A stretch of DNA of 64,000 bases, taken from NCBI GenBank assembly GCA_029974015.1, contig JARKUF010000014.1:64217-128216 (forward strand), read 5' to 3'. Below the pieces are notes generated by a model. It was not told where the DNA came from and made no database searches. It saw only the letters and a program-made list of their open reading frames with translations. Shown here in pieces: positions 1 to 64,000 of this stretch; the first letter of the stretch is position 1; each line of letters starts with the position of its first letter. A program made the position numbers and the translations under genes. Source of the DNA: Spirochaetota bacterium (GTDB lineage: Bacteria > Spirochaetota > UBA4802 > JAGODF01).

Positions 1-615
1 AATGTCCTGAAACCCTACATCGAGCTTGTGGAAAAGATGGGGGCCCTCCAGGGCGCCTTGATGGAAGGCGGAATCAAAGAAGTCAGCATATATTACACAG
101 GCGTCTTCGGCAATTACAACCTCTCCCCACTGACTTCGTCGTATCTTAAAGGACTGATGTCATCCTACACTGATGCGACGATAAACTTTGTCAATGCCCC
201 CTTCGTTGCGAAGGAAAGGGGGTTGAAGGTCCAAATTGGAGAAGACCAGGCCTCACGCGACTACTCCCACCTCATTATCATCAGGGTGAAGGGGGACGGA
301 GGGGAAAACGAGCTCTGGGGCACCGTGATCGGCAGCCAGCCCTGGATAGTAAAGTTCAACGAATACCTGATCGATTTCATCCCTGCCGGGAAGATGCTCA
401 TCATGCACAACAACGACGTTCCCAATGTGGTAGGCTCCATAGGTTCCTTTCTGGGGAAACACGGCATCAACATTGCAAACCTCCACCTCGCCAGGACAAA
501 ACGCGGCGGGAAGGCCCTGGTCATCATTGAGATAGACGACGAACTGGGAAAAGAAATCGTCGAGGAAATGGCCGCTCTGCCGGAGATAATTGACCTGAAG
601 CACATCACCGTGTAA
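1..615 (+). CDS. serA: D-3-phosphoglycerate dehydrogenase, C-terminal part (cut by window start)
   Basis: The reading frame is open from base 1 and continues into the 195-aa ORF, so the 5' end lies outside the window. What remains is the substrate/allosteric-type domain (KVQIGEDQASRDYSHLI region) followed by a C-terminal ACT domain (MLIMHNNDVPNVVGSIG, then HGINIANLHLARTKRGG). This is the layout of long-form SerA, which oxidises 3-phosphoglycerate to 3-phosphohydroxypyruvate in serine synthesis. The ACT domain is the usual serine-sensing site in this family. The catalytic NAD-binding domain is not visible. A Nif3-family gene follows 30 bases downstream on the same strand. Confidence 0.88.
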   Translation, partial: NVLKPYIELVEKMGALQGALMEGGIKEVSIYYTGVFGNYNLSPLTSSYLKGLMSSYTDATINFVNAPFVAKERGLKVQIGEDQASRDYSHLIIIRVKGDGGENELWGTVIGSQPWIVKFNEYLIDFIPAGKMLIMHNNDVPNVVGSIGSFLGKHGINIANLHLARTKRGGKALVIIEIDDELGKEIVEEMAALPEIIDLKHITV

Positions 616-645
616 AAAGGAGCGGAGAGGCCCCGGAAGAAAGTC

Positions 646-1431
646 ATGCGCATAAGTGAAATCGCCGCGTTTATGGGGAAGGCATTTCCTCTGGGGCTAC
701 AGGAAAAATATGATAACGCCGGTCCCCAGCTCCTCTTCGGTGAAGATGATGCCGGTGCCATTCTCCTCGCCCTTGACGTCGACCGCGATGTCCTCAAGGA
801 GGCCATCGCGCGGGACTGCAACCTCATCATATCCCATCATCCCCTGCTGTTCCGCCCCCTGCGAAATATCGTCGATTCCGACCCCGGGGCCGCGATCATT
901 ATGGAACTTTTCCATAACAGGGTCAGTGTCTACTCCTCACACACGAACCTCGACAAGGTGTACCACGCCGCCCTGGCCAAGACCCTCGGATACCCCGAAG
1001 GACAGCTCCTTTTGGAGTCAGATAAGAAATCGTCGGAGGGCCCTTCCGGCTTTGGCGTCCTGGTACGCCTCGAAGCGCAACAAAAGTTAAGGGATGTACT
1101 GAAGCGTGTAAAGCTCAAACTGGGATTGAACCACCTTCGATTTTGCGGCAATGAGGAATGGGACGTCGGTACGCTGGCCCTCCTCAGTGGCTCCGGAGGG
1201 AGTATGCTTAATGAAATCATTGCGCACCACCGCCCCGACTGCGTTGTTACTGGTGACGTGCGGTATCATGAAATGAAAAACGCCCTGGAGCTGGGCATCG
1301 CTGTGGTCGACGCAGGACATTTCGGCACGGAGAAACCGTATCTCCCTTATTTGAAAAAGGAACTGGAGGTCCTCTCTCTTCCGGTTTATATCAGCGAGAG
1401 TGAAAAAGACCCTTTTAGCTTTTTGGCCTGA
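646..1431 (+). CDS. Nif3-like dinuclear metal centre protein
   Basis: The 261-aa protein matches the Nif3/YbgI/YqfO family (often labelled GTP cyclohydrolase 1 type 2 homolog). Visible family features are EKYDNAGPQ near the N terminus, ISHHPLLF (metal-binding His pair), YSSHTNLDKV, and a C-terminal VTGDVRYHEM...VVDAGHFGTE block that completes the two-metal site. These proteins form toroidal hexamers, and their physiological reaction is still unsettled. The length is normal for versions lacking the inserted PII-like domain. It starts 30 bases after serA, probably in the same transcript. Confidence 0.87.
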   Translation: MRISEIAAFMGKAFPLGLQEKYDNAGPQLLFGEDDAGAILLALDVDRDVLKEAIARDCNLIISHHPLLFRPLRNIVDSDPGAAIIMELFHNRVSVYSSHTNLDKVYHAALAKTLGYPEGQLLLESDKKSSEGPSGFGVLVRLEAQQKLRDVLKRVKLKLGLNHLRFCGNEEWDVGTLALLSGSGGSMLNEIIAHHRPDCVVTGDVRYHEMKNALELGIAVVDAGHFGTEKPYLPYLKKELEVLSLPVYISESEKDPFSFLA

Positions 1432-1451
1432 TGTGCCTGTCCGGGGCCGCT

Positions 1452-2264
1452 TCACTGCAAGAGTAAAAGGCTAACAGCCATCACTGCCATGCCCATGATG
1501 AGGCCGTAGATTGCCAGATGCGCCTCCCCATATTCCCTTGCCGCCGGCAAGAGTTCATCCAGGGAAATATAGACCATAATCCCCGCCACGGCCCCAAGGA
1601 ATATTCCCATGACGGCGCCGTTAAAAAATATCATCAGTACCGCATATCCCAGGAGGGCCCCCAGAGGTTCCGAGAGTCCGGAGAGGAAGGAATACGCAAA
1701 AGCTTTCTTGCGGCTCCCCGTGGCGAAATAAATAGGGACCGCCACGGCAATTCCTTCCGGGATGTTATGAATGGCGATGGCGATTGCGATGGGAATTCCC
1801 AGGGTGGGATCATTTAGAGTCGCCATGAAGGTGGCGATGCCTTCCGGGAAGTTGTGAATGGCGATGGCCATGGCCGATAGAAGGCCCAGGCGCATGAGCT
1901 TCTGTTCCTTGCAGCCGGTGTCGCACATTTCTTCCACATTATGCATTTCATGGGGGTTTTCCCCCTCAGGAACAAAGCGGTCTATAATGCCTATGACGAG
2001 AATACCGCCGAAAAACGCCCCAGCCGCGGCCCAGCCCGCGGCCTCATTCCCAAGGAAAGCGGAAAGTGAATTGCGCGCCTCGGTTAAAATTTCCACGAAG
2101 GACACGTAGATCATCACTCCGGCCGAGAACCCGAGAGAGACCGACAGAAATTTTTTGTCGGTCCTGCTGGCCAGGACGGCTATGGCGCTTCCAATCCCCG
2201 TAGAAAGGCCGGCCAGGGCCGTAAGCGCAAAAGCAATGAGTACCGCCGACGTATCCATCAGCAA
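1452..2264 (-). CDS. ZIP-family metal (zinc) transporter, ZupT-like
   Basis: The 270-aa integral membrane protein has about eight hydrophobic segments and the two hallmark ZIP motifs HNFPEG and HNIPEG in transmembrane segments IV and V. These form the metal path. A hydrophilic loop with clustered acidic, Cys and His residues (ENPHEMHNVEEMCDTGC) lies between TM3 and TM4 and may bind metal. The family imports Zn2+ and sometimes Fe2+ or Mn2+. It is convergent with the Nif3 gene (20-base gap) and stands alone on the minus strand. Metal specificity cannot be read from the sequence. Confidence 0.9.
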   Translation of the reverse strand: MLMDTSAVLIAFALTALAGLSTGIGSAIAVLASRTDKKFLSVSLGFSAGVMIYVSFVEILTEARNSLSAFLGNEAAGWAAAGAFFGGILVIGIIDRFVPEGENPHEMHNVEEMCDTGCKEQKLMRLGLLSAMAIAIHNFPEGIATFMATLNDPTLGIPIAIAIAIHNIPEGIAVAVPIYFATGSRKKAFAYSFLSGLSEPLGALLGYAVLMIFFNGAVMGIFLGAVAGIMVYISLDELLPAAREYGEAHLAIYGLIMGMAVMAVSLLLLQ

Positions 2265-2389
2265 ACTCCAGAATTAAGATTAGAAAAACCGCAAACTACG
2301 ATAGCATTCACACGGCCACCGGGTCAACTCATAAAGGCAATCACAAAAGCTTGCTTTTTTAGGGATTCCCTTAATTCATGCGCAAAAAA

Positions 2390-3427
2390 CTACTGACTAC
2401 CTAAAAGTTTTTCCACTTCTTGCCATACGGCCTTCACATCAAGGGGTTCGAATTTTTCCTTTGCAAATTCTTTCCTGCAAAGCCCGTAGACTCCGCGATT
2501 ATAGGGTACATTTACGCCATGCTTTTCAGCAAGGGATAGCAGGTATCCGTTTATGGATTCAAGCTCGGATTCATGGCCACCGCGCTGGATAATGTCCTGG
2601 GCCATACTGCTTATTACCATCTTCCGGGTATTTTTCAAGAATATCTTCCTGGTCAGGAAGCGCGGGAGCATTGCCCCGGCCCGGACAAGCCCCCAGGACG
2701 GCATCCCGCCAATTTTGCATTGGCCGTAACCGGCCGCCTGTACTGTGCGGACCCCTTCCAGGAGCATATTTGTCAGGATCTTCTGAAAAAGCGCCTCATC
2801 GCCAAGGGGCTTCAAATTATGACCGATGAGGGTCGTCAGGGAATTGCTGAGGTTGATGATGATTTTTGAGTGTACGGCGTCCTGAAGGCGGTTTACGACG
2901 ACGGTTTCCACTCCCAGATTGAAGATCTCCGCGGCTGCCTTCAGTTCTTCGGGGTCCCGATTGCCCATAGTCCCAAAAATGAGAGGCCCCTTTTTCTGAT
3001 AACCGATAACTCCAGGCCCATCCATCCAGGCATTATAGCCGATGACGCAGTAGACCACATGGGAAAAATACAGCGGAAGTATTTTCTGGTTTTCAGCGCC
3101 GTTTTGCATGGCTATGATCAGGGGGCGGTCACCGGTTATTTCATGTATTTCCTTTGCAGAAGCTTCAAGGCTGTAATTTTTCACCCCAATTACGATGATA
3201 TCAAAACGGGACAGCTCTTCAATGGAACCGATGACCTTTACGGGGACCGCTGCGGCGCTCCCTGCGCCATTCTGGAGATACGCGGTGATGCCTTTCTTTT
3301 GGATGGTGTCCAATATTTCCGGCCTGTCAAAAACATGGACATTGTCGTAGGCCTCCGCGAGCCAGGCCGCCACGGAACCGCCGATTGCGCCGACACCAAA
3401 GAACGCTATTTTGGGACTGTCTTTCAT
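2390..3427 (-). CDS. panE: 2-dehydropantoate 2-reductase family protein
   Basis: The N terminus carries a Rossmann NADP-binding motif GVGAIGGSVAAWLAE, followed by the ketopantoate-reductase signature around MQNGAEN and a helical C-terminal domain with the catalytic-Lys region (HSKIIINLSNSL). PanE/ApbA proteins reduce 2-dehydropantoate to pantoate for CoA synthesis. The ORF can begin at a TTG (3442), but the ATG at 3427 places the start just before the beta strand KIAFFGVG and is preferred. It is the last gene of a parA - small protein - panE string. Paralogues of this family act on other 2-keto acids, so substrate identity is likely rather than certain. Confidence 0.82.
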   Translation of the reverse strand: MKDSPKIAFFGVGAIGGSVAAWLAEAYDNVHVFDRPEILDTIQKKGITAYLQNGAGSAAAVPVKVIGSIEELSRFDIIVIGVKNYSLEASAKEIHEITGDRPLIIAMQNGAENQKILPLYFSHVVYCVIGYNAWMDGPGVIGYQKKGPLIFGTMGNRDPEELKAAAEIFNLGVETVVVNRLQDAVHSKIIINLSNSLTTLIGHNLKPLGDEALFQKILTNMLLEGVRTVQAAGYGQCKIGGMPSWGLVRAGAMLPRFLTRKIFLKNTRKMVISSMAQDIIQRGGHESELESINGYLLSLAEKHGVNVPYNRGVYGLCRKEFAKEKFEPLDVKAVWQEVEKLLGSQ

Positions 3428-3451
3428 TGAGCGGTAATGCAAGCAGAAAGC

Positions 3452-3634
3452 CTAAAGGCCCCGTGCTTTTTCTACACAGAGAGAGAGCGCAACTTCAATT
3501 TCGGAAAGGACCCTTGAGGCATAATCGTAACTGATGGTATCGAATTCCCGCCGTTCCGCGTCGATGATGAAGCGCTGGACATCGGCGAGGCAGCTTTGCA
3601 GCGAACAGAGGAGTTCATTTTTACCGGAACCCAT
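3452..3634 (-). CDS. Small hypothetical protein (60 aa) between parA and panE
   Basis: I do not recognise this protein. The ORF track begins at a TTG, but a strong ribosome site (GGAGG, eight bases before ATG at 3634) marks the start at MGSGKNELL. The product is 60 aa, hydrophilic, predicted mostly helical, with three cysteines and no membrane segment. It lies 42 bases after parA and about 24 bases before panE on the same strand, which points to co-transcription. A ParA accessory role is conceivable but not shown. Confidence 0.6.
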   Translation of the reverse strand: MGSGKNELLCSLQSCLADVQRFIIDAERREFDTISYDYASRVLSEIEVALSLCVEKARGL

Positions 3635-3676
3635 GGTGGAATCCTCCAAATTTATAAAAGTAGGGATAGGTGATGC

Positions 3677-4426
3677 TCATTCAGGACTGCGCTCGACGAT
3701 TTCCTTTGCCAGGTTCATATAGTCCTTAGCGCCGGCGCTTTCGGGTTTGTATTCAAAGATGGTTTTTCCCCAGCTTGGCGCTTCCTGGAGGGATGTGTTT
3801 TCACGTATGAGAGTCTTGAAAAGTTTCCCGGGGAGCCGCTTTTCAGTTTCTTCTAAAACTTCGCGGTTTATGTCCTTTTTCGCGTTAAACATCGTACCTA
3901 TGATGCCGCAGACCTGGATGTCCCTGTTGAGGCGTTTCTTTACCATGTCGATCGCCTCGAAGAGATTGTACATGCCGTGAAAAGGAAGGAACTGCACCTG
4001 AAGGGGGATGATGACTTCCCTGGAAAAAGAAAGAGCGTTCAGAGTCAGGACTCCGAGTGAAGGCGGACAGTCGAGGAGGACGTAATCGTAGCCGTTCAAG
4101 TCTTCCAGGGCTTCGCGCAGAAGAAACTCCTTCGCCGGTACGGGCAGGAATTCGATATTGCGCAGGGAGGGGTTGGCCGGAAGGACAAAAATCCCGTTCC
4201 TGTCGACAATGATCTTGCTGAAGTCCGCTTCGCCGCTCATGATGTCGTAGACCGAAAATTTTACTTTGTTCGGATCTATGCCAAAGTGGTATGTAGATTG
4301 GGCCTGATGGTCTATGTCTATCACAAGGACCCTATGTCCCATCAAATGGAGGGCGGCGGCGATATTGACCGTGCTGGTGGTCTTTCCCACGCCTCCCTTG
4401 TTGTTTGAAATCGCGATTGTTCTCAT
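3677..4426 (-). CDS. ParA/Soj-family ATPase
   Basis: The 249-aa protein has the deviant Walker A motif KGGVGKTTSTVN, the Walker A' region VLIDCPPSLG (here YVLLDCPPSLG) and the switch motif VIDIDHQAQST. These proteins are dimerising ATPases that position chromosomes, plasmids or protein arrays. No parB gene or parS-like site is seen nearby, so this is an orphan ParA rather than the classical parAB pair. It starts with ATG preceded by a GGAG ribosome site. The divergent penicillin-acylase gene begins 188 bases away, and the gap holds the promoters of both. Confidence 0.88.
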   Translation of the reverse strand: MRTIAISNNKGGVGKTTSTVNIAAALHLMGHRVLVIDIDHQAQSTYHFGIDPNKVKFSVYDIMSGEADFSKIIVDRNGIFVLPANPSLRNIEFLPVPAKEFLLREALEDLNGYDYVLLDCPPSLGVLTLNALSFSREVIIPLQVQFLPFHGMYNLFEAIDMVKKRLNRDIQVCGIIGTMFNAKKDINREVLEETEKRLPGKLFKTLIRENTSLQEAPSWGKTIFEYKPESAGAKDYMNLAKEIVERSPE

Positions 4427-4613
4427 GGAGTGCTCCGCTGGAAATCAACACAATGCATACACACATTGGTATTTTTGCCGGGATACTTCAAGCATAAAAT
4501 TTTTCCTGGAGCGACTATGCTCCATTTATAAGAGTTAAAAAAATAACTTGCAAACCCATGCCATGCCATGATAGCATTTTTCAAACATAATATCGGCTTT
4601 CCGGAGGTTTTCA

Positions 4614-6779
4614 ATGATACAGCGAAAAAGGGTCGTCATGCTCGAAGGGACCCGGGGCCCCGTTGTAATTGATCGAAACTCAGACGGGATTCCGGAAATC
4701 CGCGCTAATAGCCATAATGACCTCTACCTGGGGCAGGGATACATGCACGCCCTGGACAGGCAGCTCCAGGTCCTCCTGACTAGGATACTGGTGACCGGAC
4801 ACGCATCGGAATACCTCGCTGGCGATAACGCTCTCGTGGAAGTTGACCGCTATATGCGGCGCTTAAATTTGCATCGCGACCTTGAAGAGCAGGAAGGCCT
4901 CCTTGGAGCGGATGTACGCGAACAAATACTGTCCTACATCAGGGGGTTCAACCTCGGGCTTACCAGGGCGGGTACGGTGCCGGAATTACGCCTTTTAGGA
5001 TACTCTCCCGGGCCGCTGGAAGTGCGTGATGTCCTTGTCATGGCGAAGGTCATGGGCTTCATCGGCCTGGGTGATGCCCAGGGTGCGATGGAGAAGCTCA
5101 TCGTCCAGATGGTCCAGCACGACATAGAAGAACGAAAGCTTCGGGAGCTCTTCCCTTTCCTGGTCGATAAAATCGACCATAAACTCCTGAAGAAAGTCAA
5201 GCTCCAGTCTCCAATGGCGCCCGAAGCCTTGAACTGGCTTGGGAAGGTCCCGAAATTCATCGCCAGCAACAACTGGGTCGTGTCGGGAAAGCATACCCGG
5301 TCAGGCAAACCGATGCTCTGCAATGACCCCCATCTCGAAGTGAACCGCCTCCCCTCCATCTGGTACGAAATCCTGATGCGCCTCCCCCATGATGCAATTA
5401 TCGGCGCAAGCCTGCCGGGAGCGCCCGGGGTCCTCATCGGGCGGAACAGGAATCTGGCCTTCGGGGTCACTTTTGCCTTCATGGACATGATCGATTACTT
5501 TGTGGAGGACTGCAAGGACGGAAAATACCGCAGGGGAAACAAATGGGTCCCTTTCAAGGTGCGCGAAGAACGCATAACCGTTAAAAAGAAAGGAGAAATT
5601 ACGGAGCGCGTCTACGAAAACGACCTGGGAATCCTTGAGGGCGATCCTCATGAAGAAGGCATGTACCTCGTCATGAGATGGGCCGCCGCCCGCAACTGCG
5701 GTGCGGGCGACATGAACTACCTCAGGGTAATCCAGGCCCGCACCGTTACCGAAGCCATGGCGCTCTACCGCACCATGGAGGCGGGAAGCTGGAACATGGT
5801 CATGGCCGACGCAGACGGAAACATCGGCTACCAGATGACCGGGCGGCTCTTCAAGAGGCCATCAGGAGTAAGCGGCATGTTGCCCCTCCCCGCCTGGGAC
5901 AAGTCAAACCACATCAGCGGCTTCATCGATAGCGGGGAGTTCCCTGCGCGCTACAACCCTCCCGAAGGGTACATCGTAACTGCGAATCAGAACCTCAACT
6001 CATGGGGGAAGTGCCGTCCTATCAACCTGCCCATGGCGCCTTATCGCGCAAATCGAATAATAGAGCTGCTGCGCCAGCAGCGCGATATTGACGCTGAATA
6101 CATGAAAAAGATGCATTTTGATCTTTATTCCCTCCAGGCGAAAAGGTTTTTGGAGCTTTTAAAGCCCCTGATTCCCGACTCCGAAAATGGCAGGATTCTT
6201 AGAACATGGGATTGCCACTACACGCCCGATTCCAGGGGGGCCACCCTCTTCGAATCAGTGTACAGGGAACTCCTCCTCGCCGTTTTCGGCGACCACGGCA
6301 TGGGAAGGGAGGTCATGGAACACCTCCTGGCGGAAACCGCCATATTCAATGATTATTACGGAAATTTCGACGATATACTGGCAAAGCGCTATTCCGCCTG
6401 GTTTGACGGGAAAGACAGGGACGAAATTTTCCGTGCCGCCATTGTGAAGGGCCTGGATATTAAGGCGGTACCCTATGCCAAGACCAGAAAAATTCTTATG
6501 AACCATCTGCTTTTCGGAGGCAAAATCCCGCCATTCCTGGGCTTCGACCGCGGCCCTTTTCCGCTTCCCGGAAACAGGGCCACAATACCCCAGGGGCAGA
6601 TCTTCCGCAATGCCGGAAGGACCACCAGCTTCAGCCCGAGTTATCGCATTATTGCCGATTTGTCTGAAAAAAAAATCCAGACCACCCTCGCAGGGGGACC
6701 TTCCGACCGAAGGTTTTCAAGATGGTATTTCTCAGACTTCAAAAACTGGCTCACCGGGAAATATAAAACTCTTGAGTGA
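4614..6779 (+). CDS. Penicillin acylase (penicillin amidase) family Ntn-hydrolase
   Basis: The 721-aa protein has the full S45 peptidase layout: an alpha-chain start (DRNSDGIPEIRANSHNDLYLGQGYMHALDR), a linker, then the beta-chain N terminus with nucleophile Ser at about residue 218 in IASNNWVVSG. The SGKPMLCNDPHL oxyanion/Ca region follows. The family self-cleaves to expose the serine and hydrolyses amides such as beta-lactams, acyl-homoserine lactones and other N-acyl compounds. Unusually for the family there is no signal peptide; the N terminus MIQRKRVVMLEGT is charged. A GGAGG ribosome site precedes the ATG. Substrate is unknown. Confidence 0.88.
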   Translation: MIQRKRVVMLEGTRGPVVIDRNSDGIPEIRANSHNDLYLGQGYMHALDRQLQVLLTRILVTGHASEYLAGDNALVEVDRYMRRLNLHRDLEEQEGLLGADVREQILSYIRGFNLGLTRAGTVPELRLLGYSPGPLEVRDVLVMAKVMGFIGLGDAQGAMEKLIVQMVQHDIEERKLRELFPFLVDKIDHKLLKKVKLQSPMAPEALNWLGKVPKFIASNNWVVSGKHTRSGKPMLCNDPHLEVNRLPSIWYEILMRLPHDAIIGASLPGAPGVLIGRNRNLAFGVTFAFMDMIDYFVEDCKDGKYRRGNKWVPFKVREERITVKKKGEITERVYENDLGILEGDPHEEGMYLVMRWAAARNCGAGDMNYLRVIQARTVTEAMALYRTMEAGSWNMVMADADGNIGYQMTGRLFKRPSGVSGMLPLPAWDKSNHISGFIDSGEFPARYNPPEGYIVTANQNLNSWGKCRPINLPMAPYRANRIIELLRQQRDIDAEYMKKMHFDLYSLQAKRFLELLKPLIPDSENGRILRTWDCHYTPDSRGATLFESVYRELLLAVFGDHGMGREVMEHLLAETAIFNDYYGNFDDILAKRYSAWFDGKDRDEIFRAAIVKGLDIKAVPYAKTRKILMNHLLFGGKIPPFLGFDRGPFPLPGNRATIPQGQIFRNAGRTTSFSPSYRIIADLSEKKIQTTLAGGPSDRRFSRWYFSDFKNWLTGKYKTLE

Positions 6780-6802
6780 GCGCATAAACGGGCTGAAGCG
6801 AA

Positions 6803-8722
6803 ATGGAAGATCAGGAAACCGTCCGCCGTCTGGAAGCAGAGCTCCTGGCGAAGTATCCCGAAAAATTTGTGGAACCGGCCAGGGCTTTTGGGAACATTCG
6901 ACGCGGGGCCAGGATATTCATGGGCACCGGTTGCGGCCAACCCCGCATGCTTCTAAGCTCCCTCCTTGAGTATTCCGAGAACAATCCCAAAACCATCTTC
7001 GACACCGAACTATACACCCTGCTCATCTTCGGAATGGAAGAGCACCATTACGGCGAATTTGAGAGCATCTTCCGACATCACTGTTTTTCAATACGCGATT
7101 CCAACCGCCAGTCCGTTAACCGGGGCACCGGAGATTATAACCCGGCCTTCCTCTCCAGCATTCCCAGGCTGGTGAGGAAGCGCCTGCTGCCAATTGACGT
7201 GGCTCTGATACAGGTAACGCCGCCGGATGAAAAAGGTATGACGAGCCTCGGCATCAGCGTCGACATCACGGGCCTGGCCGTGAAAACAGCGCCCCTTGTT
7301 ATAGCCCAGGTCAATCCGCGTATGCCCCGAACCGGAGGAGACTCCCTCGTACATATGGACGACATCAATTACGCCGTATTCCACGACGAGCCTCTCTTCG
7401 AATATCGTGGCAAACCGGCGGGGCCGGAAGCGGAGGCAATCGGCCAATACGTCGCCGGGCTCATTGAGGACGGCAGCACCATACAGGTAGGATTAGGCGA
7501 TCTCGCACAGTCTGTTATTCCCCATCTCAAAGAAAAAAAGCACCTGGGCATTCACACGGAACTTTTAAGCGATGCCATCGTCGAGCTCATTCGCTGCGGC
7601 GCCGTGGACAATTCCTGCAAAACCCTGGATAGCGGCAAAACCGTGGCGACTTTCTGTATGGGCAAAAAAGACACTTACGATTTCATCGACGGCAATCCAC
7701 ACATCGAAATGAGGAAGCTCGAGTACACTAACAATCCCGTTGTGATTGCCCTCCATGAGAAGATGGTGGCGATACACGGGGTGCTCTCCGTGGACCTCAC
7801 GGGCCAGGCCACGGCGGAATCGATAGGGACCACCTTCTACGGCGGCCTCGGAGGCACCGCCGATTTTGTCCGGGGGGCCCTCCTTTCCCAGGAGGGAAAG
7901 TCAATACTGGTCCTTCCATCCACGGCACGGCATGGCGCCGTCTCGCGGATCGTGCCGTTTCTCAGTGCCGGAGAAGGGGTGACAGTGAACAGGGGAGATG
8001 TGCACTATGTGGTGACCGAACACGGCGTGGCCAATCTCATGGGGAAGAACGTCCGCCAGCGCGCAATTGAGCTTGTCCGCATCGCCCATCCGGATTTTCG
8101 CCCCTGGCTTATGGAAGAAGCGCGCCGCCACAACCTCGTTTTACAGGACCAGGCCTTCATACCGGGAGAAAGGGGCGAGTATCCGCTGGATATGGAAAGA
8201 AGGGCCTCCCTGGAAGGCCTGCCCGGACTCCTCCTGCGCCCGGTGAAAATTACCGACGAGCCCATCATCAAAGAATTCTTCTACTCCCTCTCCGACCGTT
8301 CCATGTACTACCGTTATTTTTCACTTCAGCGAGAAATGCCCCGCGAGCACATTCAACGGATTGCCGTCATCGACTACGAGAAGGAGATGACCCTCCTGGC
8401 CGTGGCCAGCGAAGGTGAGCGTGAGGTGGCCGTCGGTATCGCCCGATACATCATGGAGGACCCCCATTTCGCCAACTTCAATATCGCGGTGAGGGACCCC
8501 TACCAGCACCAGGGCGTGGGGAAAGCCCTCCTCTCACGCCTCATAGAGATCGCCCACGGGCGCGGAATATCCGGCTTCACCCTTGAGGTGCTCCTGGAAA
8601 ACAGGGCCATGCGGGCCCTCATGAACCACTTCAGAAAGCTGGGACATGTCGTGGAAATGCAGATAGAAGGCGACACGGGGCTGTACCTGCTCTCTTTCAA
8701 TGGGGAGATAATCGGAGGTTGA
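6803..8722 (+). CDS. Acetyl-CoA hydrolase/transferase fused to GNAT acetyltransferase
   Basis: Residues about 1-450 form an acetyl-CoA hydrolase/CoA-transferase (family I type) with the C-terminal subdomain signatures GLGGTADFVRGA and VVTEHGVANLMGKN. These enzymes exchange or release CoA between acyl-CoA and a carboxylate. Residues about 470-639 form a GNAT domain with the acetyl-CoA loop RDPYQHQGVGKALL. This fusion is a recurrent architecture in bacteria, and the GNAT part may acetylate proteins or regulate the CoA enzyme. It begins 23 bases after the acylase gene and converges with metE (1-base gap). Confidence 0.86.
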   Translation: MEDQETVRRLEAELLAKYPEKFVEPARAFGNIRRGARIFMGTGCGQPRMLLSSLLEYSENNPKTIFDTELYTLLIFGMEEHHYGEFESIFRHHCFSIRDSNRQSVNRGTGDYNPAFLSSIPRLVRKRLLPIDVALIQVTPPDEKGMTSLGISVDITGLAVKTAPLVIAQVNPRMPRTGGDSLVHMDDINYAVFHDEPLFEYRGKPAGPEAEAIGQYVAGLIEDGSTIQVGLGDLAQSVIPHLKEKKHLGIHTELLSDAIVELIRCGAVDNSCKTLDSGKTVATFCMGKKDTYDFIDGNPHIEMRKLEYTNNPVVIALHEKMVAIHGVLSVDLTGQATAESIGTTFYGGLGGTADFVRGALLSQEGKSILVLPSTARHGAVSRIVPFLSAGEGVTVNRGDVHYVVTEHGVANLMGKNVRQRAIELVRIAHPDFRPWLMEEARRHNLVLQDQAFIPGERGEYPLDMERRASLEGLPGLLLRPVKITDEPIIKEFFYSLSDRSMYYRYFSLQREMPREHIQRIAVIDYEKEMTLLAVASEGEREVAVGIARYIMEDPHFANFNIAVRDPYQHQGVGKALLSRLIEIAHGRGISGFTLEVLLENRAMRALMNHFRKLGHVVEMQIEGDTGLYLLSFNGEIIGG

Positions 8723-8723
8723 T

Positions 8724-10892
8724 CTATATTGTTTTCTCCTTCCTGAGCTCCCTGGCGAACTCCACCATGGCCCTTAAGGACGGTACCGACTCTTTCCATC
8801 CCCTGGTCTTGAGCCCGCAGTCGGGATTGATCCAGAAATTTTTACCGGGAATCACGCGAAGGGCCCGTTCGGCCACTTCCCTCATCCCTTCCCGGGTAGG
8901 CACTTCCGGGGAGTGGACGTCCCAGCAGCCGAGGCCTATCTGCCGGTCAAATCCCGCCTCCTCAAAGCTTTCCACTATATCGCCCCGGCTCCTCGACGCC
9001 TCAATTGAGATGACGTCAAAATCGAGCTCCATGATCCTGTCCATGATCTCACCGAAGCGGGAATAGCACATGTGGGTATGTACCTGGGTCCTGTCGGCGG
9101 CGCTTCCAGTGGCGAGGCGGAAGGCCCTTACGGCCCATTTGAAATATGCGTCCCAGTCCCGCTTTTTCAGGGGGGCCTTCTCTCGAAAAGCCGGCTCATC
9201 GACCTGGACAATGCCAATGCCGTTTTTTTCGTAATCGGCTATTTCGTCGCGCAGGCAAAGGGCAATCTGGTTGGCCGCCACTTCTACCGGGACGTCTTCC
9301 CGGACATAGCTCCAGGCCAGGATGGTGACAGGGCCGGTGAGCATTCCTTTCACAGGTTTCTTCGTAAGGGACTTCGCTTTGGCAATTTCCCTGAGGGTCA
9401 TGGGGGACGGCCTGGAAACATCGCCGTGGACGATAGGCGGGCGATAGACCCTGGTGCCGTATGAAAGGACCCACCCGTGATCGGTCGTAGCAATGCCTTC
9501 GAGTTTTTCGGCGAAAAACTCCACCATGTCGGAGCGCTCAAATTCCCCGTGCACAAGAACATCAATGTCCAGTTCCTCCTGGAGCGACACGAGGTCCGCG
9601 ATTTTTTCGTCGATGAAGGCATTGTATTCTTCAGAGCTTATGCGCCCCTTTTTCATGTCCAAGCGTTTCTTCCGCACCTCGGCGGTCTGGGGGAAACTCC
9701 CTATGGTGGTGGTGGGAAATGGAGGAAGATTCAGGGCGCTCCTTTGCAACTCTGTCCTCTTTTCATAGGGCGAAGACCTGGTAAAATCCTGCTCTCCGAG
9801 TCCGGCGATCCGGGCCGCTACCTTTTGATCGGACAGCACGGGGGCCGATGGGGCCATTGTCGGGACAATGCCTTTTTCATGACCCTCTGCGATGAGCTTA
9901 ATTTCCTGCAACTTTTCAAGCGCGAAAGAGAGGCGCGAAAGGAGGCCCGGTTCGAGGGGCTCCCCTTCAATTGTTACTGGAACATGATAGAGGGGCGCTG
10001 CATTGGAAACTGAGATGCTCCCTGCGGAACGTGAAAGCCGCCTGAGCATTTCAATGGAACGGGCGATGTCGTTCTTCCAGACATTGCGGCCGTCCACAAG
10101 TCCCGCAATGAGGCGCATATCTCCGGGGAAAGAGAGCTCGGAAAGCGCGTTTATATTCCCTTCCCCATGGACAAAATCGAGTCCCAGGGACGCCAGGGGA
10201 AGGTCAAAAAGAACTTTAAGAAAATCGACGCTTTCGTAATAAGTGAAAAGATGAATCCTTGCTCCGGCACTGCCGATTACTTCGTATGTTTTTCGAATAA
10301 GCGCAATTTCATCAGAATTTACATCCATGGCGAAAGCGGGTTCGTCAATATGGACATCCGGCGCCGCTGAGACCGCTTCAGCATATATGGCTCCAAGGGC
10401 TTCCATGAACTCCGGCATCCGCGCGCGTCCCACGCCACGGGAGAGCTTAAGGAATGTGTAAGGCCCCAGGAGATAAGGAAAACTTTTCCCGGAAACGGCA
10501 GAAGCTTCCAGGGTCCTGTTCCAATGCAGTGAAAGATCTCCCGGGGAAATGCCGGTAAGATCGGGGATGAGATAATGATAGTTGGTATTGAACCACTTCG
10601 TCATCTCAAGAGCGCCGGAACCTCTGCAATAATTATAATACTCTTCGAGAGTAACAGGCCTGTAGGCCCCAACCATAACGGCGGTGTCGAGCATGTGGTC
10701 GTAACGCGTCATTTCCCCCGAGGGAAAGGCGTCCACATACTGTGAATATGTTGAATACAGGGTATTCTGGTTCTCGGAAAGGCGCGCGTTCAGGTCCTGC
10801 TCCGACAGCGACCCGTTCCAGAATCCTTCGATGGAATTTTTATATTCCCGCCCCTTTCCCAGGCGGGGAAATCCATACGCATAGCTTTTCAT
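8724..10892 (-). CDS. metE: Cobalamin-independent methionine synthase
   Basis: The 722-aa protein has both MetE barrels. The C-terminal barrel carries the Zn/homocysteine ligands HTHMCYSRFGEI and NPDCGLKTRGW, plus TTIGSFPQT at the domain start and VHGEFERSDMVEFF. It transfers a methyl group from 5-methyltetrahydropteroyl-triglutamate to homocysteine. The N-terminal barrel is somewhat short and diverged, but the length (usual range 740-770) suggests a complete enzyme. The start MKSYAYGFPRLGKGREYK is the typical MetE N terminus. A response regulator gene lies 59 bases upstream on the same strand. No SAM or B12 riboswitch is visible in that short gap. Confidence 0.95.
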   Translation of the reverse strand: MKSYAYGFPRLGKGREYKNSIEGFWNGSLSEQDLNARLSENQNTLYSTYSQYVDAFPSGEMTRYDHMLDTAVMVGAYRPVTLEEYYNYCRGSGALEMTKWFNTNYHYLIPDLTGISPGDLSLHWNRTLEASAVSGKSFPYLLGPYTFLKLSRGVGRARMPEFMEALGAIYAEAVSAAPDVHIDEPAFAMDVNSDEIALIRKTYEVIGSAGARIHLFTYYESVDFLKVLFDLPLASLGLDFVHGEGNINALSELSFPGDMRLIAGLVDGRNVWKNDIARSIEMLRRLSRSAGSISVSNAAPLYHVPVTIEGEPLEPGLLSRLSFALEKLQEIKLIAEGHEKGIVPTMAPSAPVLSDQKVAARIAGLGEQDFTRSSPYEKRTELQRSALNLPPFPTTTIGSFPQTAEVRKKRLDMKKGRISSEEYNAFIDEKIADLVSLQEELDIDVLVHGEFERSDMVEFFAEKLEGIATTDHGWVLSYGTRVYRPPIVHGDVSRPSPMTLREIAKAKSLTKKPVKGMLTGPVTILAWSYVREDVPVEVAANQIALCLRDEIADYEKNGIGIVQVDEPAFREKAPLKKRDWDAYFKWAVRAFRLATGSAADRTQVHTHMCYSRFGEIMDRIMELDFDVISIEASRSRGDIVESFEEAGFDRQIGLGCWDVHSPEVPTREGMREVAERALRVIPGKNFWINPDCGLKTRGWKESVPSLRAMVEFARELRKEKTI

Positions 10893-10951
10893 AATTAAGC
10901 TCCTTCTTGATGCAGGCTACGAAAGGTGCCGGGAAATCCAGGAGGGTCGGA

Positions 10952-11323
10952 TCATTCCCCCAGTACCGTGGCGATGTTGGCAACCAGCTCTCTCTCATCA
11001 AAAGGCTTGACTATGTAACCTGCCGGGTTGAGGTCCATCGCCTTACGGTGTGTGAGCCTGTCAGTGTTTCCGGTAAGAAAAATGATAGGAATGTGGTATC
11101 TGTGTATAATGTAGGAGGCGGCCTCGGCGCCGTCGATTTCCCCTATAAGGCCGATGTCCATTATGATTAGATGGGGCCTTCTGGCCGATGTTTCCTGGAT
11201 CGCCTCCTCGCCGGTCATCACGGAGCCGGCGATATCATAGCCGTTTCGCTCAAGAATGTTTTTAAGCTCCAGGGCGGTGATAATTTCATCTTCAACAATC
11301 AGGATTTTTTTCTTCTGCTGCAT
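10952..11323 (-). CDS. Single-domain response regulator (CheY-like receiver)
   Basis: The 123-aa protein is one receiver domain. The acidic pair is in IVEDE, the phospho-acceptor Asp in LIIMDIGL, the switch Thr/Ser in FLTGNT, and the conserved Lys in VKPFDE. There is no output domain, so it would act by protein contact or phosphotransfer. The GYIVKPF/ITALELKNIL style resembles receivers that sit next to PAS/histidine kinases rather than chemotaxis CheY. No kinase is encoded nearby. It is upstream of metE on the same strand. Confidence 0.9.
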   Translation of the reverse strand: MQQKKKILIVEDEIITALELKNILERNGYDIAGSVMTGEEAIQETSARRPHLIIMDIGLIGEIDGAEAASYIIHRYHIPIIFLTGNTDRLTHRKAMDLNPAGYIVKPFDERELVANIATVLGE

Positions 11324-11337
11324 GGCATTAAATGGCC

Positions 11338-11505
11338 TTTAAGGAACCCATATAAATTAAGCTCAGACACAAAAACTGTGTTTACCAGCCCGCCGAAGGG
11401 GGGGCAGGAAAACGAAAGTATCCGAAGCTGCCTGAACTCATTCAATACTAACAAATATCGGTATCACGTCAATTCAAATTAGGGGACCTCTAAAAATTAG
11501 TTTTC
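11338..11505. repeat. Two-hairpin intergenic repeat, degenerate copy
   Basis: This stretch has the parts of the window's recurrent intergenic element: an AT-rich arm near GGAACCC, a GC-rich arm (ACCAGCCCGCCGAAGG...CAGGAAAACG) and a second AT-rich arm GGGGACCTCTAAAAATTAG. It fills the gap between the response regulator and the small ORF at 11584. The GC-rich stem is imperfect here. Confidence 0.6.
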
Positions 11506-11583
11506 TCGGACAAGCCATGTAATGTTGTAAACACCCGGCCCAAAATGATCGAAAATATAGTATGATAGCAAAAGGAGTATGCG

Positions 11584-11736
11584 ATGGACCTGAGGGACTG
11601 TAAAAAATGCTTCCATCATCTGGATTGCCGGAAGGGCTCTGTTCTGTGCCGATTCTGGGGCAACGGCTTTTCGAGGAAGATACAGGAGAACGGAAAGGGC
11701 GGACGTGTCGTTGCCTGTCCCAGAGTTACCATATAA
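11584..11736 (+). CDS. Small Cys-rich protein (50 aa), absent from ORF track
   Basis: This ORF is below the length cut-off of the track. It starts with ATG six bases after a clear AAAGGAG ribosome site and encodes 50 residues. The N terminus is MDLRDCKKCFHHLDC followed by two more spaced cysteines (SVLCRFW, VVACPRV), giving a CxxCx5C pattern like a small zinc- or metal-binding knuckle. It is otherwise basic, has no membrane segment, and ends 10 bases before the 3' end of the convergent M23 peptidase gene. I do not recognise the family; short Cys-rich proteins of this type are often nucleic-acid or metal binders. Confidence 0.55.
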   Translation: MDLRDCKKCFHHLDCRKGSVLCRFWGNGFSRKIQENGKGGRVVACPRVTI

Positions 11737-11746
11737 ATAAGGCGGG

Positions 11747-12853
11747 TCAGTTTCTGATCGGAAGATACAGGATGCTTTCCGGGTCGACATACACGCCGCG
11801 AATCAGGAGCGCTGCATGGAGATGTGGGCCGGTCACCATGCCTGTCGCTCCGACCTTCCCGATTATCTCACCTCCCCTGATACGTTTGCCGGGCTCCACA
11901 AGTATTTCGTCAAGATGCATGTATCTTGTAAAAACCCCCTCCCCATGATCGATGATAACCTGGTTCCCCTCATAGTACATTTCCCCGGCCATGGCTACGG
12001 TGCCGTCCGCTACGGCAAAAACAGGCGCCCCCCTGGGGCCCCACATATCCAGACCCTCATGATATGAAATCTTTGGGGGAAGGGGCTTTTTTTTACCCCG
12101 GACTATTTTATACCGATCGTACATCCGCTTTGCATAAAAAGATGAGGTGATATGATGATGGTCCCTTGGGTGGCTCAATTCGCCGGAGAGAGCATCCGGT
12201 GTTTTTGTTTCGAAGAGCTCCTTCTTGCTCTTTTTTTCCCGAAGATACCGTTCCAGCAATTCAGGATGTTTTTTAAACCGGTCCTGATCGGAGTATGGTC
12301 CCAGCGGCAGGCTTCTTCTGTACACAGAGAAACCGGCCTTCCCCACGGCGAGGGGAAATCGGTATGCCCGGTCCTCGATGCCTCCCCGGGGCTCCACTTC
12401 AAAGGTTGAAATTCCCGGGGAATGATTGGGAGGAATCGCAAAAAGGCCGCGAAAACCCCAGGGGCGCCGCTGCAGGGGAATGTCCACCCCCTCGAAGGAA
12501 GCGGTGGGGAGGAAGCGCCTTTCAAAGGATTCCCCTTCCTGGGGAAGCAGCTCACAGTATGCCGCTTCGCCCTGGGAGAAGGAGCGCGCGAAGACCCTTA
12601 GTACAAAATCACGGCCGAAAAATTCCCGTGTTAAAGTGGGGCCGAGACTGTAATTGCGCGGGATTTTCACCCTGGTCCCATTGTTCCCGGCCACTACGAC
12701 GGCGCCGATTACTTTCGTGTCAGCCGCCTTCTGTGCGGCTTTTCGGGACGGTTTCTTCGCGACTTTTTTTACGGGGCGTGCATCAACAGGGCAGGAAGCC
12801 GTCTGCATTAAAATGCCGAATACCAAGAGTATGTACAAAACTCGATAGATCAT
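11747..12853 (-). CDS. M23-family (LytM) metallopeptidase, secreted
   Basis: The 368-aa protein has an N-terminal signal sequence (hydrophobic LYILLVFGILMQTASC, with a possible lipobox Cys), a Lys-rich spacer and a beta-rich middle domain. The C-terminal M23 domain holds the zinc ligands HEGLD, the HLDEI region and the HLH of GPHLHAALLIRGVYVDP. This family cleaves peptidoglycan cross-bridges or acts as a wall-hydrolase activator. All catalytic motifs are intact. The ATG follows an AAGGCGATCC ribosome site. It lies 30 bases downstream of the MBL-fold gene on the same strand, possibly co-transcribed. Confidence 0.88.
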   Translation of the reverse strand: MIYRVLYILLVFGILMQTASCPVDARPVKKVAKKPSRKAAQKAADTKVIGAVVVAGNNGTRVKIPRNYSLGPTLTREFFGRDFVLRVFARSFSQGEAAYCELLPQEGESFERRFLPTASFEGVDIPLQRRPWGFRGLFAIPPNHSPGISTFEVEPRGGIEDRAYRFPLAVGKAGFSVYRRSLPLGPYSDQDRFKKHPELLERYLREKKSKKELFETKTPDALSGELSHPRDHHHITSSFYAKRMYDRYKIVRGKKKPLPPKISYHEGLDMWGPRGAPVFAVADGTVAMAGEMYYEGNQVIIDHGEGVFTRYMHLDEILVEPGKRIRGGEIIGKVGATGMVTGPHLHAALLIRGVYVDPESILYLPIRN

Positions 12854-12883
12854 GGATCGCCTTTTTCTATTGTCCCACCATGC

Positions 12884-13744
12884 TCACTCTTCGGCGCTGG
12901 AGCTGTAGCGCGCACCGTCGAAAACTATCCTTCCGAAACTCCTGTCCAGGCCATGAGGGAAGGCCGAAAAGAAACCTGCCTTGACAGTATCTTCAAGTAG
13001 TTCCTCCTTTCTGTAAAATGTGTCCTGGGGAAATCGGTCGTAAGCCATTATGTGAGGAATGTGGACATGGTGCGGCGTAGGAATGAGGTCTCCCCAGAAA
13101 ATCACACCGGCGCCGCCGTCCCGGACGATGACCGCCTGATGATGGGCCGTGTGCCCACCGGTAAGTTTCAGGGTGACTGCGTCGTTGACCTGATAATCAC
13201 CTTCAATGAGCTCGAGATTGCCGCATTCTTCAAGGGGAGCTAAAATTTCAGGAAGATAGCTTGCCCGGGTGGAGCCGGACCCGGAAAGGGCCTGGCGCCA
13301 TTCGCCTGCCTGGGCAAAATACCGTGCCTTTGGAAATCTGGCTGTAAACGTTCCCTTGTCATCGATGCGGCATGCGTTTCCGGCGTGGTCCCAGTGTAGA
13401 TGAGTGTAGACTACATGGGTGACGTCTTCGGGAAGGTATCCCGCATCAGCGAGGTCGGCTTCAAGGCCCCCGGTTTTCTCTATACCGTAGATTTTCCGGA
13501 GCTTCTCGTCATGACCAAAAGCCTCGCCTATGCCCCCCTCTACGAGGAGGAGCATTCCTTCCCCCTTCACGAGGAGCGAGGTGAGTCCAAGGCGTATCCT
13601 GTTATGGTCATCGGAGGGATAAAAGGCGTTCCATATCCTTTTGGGAACTACGCCGAACATGGCGCCACCGTCGAGGCGGAAAAATCCGTCCAGAAGTATT
13701 CGGCATTCGAAGCGGCCGATGGTTTTCACGGGCGATGCAGTCAA
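12884..13744 (-). CDS. MBL-fold metallo-hydrolase
   Basis: The 286-aa protein has the metallo-beta-lactamase-fold signature THLHWDHAGN (HxHxDH) and the downstream ligands LTGGHTAHHQAV and GDLIPTPHHV. It resembles the AHL-lactonase-like/quorum-quenching group in overall layout, but that similarity does not fix the substrate. No signal peptide is apparent. Its ATG overlaps the stop of the upstream MBL-cNMP gene by four bases (ATGA), so the two are translationally coupled and probably work together. Confidence 0.85.
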   Translation of the reverse strand: MTASPVKTIGRFECRILLDGFFRLDGGAMFGVVPKRIWNAFYPSDDHNRIRLGLTSLLVKGEGMLLLVEGGIGEAFGHDEKLRKIYGIEKTGGLEADLADAGYLPEDVTHVVYTHLHWDHAGNACRIDDKGTFTARFPKARYFAQAGEWRQALSGSGSTRASYLPEILAPLEECGNLELIEGDYQVNDAVTLKLTGGHTAHHQAVIVRDGGAGVIFWGDLIPTPHHVHIPHIMAYDRFPQDTFYRKEELLEDTVKAGFFSAFPHGLDRSFGRIVFDGARYSSSAEE

Positions 13745-15909
13745 GGCCGCTCCGGAAAATCGTACACTAACTTCATCAAAAGGCCCGGGTTTTTTTCTGC
13801 AAAGCGATATATCTCGTCCCTTTTCATCGCGTAAAGCGACACCGGCTCCTCATGCGAAAACGTATACCTGGCCGTCCTCTTTCGGTGGACATGGAGCATG
13901 GTTTCGATGAAATCCCCCTTGCGCAGCACCGCCATTTCCTTCCCCTTGACGGTCACGCGCACCTCCCCTTCCCGGATGATGTAGAGATAGTCTATGGGCT
14001 TCCCCTCTCGGAGTATGATTCCGGGTCCCTGACGCTCCACGGGAATGAATATGGATTCAAGCCAGGTTTTCTGGGAGGCCGTGCAGTGGCGGAAAAAGGG
14101 GCTTGTGGAAAGAAGGTTCCATGTTTCGCTCGTACGGATCCGGGCAAGGCGCCGAAGCGCCTTTTCGAAGTCGGTGCCCACAATGAAGTTGAGAAACTTG
14201 TCCCGCTCTATTGTGTAGACCACCACGTCTGTTTCGGCCATCACGTCAGCGGCCCTGTTCTGCTCAGTCACCAGGGCAACCTCGCCAAAATATTCGTAGG
14301 ATCCGTATATCTTTTTCTTGTCCAGGCCGCCGCTGTCCACTGAGACGTTTCCGGAATAAATGATGTAAAACTTATCGCCCTTCGTACCTTTCTTGATGAT
14401 GAGCTCGCCCTTCCTATATTTTTCTTCTTCTACAATCCCCAGAAACTCCTGGGACTTCTCAATGGAAAGATCATGGAAAAACTCCTGGTTTCTAAGCAGG
14501 CTCAAAATTTTCGAAGCCTCTTCATGAGGAGGCGGTGAGGTTTCGAAGTTGAGGGTGTTTTCAATACCAAAACGCGCCAGCTTTAAATCTGTATTGGTCG
14601 GGAAGTCCTTCCGGGCAATATGATACACTACGATGCGCTTTTTCACGGTTTCCGGAAGGGAATCCAGATAGGCAACAGGGGTATGGAGAGGTGGAATGCC
14701 GGCCTCATGATAGATGACCTTGGAATTCCAGGGGAAGTTCCTCAGCTCATCATAACGGGCGGAGCTAATGAGTCCGGTTTCGAACAGCTCTTTATGTATC
14801 TCCGGATCGTTATTATGGTCGGAAGAATAGACGAAGCTCTGGTCCTGGAATTCCATGCGGAACCCTATGGCCGGTATTGAGTGAAGGGTGTAAAACATAT
14901 CGAAGCGGCCGTTATGAATGTAGACAGGTTGGCCTATCTTTACAGGATGGAACTTGAAAAGTTTTATGAGGTACGAAACCGGCTCTCCCGAAAGGGCGGA
15001 GTATTTTCTAAGGAAGCTCATCATCACTGTTTCAGTAGTATAGATGGTGACCTTACCCTCCTTAAGTATCTTCTGGAAAGTACCGGCATCATGGTCCGCG
15101 TGGCAATGGGTGAGGATGATGCTGTCTATCAGTTTTGGGTTAACATTTGAATCCTCAAGCCATTCCGTGGAGTTCACGGGGGGGTCCACCATAATGCCCT
15201 GATGGTTGAGCCAGATGATGAAGCCCGAAGTGTTCTCTCCTGGATCGAAACCGTGGCTCGGCCCGAGGCAGGTGACGCTGAAAAGAGGCGGACGGTATGG
15301 CTCCGGAAGCCTTTCCCCGATGAGATATGTTGGTGTGTATTCGACCCTTCCGGGTACAATGGCCAGTCGCTTTTTTTCGTAATACACATGGAAATCGCCG
15401 TCCGGAACTCTTTCAATTCGAATGGCTTCGTGGGTGTAATGGTTTCCGGTGAAAATCCCGAATGTGACCAAATCGGAAATCTTAAGCCCGCTCCTGAAAA
15501 ACTCCATTTCGCTTTTTATGTCCGGAACGCTAATGTCCTCACCGGACAGGTCGAAATCAGCCCGCAGGTCGAGGTTCCGAGGGCCGAAGAGGGCCTCCTG
15601 GAGGACTTTCTTCATTCTCGCCTTCTGTTCCCTGGTGCATATGATGAGGATATTTTGCTTTTTTATAAAGAAATTATAATACATCGGGAATTCCATTTCC
15701 GCGACGCTGATTCCCTTGATCCAGCTAAAAAGATCCGCGGTGAGGACAAAAATTTTCGGTACGCCTTTTTCAAAAGTCATCGTGTCCTTGATCGTCTCGG
15801 GGGGGGAGCCGAACTGAATGTATCCCGCCGGGGTGTCTACGAGATGCCCCCCCCTTGGAAGCACGCGGACATTGCCGTTTACAACAGGAAGATTGTGAAA
15901 TGAATTCAT
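13741..15909 (-). CDS. MBL-fold protein with two cyclic-nucleotide-binding domains
   Basis: The 722-aa protein starts with an unassigned region (about 1-200). An MBL-fold hydrolase domain follows, with LTHCHADHDAG and the late ligand SSDHNND. Two consecutive cNMP-binding domains come next: one at about 480-590 (GDKFYIIYSGNVSVD, YFGEVALVTEQNRAADVMAE) and one at about 600-715 (DYLYIIREGEVRV). The first has the phosphate-cassette-like FGEVAL...RAADV; the second is degenerate. The protein could be a cyclic-nucleotide-responsive or phosphodiesterase-like hydrolase. A class III cyclase lies elsewhere in this window (57607). A second MBL protein is coupled downstream. Confidence 0.83.
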   Translation of the reverse strand: MNSFHNLPVVNGNVRVLPRGGHLVDTPAGYIQFGSPPETIKDTMTFEKGVPKIFVLTADLFSWIKGISVAEMEFPMYYNFFIKKQNILIICTREQKARMKKVLQEALFGPRNLDLRADFDLSGEDISVPDIKSEMEFFRSGLKISDLVTFGIFTGNHYTHEAIRIERVPDGDFHVYYEKKRLAIVPGRVEYTPTYLIGERLPEPYRPPLFSVTCLGPSHGFDPGENTSGFIIWLNHQGIMVDPPVNSTEWLEDSNVNPKLIDSIILTHCHADHDAGTFQKILKEGKVTIYTTETVMMSFLRKYSALSGEPVSYLIKLFKFHPVKIGQPVYIHNGRFDMFYTLHSIPAIGFRMEFQDQSFVYSSDHNNDPEIHKELFETGLISSARYDELRNFPWNSKVIYHEAGIPPLHTPVAYLDSLPETVKKRIVVYHIARKDFPTNTDLKLARFGIENTLNFETSPPPHEEASKILSLLRNQEFFHDLSIEKSQEFLGIVEEEKYRKGELIIKKGTKGDKFYIIYSGNVSVDSGGLDKKKIYGSYEYFGEVALVTEQNRAADVMAETDVVVYTIERDKFLNFIVGTDFEKALRRLARIRTSETWNLLSTSPFFRHCTASQKTWLESIFIPVERQGPGIILREGKPIDYLYIIREGEVRVTVKGKEMAVLRKGDFIETMLHVHRKRTARYTFSHEEPVSLYAMKRDEIYRFAEKNPGLLMKLVYDFPERP

Positions 15910-16071
15910 ATCGATATCCGGATTCGAACGATTCTCTTTGCGGACGAGGAGCGGAAAATTCCACGGTCCGGCACGTCAAACGCGGCCGTCTCTGCCCCGT
16001 TGCTTATCAGAATTCATGAAGGGGATAATATTTCAAGCAATAATTTTACAGGCCCTACATTTCCTAAACTC

Positions 16072-16172
16072 CCAAAGGCAACCTCAAAATTTGTTTTTCC
16101 CGCACGCCTTCGGCGGGGGAAAAACATGGTTTTTATGACTGCCCTTTAATTTTTAGAGGTTCCTCTAAAATA
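16072..16172. repeat. Two-hairpin intergenic repeat copy
   Basis: GGCAACCTCAAAATTTG is followed by the GC hairpin TTTTTCCCGCACGCCTTCGGCGGGGGAAAAA and then TTTTAGAGGTTCC. The outer arms GGCAACCTC/GAGGTTCC form imperfect terminal inverted repeats. It lies in the divergent gap between the MBL-cNMP gene and the DUF350 gene. Confidence 0.7.
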
Positions 16173-16235
16173 ATTGACGGGGGAGGACATATTTGATCAT
16201 ACTACATGTATAATCAACCGCCCCCGGAGGTTAGC

Positions 16236-16859
16236 ATGGCTACCCAGCTCGATGTGTTTATATACGGCCTTGTGTATGTTCTTGTATCCCTCTTATTCGG
16301 CACCCTTACCCTCTTTCTGTTCATGAAAGTGTTCAACGCATTGACCAGGGACATTGACGACTTCCAGGAAATACGTCAAAACAATATAGCCGTTGCCCTG
16401 GTCAACGGGGCCATAATCTTTTCAGTGGCCCTTTTTATCGACGAATCGGTTGGTGCGGCCATGGAGGCCTTTAAAAACACCATTTATAATTATGGCGGCC
16501 CCACGACCCTCATGTTCAAGGTCAAAATTTACTTCATAATGTTTCTCCACTTCTTCCTCTCCGTCCTGGTAGCATTTTCCGTCCTCTGGATTGCCACGAA
16601 ATTTTTTACGCTACTCACCACAAGCATTGATGAGTTTGCGGAGATCAAGAAAAACAATCAGGCCGTTGCGATCGTCCTTGCGGTGTTCATAATATCCATG
16701 GCCCTCATCCTCAAACCCGGGGTTGGCAAACTCTTGAAGGGAATAATCCCATTCCCCGAAGTTTCAAGTTCCCCCAGAATCGGGTTGGTCCTTAAAACAG
16801 ACAACGGACTTAAAAATTATACCATGCCGCACAAATGTCCTGAAAAAACAATGGCATGA
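16236..16859 (+). CDS. DUF350 (UPF0719) integral membrane protein
   Basis: I chose the ATG at 16236 because a perfect GGAGG sits five bases upstream; the track start at 16206 has no ribosome site. The protein of about 207 aa has four to six membrane segments arranged as two related halves. Each half ends in a conserved D-(D/E)-F-x-E-I-(R/K)-x-N-N-x-A-VA motif (DDFQEIRQNNIAVA, DEFAEIKKNNQAVA). That is the DUF350 duplication. The function of the family is unknown. The next gene starts 20 bases downstream and encodes a lipoprotein, so the pair may form an envelope unit. Confidence 0.82.
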   Translation: MATQLDVFIYGLVYVLVSLLFGTLTLFLFMKVFNALTRDIDDFQEIRQNNIAVALVNGAIIFSVALFIDESVGAAMEAFKNTIYNYGGPTTLMFKVKIYFIMFLHFFLSVLVAFSVLWIATKFFTLLTTSIDEFAEIKKNNQAVAIVLAVFIISMALILKPGVGKLLKGIIPFPEVSSSPRIGLVLKTDNGLKNYTMPHKCPEKTMA

Positions 16860-16879
16860 CCACGTAAGGGAGTGATGAC

Positions 16880-18439
16880 ATGAAACCTTACATCCCGCTT
16901 GTCGCTATTTCAATAATCGCATCTTTGTGGGGATGTATCAAGATAGAAATAACTTCCGCAGGGAAGAAACCTGAAGACGTAAAACCCCTGACAACAATGA
17001 AGGACGACGCGGCGGAAGGAATTCCGCGTTACTTCACTTTTAGCACCGACAGGCCCTATCGTCTTGAATGCAGAATACTCCAATCGGACTTCGAGGCCGC
17101 CGAGGCCCTGCTGAAAGAAATAGACCGGGAAGGACTCCAGAACAGAGAAGGCCATGCTTTCGGACTCGACCGCGGCGATGGAAACTTTCTTTTTTCGTAC
17201 TGGAAGTGCATCTATCATGCTATGCAGAAGACCAGCAGGCCGGTCATATCGCGCCTCGCGGACGTGTTTAGAAGGCTAAAGAGCGAGAACGGATTAAACG
17301 ACCTGCAGACCGCGTATGCGGTAGTGCGGTTCGTGCAATTTATGCAGTATTATATTCCCCCGGGAATCGGCATCTATTCCCCCGGGCGGGTGCTCCTTGA
17401 GCGGGGCAAAGGAGGCCCCGGCGAACCGCCACCTGGGAGCGCCTCGGGCTGGCACGGGGCCGGAGACTGCGATACAAAGTCCCTGCTCCTGGTGCTCCTC
17501 CTTCAGGAGTTGGGATACGACGCCGTGGTCTTCGATTCCTACAGGTACCATCATGCAATGGCGGGCGTGAATGTTCCCGGTGCGGAAGGTGCCGCGATAG
17601 AACATAGAGGGAAAAGCTACTATGTGATTGAAAGTACCTACCCCAACTGGAACATCGGCCAGATGCCCCCCCAGTACACGGACCTTTCCTTTTTTCTGCC
17701 TATCAACCCCGGGGAAAGGATTCCTCCCGTCGATGGGACTCTTTCAAAAATATCCGTTGAACTCCCCGGAGCCAGGGACGGAGAAGGCCCGGGAGAGCGT
17801 GAACCGAACAATGACCGCGAAAATGCCGACAGAACTATGCTTTTAACCCTTGACGGCTTCCTTTCCGACACGGACACGGAAGACTGGTTTCGCCTGGGCG
17901 GACAGGAAGGCTATTTTTCCGCATTTACCATAGTCCACAATGACGACTGCAACTTCGATTTCCAGGTGTTCAGCGGACCGTCCGTCGCTGCTACGGCCCA
18001 GGGGACTGGTCAGGCTGATACCGTATCCGGCAACATACCCGGGCAATGCCATGTAAGGGTGTTCCGAGTGAGCGGCGCCGGACCGTACTCAGTCATCATC
18101 TCCCCCGGGGGGGCCATTGAGAAGGAGCCCAACGACGATGAGGGTGACGCGACCGGGGTGTCTGAATTCACGATTTTCGGCCAGATAGACAGGAACGGCG
18201 ATGTCGACTACTATTCCCTCGCCGGGCAGGAAGGATACAATGCGACGTACACGATCTACCATGGCCCCGGATGCGATTTCGATATCGAGGTAATAAATGA
18301 CGGCTCCTCCGTGGGGGCCGCCACCGGGAGCGCCCCGGTTGACTCTTTGACGGCGGAACACGGGGGTCGTGTCCTTGTAAAGGTCACTGGCAAGAGAGGT
18401 ACGGGGTGGTACCTGGTTCGGATCGGCAGAAACAGATGA
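16880..18439 (+). CDS. Lipoprotein with transglutaminase-like domain and two PPC-type repeats
   Basis: The 519-aa protein has a lipoprotein signal (AISIIASLWGC). A transglutaminase-like core at about residues 140-260 contains the Cys-containing HGAGDCDTKSLLLVLLLQELGYDAVVF, a His in YRYHHAMAG and an acidic residue in YVIESTYPNW, consistent with a Cys-His-Asp/Glu triad. The C terminus has two homologous repeats of about 90 aa (EREPNNDRENAD..., EKEPNDDEGDAT...), each with DxEDW/DVDYY-x-L-x-GQEGY. These resemble pre-peptidase C-terminal domains, which usually bind substrates or calcium at the cell surface. It follows the DUF350 gene and has a GGGAG ribosome site. Confidence 0.75.
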   Translation: MKPYIPLVAISIIASLWGCIKIEITSAGKKPEDVKPLTTMKDDAAEGIPRYFTFSTDRPYRLECRILQSDFEAAEALLKEIDREGLQNREGHAFGLDRGDGNFLFSYWKCIYHAMQKTSRPVISRLADVFRRLKSENGLNDLQTAYAVVRFVQFMQYYIPPGIGIYSPGRVLLERGKGGPGEPPPGSASGWHGAGDCDTKSLLLVLLLQELGYDAVVFDSYRYHHAMAGVNVPGAEGAAIEHRGKSYYVIESTYPNWNIGQMPPQYTDLSFFLPINPGERIPPVDGTLSKISVELPGARDGEGPGEREPNNDRENADRTMLLTLDGFLSDTDTEDWFRLGGQEGYFSAFTIVHNDDCNFDFQVFSGPSVAATAQGTGQADTVSGNIPGQCHVRVFRVSGAGPYSVIISPGGAIEKEPNDDEGDATGVSEFTIFGQIDRNGDVDYYSLAGQEGYNATYTIYHGPGCDFDIEVINDGSSVGAATGSAPVDSLTAEHGGRVLVKVTGKRGTGWYLVRIGRNR

Positions 18440-18453
18440 GGCGGGAGATGGCC

Positions 18454-20010
18454 TCAGCCGAGGATGGCAGTGAGGCCCTTCACATGCCCCCCCAGGCCCG
18501 TGGAGAGTTTCTGGAGTTCCCGGGACATGTCGGACAGGCGTGTATAAAATTCCTCGATTTTTAATATCATTTCCTGGGATTTTTTCAGCTCCAGGGCGTT
18601 CTTCTCCGCGAGCTCGTCGATGGACTGCGCGAAACCCACGGCGTCCTCAAGATGGTCGATGAGGATCTCCATGTCCTGGTCCTCAGACTTTACCATCCGG
18701 GAAAACCTGTCCAGAAAATCTTTGTTCTTTTCTATATACCCTATAATCGCGCTTAAAGAGAGTGACGTCTCGTGAATTTCCCCTGAAGCTGAGCCTATCC
18801 TCTCCACGGAACGCCCAATTATGCCGCCTATCTCCTTTGCCGCGGAAATGCTCTTTTCAGCAAGCTTGGATATTTCATCGGCAACAACGGCAAAGCCCCT
18901 CCCATGCTCGCCCGCCCTGGCGGACTCTATTGAAGCATTGAGAGAAAGAAGATTGGTCTGGTCGGCAATCTCATTGATGGTGTTCGATATGTCGGCGATG
19001 ATGGCGGATTCCTCCTTTAGCTTCTCTATCACCGCCCTCGCGCTGGAGAGTTTCTCGCCGCAGTCGCCAGAGAGGGACATGGCGGTCGTAGAATCCGCCA
19101 TTGCCTCGGCACCCGATGACTCCGTTTGTTTCAGGTCCGATCTGACGCTTTTAGCAAGGTACTTGCTCTGGAAGCTGTGCTCCAGGTGGCGGGCCGTATC
19201 GGCCTTCAGGCTGTCAAGGGACGCGAGGAGCTCCCTGCCCCGCTGTTCGCTTTCCCTGAAAGTTAGAGATTGGCCGGCGATAGCACCTGATATTTCCGAC
19301 GAAACCGTGCCTAAAATTCCCGAGACCTCGGATACATGGGCCATAACCATCTTGGTTTCCTGGATAAGTGCGTCGGTTTTCTCCTTGTCCGCCTCAATCT
19401 GGCGCTTCTGGGCCTCTATGTTTTTCGACGTCACCCAGTTCCTGTATCGCGTTCTATCAAGAATATGGGTAAAAACATATGTGAACACCGCGACGGAAAA
19501 GAGGTCGTTAAATTTGTATTTGTCAAGCGCCGTCTCGTAGCTCATGCCTTTCATGAAGCCAATGATGAAAAAGGAAACAAGGGACAAGGTTATCATTGCC
19601 CAGGTAAGATTTCGCTTAATCGGGGCTATGACTGGAATTACCAGTATGAAAAGATATCCTCCCATGTAGACAGGTTCCGCACCGGTGAGGGCCGTGAGGA
19701 CCCCGGTGGCAAGTAGAAGATAAACTCCAAGAGCGAAGAGGAGGTACATGCTCTTTTGCTTGATGGCCGGCACGAATTGAATAAGGAATATAACAATAGA
19801 TACGAACGATAAGCCATATCGAAGTGTTGCGATGAGAGGCTCGCCGGGAAAGATCTGCGCATCGACATAGATATAGTTTAACCAGGCAAATATGCAGATG
19901 AACGACGCGGGGAAAATAATCCTTCCGCATTGGAAATGGAGCTCTTCAATAAAGGTATCTGGATACGCGGTCCTGTCCTGTATTATGATTCGTTTCAGCC
20001 GTTTCAGCAT
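18454..20010 (-). CDS. Methyl-accepting chemotaxis protein with polytopic membrane domain
   Basis: The 518-aa protein begins with about six hydrophobic segments (residues ~35-190) instead of the usual two flanking a periplasmic sensor. A coiled coil and a cytoplasmic signalling domain follow, with the hairpin-tip motif [33 protein letters not shown]. There is no HAMP domain. The sensor is therefore probably embedded in the membrane, or senses energy state or small hydrophobic signals. The protein is convergent with the transglutaminase-like lipoprotein gene, and no other chemotaxis gene is adjacent. Confidence 0.92.
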
Positions 20011-20040
20011 AATACCTTTCTCCTGATGTGGTTGAATGCC

Positions 20041-20215
20041 GTTAAGGGAACTTAAACTTCAATTTTTTAAGATTCCCGAATATTGTAATTGCTGGAGTAA
20101 TTGGCGCTTTATTTTTTCACAATTATTCTCCTTGTCAATACTTTAAGGACGCCTATGTAAAAATTACGGGCACCTCAAAATTAAAGGGATTCCTGTTACA
20201 ACTCAGACAAAAAAA
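20041..20215. repeat. AT-rich remnants of the intergenic repeat
   Basis: The 318-base gap between the MCP and SDR genes contains an inverted repeat GGGAACTTAAA...TTTTTTAAGATTCCC (about 20046-20077) and a later partial arm (GGCACCTCAAAATTAAAGGGATTCC at about 20169). Both resemble the AT-rich hairpin of the window's repeat family, but no GC-rich hairpin is present. The gap must also hold the two divergent promoters; I cannot place them confidently. Confidence 0.5.
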
Positions 20216-20328
20216 TAGCTTACAGTGATAAAAAAGGGCTTTTGAATTGATGATTGACATTTCATTGGACCCGGGAGAAAAATATAAACAAGCACGCTCA
20301 AACGGTATACACTCAGCCGGGAGGAGTA

Positions 20329-21153
20329 ATGAAGTCATTTATGAACAAAACAGCCTATATCACAGGCGGTTCGAGCGGAATAGGCCTTTCTGCGGCCCTG
20401 GAACTCTCTAAAGCCGGCGCGAACGTGATTATCTTCGCGAGGCAAAAACCCCGGTTGAAAGAAGCAATCCTGGCCGTCCAGGCTGTTCAATCCGTGGTTG
20501 GACAAAAATTTTCCTGGTACCGGATGGATGTTGCAGACCCGTCCGCGGTGAAAAAGACTATAGCGAAAGCAGTTAAGGAATTCGGCCCACCCGACCTCCT
20601 CATCAACTGCGCAGGCAGGGCGCTTCCGGGAGAGTTTGAAGAAATTACTGCCGCCCGGCTTGATGAGACGATGAAAATCAACCTCTACGGAATATGGCAT
20701 ACCGTTAGCGCCATCCTGCCTCATATTAAAAAAAATGGCGGGCATATAGTCAATGTTTCTTCAGTCACGGGATTTCTCGGCATCTACGGATATACCGATT
20801 ACAGCGCCTCGAAATTCGCCGTCCTCGGCCTTTCCGAAGCCATGCGAAGTGAGTTTCGCAAATATAAAATTTCAGTCTCTGTCCTCTGCCCTCCCGATAC
20901 AGACACACCGGGCTTCGCAACGGAAAACCTCACAAAGCCTGAAGCGACGAGGGTGCTTTCAGGGAACGCGAAGCTCATGTCCCCGGAGTCTGTGGCCAGG
21001 GCGCTTATTAAAGGAATCCGGAAAAACCGTAAGATGATAATCGCCGGGGCCGATACAAAATTCATCTACTACGCGAAACGATTCGCACCCTGGCTCGTCG
21101 ATTTCATAATAAACCGGCAGGTGGACCGCGTGACGGCGCGCCAGGTGCGGTGA
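20329..21153 (+). CDS. SDR oxidoreductase resembling 3-ketodihydrosphingosine reductase
   Basis: The start is ATG 20329, preceded by GGGAGGAG; the longer track start at 20254 lacks a ribosome site. The protein is 274 aa. It has the SDR cofactor motif TGGSSGIG, NCAG, the catalytic Ser in NVSSVTG and YSASK (Tyr/Lys). The stretch CPPDTDTPGFATEN..KPEATR is close to the pattern of eukaryotic 3-ketodihydrosphingosine reductases, which make dihydrosphingosine. The C terminus has a hydrophobic segment, as in those enzymes. General SDRs are hard to assign, so substrate is inferred. hrpB starts one base after the stop. Confidence 0.78.
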   Translation: MKSFMNKTAYITGGSSGIGLSAALELSKAGANVIIFARQKPRLKEAILAVQAVQSVVGQKFSWYRMDVADPSAVKKTIAKAVKEFGPPDLLINCAGRALPGEFEEITAARLDETMKINLYGIWHTVSAILPHIKKNGGHIVNVSSVTGFLGIYGYTDYSASKFAVLGLSEAMRSEFRKYKISVSVLCPPDTDTPGFATENLTKPEATRVLSGNAKLMSPESVARALIKGIRKNRKMIIAGADTKFIYYAKRFAPWLVDFIINRQVDRVTARQVR

Positions 21154-21154
21154 G

Positions 21155-23629
21155 ATGGGAGCGAGTGATATCGACATCACCACCCTTCCTGTATATCCGC
21201 ATCTGGACGCAATCGCGGAACAATTCTTTACTGAAAGAGAGCTTCTAATTACGGCCGGGGCCGGGGCAGGAAAAACGACCCTGGTACCCCTTCATCTTCT
21301 TCGGCACCCCAAATCCGGAAAAGGGAAAATTGCCCTGCTTCAACCCAGGCGCATCGCCGCAAGGGCCGCCGCGGACCGAATCGCTTCACTTCTGGGAGAG
21401 CAAAGGGGCGATACTGTAGGTCTACACACAAAGTTTGAAAAAGCGACGGGGCCCCGCACTACCCTCGAGGTGATGACAGAGGGGATCCTCGTGAGGATGC
21501 TCCAGGATGATCCTGCCCTCTCCAGTTTTGACACGGTCATCTTTGACGAATGTCACGAGCGAAACATCCAGGGCGACCTCGCCCTGGCCATGGTCCTGGA
21601 CGTAAAAAGAGGAATTCGACCGGACCTCGGAATTCTCTTCATGTCCGCCACGCCTTCAATGGAAGACCTTTCCATCATTTTCCCGGGCTTGCGACGTATC
21701 GATATTCCAGGAAAGACTTTCCCGGTGAGTCTGTCATATCATCCTCCTGAAACTGGCGAAAAAATATGGGACGGAGCCGTAAGGCTCGTTAGCCACGCCT
21801 TGAAAAACAATGCAGCCCCGGGTGACATACTCGTGTTCCTCCCCGGCTTCAGGGAGATAGTGAAGGCCCGCGAAAAGATAGAAGCCGCGGCAGAGAAGAT
21901 GGGAGGAAACATAAATGTGGAAATATTGCACGGCAGTCTCTCCCCCGAAGACCAGCAGCGGGTCCTCCAGCCTGACGCAAAGGCAAGGAGGGTGATACTC
22001 TCCACAAACATCGCCGAAACGAGCCTGACCATTCCAGGCGTGGGCACCGTAATCGATTGCGGCTTCGAACGGCGGGTGCGCTTTTCACCCCGGACAGGCA
22101 TGGGCCACTGGGAAACTGTTAGAATCAGCGCTGCTTCCGCGGAACAGAGAAAAGGCCGCGCCGGGAGGACCGGCCCCGGGACGTGTTTCCGATGGTGGCG
22201 AAACGATGAGGCCCTCGAAGAAACCGCTCCGCCGGAAATAATGACCGCGGATTTAGCGCCCCTTGCCCTCGAAATTGCCGTCTGGGGAACTCCCGACCTG
22301 GCTTCCCTCACCTTCCTCTCTCCTCCTCCGCCTACGCACTACCGCCGGGCCCGTGAACTCCTCGCCCGCCTTGGGCTTATCGACGCTGATGGCGTAATCA
22401 CTGAAAGGGGACGCCGTGCGGCCTCCCTGGGAATACATCCCCGCCTGGGCCGCATGGTGGTTGAAGCGGAGGAAAAGGGCCAGGGGAAGACCGCCGCGCT
22501 CATCCCCGCAATACTCGAAGAGGGCGATGCCTCCCCTACTTCGGATTTCCGGGACAGGATAGAATCATGGATGGGTGGAAAACCTGGCAACAGGCGGGTT
22601 ACGGAAGAAGCTTCCCGCATTGCGAGGAAGGCCGGGTGCGGCGCGTCCATCAATGCCTCTGATGCCGTCCCGGAACTTGCGGGACCTCTCCTTCTCCTTG
22701 CCTTTCCCGACAGGAGCGCAGTCAGGGCCGAAAGCCATGGCCAAATGTCGCGCTGGATTCTGGCTGGCGGGCGAAGGGCCCTATGCAGGGAACGCTTTTC
22801 CGGATATGATTTTCTCGTGGTAACCGACATCGACGGAGGAGTATCTGACGGACGCATTATGCTCGCAGCCCCTTTACAAAAGGACGACATACTTGAGGCA
22901 AGCGGGACAGCAGCGGAAAATGTACGGATAGACTGGAAAGGATGGAAGCCTGAGATATATGTTGAAATATGGGCCGGGGCCCTTCTCCTGGAAACGAAAC
23001 GCCACTCCGCTATTCGCCAAGAACACCTCAAAGCGGAGACAATGCAACGCCTCCATCAATTGGGCATCGAATCACTGCCATGGGACGAGGCCTCTCGGCG
23101 TTTTATAGCCCGGGCCCGTTTCATTCTTAGAAACAATCCCGAATGCGGATTTCCGGACATGTCGGACCAGTCTCTGCAACAAAGTGCGGACACATGGCTC
23201 TTACCCTTCGCCGCCCTCAATGGAGGCGAATTGTGGAATGAATCGTCCCTTCTGAAAGGCCTGGAATACCGCCTCGGGTATGCAAATCTTCAAAAGCTGA
23301 ATGACCTCGCTCCGGAATACGTTCTTTTGCCCTCGGGAAAGAAACAAAAAATCGACTACGAACAGGGTGAGGTCCCGGTCATCGCCGCCCGGTTGCAGGA
23401 ATTTTTCGGATGCGCCGGGACTCCTGAGGTGGGAGGCCACCCCGCCCTCCTTCATCTTTTGAGCCCCGCAGGACGGCCGGTGCAAATAACGAGGGACCTC
23501 AGGGGATTTTGGAAAGGGAGCTATCATGAAGTGCGAAAAGAACTCCAGGGGCGGTATCCCCGGCATTATTGGCCCCTGGACCCTATGGCAGCAGAGCCGA
23601 CTTCCCGGGCAAAGCCCAGGAAGAATTGA
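21155..23629 (+). CDS. hrpB: ATP-dependent helicase HrpB
   Basis: The 824-aa protein is a DEAH-type helicase with Walker A GAGAGKTT, motif II DECHER, motif III SAT, the motif V region STNIAETSLTIPGV and motif VI QRKGRAGR. The winged-helix/HA2 region and the HrpB-specific C-terminal domain (WPLDPMAAEPTSRAKPRKN end) follow. Length is typical for HrpB (about 800-850). The motif II residue is DECH rather than the common DEFH or DEAH. HrpB is often non-essential and its role is poorly defined; RNA/RNP remodelling is assumed. It is tightly coupled to the upstream SDR gene. Confidence 0.93.
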   Translation: MGASDIDITTLPVYPHLDAIAEQFFTERELLITAGAGAGKTTLVPLHLLRHPKSGKGKIALLQPRRIAARAAADRIASLLGEQRGDTVGLHTKFEKATGPRTTLEVMTEGILVRMLQDDPALSSFDTVIFDECHERNIQGDLALAMVLDVKRGIRPDLGILFMSATPSMEDLSIIFPGLRRIDIPGKTFPVSLSYHPPETGEKIWDGAVRLVSHALKNNAAPGDILVFLPGFREIVKAREKIEAAAEKMGGNINVEILHGSLSPEDQQRVLQPDAKARRVILSTNIAETSLTIPGVGTVIDCGFERRVRFSPRTGMGHWETVRISAASAEQRKGRAGRTGPGTCFRWWRNDEALEETAPPEIMTADLAPLALEIAVWGTPDLASLTFLSPPPPTHYRRARELLARLGLIDADGVITERGRRAASLGIHPRLGRMVVEAEEKGQGKTAALIPAILEEGDASPTSDFRDRIESWMGGKPGNRRVTEEASRIARKAGCGASINASDAVPELAGPLLLLAFPDRSAVRAESHGQMSRWILAGGRRALCRERFSGYDFLVVTDIDGGVSDGRIMLAAPLQKDDILEASGTAAENVRIDWKGWKPEIYVEIWAGALLLETKRHSAIRQEHLKAETMQRLHQLGIESLPWDEASRRFIARARFILRNNPECGFPDMSDQSLQQSADTWLLPFAALNGGELWNESSLLKGLEYRLGYANLQKLNDLAPEYVLLPSGKKQKIDYEQGEVPVIAARLQEFFGCAGTPEVGGHPALLHLLSPAGRPVQITRDLRGFWKGSYHEVRKELQGRYPRHYWPLDPMAAEPTSRAKPRKN

Positions 23630-23705
23630 GGTTGCCTTAAAAGAAATACTTGATTTTAATGCGTACCGATGGAATATACGAAAGCATATCAAGGAGATCC
23701 CGGCT

Positions 23706-24101
23706 ATGACGGATTATTCGCGAGCTTCAACCGCCGCTATCGATAAAGTGGAAAACTATAGCTTCGACACCATTCCCGCCAGGGGGGCCAATATTGTGGT
23801 AACCTGGGTGTACCCTGAATTCCAGAGCCTCTGCCCCCTCTCCGAAAGGCATGACCAGGGCACCCTGACAATCAGTTACGCCCCCAAAGAAACGCTTCTT
23901 GAAAGCAAATCCGTCCGCGAATATCTCAGGCTCTGGCGCAATATGAAAATCTGGCAGGAATATGTCACCGACGAAATTGCCAATGCTTTATTTTCATCCA
24001 TCGAACCCGCATGGCTCGATGTGGAAATAAAATGGACTTCACGTGGCGGAATATATGCCGTCACCTCCGCAAAGCGTGGAAACAGACCCATTCATGATTA
24101 A
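23706..24101 (+). CDS. queF: NADPH-dependent 7-cyano-7-deazaguanine reductase QueF
   Basis: The track ORF overlaps the end of hrpB, but an AAGGAG ribosome site points to ATG 23706, giving 131 aa, the size of single-domain type I QueF. The signature PEFQSLCP contains the active-site Cys, and the ESKSVREYL region binds NADPH (QueF motif E-S/L-K-x-x-x-x-Y). The enzyme reduces preQ0 to preQ1 in queuosine tRNA modification. No other queuosine gene or preQ1 riboswitch is visible around it. Confidence 0.93.
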   Translation: MTDYSRASTAAIDKVENYSFDTIPARGANIVVTWVYPEFQSLCPLSERHDQGTLTISYAPKETLLESKSVREYLRLWRNMKIWQEYVTDEIANALFSSIEPAWLDVEIKWTSRGGIYAVTSAKRGNRPIHD

Positions 24102-24158
24102 CGTCTACATGCCGACGGCATTTAACACTGATTAATATCTAGCAAAGAGAGGACCTGT

Positions 24159-25991
24159 ATGAAATTAAGAAAATACGCCTATCTTGCCATATTCCTCTTA
24201 GCAGTCCTTTTTCTCGTAGGAGAATCCGATCTCCTGGCCCGCGCCGGCGGAGCAGGAGATTTCAGCGGGGGCGACGGCGGAGGAAGCGGGGAGGGATTAG
24301 GATATCTAATCTACATACTCATCCGGATTATAATTGAACTGCCCTTCCCTGCCAACATAATCGTTGCGGGGATTGTCATCGCCGGCTTCACAATCCTCTC
24401 CCGCATGACGCAAAAAAAGATAAAGGCCCAGACCATCTTAAACCAGCTTCCCACGGGGGAGCCGGTGAAAAGGATTAAGGGATACGACGGCCTGATGGCC
24501 GGAAACCCGGATTTCAATGAAGACGCTTTCAAGAACAATGTTCGGGACGCCTTCGTTAAAATCCAAAAGGCCTGGGAAGCCCGTGACCTTTCAGGCGTAC
24601 GCCGTTTTATTTCGGACGGAGTGTATCAGCGCTTCAACACCCAGTTTAAAATGATGGAGCTTTTGCAGCAAAAAAACACCATCAGCGACATCGACGTTAA
24701 GAACGTCTATATCGACCGCATAGACAGGGACGGGCTGTACGATATCATCCATACGGCGATACACGCCTCCCTGACCGACAGCTTTACAAGCGAGCTCGAC
24801 CCGTCCCTGAACACCGGCGGACATGAGGAATTCGTCGAATACTGGTCTTTTTTAAAAAAACGCGGAAAACCCCGCAGGGATATCTACCAGACCGACGACT
24901 GCCCCAACTGCGGTTCCCCCCTGCCTCAGGATATGGGGGATGTGAGCAAATGCGCCTCCTGCGGCACCCTGACCAACTCCGGGGAATACGACTGGGTCCT
25001 CGCCGAGATCACCCAGGCTGATGATTACATAACAGCGAATCCGAAACTCGCAAAAACCCAGGGCCTCAACGAGAAGGTGAAAAACCTAATACAAGAAAAC
25101 GACGATTTCTCCGTACAGCTCGTGGAGGACAAGGCGAGTAACGGCTATCTGCAAATCATAACCGCCCGGGCCCTGAACGACCCGTCCATCATGCGCCGCT
25201 TCGTGAGCGACGAGGCTTTCGCGAAAATCAAAATGCCCGATGAGGGCGCAAGGGTGGCTTATAACAGGATTTATCTTAACGACGTTACCCTCATCGGCGC
25301 CGCCGAGGAGGGTAACACGAACATCCTTTCCATCTCGGTGAAGTCGTCATTCCAGAGGGTAAAACTGGAAAACGGCAGGGCCAGGAAGGTGGACCACGCG
25401 GTAATTTCCATGACCGAAGTCCTCCTCATGAGCCGGGACAAAAACGCGGCGGCGTCGAAAGGCTCCCTCTACGCCCACATCTGCCCGAGCTGCGGGGCCC
25501 CGATCGAAAATTCCCTGGACATAACCTGCGCCTACTGCGGTTCGGTGCTGAATAGCACTTCCGGTGAATGGATCATCACCGATATTATGTCGGTGGAACA
25601 GTACGAAGATTTCCTTCGGGAGCGCGGCGCCGCTTTCGCATACAGCGTCAGGCCCTCGCTCGTCGACAAACTCATGGATGTGAGGGACTTCGCCTTCAAC
25701 AATGTGATGGTGGTGATGGCCGCCGACGGACAATTTCAGGAGGAGGAGCGTAGTTTCGCCCTCGAACTTGCGGCGAAATGGGGCTATGATTCCACCAAAC
25801 TCGATCCTTTCTTTCAGATGGCGATGAGCGGGCGCCTCGTGGTCCGGATGCCTGATGATCCCGGGAAGAGGATAAAAATTTATAAGCTCATGGAAAAAGC
25901 GGCCCTTGCTGATAATACGATCACCCCGGATGAGCAGGCCCTCCTCGACAGCATTCGAGAGCAATACGGGATTGACACCGGCAATGCTTGA
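24159..25991 (+). CDS. Tim44-like / zinc-ribbon / TerB membrane protein
   Basis: The 610-aa protein has an N-terminal signal/anchor (LAIFLLAVLFLVG), a Gly-rich stretch (GGAGDFSGGDGGGSG) and a second membrane segment at about residues 50-85. A Tim44-like domain follows, then a zinc ribbon (CPNCGSPLPQ..CASCG). A second Tim44-like domain and a second zinc ribbon (CPSCGAPIEN..CAYCG) come next, and finally a TerB-like helical domain (MAADGQFQEEERSFALELA). The double Tim44-ribbon unit looks like an internal duplication. The role is unknown; Tim44-like domains bind lipids or proteins at membranes. It stands alone between queF and an acyl-CoA synthetase gene. Confidence 0.8.
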   Translation: MKLRKYAYLAIFLLAVLFLVGESDLLARAGGAGDFSGGDGGGSGEGLGYLIYILIRIIIELPFPANIIVAGIVIAGFTILSRMTQKKIKAQTILNQLPTGEPVKRIKGYDGLMAGNPDFNEDAFKNNVRDAFVKIQKAWEARDLSGVRRFISDGVYQRFNTQFKMMELLQQKNTISDIDVKNVYIDRIDRDGLYDIIHTAIHASLTDSFTSELDPSLNTGGHEEFVEYWSFLKKRGKPRRDIYQTDDCPNCGSPLPQDMGDVSKCASCGTLTNSGEYDWVLAEITQADDYITANPKLAKTQGLNEKVKNLIQENDDFSVQLVEDKASNGYLQIITARALNDPSIMRRFVSDEAFAKIKMPDEGARVAYNRIYLNDVTLIGAAEEGNTNILSISVKSSFQRVKLENGRARKVDHAVISMTEVLLMSRDKNAAASKGSLYAHICPSCGAPIENSLDITCAYCGSVLNSTSGEWIITDIMSVEQYEDFLRERGAAFAYSVRPSLVDKLMDVRDFAFNNVMVVMAADGQFQEEERSFALELAAKWGYDSTKLDPFFQMAMSGRLVVRMPDDPGKRIKIYKLMEKAALADNTITPDEQALLDSIREQYGIDTGNA

Positions 25992-26035
25992 GTTTTTTTA
26001 AATAAGCAATATCTCCACTTCATGAGGGATGTACC

Positions 26036-28123
26036 ATGGAAAAATTTTTCTATCCCGAGAGCCTCGTCGTTATCGGCGTGTCGCTAAAGCGCATAAACCT
26101 CGGCCATATCATCTTATCGTCGAACGCGGACCTCGGGTTTAAAGGAAGGCTCTACGGCGTAGGAAAAGAGACCGGTGAACTGCGGGGCATGCCCGTCTAC
26201 CCCGACGTGAAAAGCCTGCCTGAGACGCCTGATGTCGCCATCATAATCACCCGGGCGAAGACGGTCCCCGGTTTCATGAAGGACTGCGGGGAAAAAGGCA
26301 TCAGGCGCGTTGTAATCGAATCCGGCGGATTTTCGGAATATTCCCGGGATAACCGTTCCCTTGAGGAAGAGGTCCTTGAGATCGCGCGACACTATGGTAT
26401 CCGTATCATCGGCCCAAACTGCATAGGCACCATCAATACGGAAAACCAGCTTTTCATGCCTTTCGCGGTGCTCAAAACACCCTTAAAAACGGGACCGGTC
26501 TCCATCGTCTCCCAGAGCGGAGGTGTCGGTGACACATTTATGCGCATCACAAATGAAAACCATATATTTTTCAATAAATTCATTGCCGTAGGCAATAAGC
26601 TCGACATCGACGAAGTCGATTCTCTCGAGTACCTTATCGAAGACAAAGGCACCGGTGCTATTCTTATGTATCTGGAGGGGTTTTCCAGGGGGCGCGATTT
26701 CTTCGACGCCGCAATGAAATCGGAGAAACCGATAGTGGTGCAAAAATCCAACCGCTCGCCCATGAGCGCGAAAATAGCCCAGTCCCATACGGCGGCCCTT
26801 TCTGCCAGCGACGATGTCGTCAGCGCGGCTTTTCATCAGGCCGCGGTAATCCGTGTAAACAGCGAGGACGAGCTGGTGATCGCCGCAAAAACCCTGATGC
26901 TTCCCGCCATGAAGGGGAACCGTGTAGCCGTCCTGTCCAGATCCGGGGGACATGCCGTCATAACCGTGGACGCCTGCGCTAAATACGGCTTTGAGCTTAT
27001 AGAGTTCCCGGAAGAATTCATCGAAAAAATAAAGTCGCTCTATGATACCAATATTATAGCCCACCAGAATCCGCTTGATCTGGGGGAAATCTTCGATTAC
27101 ACCATCTTCACAAAAATTTTAGAGGTGACCCTTGAGCTCCCGAACGTGGACGGGGTAATTTTCAACCATCTCTACCAGTCAAGCTATGAGGCGGAGATGT
27201 CCCGTATCTTCCTGAACGGCGTAAGCGAGCTTTCGAAGAAACACGGAAAACCGATAGCGATGACGCTTATTTCCGACGCTGCGGAGATATTAGACATATC
27301 GATGAACCATCACTACCCCACCTTCACCACCCCCATGCAGTCCGCCACGGCCCTGTGGGGGTCGAGGCATTACCATCTCCGAAAAGAAGCCAGAAACAAC
27401 AGGGGGCAACTTGAAAAATTCAATCTGGACAGAAAACGCATTGAATCCATACAAGCCCTTTGCGTCAGAGAGGGGCGCATACCACTCACCGACGAAGCGC
27501 TTGACATCTGCGCCGCAGCGGGAATTCGTCCGGTCCCGGCGGTGCGGATTGGAGATGCCGGGGAATTGTCCGGCCTTGTAATCGCTTATCCCGCTGCGGT
27601 GAAGCTCCTTTCCCGGGACGCTTCCCACAAGTCAGATATAGGAGGAGTGAAAATCGGCCTGCCCGACAGGGAGGCCGTCGCTCGTGCAATAAACGAAATG
27701 GCTGATGCTGTTACACGCTCCCCGAAGCCGCCGAGAATCGAAGGCTTTCTCGTCCAGGAAATGGCGCCGAAGGGGCATGAGTTCTTCGTAGGGGGAAGGC
27801 GCGACCCTGTCTTCGGCCCCATCGTCATGGCGGGCCTGGGAGGCGTGTACATAGAACTTTTCAATGACAGGGCCATCCGTCTGGCGCCGGTGACGCGCAA
27901 TGAAGCGATGGACATGCTTCGACAGCTCAAAGCCTACCGCATCATCGAGGGATACCGGGGAGGCGGGCCCCTGGATACTGAGGCCCTGGCCGATATAATT
28001 TTAAGGGTAGGACATCTTCTCGGCGAAGTCCGGGAAATTACCGAGATTGACCTTAATCCTGTAATAGTCCATGAAAGAGGCAGCGGCGTCTCCATCGTGG
28101 ACTCAAGGGTTTTCTTTAATTGA
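26036..28123 (+). CDS. NDP-forming acyl-CoA synthetase (acetate-CoA ligase, ADP-forming, single chain)
   Basis: The 695-aa protein contains the CoA-binding Rossmann domain (ESLVVIGVSLKRINLGH), the succinyl-CoA-ligase-like domain (VSIVSQSGGVGDTFM) and the phospho-histidine region (AQSHTAALSASDDV). A C-terminal ATP-grasp domain (AVKLLSRDASHKSDIGGVKIGL ... MAPKGHEFFVGGRRDPVFGPIVMAGLGG) completes it. This is the alpha-beta fused architecture that makes ATP from acyl-CoA, ADP and phosphate. In an anaerobe it can conserve energy during acetate or branched-acid formation. It complements the CoA-transferase fusion at 6803. The exact acyl substrate is not determinable. Confidence 0.9.
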   Translation: MEKFFYPESLVVIGVSLKRINLGHIILSSNADLGFKGRLYGVGKETGELRGMPVYPDVKSLPETPDVAIIITRAKTVPGFMKDCGEKGIRRVVIESGGFSEYSRDNRSLEEEVLEIARHYGIRIIGPNCIGTINTENQLFMPFAVLKTPLKTGPVSIVSQSGGVGDTFMRITNENHIFFNKFIAVGNKLDIDEVDSLEYLIEDKGTGAILMYLEGFSRGRDFFDAAMKSEKPIVVQKSNRSPMSAKIAQSHTAALSASDDVVSAAFHQAAVIRVNSEDELVIAAKTLMLPAMKGNRVAVLSRSGGHAVITVDACAKYGFELIEFPEEFIEKIKSLYDTNIIAHQNPLDLGEIFDYTIFTKILEVTLELPNVDGVIFNHLYQSSYEAEMSRIFLNGVSELSKKHGKPIAMTLISDAAEILDISMNHHYPTFTTPMQSATALWGSRHYHLRKEARNNRGQLEKFNLDRKRIESIQALCVREGRIPLTDEALDICAAAGIRPVPAVRIGDAGELSGLVIAYPAAVKLLSRDASHKSDIGGVKIGLPDREAVARAINEMADAVTRSPKPPRIEGFLVQEMAPKGHEFFVGGRRDPVFGPIVMAGLGGVYIELFNDRAIRLAPVTRNEAMDMLRQLKAYRIIEGYRGGGPLDTEALADIILRVGHLLGEVREITEIDLNPVIVHERGSGVSIVDSRVFFN

Positions 28124-28141
28124 CAGGTACGACCGCGAACA

Positions 28142-29392
28142 TCACATTTTGGAAAAATTTTCCATCACCTGCCCGAGAAGCTCCTTCGTGTCCTTCATGA
28201 TTTTCGTGCGCCATGCCGGCGATGAGGGATTATACATCTCAATGAATTCTTTTTTCACCCTGGCCTCGTTTTCCGGAGAGGCATATCCATGATGAAACCC
28301 CTGGTTTTCAAGCGCTGTGACATGAAGGGACTTGATTGATCCCAGGGTCGTCTGGCTGTTAAGGGTACCGTATTCAAATACCATGGGAAGATAGACGCCC
28401 CCGGTTTTGAGTGATCCGAGGAAACCGGTAAAATCTCCCGTGACGGTGTAAAAATCGTCGCTGTCTCCCCAGTCAATTTTTCGTCCCTTGAACACATTCT
28501 GGACCATTGCCCGAATATTTTTGTCCTCGATGGGATTTGGGAAAAGATGCAGGACCCCGCGTTCGCCGTATCCCGTGTGCAGGTCAATATTCAAAACCAG
28601 GGGATAGTCGTTGAGCGTCTTTTTCACTTCTTTTGCGATTGCTTTGATCTGGGGTTCGAAATCTCCGCCGCCATAGTACAGGCCTTTCGGATAAGAATAC
28701 TGCCCCTGGAGTATCGCCTGGCGCAGGGTTTTCATCGAGGCGCTAAGGATGTTCGATAACGCTTTCACATGGAAGAAGACATTTCCCATGGAGCGGGTGT
28801 TGACCTTTGTTTCGGGATTAATTAGATGAGACAACTTGGGATATCCCTCGTTTACGGTTGCATAGAGGGCTTTGTCCGTAGAACTGTTCCTGTTCAGGTC
28901 CACATTGTTCTCCGTGACCCGACGGACATTTTTAAACCCGTAAGGATTCATCGAGTGGATTATTAGAATGCCTGTGGAATCGAGAAGCGCCGGCGTCAGC
29001 ATCTCTTTAAGAAACATCCTTTGAATAGCGCTGCCCACGAAACCTTCGACCCCGTGGACTCCCGAGGAAAGCACAAGGAGCCTTTTTTTTACATTCAGGG
29101 CGGGAATGTATAGCACGTCGACAGAAAGGTCGGTGTCCGATTTCGTCGGCACCGGTATGGTTGTAAGAACAGCTTTCAGACCGTACTTTCCGTCAGTGTA
29201 TTCCCGCGCCACGGTCCTGAATGCCTTTCTCGACGCATCATAGGAATCCAGATAGTATCCAAACAACCCCGGATCAGGCGTAATTTCAGGATCTGAAGCA
29301 TTAAAAAAATTGAAGCTCCAGGTGGACCAGAGAAGAATGAGGAAAAAGACCACTGCGATTACATAAAGCCCGATACGAAGTTTCTTTTTCAT
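28142..29392 (-). CDS. M14/DUF2817-type zinc carboxypeptidase-like protein, membrane-anchored
   Basis: I place the start at 29392 (MKKKLRIGLY), which has GGAGGT six bases upstream; the track ORF is 53 codons longer. The protein of 416 aa has one N-terminal membrane segment (VIAVVFFLILLWSTW). Its peptidase-like domain has a zinc-binding SGVHGVEGF motif, NPYGFKNVRRVTENNVDLNRN and a later DLHTGYGE, matching DUF2817/M14-like peptidases. It is predicted to face the periplasm. It is convergent with the acyl-CoA synthetase gene (18-base gap). Substrate is unknown. Confidence 0.82.
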   Translation of the reverse strand: MKKKLRIGLYVIAVVFFLILLWSTWSFNFFNASDPEITPDPGLFGYYLDSYDASRKAFRTVAREYTDGKYGLKAVLTTIPVPTKSDTDLSVDVLYIPALNVKKRLLVLSSGVHGVEGFVGSAIQRMFLKEMLTPALLDSTGILIIHSMNPYGFKNVRRVTENNVDLNRNSSTDKALYATVNEGYPKLSHLINPETKVNTRSMGNVFFHVKALSNILSASMKTLRQAILQGQYSYPKGLYYGGGDFEPQIKAIAKEVKKTLNDYPLVLNIDLHTGYGERGVLHLFPNPIEDKNIRAMVQNVFKGRKIDWGDSDDFYTVTGDFTGFLGSLKTGGVYLPMVFEYGTLNSQTTLGSIKSLHVTALENQGFHHGYASPENEARVKKEFIEMYNPSSPAWRTKIMKDTKELLGQVMENFSKM

Positions 29393-29639
29393 GAACGTTA
29401 CCTCCAGGCAGAGTACCGGCAAATCTGATAATACGTATGTTTCTTTAAGTGACTGAAAACAAAAATATATCGTACCCTTGGTTCGTAATCCTGTCAAGAC
29501 ATTGCGTGAAATGACAGAAGTTTTACCGCCAGTCTTCATTGGACCGGGCAACTTGGTAATTAGAGCGTGCCATAGTCCAACTAACGTTTTTTCTGCGATG
29601 GCACAAAAATTTATCGATACAATTAGATATATTTGTACA

Positions 29640-29670
29640 AAAAAGCCACCCGTAGGACGGGGCTTTCGTA
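29640..29670. terminator. Terminator-like hairpin in the 29.39-29.79 kb gap
   Basis: The 393-base gap between the M14-like gene and the STAS gene is AT-rich and holds no convincing ORF. It contains AAAAAGCCACCCG-TAGGA-CGGGGCTTT, a near-perfect stem with A/T runs on both sides, which could terminate transcription from either direction. No gene obviously upstream on the plus strand uses it. Confidence 0.45.
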
Positions 29671-29785
29671 GATGTAAAAATTAAAAGTTTAAACAAAAAT
29701 GCATCTTTATTTTTTATTGACGAACCCATGACGATGATTGTAAAATGCAACATTTCCGGTGACAACGGCGGCAGGCGAAATCGCA

Positions 29786-30100
29786 ATGAATATCGCAGTT
29801 CATGAAAAAAAGGGCTTCAAGATCATTACCCTGGAAGGAGAATTTGATCTCTACAATATCAAAGCCTTGAAGGATACGATCTTCAACTGCATCGCCGATA
29901 CTGCATATAACACAGTCATAGATTTGGGCGGTGTCCACTACATGGATTCAAACGCTATAGGCGTACTATACGCCGCCCAGAATAAACTTGCAGACTTCAA
30001 CAAGGAGCTTTATATTTCCAGGATGACCCCGGAGCTTGCGGAAGTGATGAGGATAGTGGGGCTTGCTTTCCGCGAGATAGACCTCGAAGCCGAAAAATAA
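29786..30100 (+). CDS. STAS-domain anti-sigma factor antagonist-like protein
   Basis: The 104-aa protein (ATG 29786 preferred over GTG 29759) is a single STAS domain: an EGEFDLYNIKALKD start and the phosphorylatable Ser in YMDSNAIGVLYAA. Proteins of this type relay partner-switching signals by binding an anti-sigma kinase when dephosphorylated. No RsbW-like kinase or PP2C phosphatase is found next to it. It is convergent with ssb. Confidence 0.85.
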   Translation: MNIAVHEKKGFKIITLEGEFDLYNIKALKDTIFNCIADTAYNTVIDLGGVHYMDSNAIGVLYAAQNKLADFNKELYISRMTPELAEVMRIVGLAFREIDLEAEK

Positions 30101-30124
30101 AAAAAACGCGGCCCGGAGGCCGCG
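30101..30124 (-). terminator. Rho-independent terminator of ssb
   Basis: Read on the minus strand, the stem CGCGGCC-TCCG-GGCCGCG is followed directly by a run of T residues. This is an ideal intrinsic terminator 22 bases past the ssb stop. It also overlaps the end of the STAS transcript but has a poor T tract in that direction. Confidence 0.8.
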
Positions 30125-30145
30125 TCGGATTTGGGGATTCTTCTC

Positions 30146-30499
30146 TCAATAGGGTGGTGCTACTGCATCGGCTTTCGCCGTTTCGGTTTTCAGCGGTTTG
30201 CTGCCGAAATCGAAGTGCTCAAGTATTACGCTTACCTCGCTTCTATTTCCTCCGTTCTGGTCTTTCCAGGTATTGTAGTCCAGACGGCCGGATATAAATA
30301 TTTCGTGGCCTGTTTTGAAATACTGCGCAATCACGTTGGCATGGTTTCCCCATGCGGTAATGTTGTAAAAACCGGTTTTCTTGTTTTCGCCGAAGCGAAT
30401 GTCGTTTGCGATCCTGAAGGCGCACAGGGACTTGCCGTTCACCGTAGTTTTCAGTTCCGGGTCTTTGACCAGCCTTCCGTTTAAACATACTTTGTTCAT
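30146..30499 (-). CDS. ssb: Single-stranded DNA-binding protein
   Basis: The 117-aa protein is a single OB fold with the SSB pattern MNKVCLNGRLVKDPELKTT, FRIAND, ITAWGNHANVIAQYFKTGHEIFISGRL. It coats single-stranded DNA as a tetramer in replication and repair. The usual acidic C-terminal tip (DDDIPF-like), which recruits partner proteins, is missing; the protein ends in ADAVAPPY after a very short tail. The length is therefore well below the usual 150-180 aa. It may be an accessory SSB rather than the main one. It has a strong AAAGGAG ribosome site. Confidence 0.88.
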   Translation of the reverse strand: MNKVCLNGRLVKDPELKTTVNGKSLCAFRIANDIRFGENKKTGFYNITAWGNHANVIAQYFKTGHEIFISGRLDYNTWKDQNGGNRSEVSVILEHFDFGSKPLKTETAKADAVAPPY

Positions 30500-30597
30500 A
30501 GTTAACTCCTTTACTTGTAATAGTTGATGTGAATCGATTCATCATGAGTGAAAATTAATATGGTACCTATGACAGATAGCGTCATGGTTAAAAAAAA

Positions 30598-30694
30598 TGG
30601 AACCTCCAAAAAAAAAATTAAGGATATTCACAAAAATCAGGTTTACCAGCCCGCCGAGGACAGGCGGGTAAACCTGATTTTTTGAGGTTGCCAA
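30598..30694. repeat. Intergenic repeat copy with long hairpin
   Basis: AAAAATCAGGTTTACC-AG-CCCGCC pairs with GGCGGG-TAAACCTGATTTTTT, a stem of more than 20 base pairs. It is flanked by GGAACCTCC on the left and TGAGGTTGCC on the right, the ends seen in other copies. It lies directly upstream of the WYL regulator start and could act as a terminator or leader structure. Confidence 0.75.
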
Positions 30695-31681
30695 ATGTCA
30701 AAATTTAAACCGCAATACGCCCGACTGGTCTTCATTGACCGGAAAATCAGAGAAGGCAAATACCCCAACAGTACTACCCTTGCTAGGGAGTACGAAGTGA
30801 GTCCAAGATCGATAGCCAGGGACATCGCCTATCTGAAAGACATGCTTGGGGCCCCGGTGGAGTACGACCCGGCCAGAAAAGGCTATTTTTATTCAGAGGA
30901 TGACTACCGCCTGCCGGATATACAGATACGTGAAAGCGATTTTTTCGCCCTCATGATAGCGGACAGGGCCCTATCAATGTATGAAAACACTCCAATGTAC
31001 AATAAACTGCGACAAATTTTCGGCAGACTACTCTCTCTCCTACCCGATACCATTACTGTGAATTCTGCATGGATTAACGAAAAATACTCCTTTTTAGGCG
31101 AAAGCATCCCTGATATTGACTCATCAGTATGGGAAAACCTTAACAATGCTCTTCGGGCCCAGATTACGCTCAGGATAGTCCATCGCTCCCCGGGAAAGCA
31201 AGAAAGCTCACGTCTCGTTGACCCCTATCATATGGCCAGTTATCGCGGAGAATGGTACCTCGTGGGACGCTGCCACACCAGGAAGGATGTGCTAAAATTT
31301 GCCGTTTCAAGAATCAAAGCGGCCGAATGTACAGATAAACCATTTGATATTCCGCACGGTTTCGATTTCAGCACCTATCTGGGGCCAAGCTTCGGAATCA
31401 TGACCGAAACGGAAGAATATGATATCGCGATCCGCTTCAATGCCGCCACTGCCCCCTACATCCGAGAAAGAAGCTGGCACCGCGACCAAACGATTACGGA
31501 AGAAGACAATGGCGAAATCACCCTTTCGTTTAAAACGAATTCGCTGATAGAAGTAAAAAGATGGGTCCTTTCCTGGGGGGACGGCGCAAAGGTAACTAAA
31601 CCCGTGTCACTGGCGAGGATCATCTCCGGGGAAATCGCTCGGATGGCAGGCCAGTATGGAGTTGAATTTACGGAAAAGTGA
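30695..31681 (+). CDS. WYL-domain transcriptional regulator (YafY/DeoR type)
   Basis: The 328-aa protein has an N-terminal helix-turn-helix (NSTTLAREYEVSPRSIARDIAYLK). A WYL domain follows (DPYHMASYRGEWYLVGRCH), then a WCX C-terminal part (SLIEVKRWVLSWGDGAKVTKP). WYL domains sense nucleic acids or small ligands, and such regulators often control DNA-damage, phage-defence or metabolic genes. No obvious target operon is adjacent, since the downstream kilobase is almost gene-free. A repeat hairpin lies immediately before its ATG, and no Shine-Dalgarno is obvious. Confidence 0.88.
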   Translation: MSKFKPQYARLVFIDRKIREGKYPNSTTLAREYEVSPRSIARDIAYLKDMLGAPVEYDPARKGYFYSEDDYRLPDIQIRESDFFALMIADRALSMYENTPMYNKLRQIFGRLLSLLPDTITVNSAWINEKYSFLGESIPDIDSSVWENLNNALRAQITLRIVHRSPGKQESSRLVDPYHMASYRGEWYLVGRCHTRKDVLKFAVSRIKAAECTDKPFDIPHGFDFSTYLGPSFGIMTETEEYDIAIRFNAATAPYIRERSWHRDQTITEEDNGEITLSFKTNSLIEVKRWVLSWGDGAKVTKPVSLARIISGEIARMAGQYGVEFTEK

Positions 31682-31822
31682 ATCTGGGCCCACCCACAAA
31701 CCCTCCCTTGGTACTTTCTTTTGCCATCTGCATTACTAAAAAGTCAGTCAAGATGAGTATATAAAACAAATACCGCGTTCTTTTCAATCTTTGAGATTTT
31801 TCTCGTAAAGACACCAGCGTTT

Positions 31823-32005
31823 GTGTGGGTTTATCCTTGGTGGGGGGCACTTACTGTCTTCATTACCGTATATATCCCCTTCTTCGTGTTTTTTCTGTAC
31901 TGTTACGACTGGAAGCCACGGACACAGCAGGCCGTGATTGGGGGCCTTTTCGGCATCAACACTGCAGCAATGATCCTGTTTGCGGGCTTTCTTGGCTGGA
32001 TATAA
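31823..32005 (+). CDS. Small hydrophobic protein (60 aa), possibly a gene remnant
   Basis: I do not recognise this. The frame is strongly membrane-like: two hydrophobic segments (FITVYIPFFVFFLYCY and GGLFGINTAAMILFAGFLGWI) separated by a charged turn DWKPRTQQA. The only start is GTG without a clear ribosome site, so it may be a 3' fragment of a longer gene or a very short membrane protein. Its location next to an intron fragment supports a decayed region. Confidence 0.4.
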   Translation: MWVYPWWGALTVFITVYIPFFVFFLYCYDWKPRTQQAVIGGLFGINTAAMILFAGFLGWI

Positions 32006-32053
32006 ACTGGTGGAGCGCCGACATACGCATCCATGCTTCGTGGATTAAAATAT

Positions 32054-32180
32054 TGACTTTTTTACCACAATTTTACATTATAATAGTAAGTTGCCGGTAT
32101 GCGTGTATTTAGGGGTTCTGAAAAAGCCGCGTTTTTGTGCGACGCGAAAATTTTAAGGCCCCTGTCATGGGGCTTTTTCC
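32054..32180 (+). ncRNA. Candidate short transcript: promoter-like boxes and terminator
   Basis: TTGACT and TATAAT occur on the plus strand (about 32054 and 32080) but with a 20-base spacer, longer than ideal. About 75 bases on there is an intrinsic terminator, GGCCCC-TGTCAT-GGGGC-TTTTT (32157-32180). Between them a CGCG...CGCG mini-stem occurs. No ORF fits, so a small RNA is possible, but evidence is weak. The 3' part may run antisense to the group II intron fragment. Confidence 0.25.
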
Positions 32181-32199
32181 CGGGAGGGGGGAGGTTTCA

Positions 32200-32475
32200 T
32201 GATCGCCGAAGCGCTGCTGGTATGCGGTGTAAACAAAAGCTATGACCTTGGCATCTACCTGCCAGACCCTTGAAGCATAGGGCTTCGTTTTGTTTGGCAA
32301 ACTTGCCCGGTCTGGCCGGCCTCATGCGATTCCTGTTCGTCGTGCCAGGACTTTGCCGCCGTCCTCCTTCAGATTTAACCTCGCGATGGTTACCCTTGCC
32401 TTGATCTAATTATTGGTGCTATCAACCCCCCTTAGTGGACTTTCACCACCAAGCGTGCGCCCGTGTCGGGCGCAC
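32200..32475 (-). mobile_element. Truncated group IIC intron (5' domain I fragment, no reverse transcriptase)
   Basis: On the minus strand the sequence begins GTGCGCCCGACACGGGCGCAC and continues with blocks typical of bacterial group II introns: GTGAAAGTCCACTA, CAAGGCAAGGGT, CATCGCGAGG, AATCTGAAGGAGG, GACGAACAGGAATCGCAT and CAAAACGAAGCCCTATG. The 5' boundary lies one base after the T tract of the tRNA-His terminator, the characteristic insertion rule of class C introns. The reverse-transcriptase ORF and domain V (GAGCC...GGTTC) are absent, so the copy is dead. The 3' limit is uncertain; recognisable sequence fades near 32200. Confidence 0.75.
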
Positions 32476-32480
32476 GAAAA

Positions 32481-32520
32481 AAAAACAAGGGCATCCTTTA
32501 TTTAGGATGCCCTTGTTTTT
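32481..32520 (-). terminator. Intrinsic terminator of tRNA-His, target of the group IIC intron
   Basis: AAAAACAAGGGCATCCT pairs perfectly with AGGATGCCCTTGTTTTT around a short AT loop. T runs on both sides make it potentially bidirectional. On the minus strand it follows tRNA-His by 18 bases and is itself followed by T9 and the intron 5' end. Confidence 0.85.
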
Positions 32521-32538
32521 CGGCACTGTACAGCCAGG

Positions 32539-32611
32539 GGTGGCTGACGGGAATTGAACCCGCGACAACAGGAGCCACAATCCTGGGCTCTGCCAACTGA
32601 GCTACAGCCAC
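32539..32611 (-). tRNA. tRNA-His (GTG)
   Basis: The minus strand reads GTGGCTGTAGCTCAGTTGG...GGATTGTGGCTCC...GGTTCAATTCC CGTCAGCCAC with a GTG anticodon. The acceptor stem GTGGCTG/CAGCCAC is perfect, the discriminator is C and a G lies at position -1, both expected for tRNA-His. The CCA end is not encoded (CCT follows). Confidence 0.95.
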
Positions 32612-32719
32612 CATGGATGAATCAGAAAACATTTATAATGTGGGGTGAAAATTGTCAATATAATATTTTCGGCGCCAATCGGCAACCGGCCTGTTGAAAC
32701 ATAAAAACATGTGCGGCAG

Positions 32720-32855
32720 CCTCAATGATTAGATTAGAGATACTCTAATGAATTATAACTACTGGCATATTCAAGATTAAGGTTTTTCCGCCCGCCGAAG
32801 GCGGGCTGAAAAACGAAGTTTTTGTGACTGCCGTTAATTTTTTTGATTCCCATAA
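32720..32855. repeat. Two-hairpin intergenic repeat copy
   Basis: An AT arm (GATTAGAGATACTCTAATG) is followed by the conserved linker ATAACTACTGGCATATTCAAG. The GC hairpin GTTTTTCCGCCCGCCGAAGGCGGGCTGAAAAAC and a closing AT stretch ending in GATTCCC come next. The linker aligns with that of the copies at 45385 and 49019. It lies between tRNA-His and the hydrogenase protease gene. Confidence 0.8.
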
Positions 32856-32943
32856 ACTGGCACTGCTGGCAAAATCAGAATTCGGGATTCCCCACCAGGT
32901 GAAGACCGGCTGGAAATCCTGAGCTCTGATTCAGTGAAACATA

Positions 32944-33450
32944 ATGAAACCCAAAAACAAGGACATAAAAAATGGAGATGGAAGCCCGGCGGACGGTCCG
33001 AGGCCTTACGTACTCCTCGGCATCGGCAACCGGCTTCGGGGTGACGACGGCGCCGGGGGCGTTCTGGCCGAAAGGTTCTCCGCCCCTGGATGGGTTTCTA
33101 TGGACTGCGGCAGCATGCCTGAAAACTTCACGGGCCCGGTGCGAAAGATTAATCCGCGGTTCCTGGTAATTGTCGACGCCTGTGACATGGAACTGGCCCC
33201 CGGTGAATTCAGACGGCTGGACCCGGCCGGCATAGAAAGACATCAGGGGTTTAACACGCATCGCCCTCCCATGGCCATGCTTCTTGAAAGGCTCCGGGAA
33301 AGCGCCGGGGAAATCGTCTGGATTGGCATACAGCCCCTGAGTTTGGAATTCGGTGAAGGATTGAGCGCCCCGGTGGAGGAAGCAATCGGGGCCCTGGGGA
33401 AATTGCTCGCAAGGGACAATTGGGAAAGCATCCTCCCCTTTCATTCCTGA
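32944..33450 (+). CDS. Hydrogenase maturation endopeptidase (HycI/HyaD family)
   Basis: The 168-aa protein has the family motif GIGNRLRGDDGAGG, with metal-sensing acidic residue, and the conserved IVDACDME and GFNTHRPPMAMLLERL blocks. Such proteases remove the C-terminal extension of NiFe-hydrogenase large subunits after nickel insertion. The nearby MbhL-like subunit has a 36-residue tail after DPCIACADR, a fitting substrate. The gene is convergent with the hydrogenase operon, and the two coding ends overlap by ten bases. Confidence 0.9.
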   Translation: MKPKNKDIKNGDGSPADGPRPYVLLGIGNRLRGDDGAGGVLAERFSAPGWVSMDCGSMPENFTGPVRKINPRFLVIVDACDMELAPGEFRRLDPAGIERHQGFNTHRPPMAMLLERLRESAGEIVWIGIQPLSLEFGEGLSAPVEEAIGALGKLLARDNWESILPFHS

Positions 33451-33902
33451 GGCGTATCCGGCTTCTCCTCAGGGGCCACCTCGTTTTTCCTGCGCTCCTC
33501 AAGGCCTACCACCAGGGAGGGGCTATTGCGGTCGTAATCGGCCATCATGAAATCGCCGCTCATGGTGATGGCGTCGCGGGGGCACACCTTCACGCACTCC
33601 GAGCAGAAGGTGCAACGGGCGAGATAGATGACTATCCGCTTCGTCCGCTTTTCCTTTTCAATAACCGGGTACATTTCGATTGCCCGGGCGGGGCACACCT
33701 TCTCGCACATGGCGCATCCAATGCATGCCTGATAATCGAAGGCCAGGCGCCCCCGATAGTCCGGCGGCGTGGGAACCGGCGCTATTAGAGGCTTTCGGGC
33801 GAGGAATTCCGACACGGACGCGGGCTTGCGTTTCGCCGGAAAGAGGTTCGTCGATTTTTCCGTGAAGAACTGCTCAATTATTTTGTACACGCTCGCAAGC
33901 AT
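33441..33902 (-). CDS. mbhN: Hydrogenase 4Fe-4S subunit, MbhN/NuoI-like
   Basis: The start ATG 33902 has an AAAGGAG ribosome site; the track start 24 codons earlier has none. The protein of 153 aa holds two ferredoxin-type cluster motifs, CIGCAMCEKVCP and CTFCSECVKVCP. It carries electrons from ferredoxin toward the NiFe subunits. It is the last gene of the A-N operon, and its position after the NuoH-like subunit matches archaeal mbhN. Confidence 0.9.
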   Translation of the reverse strand: MLASVYKIIEQFFTEKSTNLFPAKRKPASVSEFLARKPLIAPVPTPPDYRGRLAFDYQACIGCAMCEKVCPARAIEMYPVIEKEKRTKRIVIYLARCTFCSECVKVCPRDAITMSGDFMMADYDRNSPSLVVGLEERRKNEVAPEEKPDTPQE

Positions 33903-33924
33903 GGCGTTCTCCTTTCGCGCAGGC

Positions 33925-34959
33925 TTAAAGCCCCGAAATCCTCGGATCGAGATAGATAAGCAGGTATCCTGCAATGCTGAGCATCGACAGGGTGATGAGA
34001 AAAAGCTTTGCCGCCTGCGAAATTTTAAGCCGCGCCATTGCGACGCGCACCGCGGTAATCGCCACAGTATATACTATAATCACTTTTACGATAAAAAGCA
34101 GAATATCCAGGGCAAATGTGTAATCGCCCCCCGCGATGACGATACGAAACCCCGTGAGGTCCGTAAAACCATGTGGGAAAAATAAAACCACAAAAAGCGC
34201 CGTAAAGGCCAGGGACTTCACCGCGTCGGCGAGACCGTAGAGGGCCAGATATTTTCCCGAATATTCAGCAAGAAGGCCTTCGGCAATTTCCGTTTCAGCC
34301 TCGGCCTGGTCGAATGGGACCTTCCCGGTTTCAGCGGGGACTACCGCCATGAGGGTCAGGACCAGGAGCCCCCCGCCCAGGATTCCCATTGGGCCCATTC
34401 CGGTCCAGATTGGATTAGACGCCACGGTGAGCAGGGAGAATGGATGCGCCCCTCCGGCTGCCTGGGACATCTTCCAGGCCACTGCGATTACGACGATGGC
34501 CAGGGGGACCTCGACGCTCATCAGGATGACCACTTCGCGCTGGGCCCCCACGGTGGCGTAAGGCGACCCCGAGGCGAACCCTCCGGCAATGAGGGAGATG
34601 GCGGGTATCATGAGCAGGTACAGGATGACGATAAGGTCCCCGGCGGTGAGGAAGGGCCCGGAAGACCCATGGAGATAATAGAGATATGGCAGAACGACGT
34701 ATATCAGGAGGACCGATGTTGACGCCAGGGCAAGCACCGGCGCTCCCCGGAAAATCCAGCTTACGGAATTTTCGGGGATGATGGTCTGTTTGATCATAAG
34801 CTTTTCCAGGTCGTAGAAGGGCTGGAGAAGGGGCGGCCCCACCCGGGATTGGAAATAGGCCGCGAATTTCCTGTCGATGCCCCTGATAAAAAGGCCCAGG
34901 AAAATGCCAAGGACCAGGAGGCCCAGGGAAAAGGCGATGACGATCAGGAGTTCCCGCAT
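33925..34959 (-). CDS. mbhM: Hydrogenase membrane anchor subunit, MbhM/NuoH-like
   Basis: I use ATG 34959 (MRELLIVIAF), which overlaps the end of the large-subunit gene by 16 bases; the upstream track extension is the other frame of that gene. The 344-aa protein has about eight membrane helices and the NuoH/HyfC hallmarks DRKFAAYFQSRVGP and PFDQAEAETEIAEGLLAEYSG. It links the peripheral catalytic arm to the ion-translocating membrane part. Confidence 0.92.
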   Translation of the reverse strand: MRELLIVIAFSLGLLVLGIFLGLFIRGIDRKFAAYFQSRVGPPLLQPFYDLEKLMIKQTIIPENSVSWIFRGAPVLALASTSVLLIYVVLPYLYYLHGSSGPFLTAGDLIVILYLLMIPAISLIAGGFASGSPYATVGAQREVVILMSVEVPLAIVVIAVAWKMSQAAGGAHPFSLLTVASNPIWTGMGPMGILGGGLLVLTLMAVVPAETGKVPFDQAEAETEIAEGLLAEYSGKYLALYGLADAVKSLAFTALFVVLFFPHGFTDLTGFRIVIAGGDYTFALDILLFIVKVIIVYTVAITAVRVAMARLKISQAAKLFLITLSMLSIAGYLLIYLDPRISGL

Positions 34960-36188
34960 GTCGCTTTGATCCTTTTCTGTTTTTCCACGGAAAGGCGGTG
35001 AAGCTCCTCTGCCGTGAACGATAATCCACCGCAGCCGTTTTTTATTACCGTCATCCGGTCCGCGCAGGCGATGCACGGGTCAATTGAGGCGGCTATAATC
35101 GGAATGTCGGCGATTTCCGCTCCATTGAACATGACGGCCCAGGCCGCCGCGTTTGAATACGTGGGGGCCTTCACTTTAATCTGGGCGGGCCCTTCCCTCT
35201 CATCCAGGATGTCGAAATGGGCCACCTCTCCGCGGGGGGCCTCGTATCGGCCAAGGCCATCGCCCTTCACTTTCTTCAATTGGTTGATGAGCTTTATCGC
35301 CTTAGACTCCACCACGATTTCGCCATCGGGCATATTGTCCAGGCAGAAGCCGACTATTTCGACCGACTGCTTCATTTCAAGGACGCGCACTATCATCCTG
35401 TCGAACACATCACCCCGGGGTTCCTTCCCGATGTCCCGGGGGCTCGCGGGACGGAGCCACTCGATGTCGGGATAGGCGTTACAGGGATAGTCAATCCGCA
35501 CATCTTTTGGAAGCCCCGAGGCCCGGGCCGTTGGCCCCACGGCGCAGAGCGCCACTGCGTCTTCGTAGGTGAGGACGCCGATGTCCCGGCAGCGCATCTG
35601 GACGGTCAGGTCCTCCAGAAGAATTTCCCTTGTGCGGTTATACAGTTCGCGGTAATAATCCAGCGTCTCCTCTAAAATTCCGTAATGCTCCGGGGCGATA
35701 TCGCGGCGGACGCCGCCGATGGTTAGCATGGCGTAGTTGACGCGGTTTCCTGTAAGAAGCTCCAGGCAGTCCATCACCTTCTCCCGGATGTCCCAGGTGT
35801 GGAGGAAGAGCGTATCGAATCCAATCTCGTGGGCGGCCACGCCCGTCCAGAGGAGGTGGGAGTGGAGCCGCTCAAGCTCGCCTATAATGGTGCGGACGTA
35901 CTTCGCCCGGGGCGGCACCTCTATCCCCGCGGCGTTTTCCACGGCGAGGCAGTATGCCATGGGATGGGAAACAGAGCAGATGCCGCAGATCCTTTCCAGA
36001 AGGTAAATCACCTGGATGAAGTTCCGCTCCCGCGCGACATGTTCAATCCCCCGGTGCGTGTACCCGAAATCCATGTCGGTGCGCACGATCTTTTCCCCAT
36101 CCACCTCGAAGGAGAATTTCACCGGCTCTTTGAAAGCCGGATGCGTGGGGCCGATGCTCAGGGGAAAGGTGCTTGTGCTTTTGCTCAT
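34944..36188 (-). CDS. mbhL: Group 4 NiFe-hydrogenase large subunit, MbhL/NuoD-like
   Basis: The 414-aa protein keeps both nickel-ligand motifs, RICGICSVSH near the N terminus and DPCIACADR near the C terminus. It is therefore a real hydrogenase subunit and not complex I NuoD. After the last motif a 36-residue tail remains for processing by a maturation protease. It also shows the family stretch GYTHRGIEH and GELERLHSHLLWTG. The ATG overlaps the stop of the NuoC-like gene by four bases. The Mbh gene order supports a ferredoxin-dependent, H2-evolving enzyme. Confidence 0.93.
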   Translation of the reverse strand: MSKSTSTFPLSIGPTHPAFKEPVKFSFEVDGEKIVRTDMDFGYTHRGIEHVARERNFIQVIYLLERICGICSVSHPMAYCLAVENAAGIEVPPRAKYVRTIIGELERLHSHLLWTGVAAHEIGFDTLFLHTWDIREKVMDCLELLTGNRVNYAMLTIGGVRRDIAPEHYGILEETLDYYRELYNRTREILLEDLTVQMRCRDIGVLTYEDAVALCAVGPTARASGLPKDVRIDYPCNAYPDIEWLRPASPRDIGKEPRGDVFDRMIVRVLEMKQSVEIVGFCLDNMPDGEIVVESKAIKLINQLKKVKGDGLGRYEAPRGEVAHFDILDEREGPAQIKVKAPTYSNAAAWAVMFNGAEIADIPIIAASIDPCIACADRMTVIKNGCGGLSFTAEELHRLSVEKQKRIKATCGNS

Positions 36189-36700
36189 CGCCCGCCTCCC
36201 CTTCCCGCTCCCCTGTACGTTTCGAGCATGGGCTTCATCTCAGGCGGGAGATTGCCCGGGGTGAAGAGTCGCCTTTCGTCGGGGATATCTTCGATGTCAA
36301 TGCCTAACATCTCCCGGGTTTCCCTTTCCATAAAGAGGATGCCGGGGACGATATCAGTCACGGTGCGGATTCTAAGGTCGTCCCTGGGCACCTGCGCCGT
36401 TATGATGACGGGAAGTTCCATATAGTTTCCCGTCCCCCCATAGATGGTGAAAGGATAGATGAGGTCAATGCGGTCCTCATATTCCCGGGAAGCCATGGGA
36501 CATGAGATATGAGGAGCGCCGAACCGGCTTAAGAATGTTACGGCCATATGAAAATGCCGCCGGTGAAAGGTGAGCCAGAGGGAGCGCTGGTCCCTGGGGC
36601 GCTTCACCCCTTCGGGGCGGTTCCTTATCTCGCAATGCAGGAGGTCTTCGCCGAATTCGGACTTGAATTGTTCTACAAGTATATCATGAAGCGGCAGCAT
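36185..36700 (-). CDS. mbhK: Hydrogenase subunit MbhK/NuoC-like
   Basis: The 171-aa protein matches the 30-kDa NuoC family: FHRRHFHMAVTFLSRFGAPHISCPMASREYEDRIDLIYPFTIYG and the C-terminal TREMLGIDIEDIPDERRLFTPGNLP block, typical of this subunit. It bridges the small and large catalytic subunits and has no cofactor. It overlaps the NuoB-like gene by 17 bases and the large-subunit gene by four. Confidence 0.9.
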   Translation of the reverse strand: MLPLHDILVEQFKSEFGEDLLHCEIRNRPEGVKRPRDQRSLWLTFHRRHFHMAVTFLSRFGAPHISCPMASREYEDRIDLIYPFTIYGGTGNYMELPVIITAQVPRDDLRIRTVTDIVPGILFMERETREMLGIDIEDIPDERRLFTPGNLPPEMKPMLETYRGAGRGGGR

Positions 36701-37136
36701 TGTCCTTCTCCAGGGATTCGATTTTCAGCCAGGCCTTCACCACGCCGTAAATTATCGCCTCGGGGCGCGGGGGGCATCCGGGAATGTACACGTCCACTGG
36801 TATGCAGGTATCCACCGGCCCCGCCATGGCGTAGGACTCCTGGAAGACCCCCTTCGTGGAGCCGCAGCCGCCCACAACGACCACAAGCTTCGGGTCCGGG
36901 ACCTGGTGGTACACGCGAAGCACATTTTCGCGGATCTTCTCCGTAAGGGTCCCAGTTACCAGCAGGATATCGGCATGGCGCGGCGTCCCGACGAGCTTTA
37001 TGCCGAACCTCTCGGCGTCGTAGCGCGGCGTCAGGGTCGCCAGGATTTCAATATCGCAGGCATTGCAGGAGCCAGCATTGATGTGGAATGCCCAGAGGGA
37101 CCGGGACATCTTTTTCAGCATCTTTGCGGTGTTCAC
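36684..37136 (-). CDS. mbhJ: Hydrogenase small subunit MbhJ/NuoB-like
   Basis: The start is GTG at 37136, overlapping the previous stop as GTGA with GGAGG nine bases upstream; the longer track ORF is not needed. The protein of 150 aa has the proximal 4Fe-4S ligands: GSCNACDIE, GGCGSTKGVF and PGCPPRPEA. It passes electrons to the NiFe site in MbhL. Length and motifs are normal for group 4 enzymes. Confidence 0.92.
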   Translation of the reverse strand: MNTAKMLKKMSRSLWAFHINAGSCNACDIEILATLTPRYDAERFGIKLVGTPRHADILLVTGTLTEKIRENVLRVYHQVPDPKLVVVVGGCGSTKGVFQESYAMAGPVDTCIPVDVYIPGCPPRPEAIIYGVVKAWLKIESLEKDNAAAS

Positions 37137-37486
37137 AGTAGGCCACCTCCAATAAGGAGAAGACAGATGGAAACAGTGAAGGCAAGCCATTTCATGTAAT
37201 CGTTCAGGTCGCCGTTGTGGAGGGAGTCGACTCCCCTGTAGTAAAAATCCAGGGCCTTTCTGAAACCCCAGTAAAGATTGGACGATTTAACATTGTAATC
37301 GATCTCGTCGAGATTTCCGGAGTTGAATGGTTTAACCTGGTCGGTGCCTTTATGGTAGTCGGCGCGGAAAAAGAGCTTCCCGGCAAACGCGATGAGAAGG
37401 GCAATGATGATAAAAAGCGCCAGAAGGACCAGGGGATTCCAGTGAATGCCCGGCATGGTTTTCCATATATACTCATGGGCCGTCAT
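37133..37486 (-). CDS. mbhI: Small hydrogenase membrane subunit, MbhI-like
   Basis: The protein (ATG 37486, MTAHEYIWKTM) has about 117 aa with two membrane helices, at residues about 15-38 and the C terminus. A soluble middle with aromatic clusters (SSNLYWGFRKALDFYYRGVDSLHNGD) lies between. Sequence recognition is weak, but it sits exactly where archaeal Mbh operons carry mbhI, between the antiporter-like MbhH and the NuoB-like MbhJ. It probably ties the membrane antiporter module to the catalytic arm. Confidence 0.72.
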   Translation of the reverse strand: MTAHEYIWKTMPGIHWNPLVLLALFIIIALLIAFAGKLFFRADYHKGTDQVKPFNSGNLDEIDYNVKSSNLYWGFRKALDFYYRGVDSLHNGDLNDYMKWLAFTVSICLLLIGGGLL

Positions 37487-37496
37487 AACCCGCCTC

Positions 37497-39050
37497 CTAC
37501 CTTCCCGGCACCAGGCCCGCCACGGCGGGTTCAACCAGGTATTTCAGCACTTCCCCGGGGAAGAGGCCCATGGCCAGCACGAGGAAGCAGAATACTCCCA
37601 TGGCCGCCGTCACGGTGGCAGGGAGTGGCTCGTCAATGACGATAATATCTTCATTACGGGGCCCCAGAAACGCGCCGTAGAACACTTTTAAAAACGACGC
37701 CAGGGTGAGGACCGACACGAACATGGCGATGATGGCCAGGATAGGGCTGAACCGATACACCGATTCATAAATCAGGATTTTTGAGGCAAAACCATTGAAA
37801 GGGGGTACCCCCGATATCGCCAGCGCGCCGGCTATGAAGCAGAGGGTCGTGAATGTGTCCCGGTGGGCCATCCCCATCATTTTATTCAGGTCCCTGGTGC
37901 CGAAGCGCAACACCATGACCCCCGAAGTGAGAAAGAGGAGCCCTTTATAGAAGGCGTGGTTCATGATGTGGAATATTCCTCCCATCATGGCGTCGCGCCC
38001 GAAGGCCGCGTATGCGGCACCGCCCGGGTCCATGTAGACCACGACCCCAACGCCAACACCGAGGAGCATGTAGCCGGTCTGGGAAATAGCGTGATACGCC
38101 ATGAGGCGCTTCACATCGTGCTGGACCAGCGCCATGGTGACGCCCACGAACATCGAAAGCACTCCCAGGACGATGATGATCCACCCCAGGGTATGGTAGT
38201 TCAGGGTCACATCCGAAACGGGGTTCCCGAAGAGGGAGAAGGAGAGCCGGAAAACACCGTAGAGGCTCGCCTGGCTCGCGGAAACGAGGGCGGCGGTAAC
38301 TGGGGCCGGGGCTTCGGAGTAGGCGTCGGGCACCCACATATGCATGGGAATGGCGCCGGCCTTCATCGCCAGGGGGACCACCATGAATATCAGGGCTATC
38401 TTGTCGAGGAGAGTAAAGCGTATCACCCCGTGGAGATACTCGATATTGAAAGAGCCGTACTGGGAGTAGAAAAACGCTATCCCTATCAGAAGAAAGCTGG
38501 TGGCGACGGCGCTTATCATCATGTACTTGTATCCCGCGTAGGGGGAAAATTTCCTGTTATAGCTGTAAGATACAAGGGCCGAGGACGAAATCGAGAGTAT
38601 CTCGAGAAACACGAAGAAGTTGAAAAGGTCATTGGTGAATTCGAGGCCGAGCATGCCCACGAGCATGAGCATGAGAAGGATAGTGTAGTAATTTTTTCTC
38701 GGGTCCTCGGGGACATATTTCATGGAATACACATACGAAACCAGGACCACCACCGCCGAAGTCAGCGCCATGAAGATTGAAAAGCCGTCTATCTTCAGCA
38801 TGATTCTGATGGGGAAATCAAGCCCCTGGGGCAAAATCTGGGCTGGAGATTGGGCGCCGAGGACGTAGACCAGGGGGGCGCCCTCTCTTGAGAGGCGCAG
38901 GGCAAGAAGGACGACCATTACGTTCACTGAAAGGATGGCAAGCAAGGCCGCGGCATTGCGGGCACGAAAGTGCGCTTTTTCTATGATAGGCAGAAGGAAG
39001 GCCGCGAAAAGCGGCACTGTGATGGCCAGTATGGGAAGGTGTTCAATCAT
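37497..39050 (-). CDS. mbhH: MnhD/NuoN-type ion-translocating subunit, MbhH-like
   Basis: I use ATG 39050, eight bases into the end of the MnhC-like gene, because an AGGGGTG site precedes it; the track start at 39062 is TTG. The 517-aa protein has about 14 membrane helices. It has the proton-antiporter signature residues in EILSISSSALVSYSY and KAGAIPMHMWVPDAYSEAPAPVTAALVSAS. This subunit is expected to move H+ or Na+ as electrons flow through the hydrogenase. Confidence 0.93.
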   Translation of the reverse strand: MIEHLPILAITVPLFAAFLLPIIEKAHFRARNAAALLAILSVNVMVVLLALRLSREGAPLVYVLGAQSPAQILPQGLDFPIRIMLKIDGFSIFMALTSAVVVLVSYVYSMKYVPEDPRKNYYTILLMLMLVGMLGLEFTNDLFNFFVFLEILSISSSALVSYSYNRKFSPYAGYKYMMISAVATSFLLIGIAFFYSQYGSFNIEYLHGVIRFTLLDKIALIFMVVPLAMKAGAIPMHMWVPDAYSEAPAPVTAALVSASQASLYGVFRLSFSLFGNPVSDVTLNYHTLGWIIIVLGVLSMFVGVTMALVQHDVKRLMAYHAISQTGYMLLGVGVGVVVYMDPGGAAYAAFGRDAMMGGIFHIMNHAFYKGLLFLTSGVMVLRFGTRDLNKMMGMAHRDTFTTLCFIAGALAISGVPPFNGFASKILIYESVYRFSPILAIIAMFVSVLTLASFLKVFYGAFLGPRNEDIIVIDEPLPATVTAAMGVFCFLVLAMGLFPGEVLKYLVEPAVAGLVPGR

Positions 39051-39402
39051 TGCTTTCAACACCCCTGAGATTGCGGATGTCCATGGTATCGTTATGGCGA
39101 TGGGTCAGCACCGCGAAGGTCAGCATGAGGGCCGTAGTGGCGAACCCGATGACGATATTGGTGAGAATTAAAGCCTGGGGCGTCGGAAGGACCATGGAAA
39201 GGCCTTCCAGCTCCGGGGCCATGGTGAAGATCGGGGCCGTGCCGCCGGGGCGATACCCCAGGGTGATAAAAAGGAGGTTCACTCCGGCTTCGAGAATATT
39301 CAGGGCTATTACGATCTTGATGAGATTGCGCTTATAAAGGATGGCCGCAAGGCCCGCCATTATAAGTAGAATCGACGTGAGATAGAGAAAAAAATTACTC
39401 AT
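39043..39402 (-). CDS. mbhG: MnhC/NuoK-like subunit, MbhG-like
   Basis: The 119-aa protein has three membrane helices and the MnhC/NuoK pattern KRNLIKIVIALNILEAGVNLLFITLGY, with a conserved Glu in the second helix, and LILTNIVIGFATTALMLTFAV. This matches the small Na+/H+-antiporter subunit found in Mbh. It is three bases downstream of the MbhE-F fusion. Confidence 0.92.
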   Translation of the reverse strand: MSNFFLYLTSILLIMAGLAAILYKRNLIKIVIALNILEAGVNLLFITLGYRPGGTAPIFTMAPELEGLSMVLPTPQALILTNIVIGFATTALMLTFAVLTHRHNDTMDIRNLRGVESND

Positions 39403-39405
39403 GGT

Positions 39406-40251
39406 TCAAATATCCCTGCCGCCCCCGGCCCTGGAGGCGTACCTTGTGAAATGGTAAAGCTGGATAAGGATTATACTTATGCCGAAAAAGACCTCAACGC
39501 CCACAGCAAGGCTCAGGAGCGGTAAAATCCCGGCCGAATTGAGAAACCCCGGGTTAGGGCCGAAAGGAATGGTCCTGCCGAGAAACAGCGGCGATCCATT
39601 GGCCAGGAAGTTATAAAGAAACGACGCCGTGATCCCCGCAAATCCCAGGCTGATGAACACCGTGAGCCCCAGGGACTCGAAAAAAGAAAAAATGACCTTG
39701 GTCCTCTGTACATGGCGGGTGATGAGGAGGCTTATAAGGAGGAGCGCCGTCCCGGAGGCCATGACGGCGCCTCCCTGAAAACCTCCGCCGGGCGATATAT
39801 GGCCGTGAAGCACCAGATAGATTCCGAAGGAGATGATAAGCGGGAAAAGCATAAAAGAGCCGAAGGATATTATCCTTGAGACGTTCCGGGGAAACTCATC
39901 CGGGCCCCTGAAGTTCGCCTCCATGACATAGTTCTGGTTATAGAGAAACGACATGAGCATCGAAATGGCGCACACAACGATAAAAAGCACTGTAGCCTCT
40001 CCCAGGGTGTCGAAGCCGCGATAATCGAACACGACGCTCGCTACGATATTATTGGAGCCTGTTTCCCTCTGCCCATTTCTCAGGAAATAATCGTCCATTG
40101 TATCGACGTTCCGCATATCGGTAACTGTGTCACCGCGGAAGCGAAAAACATCGCGGTTCCCCAGGGGTTCCCCCACGGGGTGGAGGCGCATAACGGCCAC
40201 CAGAAGAAAACCGGCGATGAACACCACGGAAAGCAGGCTAATAAGTCTCAT
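39406..40251 (-). CDS. MbhE-MbhF fusion (MnhB-domain antiporter subunit)
   Basis: The ATG at 40251 overlaps the MbhD stop by four bases; the 52 extra codons in the track are the other frame of that gene. The product of 281 aa combines two parts. Residues about 1-120 resemble the MbhE/MrpA-C-terminal piece (DYRGFDTLGEATVLFIVVCAIS). Residues about 140-280 are an MnhB domain (HISPGGGFQGGAVMASGTALLLISL). In the archaeal operon these are separate genes, so this is a fusion. It belongs to the sodium-translocating module. Confidence 0.85.
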   Translation of the reverse strand: MRLISLLSVVFIAGFLLVAVMRLHPVGEPLGNRDVFRFRGDTVTDMRNVDTMDDYFLRNGQRETGSNNIVASVVFDYRGFDTLGEATVLFIVVCAISMLMSFLYNQNYVMEANFRGPDEFPRNVSRIISFGSFMLFPLIISFGIYLVLHGHISPGGGFQGGAVMASGTALLLISLLITRHVQRTKVIFSFFESLGLTVFISLGFAGITASFLYNFLANGSPLFLGRTIPFGPNPGFLNSAGILPLLSLAVGVEVFFGISIILIQLYHFTRYASRAGGGRDI

Positions 40252-40493
40252 TCTTCCCTCCTCCTGGTGAGCTTTACAGCGATGACGAAGATGCAGGTGG
40301 TCAGGGCCGCCCCTATCCCGGCTTCGGCGATGGCCACATCCGGAGCGTCCAGATGGAAGTAAATGACCGTGAGAACCAGGCTTAAAACAGAAAAGCTCAC
40401 TACACATGCAAGAAGGTCGCGGAAGTAAAGGCTCAGGAACGCCGCGATGATGATAACTATGGAGAGTATTATGAATATGATGGGAGATATCAT
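40248..40493 (-). CDS. mbhD: DUF4040/MbhD-like subunit
   Basis: The 81-aa protein has three membrane helices with the MbhD pattern IIIAAFLSLYFRDLLACVVSFSVLSLVLTVIYFHLDAPDVAIAEAGIGAALTT, which also occurs in the MrpA C terminus. The conserved DAPDVAxAEAxxG block defines DUF4040. It overlaps both neighbours by four bases (ATGA). Confidence 0.92.
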   Translation of the reverse strand: MISPIIFIILSIVIIIAAFLSLYFRDLLACVVSFSVLSLVLTVIYFHLDAPDVAIAEAGIGAALTTCIFVIAVKLTRRREE

Positions 40494-40849
40494 TCAGCGG
40501 CCTCCCTTTGCTTTTTGTCCCGGTCCCGAAGTTCGTCGATCTTCACCCCATAGGGCTTGATGCCGTGGATGAGGGCCGCCCGGGCGATGGCGTGTGCGCT
40601 TATTGGATTGGTAAATATAATAACCAGAAGCGCTATCGCCGAATGCACTATGATAGTGATATTTGGAGTCTGGTCGAAAAAGAAAGTTTTCAAAATGACC
40701 CCGGCCACGATGAAAATACTGCCGAAGGTGGTGGTCTTCGTGGCGGCGTGGAGCCTGGTATAGATGTCCGGAAAACGGAAGAGCCCCACAATGCAGATGG
40801 CGTTGATGAAAAGCCCAATACCGAAGAAGGTAAATATCACATAAAGCAT
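40490..40849 (-). CDS. mbhC: MnhG-like antiporter subunit, MbhC-like
   Basis: The start ATG 40849 lies one base after the MnhF stop; the track extension is a shadow. The 119-aa protein has three helices and the MnhG family core GLFRFPDIYTRLHAATKTTTFG followed by NPISAHAIARAALIHGIKP. This is a small subunit of the Mrp-like cation/proton antiporter module. Confidence 0.92.
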   Translation of the reverse strand: MLYVIFTFFGIGLFINAICIVGLFRFPDIYTRLHAATKTTTFGSIFIVAGVILKTFFFDQTPNITIIVHSAIALLVIIFTNPISAHAIARAALIHGIKPYGVKIDELRDRDKKQREAAE

Positions 40850-40850
40850 G

Positions 40851-41132
40851 TCATTTTTTCTCCTCGAGGAAGTACCGGGCGATGTAAACCGTGCCGATGA
40901 AGGAGATGATGCCATACACGATCCCGATGTCAATATAGAGAGCCTTGTCATGATAGGCCCCCAGGACGATCATGAGGACGATGATGAGGGTGTTAATGGT
41001 GTCCAGGACCACTATGCGTTCGGGTACATTGCGGCTGAATGCAATTCGAATGGTCATAAGGAGGATGTAGACGCTTATGAGGAGCGCTGACACCAGAAAG
41101 AGCGTATTCAATGATCCGGCGATGTTACCCAT
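40851..41132 (-). CDS. mbhB: MnhF-like antiporter subunit, MbhB-like
   Basis: The 93-aa protein has three membrane helices and the MnhF pattern RNVPERIVVLDTINTLIIVLMIV with the conserved Asp, then YIDIGIVYGIISFIGTVYIARYF. It overlaps the MnhE-like gene by eight bases. Confidence 0.9.
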   Translation of the reverse strand: MGNIAGSLNTLFLVSALLISVYILLMTIRIAFSRNVPERIVVLDTINTLIIVLMIVLGAYHDKALYIDIGIVYGIISFIGTVYIARYFLEEKK

Positions 41133-41640
41133 AGATAAGTTTCATCCAGAAATACACAAAATCCGAGACGTCCCCGGGAAGGGCCTTCTCGCCCGGGGCT
41201 TTTGTCCAATTGAGGGAGTGAACATAGAGGACGCCGGTTTCCGGCTCCATATTTACAGTGAGGGTCCCCGGCGAAAGTGTGATGGAATTCGCGAAAAAGT
41301 AGACTCCCGCCTCGCTTTTAAGCCCCGTTTCCACCCGCACGATGGCAGGGTTTATTCTGCCGGAGATAATTCGATACAGCACTTCGATGTTGGCCACAAG
41401 CAAGGAAAGGAAGAAAGGCCCCACCATGTAAAAAGCCGCGAGGACCCATTTCAGGGGATTCACCAGGTCACCGAGGACATAGGAAGGTACAATTCTGTAA
41501 CTCACCATGGCAAAAATGAGGCTCACCACGGCGCCCGCCACAAGTTCCTCACCGGACCAGAAATAAAATACCGTCCCCGTTCCCGCCGTAAGTGCAAGGT
41601 AAGCCGCAAAACTCACGCTAAAATAAAAGAAAAGCGCCAT
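41125..41640 (-). CDS. mbhA: MnhE-like antiporter subunit, MbhA-like; first gene of the hydrogenase operon
   Basis: I choose ATG 41640 (MALFFYFSVSF) since GGAAGGTGA lies just upstream. The 171-aa protein has three N-terminal helices. Its cytoplasmic part has the MnhE pattern INPAIVRVETGLKSEAGVYFFANSITLSPGTLTVNMEPETGVLYVHSLNW. It opens a thirteen-gene operon without internal gaps. Upstream (about 41660-41700) a weak TTGATC-N18-TATTGA promoter-like pair is possible but unproven. Confidence 0.9.
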   Translation of the reverse strand: MALFFYFSVSFAAYLALTAGTGTVFYFWSGEELVAGAVVSLIFAMVSYRIVPSYVLGDLVNPLKWVLAAFYMVGPFFLSLLVANIEVLYRIISGRINPAIVRVETGLKSEAGVYFFANSITLSPGTLTVNMEPETGVLYVHSLNWTKAPGEKALPGDVSDFVYFWMKLIYG

Positions 41641-41750
41641 AGTTTCACCTTCCGAAGCGGCATTTCCAACCGGCACCGCCGCTTGTAAGTTCATTCAATA
41701 CCCCAACTACGATAAAAAGATCAAGCAAGAAAAAGAAATATTCCCAATAA

Positions 41751-41935
41751 TATGGGGACCTCAAAAATTTAATTTTTTAAGGTTCCTTATTGTTATTCAA
41801 AGACAAAAGTACCGTAGATATGCACAGAAACGATATTTAATAGCCTTTTTTTCAACCTGTTTCCCCAAACCCCCGGAAAAGATGTTAAGAAAACACCCCC
41901 ATAAAAACATATTTATCAGCCTGCCAAAGACTAAT
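41751..41935. repeat. Intergenic repeat copy, AT hairpin only
   Basis: GGGGACCTCAAAAATTTAATTTTTTAAGGTTCC (about 41754-41787) is the AT-rich hairpin of the family. A degenerate GC part (ATTTATCAGCCTGCCAAAGAC) follows near 41910. It separates the hydrogenase operon from the divergent zinc-ribbon gene; nothing else is seen in the 460-base gap apart from promoters. Confidence 0.6.
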
Positions 41936-42102
41936 TGAAAAACCAGTTAAAAAAGCTTGCCTTAATTATAGCCGAATATGGAATATTTTCCAAAAGAAAA
42001 TATTATGCTTTACTCCTAACCCAAAAAAGGTTGATGGTATACAGGTGTCGGTTTGGACGCCTCAATAGCCCAACCGACGCACTATTACTACTGGAGATGC
42101 CC

Positions 42103-42567
42103 ATGAAACCCTATAACGACGCCCTCGCCTCATTTATGGAGAAGAAGGCGGAGTGGATGAACAATGAGCTGTCCATCCCGAACGACATGTACTTCACCCC
42201 CGAAGACAGGGCGGAGATCATGACATGGGAAGAAGATGAGGCCAGGGATATCTGGCTAAAAATTAAGGAAAATGTCGACAACCTCTGTGCGGGGCTCCGC
42301 TATGAGCTTTGCCCCTTCTGCCACAAAAACGGCTACACCCATCAAGACCTCGGCACATCCGCCGTAAATCAGAGTTGTGAATTGTGCGGGTACGGATTTC
42401 GCCATGGTATTTGCACGGACCAGAAAAGCGGCCTCAGCCAGTACCGGATAATTCTCAAAACCTTCGAGGACCAGAGGGTTGACGTGTACCGGTTCTTTTC
42501 CGCCGGTTTCTATCAGGACCTCATCCAGGAGATTGAAACAAAAATCCTCGGGGCCGCGGCCACATAA
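42103..42567 (+). CDS. Hypothetical zinc-ribbon protein (155 aa)
   Basis: Not recognised. A CTGGAG site fits ATG 42103 (or 42097) rather than the track start at 41935. The protein is acidic in its first half (MEKKAEWMNNELSIPND, TPEDRAEIMTWEEDEARDIW). It has a zinc-ribbon-like cluster CPFCHKNGYTHQ...CELCGYGFRHGIC, then a C-terminal helical part. Soluble, no signal peptide. It precedes the DUF819 gene by about 100 bases on the same strand and is divergent from the hydrogenase operon; no link to hydrogenase can be shown. Confidence 0.68.
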   Translation: MKPYNDALASFMEKKAEWMNNELSIPNDMYFTPEDRAEIMTWEEDEARDIWLKIKENVDNLCAGLRYELCPFCHKNGYTHQDLGTSAVNQSCELCGYGFRHGICTDQKSGLSQYRIILKTFEDQRVDVYRFFSAGFYQDLIQEIETKILGAAAT

Positions 42568-42674
42568 TGAGTAAGCTACAGAGGAAGGGCCTTTCCGGAG
42601 GCTGAAACCCTGTGTAAGTTGCCTGCGGCCCTTTGATTGTAATTTACGCTATTAGTATCTATCCGGGGGACGCC

Positions 42675-43820
42675 ATGACTATCTCTTTCGTAGCGTTTTT
42701 TCTGCTCTTCCCCGCCCTTGCCATTTATCTATGTTACCGTTATCCGGCGGTCAACAAAATCGGTACGGTGATACTCTGCTATCTCACGGGAATAACAGTA
42801 GGAAACCTCGGCATTCTCCCTGAAGGTTTCGATGCGGTCCAGAAAAACCTCTCGGAGGTGTCAGTGGTTTTGGCCCTTCCCCTGCTACTGTACTCCATGG
42901 ACATCAGGAAATGGTCCCGCCTGGCGGGAAAGACCATCCTCTCCTTCGCCCTGGCCACTGCGGCCATCATCGTAATTGCAGTAGCAGGGTTTTTTATCAT
43001 TCGGGGGGCCCGTCTCGAGGCGTGGAAATTGGCCGGTATGGCCGTCGGACTTTACACCGGAGGCACGCCAAACCTCGCCGCCATCAAGGCCGCCCTGGAG
43101 GTGGACGCGACGACTTTCATCATCTTCCACACCTATGACACGGTGATATCGCTCATCTACATCGTTTTTTGCGCCACCGTCGCACAGCGTTTCTTTCTCC
43201 TCTTCCTCCCGGCCTTCAAAAAAACGAATGATGGCGCAGGCTCCGACGCGGACGGCCTGGAGGCCGAGGACATCCACAGCTATGGCGGGATGCTAACCAA
43301 AAACCACCTCCTTCCCCTCGGTCTCTCTCTCCTTGTAACTATCGCCGTCGTCGGGATATCCGTGGGGACGGGGGCGCTTGTGCACGAGAATTATGCCACC
43401 ACAGTCATCATTCTCCTCATCACTTCTTTTGGAATAGGCCTTTCCTTCGTGCCCGCTCTGAGGTCCGTTAAAAAAACCTTTCAGTTGGGCATGTATATCA
43501 TCTACGTGTTTTGCATCACCGTGGGGTCCATGGCGAACTTTTCCATGATCATCGACATCGATTGGATGCTGCTTTTCTATGTGACCTTCTGCATCATGGG
43601 CAGTATGGCGCTCCACGCGGTCCTTTGCAAAATATTCAGAGTCGACACGGACACCTTCATCATCACCTCCGTGTCCGCCATCTGTTCGCCCCCCTTTGTC
43701 CCGGTGGTTGCCTACGGTTTGAAAAACCGGGAAGTGATCATCTCCGGCATTACCACGGGCATCATCGGATATGCCATCGGAAATTACTTCGGTATCAGCC
43801 TGGCGTATTTAATCCGCTGA
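42675..43820 (+). CDS. DUF819-family integral membrane protein
   Basis: The start ATG 42675 follows GGGGGA; the track's 14 extra residues lack one. The protein of 381 aa has about ten membrane helices and DUF819 (YjcL-like) hallmarks GLYTGGTPNLAAIKAALEVD and VSAICSPPFVPVVAYGLKNREVIISGITTGIIGYAIGNY. The family resembles secondary transporters, but the substrate is unknown. The PLP enzyme gene begins 23 bases downstream, so the two probably function together (transport and lysis or decarboxylation of an amine-type substrate). Confidence 0.85.
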   Translation: MTISFVAFFLLFPALAIYLCYRYPAVNKIGTVILCYLTGITVGNLGILPEGFDAVQKNLSEVSVVLALPLLLYSMDIRKWSRLAGKTILSFALATAAIIVIAVAGFFIIRGARLEAWKLAGMAVGLYTGGTPNLAAIKAALEVDATTFIIFHTYDTVISLIYIVFCATVAQRFFLLFLPAFKKTNDGAGSDADGLEAEDIHSYGGMLTKNHLLPLGLSLLVTIAVVGISVGTGALVHENYATTVIILLITSFGIGLSFVPALRSVKKTFQLGMYIIYVFCITVGSMANFSMIIDIDWMLLFYVTFCIMGSMALHAVLCKIFRVDTDTFIITSVSAICSPPFVPVVAYGLKNREVIISGITTGIIGYAIGNYFGISLAYLIR

Positions 43821-43843
43821 TTTTGAAAAAACTGGAGAACGTA

Positions 43844-45298
43844 ATGGCCGCAAACGATATCACAATTCCCAAAAAAGGCATTGCAAAGACGAAAGTCCTT
43901 TCAAAGCTCAAGGAATTCGCGAAGGACGACCCTGATTACAAAAAGCTCAAGACCTGGAGCCTGGTGTACTTCCTGGGCGACGACCACTCCGATTTTCTGA
44001 TGAAGGCCTATGGCCAATACCTGTCCGCAAATGGGCTCAACCCCATGGCCTTTAAAAGCCTCAAACGGCTTGAGACTGAAGTGGTGCGAATGACAGCAAA
44101 CCTCCTTAACGGGGGCCCCGATGCCGCCGGGGTAATGACCTCGGGCGGGACGGAAAGCTGTCTGCTGGCCGTGAAAACATATCGAGACATGGGCCGCGCC
44201 GAGAAACGCATCCGCCGCCCGGAGATGGTGGTTCCCGAGACTGCCCATGTGGCCTGGGAGAAGGGCGCGGAGTACTTCGGCGTGAAGGCTGTCCACGCCC
44301 CTCTCCGCAAAGACATGGGGGTGGACGTGGAGGCTGTGCGAAAGCTCCTCACGCGAAACACCGTAATGGTCCTCGGCTCCGCTCCGGAGTATCCCCATGG
44401 CATAATAGACCCCATTCCGGAGTTAGCGGCCATTGCGTATAGCCGGAAAATTCCCCTCCACGTGGACGCATGCCTGGGCGGCTTCCTCCTCCCCTTTATG
44501 GAAAAGCTCGGTTACGAGCTTCCACTGTGGGATTTCCGCGTTCCCGGCGTCACCTCGATTTCGGCGGACGTCCATAAATACGCGTTCAGCGCCAAGGGCG
44601 CCTCGTTGATTCTCTACCGAAACCTGGAGATTTTAAAGCACCAGTTCTTCATCTATGAAAACTGGCCCGGCGGGGTTTTCGCCTCACCCGCCCTACTGGG
44701 GACAAGGCCCGGCGGGGCCTATGCCGCCGCCTGGGCGTCGATCATGGCCCTGGGCGAAGAAGGCTTCCTCGCCAACACGCGAGAGATAATGAAGGCCGCT
44801 GAAAAATTAAAAGAAGACATCCGGGCCATTCCGGGCCTGGCTGTCATGGGCGACCCGAAAACCGCGATTTTCTCCTACTCGTCGGCCGCAAAGGAGGTGA
44901 ACATCTTCGCCGTGGCCGACCAGATGGAAAAGCGCGGATGGCATATCGACCGCCTCCAGCGCCCTGATGCCCTTCATATCATGGTGACCCCCCTCCACCT
45001 GAAGGTAACAACACAGTATCTCATGGACCTGAAGCTCTCCGTGGACCATGTGAGACGCCACCCTGAGCTCGCCACCAGGGGAGGCGCCGCCATGTATGGC
45101 ATGATCTCCCACATCCCCCTTAGGGGCATGGTGAAGAAGACCGTCCTCAAAATGTTCACCGATATGTACGGCCCCGACGCGAAGATGATTGACCCCGGGG
45201 AAACAACGCTTGAAGGTGAAGGCCCTGTTGAGCAACCGGACCTGGCGACACGGGCAGCGATGTGGTATTTAAAGCTTCGGGAAAGGTTCAAAAAATGA
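43844..45298 (+). CDS. PLP-dependent lyase resembling sphingosine-1-phosphate lyase
   Basis: The protein of 484 aa starts at ATG 43844 with CTGGAG upstream; the longer track ORF is the alternative frame of the DUF819 gene. It is a fold-type I group II decarboxylase-family enzyme. It shows GVMTSGGTESCLLAVKTYRD, the HVDACLGGFLLPF block and the PLP lysine in SISADVHKYAFSAKGAS. The WDFRVPGVTSISADVHKY pattern is that of S1P lyases, which cleave phosphorylated sphingoid bases to aldehyde and phosphoethanolamine. Bacterial members may act on other substrates. No N-terminal membrane anchor is present. Confidence 0.82.
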   Translation: MAANDITIPKKGIAKTKVLSKLKEFAKDDPDYKKLKTWSLVYFLGDDHSDFLMKAYGQYLSANGLNPMAFKSLKRLETEVVRMTANLLNGGPDAAGVMTSGGTESCLLAVKTYRDMGRAEKRIRRPEMVVPETAHVAWEKGAEYFGVKAVHAPLRKDMGVDVEAVRKLLTRNTVMVLGSAPEYPHGIIDPIPELAAIAYSRKIPLHVDACLGGFLLPFMEKLGYELPLWDFRVPGVTSISADVHKYAFSAKGASLILYRNLEILKHQFFIYENWPGGVFASPALLGTRPGGAYAAAWASIMALGEEGFLANTREIMKAAEKLKEDIRAIPGLAVMGDPKTAIFSYSSAAKEVNIFAVADQMEKRGWHIDRLQRPDALHIMVTPLHLKVTTQYLMDLKLSVDHVRRHPELATRGGAAMYGMISHIPLRGMVKKTVLKMFTDMYGPDAKMIDPGETTLEGEGPVEQPDLATRAAMWYLKLRERFKK

Positions 45299-45384
45299 AG
45301 GGAGAAAAGTGAATAATTTAATTTCAGCCTATTCGGGATGAAAAAATTGTTGCATTTCTCAAATTTTATAATTATATTAATAAA

Positions 45385-45600
45385 TGGGAATCTCTAAAAT
45401 TAATTTTTAAAGTTATCATCACTTGTTATTATTAGCATACTCAAGGCTTGGGTTTTTCCGCCCGCCGAATGCGGGCGGAAAAAACCAATTATTAGAGGTT
45501 GCCAACTGTTATTCTTTAACTGCTGACACACTCTGGACACTGTTTTTCCCGCCAGCCTTCGGCAGGCTGGAAAACTTACGAATTAGAAGTTGTCTATAAA
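45385..45600. repeat. Two adjacent repeat units upstream of the FecR gene
   Basis: The 380-base gap holds an AT hairpin (GGGAATCTCTAAAATTAATTTTTAAAG), linker (ATTAGCATACTCAAGGCTTGG) and GC hairpin GGTTTTTCCGCCCGCCGAATGCGGGCGGAAAAAACC ending ATTAGAGGTTGCC. A second GC hairpin TTTTTCCCGCCAGCCTTCGGCAGGCTGGAAAA follows at about 45541-45573. It is the clearest tandem arrangement of the family here. Confidence 0.82.
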
Positions 45601-45679
45601 TAATCCTGTTGGAGTACCGTCCCCGGGGCGTTTTTTGCAAATCAATGTAAACCCACGGGAGCTTCCTGGAGGCTGGATC

Positions 45680-46621
45680 ATGAAAAAAGCACTGTACCTG
45701 ATGATTACGTTAATGGCAGCGCTTGCCCTTACCTGCGGCAAGCAGACCGACGCACCCCTAACAGGACGCATAACTTTCATGAGCGGCGATGTGACCATAA
45801 ACGGCAAGGACGGGGCCTTCGGCGCCGCAGTCACGGTGGGCGACACGATCGCAACTGGCGCAAAGTCCCTCGCCGTGGTCCAGTTCGGTGAAACGGCGGT
45901 GGTAAACCTGAAAGAAAATACACAATTGAAAATCGACGCGCTTATGGCCGAAAAGCATGGTGACACCATCACCATCCATCAGAAGATCGGTTCCACCTTC
46001 AATAAAATTGCCAGGAAAGGCTCCAAATACAGCGTCCACACCCCCACTTCCGTTGCCGCCGTCCGAGGTACCAACTTCCTTTGCTCCGTGACGGAAAAGG
46101 GCTCCTCCATTAAGCTTTCCACGGGCCGAGTGAAGATCATCCCCGTCATCAAGGGTGAGCCGGAAGAAGCCGCTGCGGTGGTCCTCGACCCGGGCAAAAA
46201 AATCGATACGGCGGAATCCGGGGTCGCGGCGCCATCGGACCTTTCGGAGCGCGAAATACGGGACATGAAGGCCATGGACGCCATCGCCCTCATCCCCAAT
46301 ATCGACAGGGAAGAAACGGTTGAAGAAATCAAGAAACAGCCCGAAGGGGAGCGCCCCGTCGTAGTGCCCGTTGAGATCATCAACATGGTCCAGTCGGACA
46401 CCGCAGAAGAGGTCCGGGAGAAGCGGGCCCCCATCACCCTCAAAAACATCCTCGACCGATATGGGTCACTTTCGGTCATAACCACAACGGAGGGGGCCGT
46501 TTACACAGGGGCCTTCGCCCAGGAAGGCGACCAGATGAAGATCTTCACAACTGAAGGGACCGTGAAAGTCCCTGCCTCGAAGATTTCGAACGTAACCCGC
46601 TACAAGGGCGAAGTGAAATAA
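45680..46621 (+). CDS. FecR-domain lipoprotein
   Basis: The start ATG 45680 has CTGGAGG upstream. The 313-aa protein has a lipoprotein signal (MTLMAALALTC-like, Cys before GKQTD). A FecR domain at about residues 25-150 contains ITFMSGDVTINGKDGAFGAAVTVGDTIATGAKSLAVVQFG and SVHTPTSVAAVRGTNF. FecR-like lipoproteins are abundant in spirochaetes and act at the envelope. The C terminus is a beta-rich domain (GSLSVITTTEGAVYTGAF). The next gene starts nine bases after the stop, indicating an operon. Confidence 0.85.
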   Translation: MKKALYLMITLMAALALTCGKQTDAPLTGRITFMSGDVTINGKDGAFGAAVTVGDTIATGAKSLAVVQFGETAVVNLKENTQLKIDALMAEKHGDTITIHQKIGSTFNKIARKGSKYSVHTPTSVAAVRGTNFLCSVTEKGSSIKLSTGRVKIIPVIKGEPEEAAAVVLDPGKKIDTAESGVAAPSDLSEREIRDMKAMDAIALIPNIDREETVEEIKKQPEGERPVVVPVEIINMVQSDTAEEVREKRAPITLKNILDRYGSLSVITTTEGAVYTGAFAQEGDQMKIFTTEGTVKVPASKISNVTRYKGEVK

Positions 46622-46630
46622 AAACCCCCC

Positions 46631-47779
46631 ATGCGCATCCTGACCTCAGCGCTCTGCGCCCTTATGATATTGCTTCTGCCGGCCATTTCCGCCTGGCCCG
46701 CTGAAGAGGCACAGCTTGCCGATGTGCTCACCCTTCCCTTTATCAATGACACGGGGAAAAAACAGTACGACTGGCTCTCGAAAAATGTCCCCAATGCCAT
46801 CATTGATTCGATGAAGGAGAAGTTCCTCTTTAATCTGGTGCCGAAAGAGCGGATTGACACGGAGCTTGCAAAATCAAAGAAAATAAAAAGCCTCGACTTT
46901 GGAAGGCTCATCACCGAGAAGGAGGCCGCGGAAGTCTGTAAAACCGTTAAGGCCGATATACTCATCTATGGCAACTACGCCTATGACGCCGCCGACAGGA
47001 CCCTGGGCATCAACGCCTTCATCTTCCATCGCTCCCGTGGTAAAACCACGGGAAACATCGACATGGTCACCCCCGTCACGAGCGAGATGTTCAAGATGGT
47101 TGACAAAGTTGCCGATGCCGCGATAGCCCACATTGCCGAGGTGGCCCGCCAGGACTCGCTTGGGGCCACAGGGAAACAGATAAAAAGCGACGAACCCGGC
47201 GCGAAGAAGGAGGACGACAGGATAGCCCTGGTAAAAAGGGAAACCCCCGCGGCAAAAAGCTGGTACTTTTCGGCGGGCCTCGCCTTCTCACTCCCCCTGA
47301 CGTACTTTGACAGCGGCCTTTCCGGAGGGTTTGGAATTACCGGCGGCGTCATGAACTCCTGCTCATCCTTCTGGCACTACGGCGCCACGGCAACTTTCCT
47401 TTACCACTTCGGAAACAAAGATGAAAGCTTCAATATGATAGAGGGGATGATGTTTGTCCCCGTTACGGCGACCTGGGGGGTGAACCACAGCATTGCCCGA
47501 TGGGCCATCCTTCAGCCATTTCTTGGCGCGGGCCTGAGCTTCGAGGCGATGAAAACGGGTGATGACAAAGTGCTCTTCAACGGGACCCCCGTCCGCAAGG
47601 GCAATACATGGAATACCTACATAGACCCCTGCTTTACCGCCGGCGTCAGGTTTCCCATAATTTTGAATGAATACCTCATTGCCCCCTTCGCGCAGGTTTA
47701 TCTGTACATGGGAAAAGGGGACGGCGAAAACATAGACCTCGGGACCCTGCTTCTCCTGGGCGTCCAGGGGTACATGTAG
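46631..47779 (+). CDS. Periplasmic/outer-membrane protein with CsgG/TolB-like N-terminal domain
   Basis: The 382-aa protein has a cleavable signal (LCALMILLLPAISAWPA). Its alpha/beta domain (VLTLPFINDTGKKQYDWLSKNVPNAIIDSMKEKF..ADILIYGNYAYD) resembles the CsgG/TolB-type nucleating domains that start with a conserved Leu-Pro-Phe and Asp. The second half, from about residue 205, has alternating polar/hydrophobic strands ending in an aromatic-rich terminus (LLLLGVQGYM), suggesting a small outer-membrane barrel. It is between the FecR lipoprotein and the Asp-box lipoprotein genes. Confidence 0.6.
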   Translation: MRILTSALCALMILLLPAISAWPAEEAQLADVLTLPFINDTGKKQYDWLSKNVPNAIIDSMKEKFLFNLVPKERIDTELAKSKKIKSLDFGRLITEKEAAEVCKTVKADILIYGNYAYDAADRTLGINAFIFHRSRGKTTGNIDMVTPVTSEMFKMVDKVADAAIAHIAEVARQDSLGATGKQIKSDEPGAKKEDDRIALVKRETPAAKSWYFSAGLAFSLPLTYFDSGLSGGFGITGGVMNSCSSFWHYGATATFLYHFGNKDESFNMIEGMMFVPVTATWGVNHSIARWAILQPFLGAGLSFEAMKTGDDKVLFNGTPVRKGNTWNTYIDPCFTAGVRFPIILNEYLIAPFAQVYLYMGKGDGENIDLGTLLLLGVQGYM

Positions 47780-47792
47780 GAAGGAGGAGGCG

Positions 47793-48788
47793 ATGCGGGC
47801 ATCCCTGTTTGTAATAATCTTCGCCCTTGCCGGGGCGCTCTCCTGCGGCATGATGGAGGATTTTTACGAATACTCCGGAAAGAATTTCAAGACCTCTGTC
47901 TACATTGGAGACATCAATTCATTGCATTATTCTCACGATGGAGGCACCACTTTCCAGCAATACATTCACACTTTCGGTCCTCCAGGATCGTATTATGTGA
48001 ACTCCAGAAGGGAAATCATGGTAGTTGAGAACTCCTCTCCTTCTCCTGATTTCTATGTATTCGTCCAGAAACCAGACGGTTCCAGACGGCAGGTAGGGCT
48101 ATTTGACACTAATGGTATGGTCAGGGCAGCGGCAAATGGTGACTTTTACTACTACATCTCTACGGGGAGCGAAAACAGACTATACCGCCTTCCCGATGGC
48201 GGCAATACTTTACAACTTATTGAAAGATCATCAGCTGAGCCCGCAGAACAAATTAACGGCTTTTGGGTAATTGACATACAGGGTTCAACAAGTTTGTTTG
48301 TGTTTACAGACAACGCAGGCTATAGCAATCTTTATCGCTCAATTGATGGAGGAGTTAATTTCACATTCGTTAAATCTTTTACCAGCACAATCTATGACAT
48401 CGTTTCAAGAAAATGGCAAATATTCCTGCTTGCAGATGATGCAGCTATGAGTAAGTTGTATGAATCACGAGATGGCGGAGCAAGCTTTTCGGATGACTCT
48501 TTGTATACTTTTGGTTTAAACTTCAACAGACTTGCTGTCAATAACAACGGCTGGATATATGTTGCTGGAAACAGCAATTACATTTACTATAGCGATGATG
48601 GGAACAACTGGCCACAATTTAACCCTTATCCCATGGAAAACGTTGTTGATCTTGCTGCGGACCATAGTAATAGACTCTATATTTTATATTCTGGTGGGCT
48701 CTTTTTTTCTGACGACCTGGGGTTCACCGCCTATAAAGTTAATTCTATTTACGGGACCTCCCTTCAAGTTGTAGAATACCACGACTGA
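47793..48788 (+). CDS. Lipoprotein with Asp-box (BNR-like) repeats
   Basis: The 331-aa protein has a lipoprotein signal (FALAGALSC). Repeated Asp-box motifs are spaced along a predicted beta-propeller: YSHDGGTTFQQ, YRSIDGGVNFTF, YESRDGGASFSD, YYSDDGNNWPQF and FFSDDLGFTAY. Such propellers bind sugars or proteins at the cell surface. The stretch from about 47900 is visibly richer in A/T than neighbours, with different codon use, suggesting acquisition or relaxed selection. The gene lies 13 bases after the previous one and ends next to two tRNA genes. Confidence 0.72.
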   Translation: MRASLFVIIFALAGALSCGMMEDFYEYSGKNFKTSVYIGDINSLHYSHDGGTTFQQYIHTFGPPGSYYVNSRREIMVVENSSPSPDFYVFVQKPDGSRRQVGLFDTNGMVRAAANGDFYYYISTGSENRLYRLPDGGNTLQLIERSSAEPAEQINGFWVIDIQGSTSLFVFTDNAGYSNLYRSIDGGVNFTFVKSFTSTIYDIVSRKWQIFLLADDAAMSKLYESRDGGASFSDDSLYTFGLNFNRLAVNNNGWIYVAGNSNYIYYSDDGNNWPQFNPYPMENVVDLAADHSNRLYILYSGGLFFSDDLGFTAYKVNSIYGTSLQVVEYHD

Positions 48789-48811
48789 AAGCCTTTTCCG
48801 CACGACAAACG

Positions 48812-48885
48812 CACGCCAGAAGGGAGTCGAACCCCTGACCCACAGCTTAGAAGGCTGTTGCTCTATCCAACTGAGCTACTGGCGC
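48812..48885 (-). tRNA. tRNA-Arg (TCT)
   Basis: The minus strand reads GCGCCAGTAGCTCAGTTGG...ACAGCCTTCTAAGCTGT...GGTTCGACTCCCTTCTGGCGT. The anticodon stem ACAGC/GCTGT encloses CTTCTAA with anticodon TCT. The acceptor stem ends in a G-U pair. CCA is not encoded. It precedes tRNA-Pro by ten bases in sequence order. Confidence 0.94.
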
Positions 48886-48895
48886 ATACTACATT

Positions 48896-48969
48896 TCGGG
48901 GCGAGAGGATTCGAACCTCCGGCCCTCTGGTCCCAAACCAGATGCGCTACCGGACTGCGCTACGCCCCG
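48896..48969 (-). tRNA. tRNA-Pro (TGG)
   Basis: The minus strand reads CGGGGCGTAGCGCAGTCCGG...TCTGGTTTGGGACCAGA...GGTTCGAATCCTCTCGCCCCG. The stem CTGG/CCAG encloses TTTGGGA with anticodon TGG. The acceptor stem is perfect and the initial C1 is typical of tRNA-Pro. It is likely co-transcribed with tRNA-Arg. Confidence 0.94.
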
Positions 48970-49018
48970 TTTATCCACTGGCAATGTAGTGAAAAAAGGC
49001 CCCGGGTGTCAATAAAAA

Positions 49019-49150
49019 TTGGGGACCTGAAAAAATTAAATTTTTGAGGTCCCCATAAATTGTAACTGTTGGAATACTCAGGACTTAGTATTTCCGCCCG
49101 CCGAAGGCGGGCGGAAATACTAAATATTAGAGGTTGTCAATTGTTGTAAG
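49019..49150. repeat. Best-preserved copy of the two-hairpin intergenic repeat
   Basis: The unit reads GGGGACCTGAAAAAATTAAATTTTTGAGGTCCCC (AT hairpin), then TGTAACTGTTGGAATACTCAGGACTTA (linker). Next come GTATTTCCGCCCGCCGAAGGCGGGCGGAAATAC (GC hairpin, perfect), then TAAATATTAGAGGTTGTCAATTGTT. Other copies in the window are variants of this. It lies between the tRNA pair and the 3' end of the flagellar operon. Confidence 0.88.
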
Positions 49151-49178
49151 CGAGCTCTAATAAACTCTTGCCAGGCCT

Positions 49179-49580
49179 TTAAGCCTGCCGCCTTAGTTCA
49201 TCGTAGAGCTGGCGGGCCAATCCAAGGTTGGAGGTCCGGGAAAGCTGGAGGGCATACTGGTCGTAGAGCATGTCGGTGAAGATCTCCTCAGCCTGCCCTC
49301 CGTGGATGAGGCGGTCTTCCCGGTTCAGGGTGTTCCGCATCTCTTTTAGCATGCGCCCCACGAAAATCGACTCCATCTCGATACAGGCGTCCATCAGGCG
49401 GCGGTCCGCCGGCACAGTCCGGTCGTAGACCCGGTCGCTTCGCCCCGCAGAAACTATCGTCTCGCGTAGCTGTCCGGCGAAGCTTCCCCCGGGAGCGCCA
49501 TCACCACTAAGGGCCCTTCCCGGGACACGCCCCCGTATGATATTGGCTTCGTTCGCGATGCCGATTATATCGTTCATCAT
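49179..49580 (-). CDS. flgJ: FlgJ-like rod-binding protein (no muramidase domain)
   Basis: The protein of about 133 aa has the FlgJ N-terminal rod-binding core: IEMESIFVGRMLKEMRNTL and GQAEEIFTDMLYDQYALQLSRTSNLGLARQLYDEL. The C-terminal peptidoglycan hydrolase domain of enterobacterial FlgJ is absent, as in many spirochaetes and alphaproteobacteria. Starts at GTG 49589 (GTGA overlap with flgI), ATG 49580 and ATG 49577 are all possible; TGAGGA favours one of the ATGs. It is the last gene in the flgG-A-H-I-J operon. Confidence 0.82.
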   Translation of the reverse strand: MMNDIIGIANEANIIRGRVPGRALSGDGAPGGSFAGQLRETIVSAGRSDRVYDRTVPADRRLMDACIEMESIFVGRMLKEMRNTLNREDRLIHGGQAEEIFTDMLYDQYALQLSRTSNLGLARQLYDELRRQA

Positions 49581-49585
49581 GTTCC

Positions 49586-50725
49586 TCACTTCACTATGAG
49601 TTCCGCGTGGAGGGCCCCCGCGTCTTTTAACGCTTTTATGATAGCGATGGTGTCCTTCGTCGATGCGCCGATATGGTTCAGAGTGTCCACCAGGTCCTTT
49701 ACGTTCGCAGATTCCCGCATGTGGACCGCCGTTCCTGTTTTCCCGCCGGTCTCTGCCTGCCCCCGGGACACTCCTTCTATCTTCACGGTGATTCCCTCAC
49801 GGCTCACCATCACCTCAGAGAGCTTCACCTCCCCACCCATGACGATGGTACCGTCCCGTTCGTTAATCACCACCCGGGCGCCATAGTTCGGCGCTACCTC
49901 CAGCTCTTCTATTTTCGTAATAAATTCGGTGAGGGCCACGTTTTCGGGTACCCGCAGCAGAATTTTACCGCCCGTTTCCAGGGATGGCGCCGACGCCGGA
50001 AAGATTTCCTTTACCGATTTTATCACCTGGTTCGCCACGGGAAAGTCCCAGGTCTTCAGGACAAGGCGGATGTACTTCTCCCGGTCCTTCGTCTGCTCTT
50101 TCTCTTTCTGATATACGTACTCCGGCTCCACTGTGCGCTCCACGAGGGCGCCGCCAACGATGCGCCCCACGGTTTTAACCGCACCCGCGCCCTTTACTGT
50201 CTTCCCCGGCGTGGAGAGGGGCCCCTGTGCCACGGCGTAAATTCGATTGTCGGCCCCCCTGAGGGGCGACTGTACGAGAATACCTCCCTCAAGGGACTTC
50301 GCGTTGTTGATAGAAGACACCGTCACGTCCACCCTGTCCCCGGGACGCGCGAATGGCGGAAGGCTTGCCGTCAGGAGAACCGCCGCGGCGTTTTTGGAGC
50401 GAAAGCTCTCATCGGAATCGAGCCCCAGGTTTTTCAGCAAATTGTTAAGCGAAGAATGCGTGAGCTCGCTCTTCGTGTCGCCCGTCCCGGCGAGGCCAAC
50501 TACCAGGCCATAACCCAGAATCTGGTTCTCCCGAAACCCGTCGATGTAGGCAAGGTCCCGAAGCTTCACCGTCACCTCACCGCCTCCGGGGACCGTGAGG
50601 GCGATGGCAATTAAGCAGACGAGTGCCGAAAAAAGCCTTCTCACCGCCCTACCCCTTTGCGATGAGGCAGTAGGCCCGGCTTTGCCCTTTACGCTTCGAA
50701 TTATTTTGCTATTGAGTGAGCTCAT
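49586..50725 (-). CDS. flgI: Flagellar P-ring protein FlgI
   Basis: The 379-aa protein has a signal-like hydrophobic segment (LFSALVCLIAIALTVPG). The FlgI core follows: VKLRDLAYIDGFRENQILGYGLVVGLAGTGDTKS, NLLKNLG, NAAAVLLTASLPPFARPGDRVDVTVSS and the C-terminal NVKDLVDTLNHIGASTKDTIAIIKALKDAGALHAELIVK. It builds the periplasmic bushing around the rod. The ATG overlaps flgH by 17 bases and is preceded by AAGGTGAT. Confidence 0.95.
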   Translation of the reverse strand: MSSLNSKIIRSVKGKAGPTASSQRGRAVRRLFSALVCLIAIALTVPGGGEVTVKLRDLAYIDGFRENQILGYGLVVGLAGTGDTKSELTHSSLNNLLKNLGLDSDESFRSKNAAAVLLTASLPPFARPGDRVDVTVSSINNAKSLEGGILVQSPLRGADNRIYAVAQGPLSTPGKTVKGAGAVKTVGRIVGGALVERTVEPEYVYQKEKEQTKDREKYIRLVLKTWDFPVANQVIKSVKEIFPASAPSLETGGKILLRVPENVALTEFITKIEELEVAPNYGARVVINERDGTIVMGGEVKLSEVMVSREGITVKIEGVSRGQAETGGKTGTAVHMRESANVKDLVDTLNHIGASTKDTIAIIKALKDAGALHAELIVK

Positions 50726-51353
50726 TTATCACCTTGGTGAGATAATCCACGATTATCTTCTGCTTCTCTTCCTCGGTCAGGGTGGCCCCCGCAGCCTCCT
50801 TCTCCTTAAGCGCCCCGCGTTTTATCTGAATTCCCGCTCCCTCCTTGAATCCCCGAAGTCCAAATCGGAAATCTCCCAGGTCCGTCGAGTCAATGGCCCT
50901 TCCCCGCAAAAGCGCCGGGTCTACTATGCCCGCCACCTGGAACCTGTTCACCACTCCATGAAGGGCATACTCCTTTGTGCCCGCTATTTCATAGAGATTG
51001 TTTGGGAGCTTTTTTGTCACCGCCGCAGGTATTGAAAAATACATTTTCCCCGCTCCGCTAACGGCTGTCTTTCCCTTGTTCACCGAGCTCTTGTTCCCCG
51101 CGGCTTTCGGGAGAAATTGTGTGATGACGCCGTCCGGATTCGACGTGAATGTGAAAGAATTGTCGCTGTTTACCGTTAGATTGAACTTCATCTGGGACAC
51201 ATCGTTCACATGGACCAGCAGGATATCCCCCACTTTAAGCGCCTCGCCAGCGCTGTATATGTTCCGGTCCACCCAGAGGCTGGCGGTAAATCCTGGAACC
51301 GCGGAAAAGACCGCGTACAGACAAAGGAGAAAGGGGCCGTTCCATTTTCTCAA
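50709..51353 (-). CDS. flgH: Flagellar L-ring protein FlgH (non-lipidated form)
   Basis: The 214-aa protein has FlgH features: SLWVDRNIYSAGEALKVGDILLVHVND and the C-terminal GVVNRFQVAGIVDPALLRGRAIDSTDLGDFRFGLRG. The N-terminal signal (LCLYAVFSAVPGFTA) lacks a lipobox cysteine at the cleavage site, so the ring protein is probably not lipidated as it is in enterobacteria. It begins with TTG in the overlap TTGA with flgA, with GGAGGTGGAG upstream. A C-terminal extension (ALKEKEAAGATLTEEEKQK) is charged. Confidence 0.85.
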   Translation of the reverse strand: MRKWNGPFLLCLYAVFSAVPGFTASLWVDRNIYSAGEALKVGDILLVHVNDVSQMKFNLTVNSDNSFTFTSNPDGVITQFLPKAAGNKSSVNKGKTAVSGAGKMYFSIPAAVTKKLPNNLYEIAGTKEYALHGVVNRFQVAGIVDPALLRGRAIDSTDLGDFRFGLRGFKEGAGIQIKRGALKEKEAAGATLTEEEKQKIIVDYLTKVINELTQ

Positions 51354-51868
51354 AACTCCACCTCCACAAGCCCACGTCCGGCGATAACGCCGCGGATGCG
51401 TCGGGAATTGTCTGTCCGTATAAAAACGCGGTCTCCCAGCTTCCCGTCCGCCAGGGCCGTCCCCGGGGCCTGGATAACTATCCCCCTTCTTCTGATGAGG
51501 ACATCCACCCTTTCGCCATTGTGTACGGCAGGACCGGCGAACTCAGTTGCGGCGGGCCCCTCTTCGGGACTTTGCCCAGGGGCCCTCACCCGCACCGCTG
51601 TGCCGAAGATGCGCAGAATTCCTGCCGTCCTCCCCGACAGGAAGGCCCGGACCTCTCCTGCGTCGATGAAACCGTCGGCGTAAATTGACGGGTCAAGGGG
51701 AAGCGCGGAAAGCGAATCGGCCTCATCGGCCTCGAGGCGGGCCACGTCTCCAAGCGAAAGGGCCTCGGACGTGGTTACCGAAGGGTACAGATACACGCGG
51801 ACCTCATCGGCCCCCCACACTAAGGCCCCCGGGAGCAAAAAGAAGATTACGAAAGCGTACCGTTTCAT
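51350..51868 (-). CDS. flgA: P-ring assembly protein FlgA
   Basis: The 172-aa protein has a cleavable signal (YAFVIFFLLPGALVWGA). The SAF-type C-terminal domain has GERVDVLIRRRGIVIQAPGTALADGKLGDRVFIRTDNSRRIRGVIAGRGLVEVEF, a FlgA hallmark. It acts as periplasmic chaperone for FlgI. It starts five bases after the flgG stop and overlaps flgH by four bases. Confidence 0.88.
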   Translation of the reverse strand: MKRYAFVIFFLLPGALVWGADEVRVYLYPSVTTSEALSLGDVARLEADEADSLSALPLDPSIYADGFIDAGEVRAFLSGRTAGILRIFGTAVRVRAPGQSPEEGPAATEFAGPAVHNGERVDVLIRRRGIVIQAPGTALADGKLGDRVFIRTDNSRRIRGVIAGRGLVEVEF

Positions 51869-51873
51869 TTCCT

Positions 51874-52668
51874 CTATCGCTTGAGGCCGATGGCCGTGGC
51901 TAACATTGAATCGGAAGTCTGTATAGCCTTGGAATTTATCTCATAAGCCCGCTGGGCAACGATCATGTTCACCATCTCCTCGACGACCTTCACATTCGAC
52001 ATCTCGAGGAACCCCTGGTGTGTCTTTGCCATGCCGTTTAGGCCGGGCTGTCCCGGTATTTCCTCTCCCGAGGCCGGAGTGGTTTTAAAAAGGTTTCCGC
52101 CTATGGCCTGGAGGCCCGCCGGGTTTACGAAGCGATATATTTCCATTTGCCCCACCTCGGTGGGTTCATCCTCTCCGACGAGCTTCACGGTAATACGCCC
52201 GTCCTGGCTTATTGCCAGTGAATCGGCGATGAAGTTTTCCGGGAGCACAACCGGTGGCTCAAGTAGATATCCATTGGATGTGACGATCTGGCGGTTGGAG
52301 TCGATCTTGAATGACCCGTCCCGGGTGTAGGCGAAGGTCCCGTCGTAGAGCTGGATTTTGAAAAAACCCTCCCCCTCGAGGGCGATATCTGTCCTGTTTT
52401 CCGTTGACTGGAGGCTCCCCTGGGAGAACATCCGCTGGGTAGCCGAGGTGCGCACACCGTGGCCCACCTGGATACCCGTTGGCACTTCGCTGACCTCAGT
52501 TGCCGGGGTCCCCGCCATGAGCACGGTCTGGTAGATGAGGTCCTCAAATTCGGCCCGTGTCTTTTTGTACCCGGCCGTATTTACATTGGAAAGATTGTTT
52601 GAAATCGTATCGATGTTGAATTGCTGTCCTATCATGCCGGACGCTGCGGTCCAGAGCGATCGCATCAT
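51874..52668 (-). CDS. flgG: Flagellar distal rod protein FlgG
   Basis: The start ATG 52668 (MMRSLWTAASGMIGQQFNID) is the classic FlgG N terminus and has GAGGTG upstream; the track ORF is 36 codons too long. The 264-aa protein shows the rod N-terminal motif NNLSNVNTAGYKKTRAEFEDLIYQ and the C-terminal EMVNMIVAQRAYEINSKAIQTSDSMLATAIGLKR. It forms the distal rod. It is the first gene of the operon. No clear sigma-28 box was found in the 500-base upstream gap, which is filled by repeats. Confidence 0.95.
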   Translation of the reverse strand: MMRSLWTAASGMIGQQFNIDTISNNLSNVNTAGYKKTRAEFEDLIYQTVLMAGTPATEVSEVPTGIQVGHGVRTSATQRMFSQGSLQSTENRTDIALEGEGFFKIQLYDGTFAYTRDGSFKIDSNRQIVTSNGYLLEPPVVLPENFIADSLAISQDGRITVKLVGEDEPTEVGQMEIYRFVNPAGLQAIGGNLFKTTPASGEEIPGQPGLNGMAKTHQGFLEMSNVKVVEEMVNMIVAQRAYEINSKAIQTSDSMLATAIGLKR

Positions 52669-52779
52669 GACCTTCACCTCTGAAAATAGCGTTTCACGGG
52701 CCCGGATGAAACCGTTAACCGTGCCATCATACCGCCCCAAAAGGCCCCTGGGCGGAGATGGTAATCTAACCGGCAAACT

Positions 52780-53172
52780 CTACAAATTTGTTTTCCCCGC
52801 CCGTTGAAGGCTGGCGTAAAAACCAAATTGTTTAATTTGCCTGTAGTTATAATTTCGGGGAATCTTAAAATTGAATTCTTAGAGGTTCCCTTACCGTTAT
52901 TGTCGGAATAAGCTATATGTCTCTAAAGAGGAAAAAGCCGTCTCAATATTTCCACAGCATGGGGAACAATTATCGCAGTACATATTTTGTCATACCTGGT
53001 AAAATGGAAAAATTATATTGACATTATCAGCTATACATTCCATTCTAAGGCAACCTCTGATTATTTGGTTTTTTACCCGCCGAGGGTGAGCGGAAAAACC
53101 CGGGTACTGAGTTTGCCGCTTGTAACTATTTATGCGAACCTTAAAAATTTTTAATTTTTAAGGTTCCCCAAA
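52780..53172. repeat. Cluster of degenerate intergenic repeats
   Basis: The divergent gap between flgG and the MORN-repeat gene contains at least four partial arms. They are a GC hairpin with loop GTTGAAGG (52790-52822), an AT hairpin GGGGAATCTTAAAATTGAATTCTTAGAGGTTCCC (about 52857-52890), GGCAACCTC...TTTTTTACCCGCCGAGGGTGAGCGGAAAAAC (about 53050-53100) and AACCTTAAAAATTTTTAATTTTTAAGGTT (about 53137-53166). No gene is seen here. Confidence 0.7.
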
Positions 53173-53193
53173 GCTATCGTTTGGAGAGTTGTC

Positions 53194-54483
53194 ATGAAGA
53201 AATCCTTAATCCTTTTAATGGCCGCATTCATGGCCGTAACACTTTCATGTAAAAGCACCGACACAGGAAGCAAAACGGGGCCCAAAAAGGTTGAGAAAAT
53301 AAAAGACGGCCCCGGAAAAATATTCTGGGATGGCGACGGCTCCCTCAAAGGATCGGGTAATTTCAAAAATTTCAAAAAAGAAGGCGAATGGACCCTTTAC
53401 CATCGTCACTCCGGCGAAAAGCTTGCCGTGGGCAATTACCAGGACGACAAGCAGAGCGGTAAATGGACTTTTTTTTATAAGGGCGGCCAGAAGATGACTG
53501 AGGGCGAATTCATCGAAGACCAGCGCACGGGCCCCTGGGTGGAATTCCACGAGAAGGGCGAGAAGAAAGCTGAAATGAGCTATATAATTATTACCAAAGT
53601 AATTCCAGAATTCGATATGGTTGAACGCCTCGGCGTTCTCCATGGCCCAAAGACTTCGTATTATCCTTCAGGCAAAGTGCATAAGGAAGAAACCTATAGA
53701 GAAGGAAATCTTACTGGAGCTTCAAAAGAATATTACGAGGACGGCCGCCCCAAGGAAATATCCCAGTACGCCGCGGGAGAACACGACGGTATGTCCAACA
53801 CATGGTGGCCATCCGGGAAGCACAAAGAAAAGGGGAATTTTTCACGGGGCAAGCGCAACGGCATCTGGCACTTCTATCATGGAAACGGTGCCCTTCACAT
53901 GAAAGGCCAGTTCCAGGAGAACAACCAGGTAGGCCCCTGGAACTACCAGTCGGCCCTGGGACAGCCCATGAAAGAAGGGCGTTTCAAACTTGAAACAGTG
54001 ACTGTCCAGAAAAAAACTTCAACACGGAGCAATGAGGACGGCTACTGGACCTTCTACAAAGTCGTCGGTAACAGAAGCGAGAAGGCCATGGATATAATGC
54101 TCGCCAATGGAATGATAGACGGCACGAAGAATGCGAAGCTGTACGAAGGGGGAAAGCTCAGCGGCGAAGGGGCCTTCCAGATGGGCCTTGTCAGGGCGAT
54201 CTTCGAAATTGTCCAAAACGGTTCGGCCAAGGGCACCATGACCAGCACCACAGTGCCCCCCGATGAGTTTGAGAAAAAAATCACTTATCGCTGGACCGGC
54301 GAATGGGAGATGCCCAAGAAGAACGGCAAATGGACTTTCTACTATCCGAACGGAAAAGTCAAGGCGGAAGGCGAATATCAGATAAACAAGATGAACGGAG
54401 AATGGAAGTTTTATACTCCCCGGGGCGACCTTGATGCGGAAAAATCAGGGATGTACCGGTTCGACAAGAAGAGTAAATTTTAG
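53194..54483 (+). CDS. MORN-repeat lipoprotein
   Basis: The 429-aa protein has a lipoprotein signal (AAFMAVTLSC). More than ten MORN-2/YwqK-type repeats follow, built on the pattern YYxxGxxxxxGxxxxGxxxGxWxxY (GEWTLYHRHSGEKLAVGNYQ, GKWTFFYKGGQKMTEGEF, GIWHFYHGNGALHMKGQF, GKWTFYYPNGKVKAEGEY). These short beta-hairpins make a long surface-exposed sheet. The family is frequent in spirochaete and Bacteroidetes envelopes, usually without a known partner. GGAGAG precedes the ATG. A terminator follows at 54541. Confidence 0.85.
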   Translation: MKKSLILLMAAFMAVTLSCKSTDTGSKTGPKKVEKIKDGPGKIFWDGDGSLKGSGNFKNFKKEGEWTLYHRHSGEKLAVGNYQDDKQSGKWTFFYKGGQKMTEGEFIEDQRTGPWVEFHEKGEKKAEMSYIIITKVIPEFDMVERLGVLHGPKTSYYPSGKVHKEETYREGNLTGASKEYYEDGRPKEISQYAAGEHDGMSNTWWPSGKHKEKGNFSRGKRNGIWHFYHGNGALHMKGQFQENNQVGPWNYQSALGQPMKEGRFKLETVTVQKKTSTRSNEDGYWTFYKVVGNRSEKAMDIMLANGMIDGTKNAKLYEGGKLSGEGAFQMGLVRAIFEIVQNGSAKGTMTSTTVPPDEFEKKITYRWTGEWEMPKKNGKWTFYYPNGKVKAEGEYQINKMNGEWKFYTPRGDLDAEKSGMYRFDKKSKF

Positions 54484-54540
54484 CGTCAAAATCAGTTTGG
54501 CCGTAAAGACGCCCTGACAGATGAAAGCATAAAATAATCC

Positions 54541-54577
54541 CCGGCCCCGGAGACCGATCCGGAGCCGGAGCTTTGGC
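54541..54577 (+). terminator. Terminator-like hairpin between the MORN gene and adk
   Basis: CCGGCCCCGGA-GACCGA-TCCGGAGCCGG, followed by AGCTTTGG, forms a stem of about ten pairs with one mismatch and a weak T tract. It probably ends the MORN transcript and lies about 15 bases before the adk start. Confidence 0.55.
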
Positions 54578-54586
54578 TAAAAAATA

Positions 54587-55207
54587 ATGAAACTTGTGCT
54601 CATAGGGCCGCCTGGTTGCGGCAAGGGGACCCAGTCCGGGCTTCTCTGCAAGAAGTTCGGACTCCCACATATTTCATCGGGCAACATCCTCCGCGCCGAG
54701 GTACAGGCGGGGACCCCTTTCGGCAAAAAGATCAAGAAATATATGGACAGGGGTGAAATCGGCCCCCAGGAGCTCATCACCAAAGCGGTGCTGGAACATA
54801 TTGACAAGAACTGTCCTTCGGGGTTTGTCCTTGACGGTTTTCCCAGGACCCTCTACCAGGCTGAAACCCTGCACGGAACGCACAATATCGTTGCCGCCAT
54901 CTACCTCAATGTGGCGGAGAAGGAAATCCTAAAGCGCATCACCGGAAGGCGCACCTGTTCGAAGTGCGGGAGGGTTTTCCACCTGGACTACAGCCCCCCG
55001 AAAAAAAACGGCATCTGCGACTCTTGCGAAGGTGAACTGGTCCAGCGCGACGACGACACCGCGGAAACGGTGAAAAACAGGGTCCAAATTTACAAAAAAG
55101 AAACCATGCCGGTCCTCGACTTTTATCGCACGCTCGGGGTACTCAAAGAGATAAATGCCAACGTCGCCCCGGACGTGATCTTTCAGGAAATACTCAACAT
55201 CGTGTAA
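54587..55207 (+). CDS. adk: Adenylate kinase with zinc-type LID
   Basis: The 206-aa protein has Walker A GPPGCGKGTQ, NMP-binding ISSGNILRAEV, FVLDGFPRTLYQAE, and a LID domain with four cysteines (CSKCGRVFH...CDSCEGEL), the zinc-binding version. It interconverts 2 ADP and ATP plus AMP. All catalytic residues are intact. It has no evident Shine-Dalgarno close to the ATG. nfeD begins 23 bases after the stop. Confidence 0.95.
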   Translation: MKLVLIGPPGCGKGTQSGLLCKKFGLPHISSGNILRAEVQAGTPFGKKIKKYMDRGEIGPQELITKAVLEHIDKNCPSGFVLDGFPRTLYQAETLHGTHNIVAAIYLNVAEKEILKRITGRRTCSKCGRVFHLDYSPPKKNGICDSCEGELVQRDDDTAETVKNRVQIYKKETMPVLDFYRTLGVLKEINANVAPDVIFQEILNIV

Positions 55208-55230
55208 AACACCCCGGTTCCGGGCACATT

Positions 55231-56592
55231 ATGAATAAAACCTTTTTTGGCATATTATTTCTTTTTGTCGCCGCGTTGACATCGCAAGCAACCGAAATCT
55301 CCGGTGCGGTAAGGAGCCATGCCGTCATCCCCCTTCAGGGAACGGTAAACCCCGTAGTGGCGGAACACATCGTATCGTCCATCAAAAAAGCCGCCGACGA
55401 AGGCGCCGACTTCATCATCATCCCCATGAACACTCCAGGCGGCCTCATGACGTCCATGCAGGAAATCATCCAGGGAATTATGGAATCGAAGATACCCGTG
55501 GTTGTTTTCACCAGCCCCCGGGGGTCCCAGGCCGCTTCGGCGGGAGGTTACATTATGCTCTCGGCCCATGTGGCGGCCATGGCGCCCGGTACCCGCGTGG
55601 GCGCCATGAGCCCCATGAACATTATGGAGATGTTCTCATCGAAAAAAAACCCAGAAACGAAAAGACCGGGGAAGCAATTTGAAACGAAAGGGCTCGAAAC
55701 GGGCGATGAGGTGATGAAGCGCAAGCTCTTGAACGATTCCATGGCCTACGCCCGAAGCCTGGCACAGCTCCGGGGACGCAATGTCGACTGGGCCGAGCGG
55801 GCCGTCCGGGACGCGGTATCCAGCACAAACAATGAAGCCCTGCGCCTTGGCGTCATCGACCTGGTGGCCAGGGACATGCCCGACCTTTTACGTCGGCTGG
55901 AGGGCCGCCGCATCGCCATCGACGGGAGGACCATAACACTTGTAACGGAAGGATCGGCCCCCCGTGAATATCTCATGAACTGGAAACAGCGCTTCCTCAA
56001 TTTCTTTTCCGATCCCCAGGTTGTCTTCTTCCTGCTTATCATCGCCGTCGTGGGGATAGGCATGGAGTTTAAAAACCCCGGGATGGTCGTACCGGGCGTT
56101 GCGGGAGTCACCGCCTTCTTTATATTCCTCATGGCGGTCCGGGTCCTCCCGGTGAACATCGCCGGCATCGTCCTTATTGTCCTCGCCGTGGTGCTCTTTA
56201 TTCTCGATCTTAAATTCGCAAGTTACGGCCTGCTGACCGCTGGCGGCATCATATCTTTTGTGGTGGGATCCATGATACTCTTCGACAATCCTCTTCCCGG
56301 GTTTTCCGTGCCCTGGGCAACTATTATTGGCGTGGGTCTTTTTGTGCTTGGCTTCGTCTTCATTCTCATACGGCTGGGGCTCCTGGCCCACAAGGGAAAA
56401 GTGGTCACCGGCGCCGAGGGGATGGTAGGCGAAAAAGGAACGGTAATTCGTGGCTTCGAGGAAAGAGGACAGGTCCAAATCCATGGTGAGATATGGTCCG
56501 CCCAAAGCGACGTTCCTCTTAAAAGGGGGGACCGCATCGCCGTGGAAAAGCTTGAGGGGATGGTCCTCATAGTAAAAAAAATCGACGAATAA
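55231..56592 (+). CDS. NfeD-family membrane serine protease
   Basis: The 453-aa protein has a signal peptide and a ClpP-like serine protease domain: [19 protein letters not shown] and the nucleophile Ser in [28 protein letters not shown], with a Lys in the following helix. Four to five membrane helices (residues about 260-380) follow, and a C-terminal NfeD OB-fold ([33 protein letters not shown]). The family pairs with stomatin-like proteins and is thought to cleave their C termini. The slipin gene follows 11 bases downstream, as expected. Confidence 0.92.
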
Positions 56593-56603
56593 CGGAGGTT
56601 TCC

Positions 56604-57353
56604 ATGGACAACATGATTCTGACGCTCCTGGCACTGCTGGTTTTACTCATTGCATCATCGGTAAAAATAATCCGCGAATACGAGCGGGCAGTCATTTTCC
56701 GGCTGGGCCGTCTCCTCCAGCCCCCGCGGGGGCCAAAGGGCCCCGGAATCGTCCTTATCATTCCCGTCATCGACAAATGGGTGCGTGTGGGAATGCGCAC
56801 CATCGCCCTGGATGTGCCTCCACAGGACGTCATCACCAGGGACAACGTTTCCATCAAGGTGAACGCCGTCGTGTATTTCCGCGTCATCGAACCGAACAAG
56901 GCCGTCACGGAAGTGGAGGACTACCTCTACGCCACCTCCCAGTTGGCCCAGACGACGCTCCGGAGCATCCTTGGAATGGCCGAGCTCGACGACCTTCTGA
57001 GCGACCGTGAGCGCATAAATGCGGAGATCCAGAACATCCTCGACACCCAGACGGACCCATGGGGAATCAAGGTGTCCCTTGTGGAGGTGAAGCATGTGGA
57101 CCTTCCCCAGGAAATGCAACGCGCTATGGCGAAACAGGCAGAGGCGGAACGTGAACGCCGCTCCAAAATTATCAACGCCGAGGGCGAGTTCCAGGCCGCC
57201 ACAAAATTGGTGGAAGCGGCCCAGCTAATGGAAGAGCATCCCGTGGCGGTTCAGCTCAGATATTTCCAGACGCTCCGTGAAATAGCCACGGAGAACAACT
57301 CCACGACGCTTTTCCCCGTACCCATCGATCTTCTAAAGCCATTCGTCAAGTGA
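56604..57353 (+). CDS. Slipin/stomatin-like membrane scaffold protein
   Basis: The 249-aa protein has one N-terminal membrane helix ([15 protein letters not shown]) and a SPFH/stomatin domain. Landmarks are [40 protein letters not shown], the [27 protein letters not shown] block and the coiled-coil [27 protein letters not shown]. The C terminus ends [12 protein letters not shown], near the hydrophobic residues cut by NfeD partners. It forms membrane microdomain rings. It is an operon with nfeD, and a terminator follows. Confidence 0.93.
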
Positions 57354-57373
57354 TGTACGCGGCGTAATGTTTT

Positions 57374-57425
57374 GCGGAAACCCCGGGGATATTCCGTCCC
57401 CGGGTGATACTCTCCGCCTTTTTAT
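57374..57425 (+). terminator. Terminator after the nfeD-slipin operon
   Basis: A stem GCGGA...TCCGC encloses an inner hairpin ACCCCGGGGA-TATTCCG-TCCCCGGGT and is followed by CTTTTT. It lies 20 bases beyond the slipin stop. The track ORF at 57367-57582 runs across it and is not credible as a gene. Confidence 0.65.
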
Positions 57426-57606
57426 GTCTCCATTTTCGGCCAAGGCCGGATGCGGTTACTCGATAATGGCTCGAAACCATACAGGAATCGCATTATTAAA
57501 AAGCCATATCTTCCATGAAATGATAGAAAAGTTCTTGCTATTCGGTCGGTGGTATGATGTAATGCATAGTGTGCAACACTAACTACATAATTGCCAGGGA
57601 TACTTT

Positions 57607-59313
57607 ATGAGACGTTTACTGGAAAGCGTCCTGGGGAAGAAAATAAACAATACGCGCGTCTTCCCCGTCACGACAAAAATCATCCTTATCTTCACCCTCA
57701 TCATCCTGGTTTCCAATCTAACCTCCAACTACATCAACCTCGTGTACAACAGAACGGAACAGCTTAATCTTCTGAAACAGCTCATGGCGAAGGACCTCAT
57801 GGATATTTACGGCTTCGCCAACACCCAGCACGAAATCTACCAATACAACAGGAACCTGGAGCTTTCGATCTCGGGAATCCGGGACAGAGGGAACCATCTG
57901 ATAAAGGGCGACAAATCCTTGGTACTGGGCGTGAAACCCGACGGGAAGCTGCTGTTTCAATCGTCGAAGATCCGAGCTTTAGATTCATTCAGCGACCGCG
58001 AATCCCTCAAGAGCATGTCGCAAAGCCACGGTCTCAACAAGGACGACGGCTTTATTGACTTCGAATTCAACAAAGAAAAGTACATCGCAATATACAAGTA
58101 TAACAAAAAATGGGACGTCTACCTGGTGCGGGGCGAAGAGGAAAACGAATTTTACCGGAGCACGAGGACCATATTCCGCGACATAAGCGTCATCATCATC
58201 ATCCTGACCCTCATTAGCGCACTGGTGGGAATCATCTTTCTGAAGTTCATCGTGCGTTACCTGGAGATCATCACGGCGAGCATCATGAAGATGGTGCAAA
58301 ACCAACAGCTCGACCTGATAGACCTCAAAGGCGCCCCCAACGACGACATCACCTACATGGGCGTAGCTTTCAACTCTCTTTCGAATACCATCAATAATCT
58401 GGTGAACATCTTCCGAAAATTCGCAAACAAAGATATTGCCGTCAAAGCGTACCGGGACCGTCAGGTGATGCTGGAGGGCACCCAGAAACAGCTCACGGTC
58501 CTTTTCTCCGATATTAAAAGCTTCACCTACATCACCGAAACCCTGGGGCACGACATTATAAAACTGCTGAACCTCCACTATGACCGGGCCATCCGGGAGG
58601 TGATCAAGTACGACGGGGTCATTGGCTCCATCATAGGCGACGCACTCCTCGCGGTGTACGGCGTCTTCGATGAATCGTCGGCCAACAAATCCCTCCAGGC
58701 GGTCATTTCCGCTTACAGGATACATGAAGTTGCGGAGTCCCTTCGCAAAAAAATGGAGCTTCGAAAGGAACGCATTATCGCGGAGCGGGGCCGTCTCCTT
58801 CCCGAAGAAGAGAACGTCTACAGGGCGGTCCTTCTGGAGGTTGGTGTGGGAATCGACGGCGGCGAGGTCTTCTGGGGGACCATCGGCTCCTACGTCCGCA
58901 TGACCAGCACGGTCATCGGGGACAATGTGAATTCGGCCTCCCGCCTCGAAGGCCTCACAAGAATATACAAAGTGCCGGTAATCTGCTCTGAATACGTGAA
59001 AGATGATATTACCAACAATGTTGAAAACAGCGGCCTGATTTTCGTCGAAATAGATACGGTCCAGGTAAAAGGGAAGACCACGGGGAAAAAAATCTTCTGG
59101 CCCATCCCCGAGGGGGATTATACCAGGAAAATAAAAACCGATGTCTCATATTTCTCCCAGGGTCTGGAGCTTTACTACGCCGGAGACTGGAAAAAAGCCT
59201 ACCGCCTTTTCGCCAGGTGCAAGCTCCCCCTGACGGAAGTGTTCAAAGACCGCACGCATAACCATGATTGTCCCAGGAAATGGAACGGCATATGGGAAAT
59301 GAAAACAAAATAA
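57607..59313 (+). CDS. Membrane-bound class III adenylate/guanylate cyclase
   Basis: The 568-aa protein has an N-terminal membrane helix (IILIFTLIILVSNLTSNYI), an extracytoplasmic sensor of about 140 aa and a second helix (ISVIIIILTLISALVGIIF). A linker follows, then a class III catalytic domain: metal Asp in LFSDIKSFTYITETLG, the second in GDALLAVYG, and the C-terminal half VGVGIDGGEVFWGTIGS...TVIGDNVNSASRLEG. The domain contains an insertion between its halves. It makes a cyclic nucleotide in response to an external signal; the protein at 13741 has cNMP-binding domains. It heads an operon with two envelope genes. Confidence 0.9.
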   Translation: MRRLLESVLGKKINNTRVFPVTTKIILIFTLIILVSNLTSNYINLVYNRTEQLNLLKQLMAKDLMDIYGFANTQHEIYQYNRNLELSISGIRDRGNHLIKGDKSLVLGVKPDGKLLFQSSKIRALDSFSDRESLKSMSQSHGLNKDDGFIDFEFNKEKYIAIYKYNKKWDVYLVRGEEENEFYRSTRTIFRDISVIIIILTLISALVGIIFLKFIVRYLEIITASIMKMVQNQQLDLIDLKGAPNDDITYMGVAFNSLSNTINNLVNIFRKFANKDIAVKAYRDRQVMLEGTQKQLTVLFSDIKSFTYITETLGHDIIKLLNLHYDRAIREVIKYDGVIGSIIGDALLAVYGVFDESSANKSLQAVISAYRIHEVAESLRKKMELRKERIIAERGRLLPEEENVYRAVLLEVGVGIDGGEVFWGTIGSYVRMTSTVIGDNVNSASRLEGLTRIYKVPVICSEYVKDDITNNVENSGLIFVEIDTVQVKGKTTGKKIFWPIPEGDYTRKIKTDVSYFSQGLELYYAGDWKKAYRLFARCKLPLTEVFKDRTHNHDCPRKWNGIWEMKTK

Positions 59314-60626
59314 ACGAGATAGTACAACGCAGCAAGGAACTTTTCCTTCCCGACGAGCTTAAGCCCGACGAACAGCAGCACGTATACTCTCTAAACGAAG
59401 AGTTTGCCAGGTCCCGGAAAAACAGGAGCTTCTTTTTCGTCGTCAAGGTCCTCCTGTTTCTGGTCCTCATTGCGGGGATTACCTACCTTCTCTCGATCGG
59501 CATCGAGCGGTTCAGAGGCGAGGCGCAGGTTGAGTTCACAGAATTCGAAGACCTTCGTCTCCGGGACCTCTTCGATAACGCCGGCCGGTACCAAACAGAG
59601 CTTGGGAACGCGAGAGAAGAGCTTAACGATCTTCGCATCAGAATGCAGGACGACATTCTTAATGTGAAGAACGCCTCTTCCCGTGACCGTGAAGCGGTGC
59701 TTGCCCGGCACCTCCCCCAGAACGAGACCGATGCGAAAATAGCGAAAATCCTTGAGCGTGAAGAAGCCCGGATCAAGGAAGTGAAGGCTGAATACCAGCG
59801 CAAAATTGTCTCCAGGGAAGCCAAGATACGCGAGTTGAACGGAAAAATCGAGGAATTAAACAAGGACATGAAGGTGAATGTCCAGAAGGCCGAATCCATC
59901 ATGGGCAATTATCAGCAGCTCCATACGATCAAAATGGAGCGTCAGAAAGCCGCCTACGAACGAGAGATCACAGAGCTCAAGGAATACCACAGGCGTTATG
60001 TAGAGTCTCTTGTCCTCAAGTATAACCCTGTGTTCAAATCCACGAAAATACAGGAGATTTTAGGGACAGGGGGCGATGGCGCCGTCATTCCCTTTCTCGC
60101 TCCCTATAACGAAATGCTCGAGAAGGAACGCGCCTTTACCAGGTCCGACTTCGACCGCCTGCGGAAGAATTTCGAAAACTACACCATTCTCATGGAGAGG
60201 ATGCTCCAAATACCCTACGAAAACTCGGTGCCTCCTACGCTTGGCAAACTAAATTTCCTCACCAGAAAACTCGCAGACAGCTACGAGAAGCTCTGGGTAC
60301 GACTTGTTTCCGTGATTGACCGTAAAAACGGGATCATTCAAAACTACCGCCATGCCTTCGAATACTATGGGTCGCTACATCCAGAAAACGGCTTTATCAT
60401 TGATCCCCGCCGGAAAGACGCGGTTCGTGTACAGCTTGCCAAAATCCATGCCGTCAAAACCGGCGACACAGGACTTGTTTTCAGGGACGACGATGAATAC
60501 ATAGGCAAGATCGAATTCACTGTATCGGAAACCGACATCACCGCGAAGGTGGTGGAACTCGCGGAAAGCAAAAAGCTGCAGCCGTTCGATAAAATCCTTA
60601 TCTCGTATAAGAAGGAGCAGCCATGA
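59280..60626 (+). CDS. Coiled-coil membrane protein, operon with cyclase
   Basis: I do not recognise this protein. It overlaps the cyclase end by about 34 bases; ATG 59280 and ATG 59292 are both possible, while the track start is TTG. The product of about 448 aa has a short cytoplasmic N terminus, a membrane helix (FFVVKVLLFLVLIAGITYLLSIG) and a long helical coiled coil at about residues 95-240 (EREEARIKEVKAEYQRKIVSREAKIRELNGKIEEL). A globular C terminus follows. It probably spans the periplasm or inner membrane and may transmit or receive the cyclase signal; this is an inference from context only. Confidence 0.75.
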   Translation: MERHMGNENKINEIVQRSKELFLPDELKPDEQQHVYSLNEEFARSRKNRSFFFVVKVLLFLVLIAGITYLLSIGIERFRGEAQVEFTEFEDLRLRDLFDNAGRYQTELGNAREELNDLRIRMQDDILNVKNASSRDREAVLARHLPQNETDAKIAKILEREEARIKEVKAEYQRKIVSREAKIRELNGKIEELNKDMKVNVQKAESIMGNYQQLHTIKMERQKAAYEREITELKEYHRRYVESLVLKYNPVFKSTKIQEILGTGGDGAVIPFLAPYNEMLEKERAFTRSDFDRLRKNFENYTILMERMLQIPYENSVPPTLGKLNFLTRKLADSYEKLWVRLVSVIDRKNGIIQNYRHAFEYYGSLHPENGFIIDPRRKDAVRVQLAKIHAVKTGDTGLVFRDDDEYIGKIEFTVSETDITAKVVELAESKKLQPFDKILISYKKEQP

Positions 60627-61399
60627 AAAAAATCCTCATTCTGAGCATAATCCTCGCCGGAAGCGCCCTCTACGGGTATGACTGGTCACAGGATGGCATC
60701 TTCGTGGTAGAAAAGGCGGAAGCCGACGGAAAGACGGAGCTCACGCTGAAGGACGACAGGGAAAATATTTTTTCACTGTCGTATATGACAGAACCCGGGG
60801 ATGAAATTCTAAAGAGCGTGGTAAAGCTCAAAGGGGATTTTTACGGCTGGAAAACCATGAAGGTAGATTCCCTGAAATTCATGTACGAACAGGGAGGACT
60901 TGAAGTTTCCCTCATTCCTAAATCCTTCGAATGTGACGGCAAAGACCTGAACAAGTATCTCCCCTCGGGAATGCAGTTCACTTTCTCATACCTGCTCCAG
61001 TACAACTTTCGAATCACAGTAAACAGGCTTTTCATACGCATTGCAGGCGATTTTGAAACCGAAGAGCGGGTCTGCAAAAAAATCATGGATGCTGTAGAAA
61101 ACCCCGGAGAATATGTTAAAAAGCGCGATCCTGAATACCTCTTGACCAGGATAGAACAGCTTGAGGAAAGGACCGAGAAGCTCCGCACGGCCATGCTGAT
61201 GCTCCACAACGCGGGGTTCTTTTCAAGCCCCAGGCCAATTGGTAAAAACCTCATTGAGCGGGTGGTTAATTTACGTATCGAAGATCCCGCCATATCAAGG
61301 GAGAAGATCGCCGAGACCCTGGAGAAGGAGAATGTGAAGGCATCTAGCCGGGAAATTAACCTGATCCTGAACGTCTTCTTCAACGATTTTAAAGACTGA
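60623..61399 (+). CDS. Exported hypothetical protein, third gene of the cyclase operon
   Basis: The 258-aa protein begins MKKILILSIILAGSALYG, a clear signal peptide. A beta-rich region (IFVVEKAEADGKTELTLKDDRENIFSLSY) and a helical C-terminal third with a coiled-coil stretch (LTRIEQLEERTEKLRTAMLMLHN) follow. The last 50 residues resemble a winged-helix-like fold by pattern (IEDPAISREKIAETLEKENVKASSREINLILNVFF), but no family is recognised. Its start overlaps the previous stop (ATGA), so it is coupled. The opposite-strand gene ends three bases after it. Confidence 0.75.
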   Translation: MKKILILSIILAGSALYGYDWSQDGIFVVEKAEADGKTELTLKDDRENIFSLSYMTEPGDEILKSVVKLKGDFYGWKTMKVDSLKFMYEQGGLEVSLIPKSFECDGKDLNKYLPSGMQFTFSYLLQYNFRITVNRLFIRIAGDFETEERVCKKIMDAVENPGEYVKKRDPEYLLTRIEQLEERTEKLRTAMLMLHNAGFFSSPRPIGKNLIERVVNLRIEDPAISREKIAETLEKENVKASSREINLILNVFFNDFKD

Positions 61400-61401
61400 A
61401 A

Positions 61402-61746
61402 TTACGGCCTCTCTCCTTCGTTTTCTTCATCCGGCTCATCCATGAACTCGGAATGGATCCTCACGAAGAGGTCGTACATGTTGTCGGTTTCGAAGCTGTA
61501 CAGGGGAAGCACCCTGCCGTCACGGAAGGTAATTATCACCCCCTTCTCGTTGTCGATGCTCGCTGTGAACCCTTCCAGGATTGAACCGTTCCCCTCGGTG
61601 ATGTCTTGTATTTCAACTTTGTTTTTACCAACTTCCCCGTAGTCTGTCAGGCTATCGTATGTGGCCCTGTCAATCTCGGACCTCACGAGTTCCATGAGGT
61701 AGGTTATGTTCTCAAGCTTTTTAATGATGGAATCGTTCCGGTCCAC
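61402..61746 (-). CDS. Hypothetical small protein (114 aa)
   Basis: The start is GTG 61746 with AGGAG seven bases upstream. The protein is soluble and acidic with a helical first half (SIIKKLENITYLMELVRSEIDRATYDSLTDYGEVGKNKV). The second half is beta-rich (GSILEGFTASIDNEKGVIITFRDGRVLPLYSFETDNMYDLFVRIHSEF). It ends in a very acidic tail. I do not recognise it. It stands alone between convergent genes and a repeat element. Confidence 0.65.
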   Translation of the reverse strand: MDRNDSIIKKLENITYLMELVRSEIDRATYDSLTDYGEVGKNKVEIQDITEGNGSILEGFTASIDNEKGVIITFRDGRVLPLYSFETDNMYDLFVRIHSEFMDEPDEENEGERP

Positions 61747-61769
61747 GGGAGGTTCTCCTGTTTATTTAC

Positions 61770-61892
61770 TGGGTACTTCAAAAAAACACGTTTAATAGTT
61801 CTCATTAACTTATAAGTGATAATGAACTTGGGACTTAGGTTTTTTCGCCCGCTTTCGACAGGCGGAAAATATCAATCATTAACCAATTATAG
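61770..61892. repeat. Degenerate intergenic repeat copy
   Basis: The AT part (CTTATAAGTGATAATGAACTTGGGACTTAGG) and the GC hairpin TTTTTTCGCCCGCTTTCGACAGGCGGAAAATA match the linker and hairpin of the family with several changes. It separates the hypothetical gene at 61402 from the lipoprotein at 61901. Confidence 0.65.
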
Positions 61893-61900
61893 AAAAATGC

Positions 61901-62440
61901 CTATTTATATACATATGCTTTAATCGTATTTATAGCTAAAGTTTGACCTCCCAAGGCCAAAGTGTTAGTTGGACTAGATGCTGTTATCGTTACAATGTTA
62001 TTGGCATCTATTTCACTAAAATTCAGAGTTATACTATTATCACTATCATCTATTTCATTATAGCTTGTAGCACCGCTTTTTGCTTTAACAATGAATCCAT
62101 TAATTCCCTTTGTTAATGTGATTGTCGTTTCAGTTGGGATAGTTGATGATTCGTAATATAATTTGAGATTAAACCCAGAGGAATCTCCCGGTTTACCATC
62201 AGTATCCAAAGATAATCCAATGTAATTAACCGTTCCAGCTTTTCCTTTAAATAATACGGCATAGAAATTAGCGCCAGTGTAATTGGAACCGGCAAAGTCG
62301 ACATCGAACTCCTGGTTAAATGTCGTTGGTGTTAAACTCCCGGGCTTGAGTTTGTAATCGGCGTCTCTGCTGGTGCTCTCTCCCCCACCACAGGAGAGCG
62401 ATACTATTAAGAATCCCGCCACGGTAAGAATTTTTTTCAT
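61901..62440 (-). CDS. Small lipoprotein with beta-rich extracytoplasmic domain
   Basis: The start ATG 62440 follows GGGGAAATCGG; the track ORF's 45 extra residues are unlikely. The protein of 179 aa has a lipoprotein signal (GFLIVSLSCGGGE) and a Ser/Thr/Asn/Asp-rich beta-sandwich-like body with repeating TITL/NIVTITA patterns. Codon use is A/T-richer than neighbouring genes. No family is recognised. A perfect palindrome lies 14 bases before the start, possibly an operator. Confidence 0.68.
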   Translation of the reverse strand: MKKILTVAGFLIVSLSCGGGESTSRDADYKLKPGSLTPTTFNQEFDVDFAGSNYTGANFYAVLFKGKAGTVNYIGLSLDTDGKPGDSSGFNLKLYYESSTIPTETTITLTKGINGFIVKAKSGATSYNEIDDSDNSITLNFSEIDANNIVTITASSPTNTLALGGQTLAINTIKAYVYK

Positions 62441-62453
62441 CCGATTTCCCCGT

Positions 62454-62467
62454 ATACTACGTAGTAT
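62454..62467. promoter_or_regulatory. Perfect palindrome ATACTACGTAGTAT upstream of lipoprotein gene
   Basis: A 14-base perfect dyad lies 14 bases 5' to the lipoprotein ATG. Half of it (AATACTAC) is repeated at about 62479-62486. This arrangement suits a dimeric repressor or a structured leader; the binding protein is unknown. Confidence 0.45.
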
Positions 62468-62534
62468 TGCAACAATTCCAATACTACTTTCAATCCTAAA
62501 CGAGATTATTGTCAATTGATTTATGGCAAGTATA

Positions 62535-62590
62535 ATAATCATGTTCCCCGCCCGCCGAAGGCGGGCGGGGAACATGATTATTGGCGGGGT
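62535..62590. repeat. GC hairpin repeat copy at the end of the selenoprotein operon
   Basis: CATGTTCCCCGCCCGCCGAAGGCGGGCGGGGAACATG is a perfect hairpin of the family, here without the AT arm. It sits about 30-60 bases downstream of the small selenoprotein ORF (minus strand) and could terminate it. Confidence 0.8.
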
Positions 62591-62615
62591 AACTGTTTAT
62601 GTGACTAAGCTTGTG

Positions 62616-62768
62616 TTATTCCGCCCCTTCCCTGTTTTCTTCTTCGCGTTCACGGTCCAGTGAACAGGAATCCGACATTCAGGTAGGTATTCCCATTTTT
62701 GGGAGAATCCATCTGTTCAAGATAAACCAGAAGGAAAAAACCAGCAGTAGAAGTAGAAAGGAGTCCAT
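62616..62768 (-). CDS. Putative small membrane selenoprotein (50 aa, Sec at residue 30)
   Basis: This gene is absent from the ORF track because the frame has a TGA at codon 30 (62679-62681). The start ATG 62768 has GGGAGG four bases upstream and lies 10 bases after the HesB-like stop. Translated with Sec it reads: membrane helix MDSFLLLLLVFSFWFILN, WILPKMGIPT-U-MSDSC, then a charged tail ending at TAA. The U and the Cys five residues later suggest a redox or metal site just outside the membrane. I do not recognise the family. A SECIS-like hairpin follows the TGA. The alternative is a short pseudogene, but two adjacent genes with the same property argue for Sec. Confidence 0.62.
62645..62668 (-). 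promoter_or_regulatory. Putative bacterial SECIS of the small selenoprotein
   Basis: After the TGA (minus strand), TGTTCAC-TGGACC-GTGAACG folds into a stem of six Watson-Crick pairs plus a wobble. The six-base loop UGGACC lies 20-25 bases after the TGA. A G in the first two loop positions and a loop 16-37 bases from UGA are the usual bacterial SECIS criteria. Confidence 0.55.
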
Positions 62769-62778
62769 AGCGCCTCCC

Positions 62779-63081
62779 TCAGCACGAAAAGCCGGTATCG
62801 ATGAAAAAACCCGAACCGTATTTTCCTGTCTGATAATCTATCGTAATGGGCCTTCCCCGCTTTAGATACTGCGTGATTTCTCCGTCGAGAAGTACGTCAA
62901 TTTCGTTTTCCCTCACCAGCGTGTCTTTCGTGTTTTCCGACTCATCCAGAGCCAGCCCCAGACGGGGGCCTCCTCATCCAACACCGTGAAATACGAGCCT
63001 GAGGGCCGGTTTTGTAAATTCGCTCTCTTTCATTATCACGTCAAGCTGTTCTTTCGCCGCGTCCGAGATGTTGATCTGCAT
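62779..63081 (-). CDS. HesB/IscA-like selenoprotein (100 aa, Sec at residue 36)
   Basis: The track misses this gene because of an in-frame TGA at 62974-62976. The start ATG 63081 follows GGGAGG by seven bases. Read through, the 100-aa protein is a HesB/IscA-fold member: ISDAAKEQLDVIMKE, LVFHGVG-U-GGPRLGLALDES, ENEIDVLLDG and a C-terminal GFFIDTGFSC. The TGA falls at the Sec/Cys position of the known HesB-like selenoprotein family (GxG-U/C-GGP). Such proteins are thought to act in Fe-S cluster handling or redox. A SECIS-like hairpin follows. It forms an operon with the small membrane selenoprotein. Confidence 0.82.
62937..62955 (-). promoter_or_regulatory. Putative bacterial SECIS of the HesB-like gene
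   Basis: Downstream of the TGA (minus strand) CTGGCTC-TGGAT-GAGTCGG makes a seven-pair stem with two wobbles and loop UGGAU, 26-30 bases after the TGA. An alternative GC stem GGCCCC/GGGGCT lies closer to the TGA and could compete. The UGGA loop matches that of the neighbouring gene's hairpin. Confidence 0.55.
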
Positions 63082-63116
63082 TAAAATACCTCCCTGTTGA
63101 TATTGTAGACATTATT

Positions 63117-63145
63117 AAAATACTAAAATACTTTATATTTGTCAA
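63117..63145 (-). promoter_or_regulatory. Sigma-70-type promoter of the selenoprotein operon
   Basis: On the minus strand a perfect TTGACA (63140-63145) and TATTTT (63117-63122) are separated by 17 bases, about 35 bases upstream of the HesB-like ATG. The region is strongly A/T-rich and lies between lon and this operon, so the operon has its own start. Confidence 0.6.
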
Positions 63146-63189
63146 CTTATTTTTTAAAAATGCTGGTATTTGCACGGCCCCCGGGAATA

Positions 63190-64000
63190 TTACCTGTAGA
63201 CCGCTTCCAGAACGTCCTCGAAGTAATTGACGAACCTCGCGTCAAGGCCCTTTCGGATGTGGGCCGGAAGCTCATCATAATCTTTCTTGTTTTCCAGAGG
63301 AAAGATGATGGTCTTCACCTTCGCACGCTTCGCCGCCAGGGTCTTTTCCTTCACTCCGCCGATGGGGAGCACTTTTCCGGTGATGGTGAGCTCCCCGGTC
63401 ATGGCGACGTTCTTCTTCACTGCCTTCCCAGTTGCCAGGGAATAGAGCGACAGGGCCATGGTGATTCCCGCCGAGGGGCCGTCCTTGGGGGTGGCGCCGG
63501 CAGGGACATGGAGATGCACGTAATGCGTCTCGAAGAGGTCTTCCGGAAAACCGAATTCCCGGGACCGGGAGCTCACATAGGTGTAGGCGATTTCCGACGA
63601 TTCCTTCATGACGTCTCCTAACTGCCCCGTCTGTTTGAAGCCCCTGACCTTGGCGGGCTTCATGGTGGATTCTATGTAGAGGGTCACCCCGCCCATACTG
63701 GTCCATGCGAGGCCCAGGACCACGCCGGGGATTTTCTTCAAATATTGAGATTCGTCCTGGAAGCGGGGTTTCCCCAAGAATTCCTCCAGGTTCGCCGGAG
63801 TCACGGATACTGCTTTCGTGTCGCCCTCGGCATGGCGTCTCGTCGCCTTGCGCATGATCTTCCTGATGCTGTTTTCAAGGCTCCGTACACCCGCTTCCCT
63901 GGCATAGCCGTCTACGATTTTTTTAAGCGCCGGAGCAGTGACATTCAACATGCCCCTTTTAAATCCGTGCTCTTTTAGTTGTTTCGGGATTAGGTATTTC
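63190..64000 (-). CDS. lon: ATP-dependent protease Lon, C-terminal part (cut by window end)
   Basis: The open frame continues beyond the track ORF to base 64000 (KYLIPKQLKEHGFKRGM...). It therefore holds only the end of the AAA+ lid (AREAGVRSLENSIRKIMRKATRRH) and the serine-lysine protease domain. The nucleophile Ser is in KDGPSAGITMA and the catalytic Lys in GGVKEKTLAAKRAKV. Lon degrades misfolded and regulatory proteins. The ATPase and N-terminal domains lie outside the window. The C terminus is complete (EDVLEAVYR). Confidence 0.95.
   Translation of the reverse strand, partial: KYLIPKQLKEHGFKRGMLNVTAPALKKIVDGYAREAGVRSLENSIRKIMRKATRRHAEGDTKAVSVTPANLEEFLGKPRFQDESQYLKKIPGVVLGLAWTSMGGVTLYIESTMKPAKVRGFKQTGQLGDVMKESSEIAYTYVSSRSREFGFPEDLFETHYVHLHVPAGATPKDGPSAGITMALSLYSLATGKAVKKNVAMTGELTITGKVLPIGGVKEKTLAAKRAKVKTIIFPLENKKDYDELPAHIRKGLDARFVNYFEDVLEAVYR

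Follow-up and report, generated by a model that had tools for sequence, protein, structure and literature searches.

A two-hairpin intergenic repeat of a Spirochaetota genome is very probably a MITE derived from an IS5-family element

The window analyzed here is a stretch of 64,000 nucleotides (C33:64217–128216) from the draft genome of an uncultivated spirochaete (Spirochaetota; G000, 48 contigs totalling 3.26 Mb), and at about 49 kb it carries a repeat of ca. 120 nt (118–120 letters) in which an AT palindrome, a linker, a GC hairpin and the right end follow each other in this order. The initial annotation had described the anatomy of this copy in the same way, and the true extent of the unit (49021–49138) lies slightly inside the range given there (49019–49150). 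The following features were located at this copy (a dot in place of the strand marks features without orientation):

49021..49138, +, the focal full-length copy of the repeat (profile match 1–119, E 2e-30)
49017..49020,., left target-site duplication AATT (flank comparison)
49139..49142,., right target-site duplication AATT (flank comparison)
49021..49037, +, left terminal inverted repeat (copy alignment, TIR pattern search; ends shared by the L056 IS)
49021..49054, +, AT-rich palindrome, formed by the left TIR and an internal inverted TIR copy (alignment, hairpin/pairing analysis)
49055..49084, +, conserved linker (alignment of copies)
49085..49123, +, GC hairpin with a perfect 18-bp stem and a GAA loop (hairpin analysis)
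49122..49138, -, right terminal inverted repeat (alignment of copies)

The edges of the unit are sharp (GGGAACCTC...GAGGTTGCC), as seen in 30 copies aligned end to end; the terminal inverted repeats (TIRs) read GGGAACCTCTAAAAATT and the reverse complement of AATTATTAGAGGTTGCC, and the consensus of the family is GGGAACCTCTAAAAATTAAATTTTTGAGGTTCCCATAAATTGTAACTACTGGCATACTCAGGACTTAGGTTTTCCCGCCCGCCGAAGGCGGGCGGGAAAACCTAATTATTAGAGGTTGCC. The unit has no transposase ORF and exists in many near-identical copies, and no repeat copy in the window gave a match to Rfam at the gathering threshold. Using a profile built from 83 distinct full-length copies, all other sites where the initial annotation had placed related copies were recovered, at 11.34–11.50, 16.07–16.16, 20.05–20.11 (weak), 30.62–30.71, 32.72–32.92, 41.75–41.79 (left palindrome only), 45.39–45.59, 52.77–52.89, 53.05–53.17, 61.77–61.88 and 62.51–62.58 kb. 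These copies, each found by profile match and, where indicated, by further analyses, are:

11337..11504,., degenerate, overlapping copies (also ORF model)
16077..16163, -, shortened copy
20047..20114, +, degenerate left part, weak (E 0.002)
30619..30692, +, incomplete copy that runs from the linker to the right end
32721..32823, +, copy with a variant right end (...GTTTTTGTGACTGCC)
32835..32923, +, degenerate copy adjoining the previous one
41751..41787,., palindromic left end alone
45386..45503, +, full-length copy (also flank analysis)
45517..45593, +, second copy immediately after the preceding one, incomplete (from the linker to the right end)
52772..52890, -, diverged full-length copy (also flank analysis)
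53049..53168, -, full-length copy, with an ORF start 25 bp further on (also flank analysis, ORF model)
61771..61880, +, diverged, near full-length copy
62505..62584, +, GC-hairpin part, with a perfect 23-bp stem at 62534–62582 (also hairpin analysis)

The end type GTTTTTGTGACTGCC was also met on GC-hairpin copies in L013, L022 and L027 besides the window (32805–32833), which suggests another sub-family with different ends.

A DNA search of the whole genome with the 49-kb copy returned at least 58 matching places (best E 6e-37 besides the query itself), the best other copies being 82–88% identical to it among the matches scored. In 464 kb of the same genome the profile gave 225 matches that merged into 104 loci, with 40 of the matches being full-length, and the same 464 kb in reversed order gave zero matches. 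As these stretches were partly picked near known copies, the resulting density of about two loci per 10 kb is an approximate estimate and not a census. The numbers for these 464 kb rest on the profile, since listing TIR pairs by a strict regular expression misses most of the degenerate copies, and solo 34-bp palindromes were too few to show mobility of their own. The initial annotation had regarded the repeats as one element and had reasoned that this would fall if the linker were not conserved beyond the copies in the window; the linker is conserved at the matching places elsewhere in the genome, and this objection therefore fails. Its statement that the copies always lie between genes holds for most of them (mean coding overlap of 0.21 versus a coding fraction of 0.87 overall, in a crude ORF model), while 20 of the 104 merged loci have their midpoint within an ORF.

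The flanks of the copies are unrelated beyond the consensus edges, with the exception of a 4-bp target-site duplication (TSD). A perfect direct duplication of this length borders 33 of the 82 full copies for which flanks were compared, as against a mean of 2.7 and a maximum of 10 when the right flanks were shuffled 2000 times; more than half of the copies are without a perfect one. There was no such excess of perfect flank matches at lengths of 2, 3, 5, 6, 8 or 9 bp, and in the per-position matrix of the flanks identity is elevated mostly along the 4-bp diagonal. The duplicated sites are AT-rich and approximate WTAW, the commonest being ATAA, TTAT, TTAA and ATAT. With at most one mismatch, the TIR GGSRACCTCTAAAAATT has 179 occurrences in G000 and 25 in G016 (Spirochaetes bacterium ADurb.BinA120), as against 0 and 1 in the respective reversed controls.

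A search for DDE_Tnp_1 in G000 yielded a single fragment, namely a C-terminal stretch of 54 residues from an IS5-like transposase (L053), followed after approximately 135 bp by the same TIR. Used as a query, this fragment led to an intact relative in the congener G001, where a complete IS of 1265 bp (L056:547–1811) encodes a transposase of 339 aa, is bordered by TTAA on both sides and has the ends GGGAACCTCTAAAAATTAA... and ...AATTTTTAGAGGTTCCG, its first 19 nt being those of the repeat. The transposase belongs to the IS5 family (NCBIfam NF033581, 256.8 bits at a cut-off of 140; Pfam PF01609 and PF05598), and the same or nearly the same TIR stands beside its relatives in G006, G012, G020, G030 and G037. 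Apart from the TIR, the interior of the repeat does not resemble the IS. The G000 and G016 assemblies, both of them drafts, yielded no intact transposase of this group; multicopy ISs are easily lost from draft assemblies. We consider the repeat family to be, with high confidence, an IS5-derived non-autonomous MITE that was almost certainly moved by an IS5-family enzyme, and we infer that such a transposase could mobilize it in trans. The MITE-like terminal inverted repeats suspected in the initial annotation are thereby supported and refined to a TIR of GGGAACCTCTAAAAATT, a TSD of 4 bp and a parent in the IS5 family.

The two hairpins of the element differ in how well they are kept. Pairing in the GC hairpin (0.894) exceeds the shuffle maximum (0.829), while the AT 'hairpin' shows no excess over shuffles (0.736 vs. 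0.728) and no covariation, and the left TIR pairs with the right one no better than expected (0.732 vs. 0.731). In the alignment about 80 cells of the GC stem are changed on both sides with Watson-Crick pairing kept, and on a tree made from the other columns 64 changes lead from one Watson-Crick pair to another, as compared with 15 and 6 in the controls; these event counts are upper bounds, as a tree from about 79 columns is weak. Covariation is confined to this hairpin, and so are flips of its loop, which reads GAA in 49 copies and the reverse complement TTC in 16. Placed on the tree, the loop state needs 16 changes, which is the maximum, and shows no clustering (p(≤obs) 1.0), whereas 7 of the 10 variable columns outside the stem, as well as the genome of origin, cluster at p < 0.01. 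The stem pairs 70–100 and 73–97 do cluster on the tree, so that the paired variation is in part inherited. Mismatches in the GC stem are about equally often G-T (51) and A-C (43, both summed), which gives no indication that a single RNA strand is under selection; a strand-specific role as RNA is not supported.

These data bear on what the repeat is as well as on how its hairpin is maintained. Palindromic, intergenic repeats in high copy number could also be of the REP/BIME type and mobilized by a Y1 tyrosine transposase (RAYT), a route raised in the initial annotation, and G000 does contain one Y1 transposase gene (a 217-aa frame; L161, G000:C13:2868–3098, minus strand). However, no repeat copy was found within approximately 1.5 kb of this single gene, the family has long TIRs and a clean 4-bp TSD, and exactly these ends are borne by a DDE IS (L056). 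RAYT/IS200-type transposition does not leave a 4-bp TSD. We thus regard a RAYT-driven origin as extremely improbable. It is likewise very unlikely that the repeats are independent intrinsic terminators or mRNA-stabilizing hairpins which resemble each other by selection, although stable hairpins do lie near gene ends and the GC stem carries compensatory changes. Selection of this kind is at odds with the sequence conservation of the linker and of both ends, with the TSDs on full copies and with the balanced G-T and A-C mismatches; moreover, no T-run follows the hairpin of the best copy, which has no terminator-like site, and convergent gaps hold no excess of repeats (gene contexts: 38 tandem, 32 divergent and 13 convergent). 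The judgement of the initial annotation that this is one element and not a set of terminators is thus upheld.

For the upkeep of the GC hairpin, the MITE identity being untouched by the choice, we weighed two accounts. In RNA genes, loop inversions and compensatory changes of several bases at once in perfect stems have been traced to template switching (PMC8794818), and because template switching during replication yields both paired changes and loop inversion, its recurrent action would be the most likely way in which the GC hairpin is renewed in pairs. We tentatively go one step further and propose that the hairpin could be a natural recorder of template switching, in which single replication events would rewrite both arms jointly and invert the loop, the stem staying perfect without RNA selection. 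Elsewhere in the order (G017), MITEs that share these ends and have a hairpin inside would then be expected to behave alike. Alternatively, the hairpin may be under selection (e.g., for transposition or against read-in to a transposase) in combination with gene conversion between copies, a possibility that we take seriously while having some doubts. Selection on the hairpin would likewise keep the stem paired, and the loop could be inverted through conversion with a copy in the opposite orientation, but the loop state is scattered with the maximum number of changes where the majority of the remaining variable columns form clusters on that tree, and the element's AT palindrome shows no such upkeep of pairing.

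The distribution of this IS5-derived MITE is patchy. Among the 28 relatives examined, the full element is absent from the genomes of the same genus or family (G001–G003) and abundant in G016, which belongs to another family of the order. The consensus of 13 copies from G016 and that of 70 copies from G000 are identical at 118 of 120 positions, whereas the coding DNA of G000 is only 64–74% identical to that of its own congener and family members. Taken together, these sequence comparisons suggest horizontal spread between families as the simplest reading. Comparing loci in sister genomes for empty sites and target duplications had been proposed in the initial annotation; in such comparisons the element is absent from the intergenic region of G003 that is syntenic to window positions 52669–53295 (398 vs. 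627 bp) and from a syntenic intergenic region of G029 when compared with G016, the junctions in both cases being not base-exact due to the divergence of the intergenic DNA. The corresponding comparison with G001 was interrupted by contig breaks.

Based on these results, the family would have arisen as follows. An autonomous IS with the ends GGGAACCTCTAAAAATT would supply an IS5-type DDE transposase, which would recognize both TIRs and insert the element into AT-rich 4-bp targets (about WTAW), duplicating the 4 bp. The MITE would have reached its high copy number apparently after horizontal acquisition. In the window genome the family appears to be inactive at present and is probably decaying, because the assembled genome is without an intact transposase of its group.

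MITEs with IS5 ends are a known kind, e.g., BrickBuilt, MITE239 and MITE464 of Porphyromonas gingivalis (PMC4596501), which are likewise non-coding, occur in many copies and have IS5-type TIRs but no internal transposase, while the family described here is new and its internal hairpin is unusually well kept. The TIRs of the P. gingivalis elements differ from those of the spirochaete MITE, and BrickBuilt has internal tandem repeats with variable or absent TSDs, in contrast to the fixed unit of about 120 nt described here, which has a GC hairpin inside and a TSD of constant length (4 bp). The intact IS of L056 (NF033581, transpos_IS5_4) has the ends GGGAACCTCTAAAAATT and the 4-bp TSD in common with the MITE, but is autonomous, 1265 bp long and equipped with a transposase gene, its interior being unrelated. 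REP/REPIN sequences with their RAYTs (PMC3733652, PMC3116915) also form hundreds of intergenic, non-autonomous palindromes; they are, however, short, tagged with GTAG/CGTC and, in the GTAG type, served by a Y1 transposase, as opposed to the TIR, TSD and DDE transposase of the spirochaete repeat. The template switching of PMC8794818 concerns RNA genes, whereas here paralogous copies of a mobile DNA element are involved. In a search of openly licensed papers for MITEs in spirochaetes, none was described for this group. The MITE reading accounts for the abundant two-hairpin intergenic repeat of a spirochaete genome and ties it to a concrete parent IS. It also shows that one IS5 end sequence circulates across the order, apparently spreading horizontally from one family to another, and the dozens of paralogous copies with perfect hairpins offer usable data on whether such hairpins in bacteria are kept by template switching or by selection.

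Small elements with the ends of the MITE and different interiors were seen in other genomes of the order. G017 has one of about 108 bp with its own internal AT-rich hairpin and the TSD ATAA (L176:524–631, G017:C42), and G012 has one of 109 bp with the same IS5-type ends (L180:247–355, G012:C12). Several contigs of G007 and G017 break approximately 60–85 bp inside the TIR (e.g., G007 C30:70–86, C33:70–86 and C34:70–86), as if multicopy elements with the MITE's ends had collapsed there. In the window, the minus strand of 32232–32390 matches the Rfam model group II intron D1-D4-3 (93 bits) next to a tRNA gene at 32539–32611; the intron may be a remnant, since the nearby frame at 31825–32112 is short. 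A different intergenic repeat of about 165–175 nt (GTTGTTGCGTAACTGACAAAAATGTCATCGCGAGAAGG...) lies directly beside two MITE copies at L138:13771–13948 (G016:C4), and dozens of its copies are present in G006 and G024.
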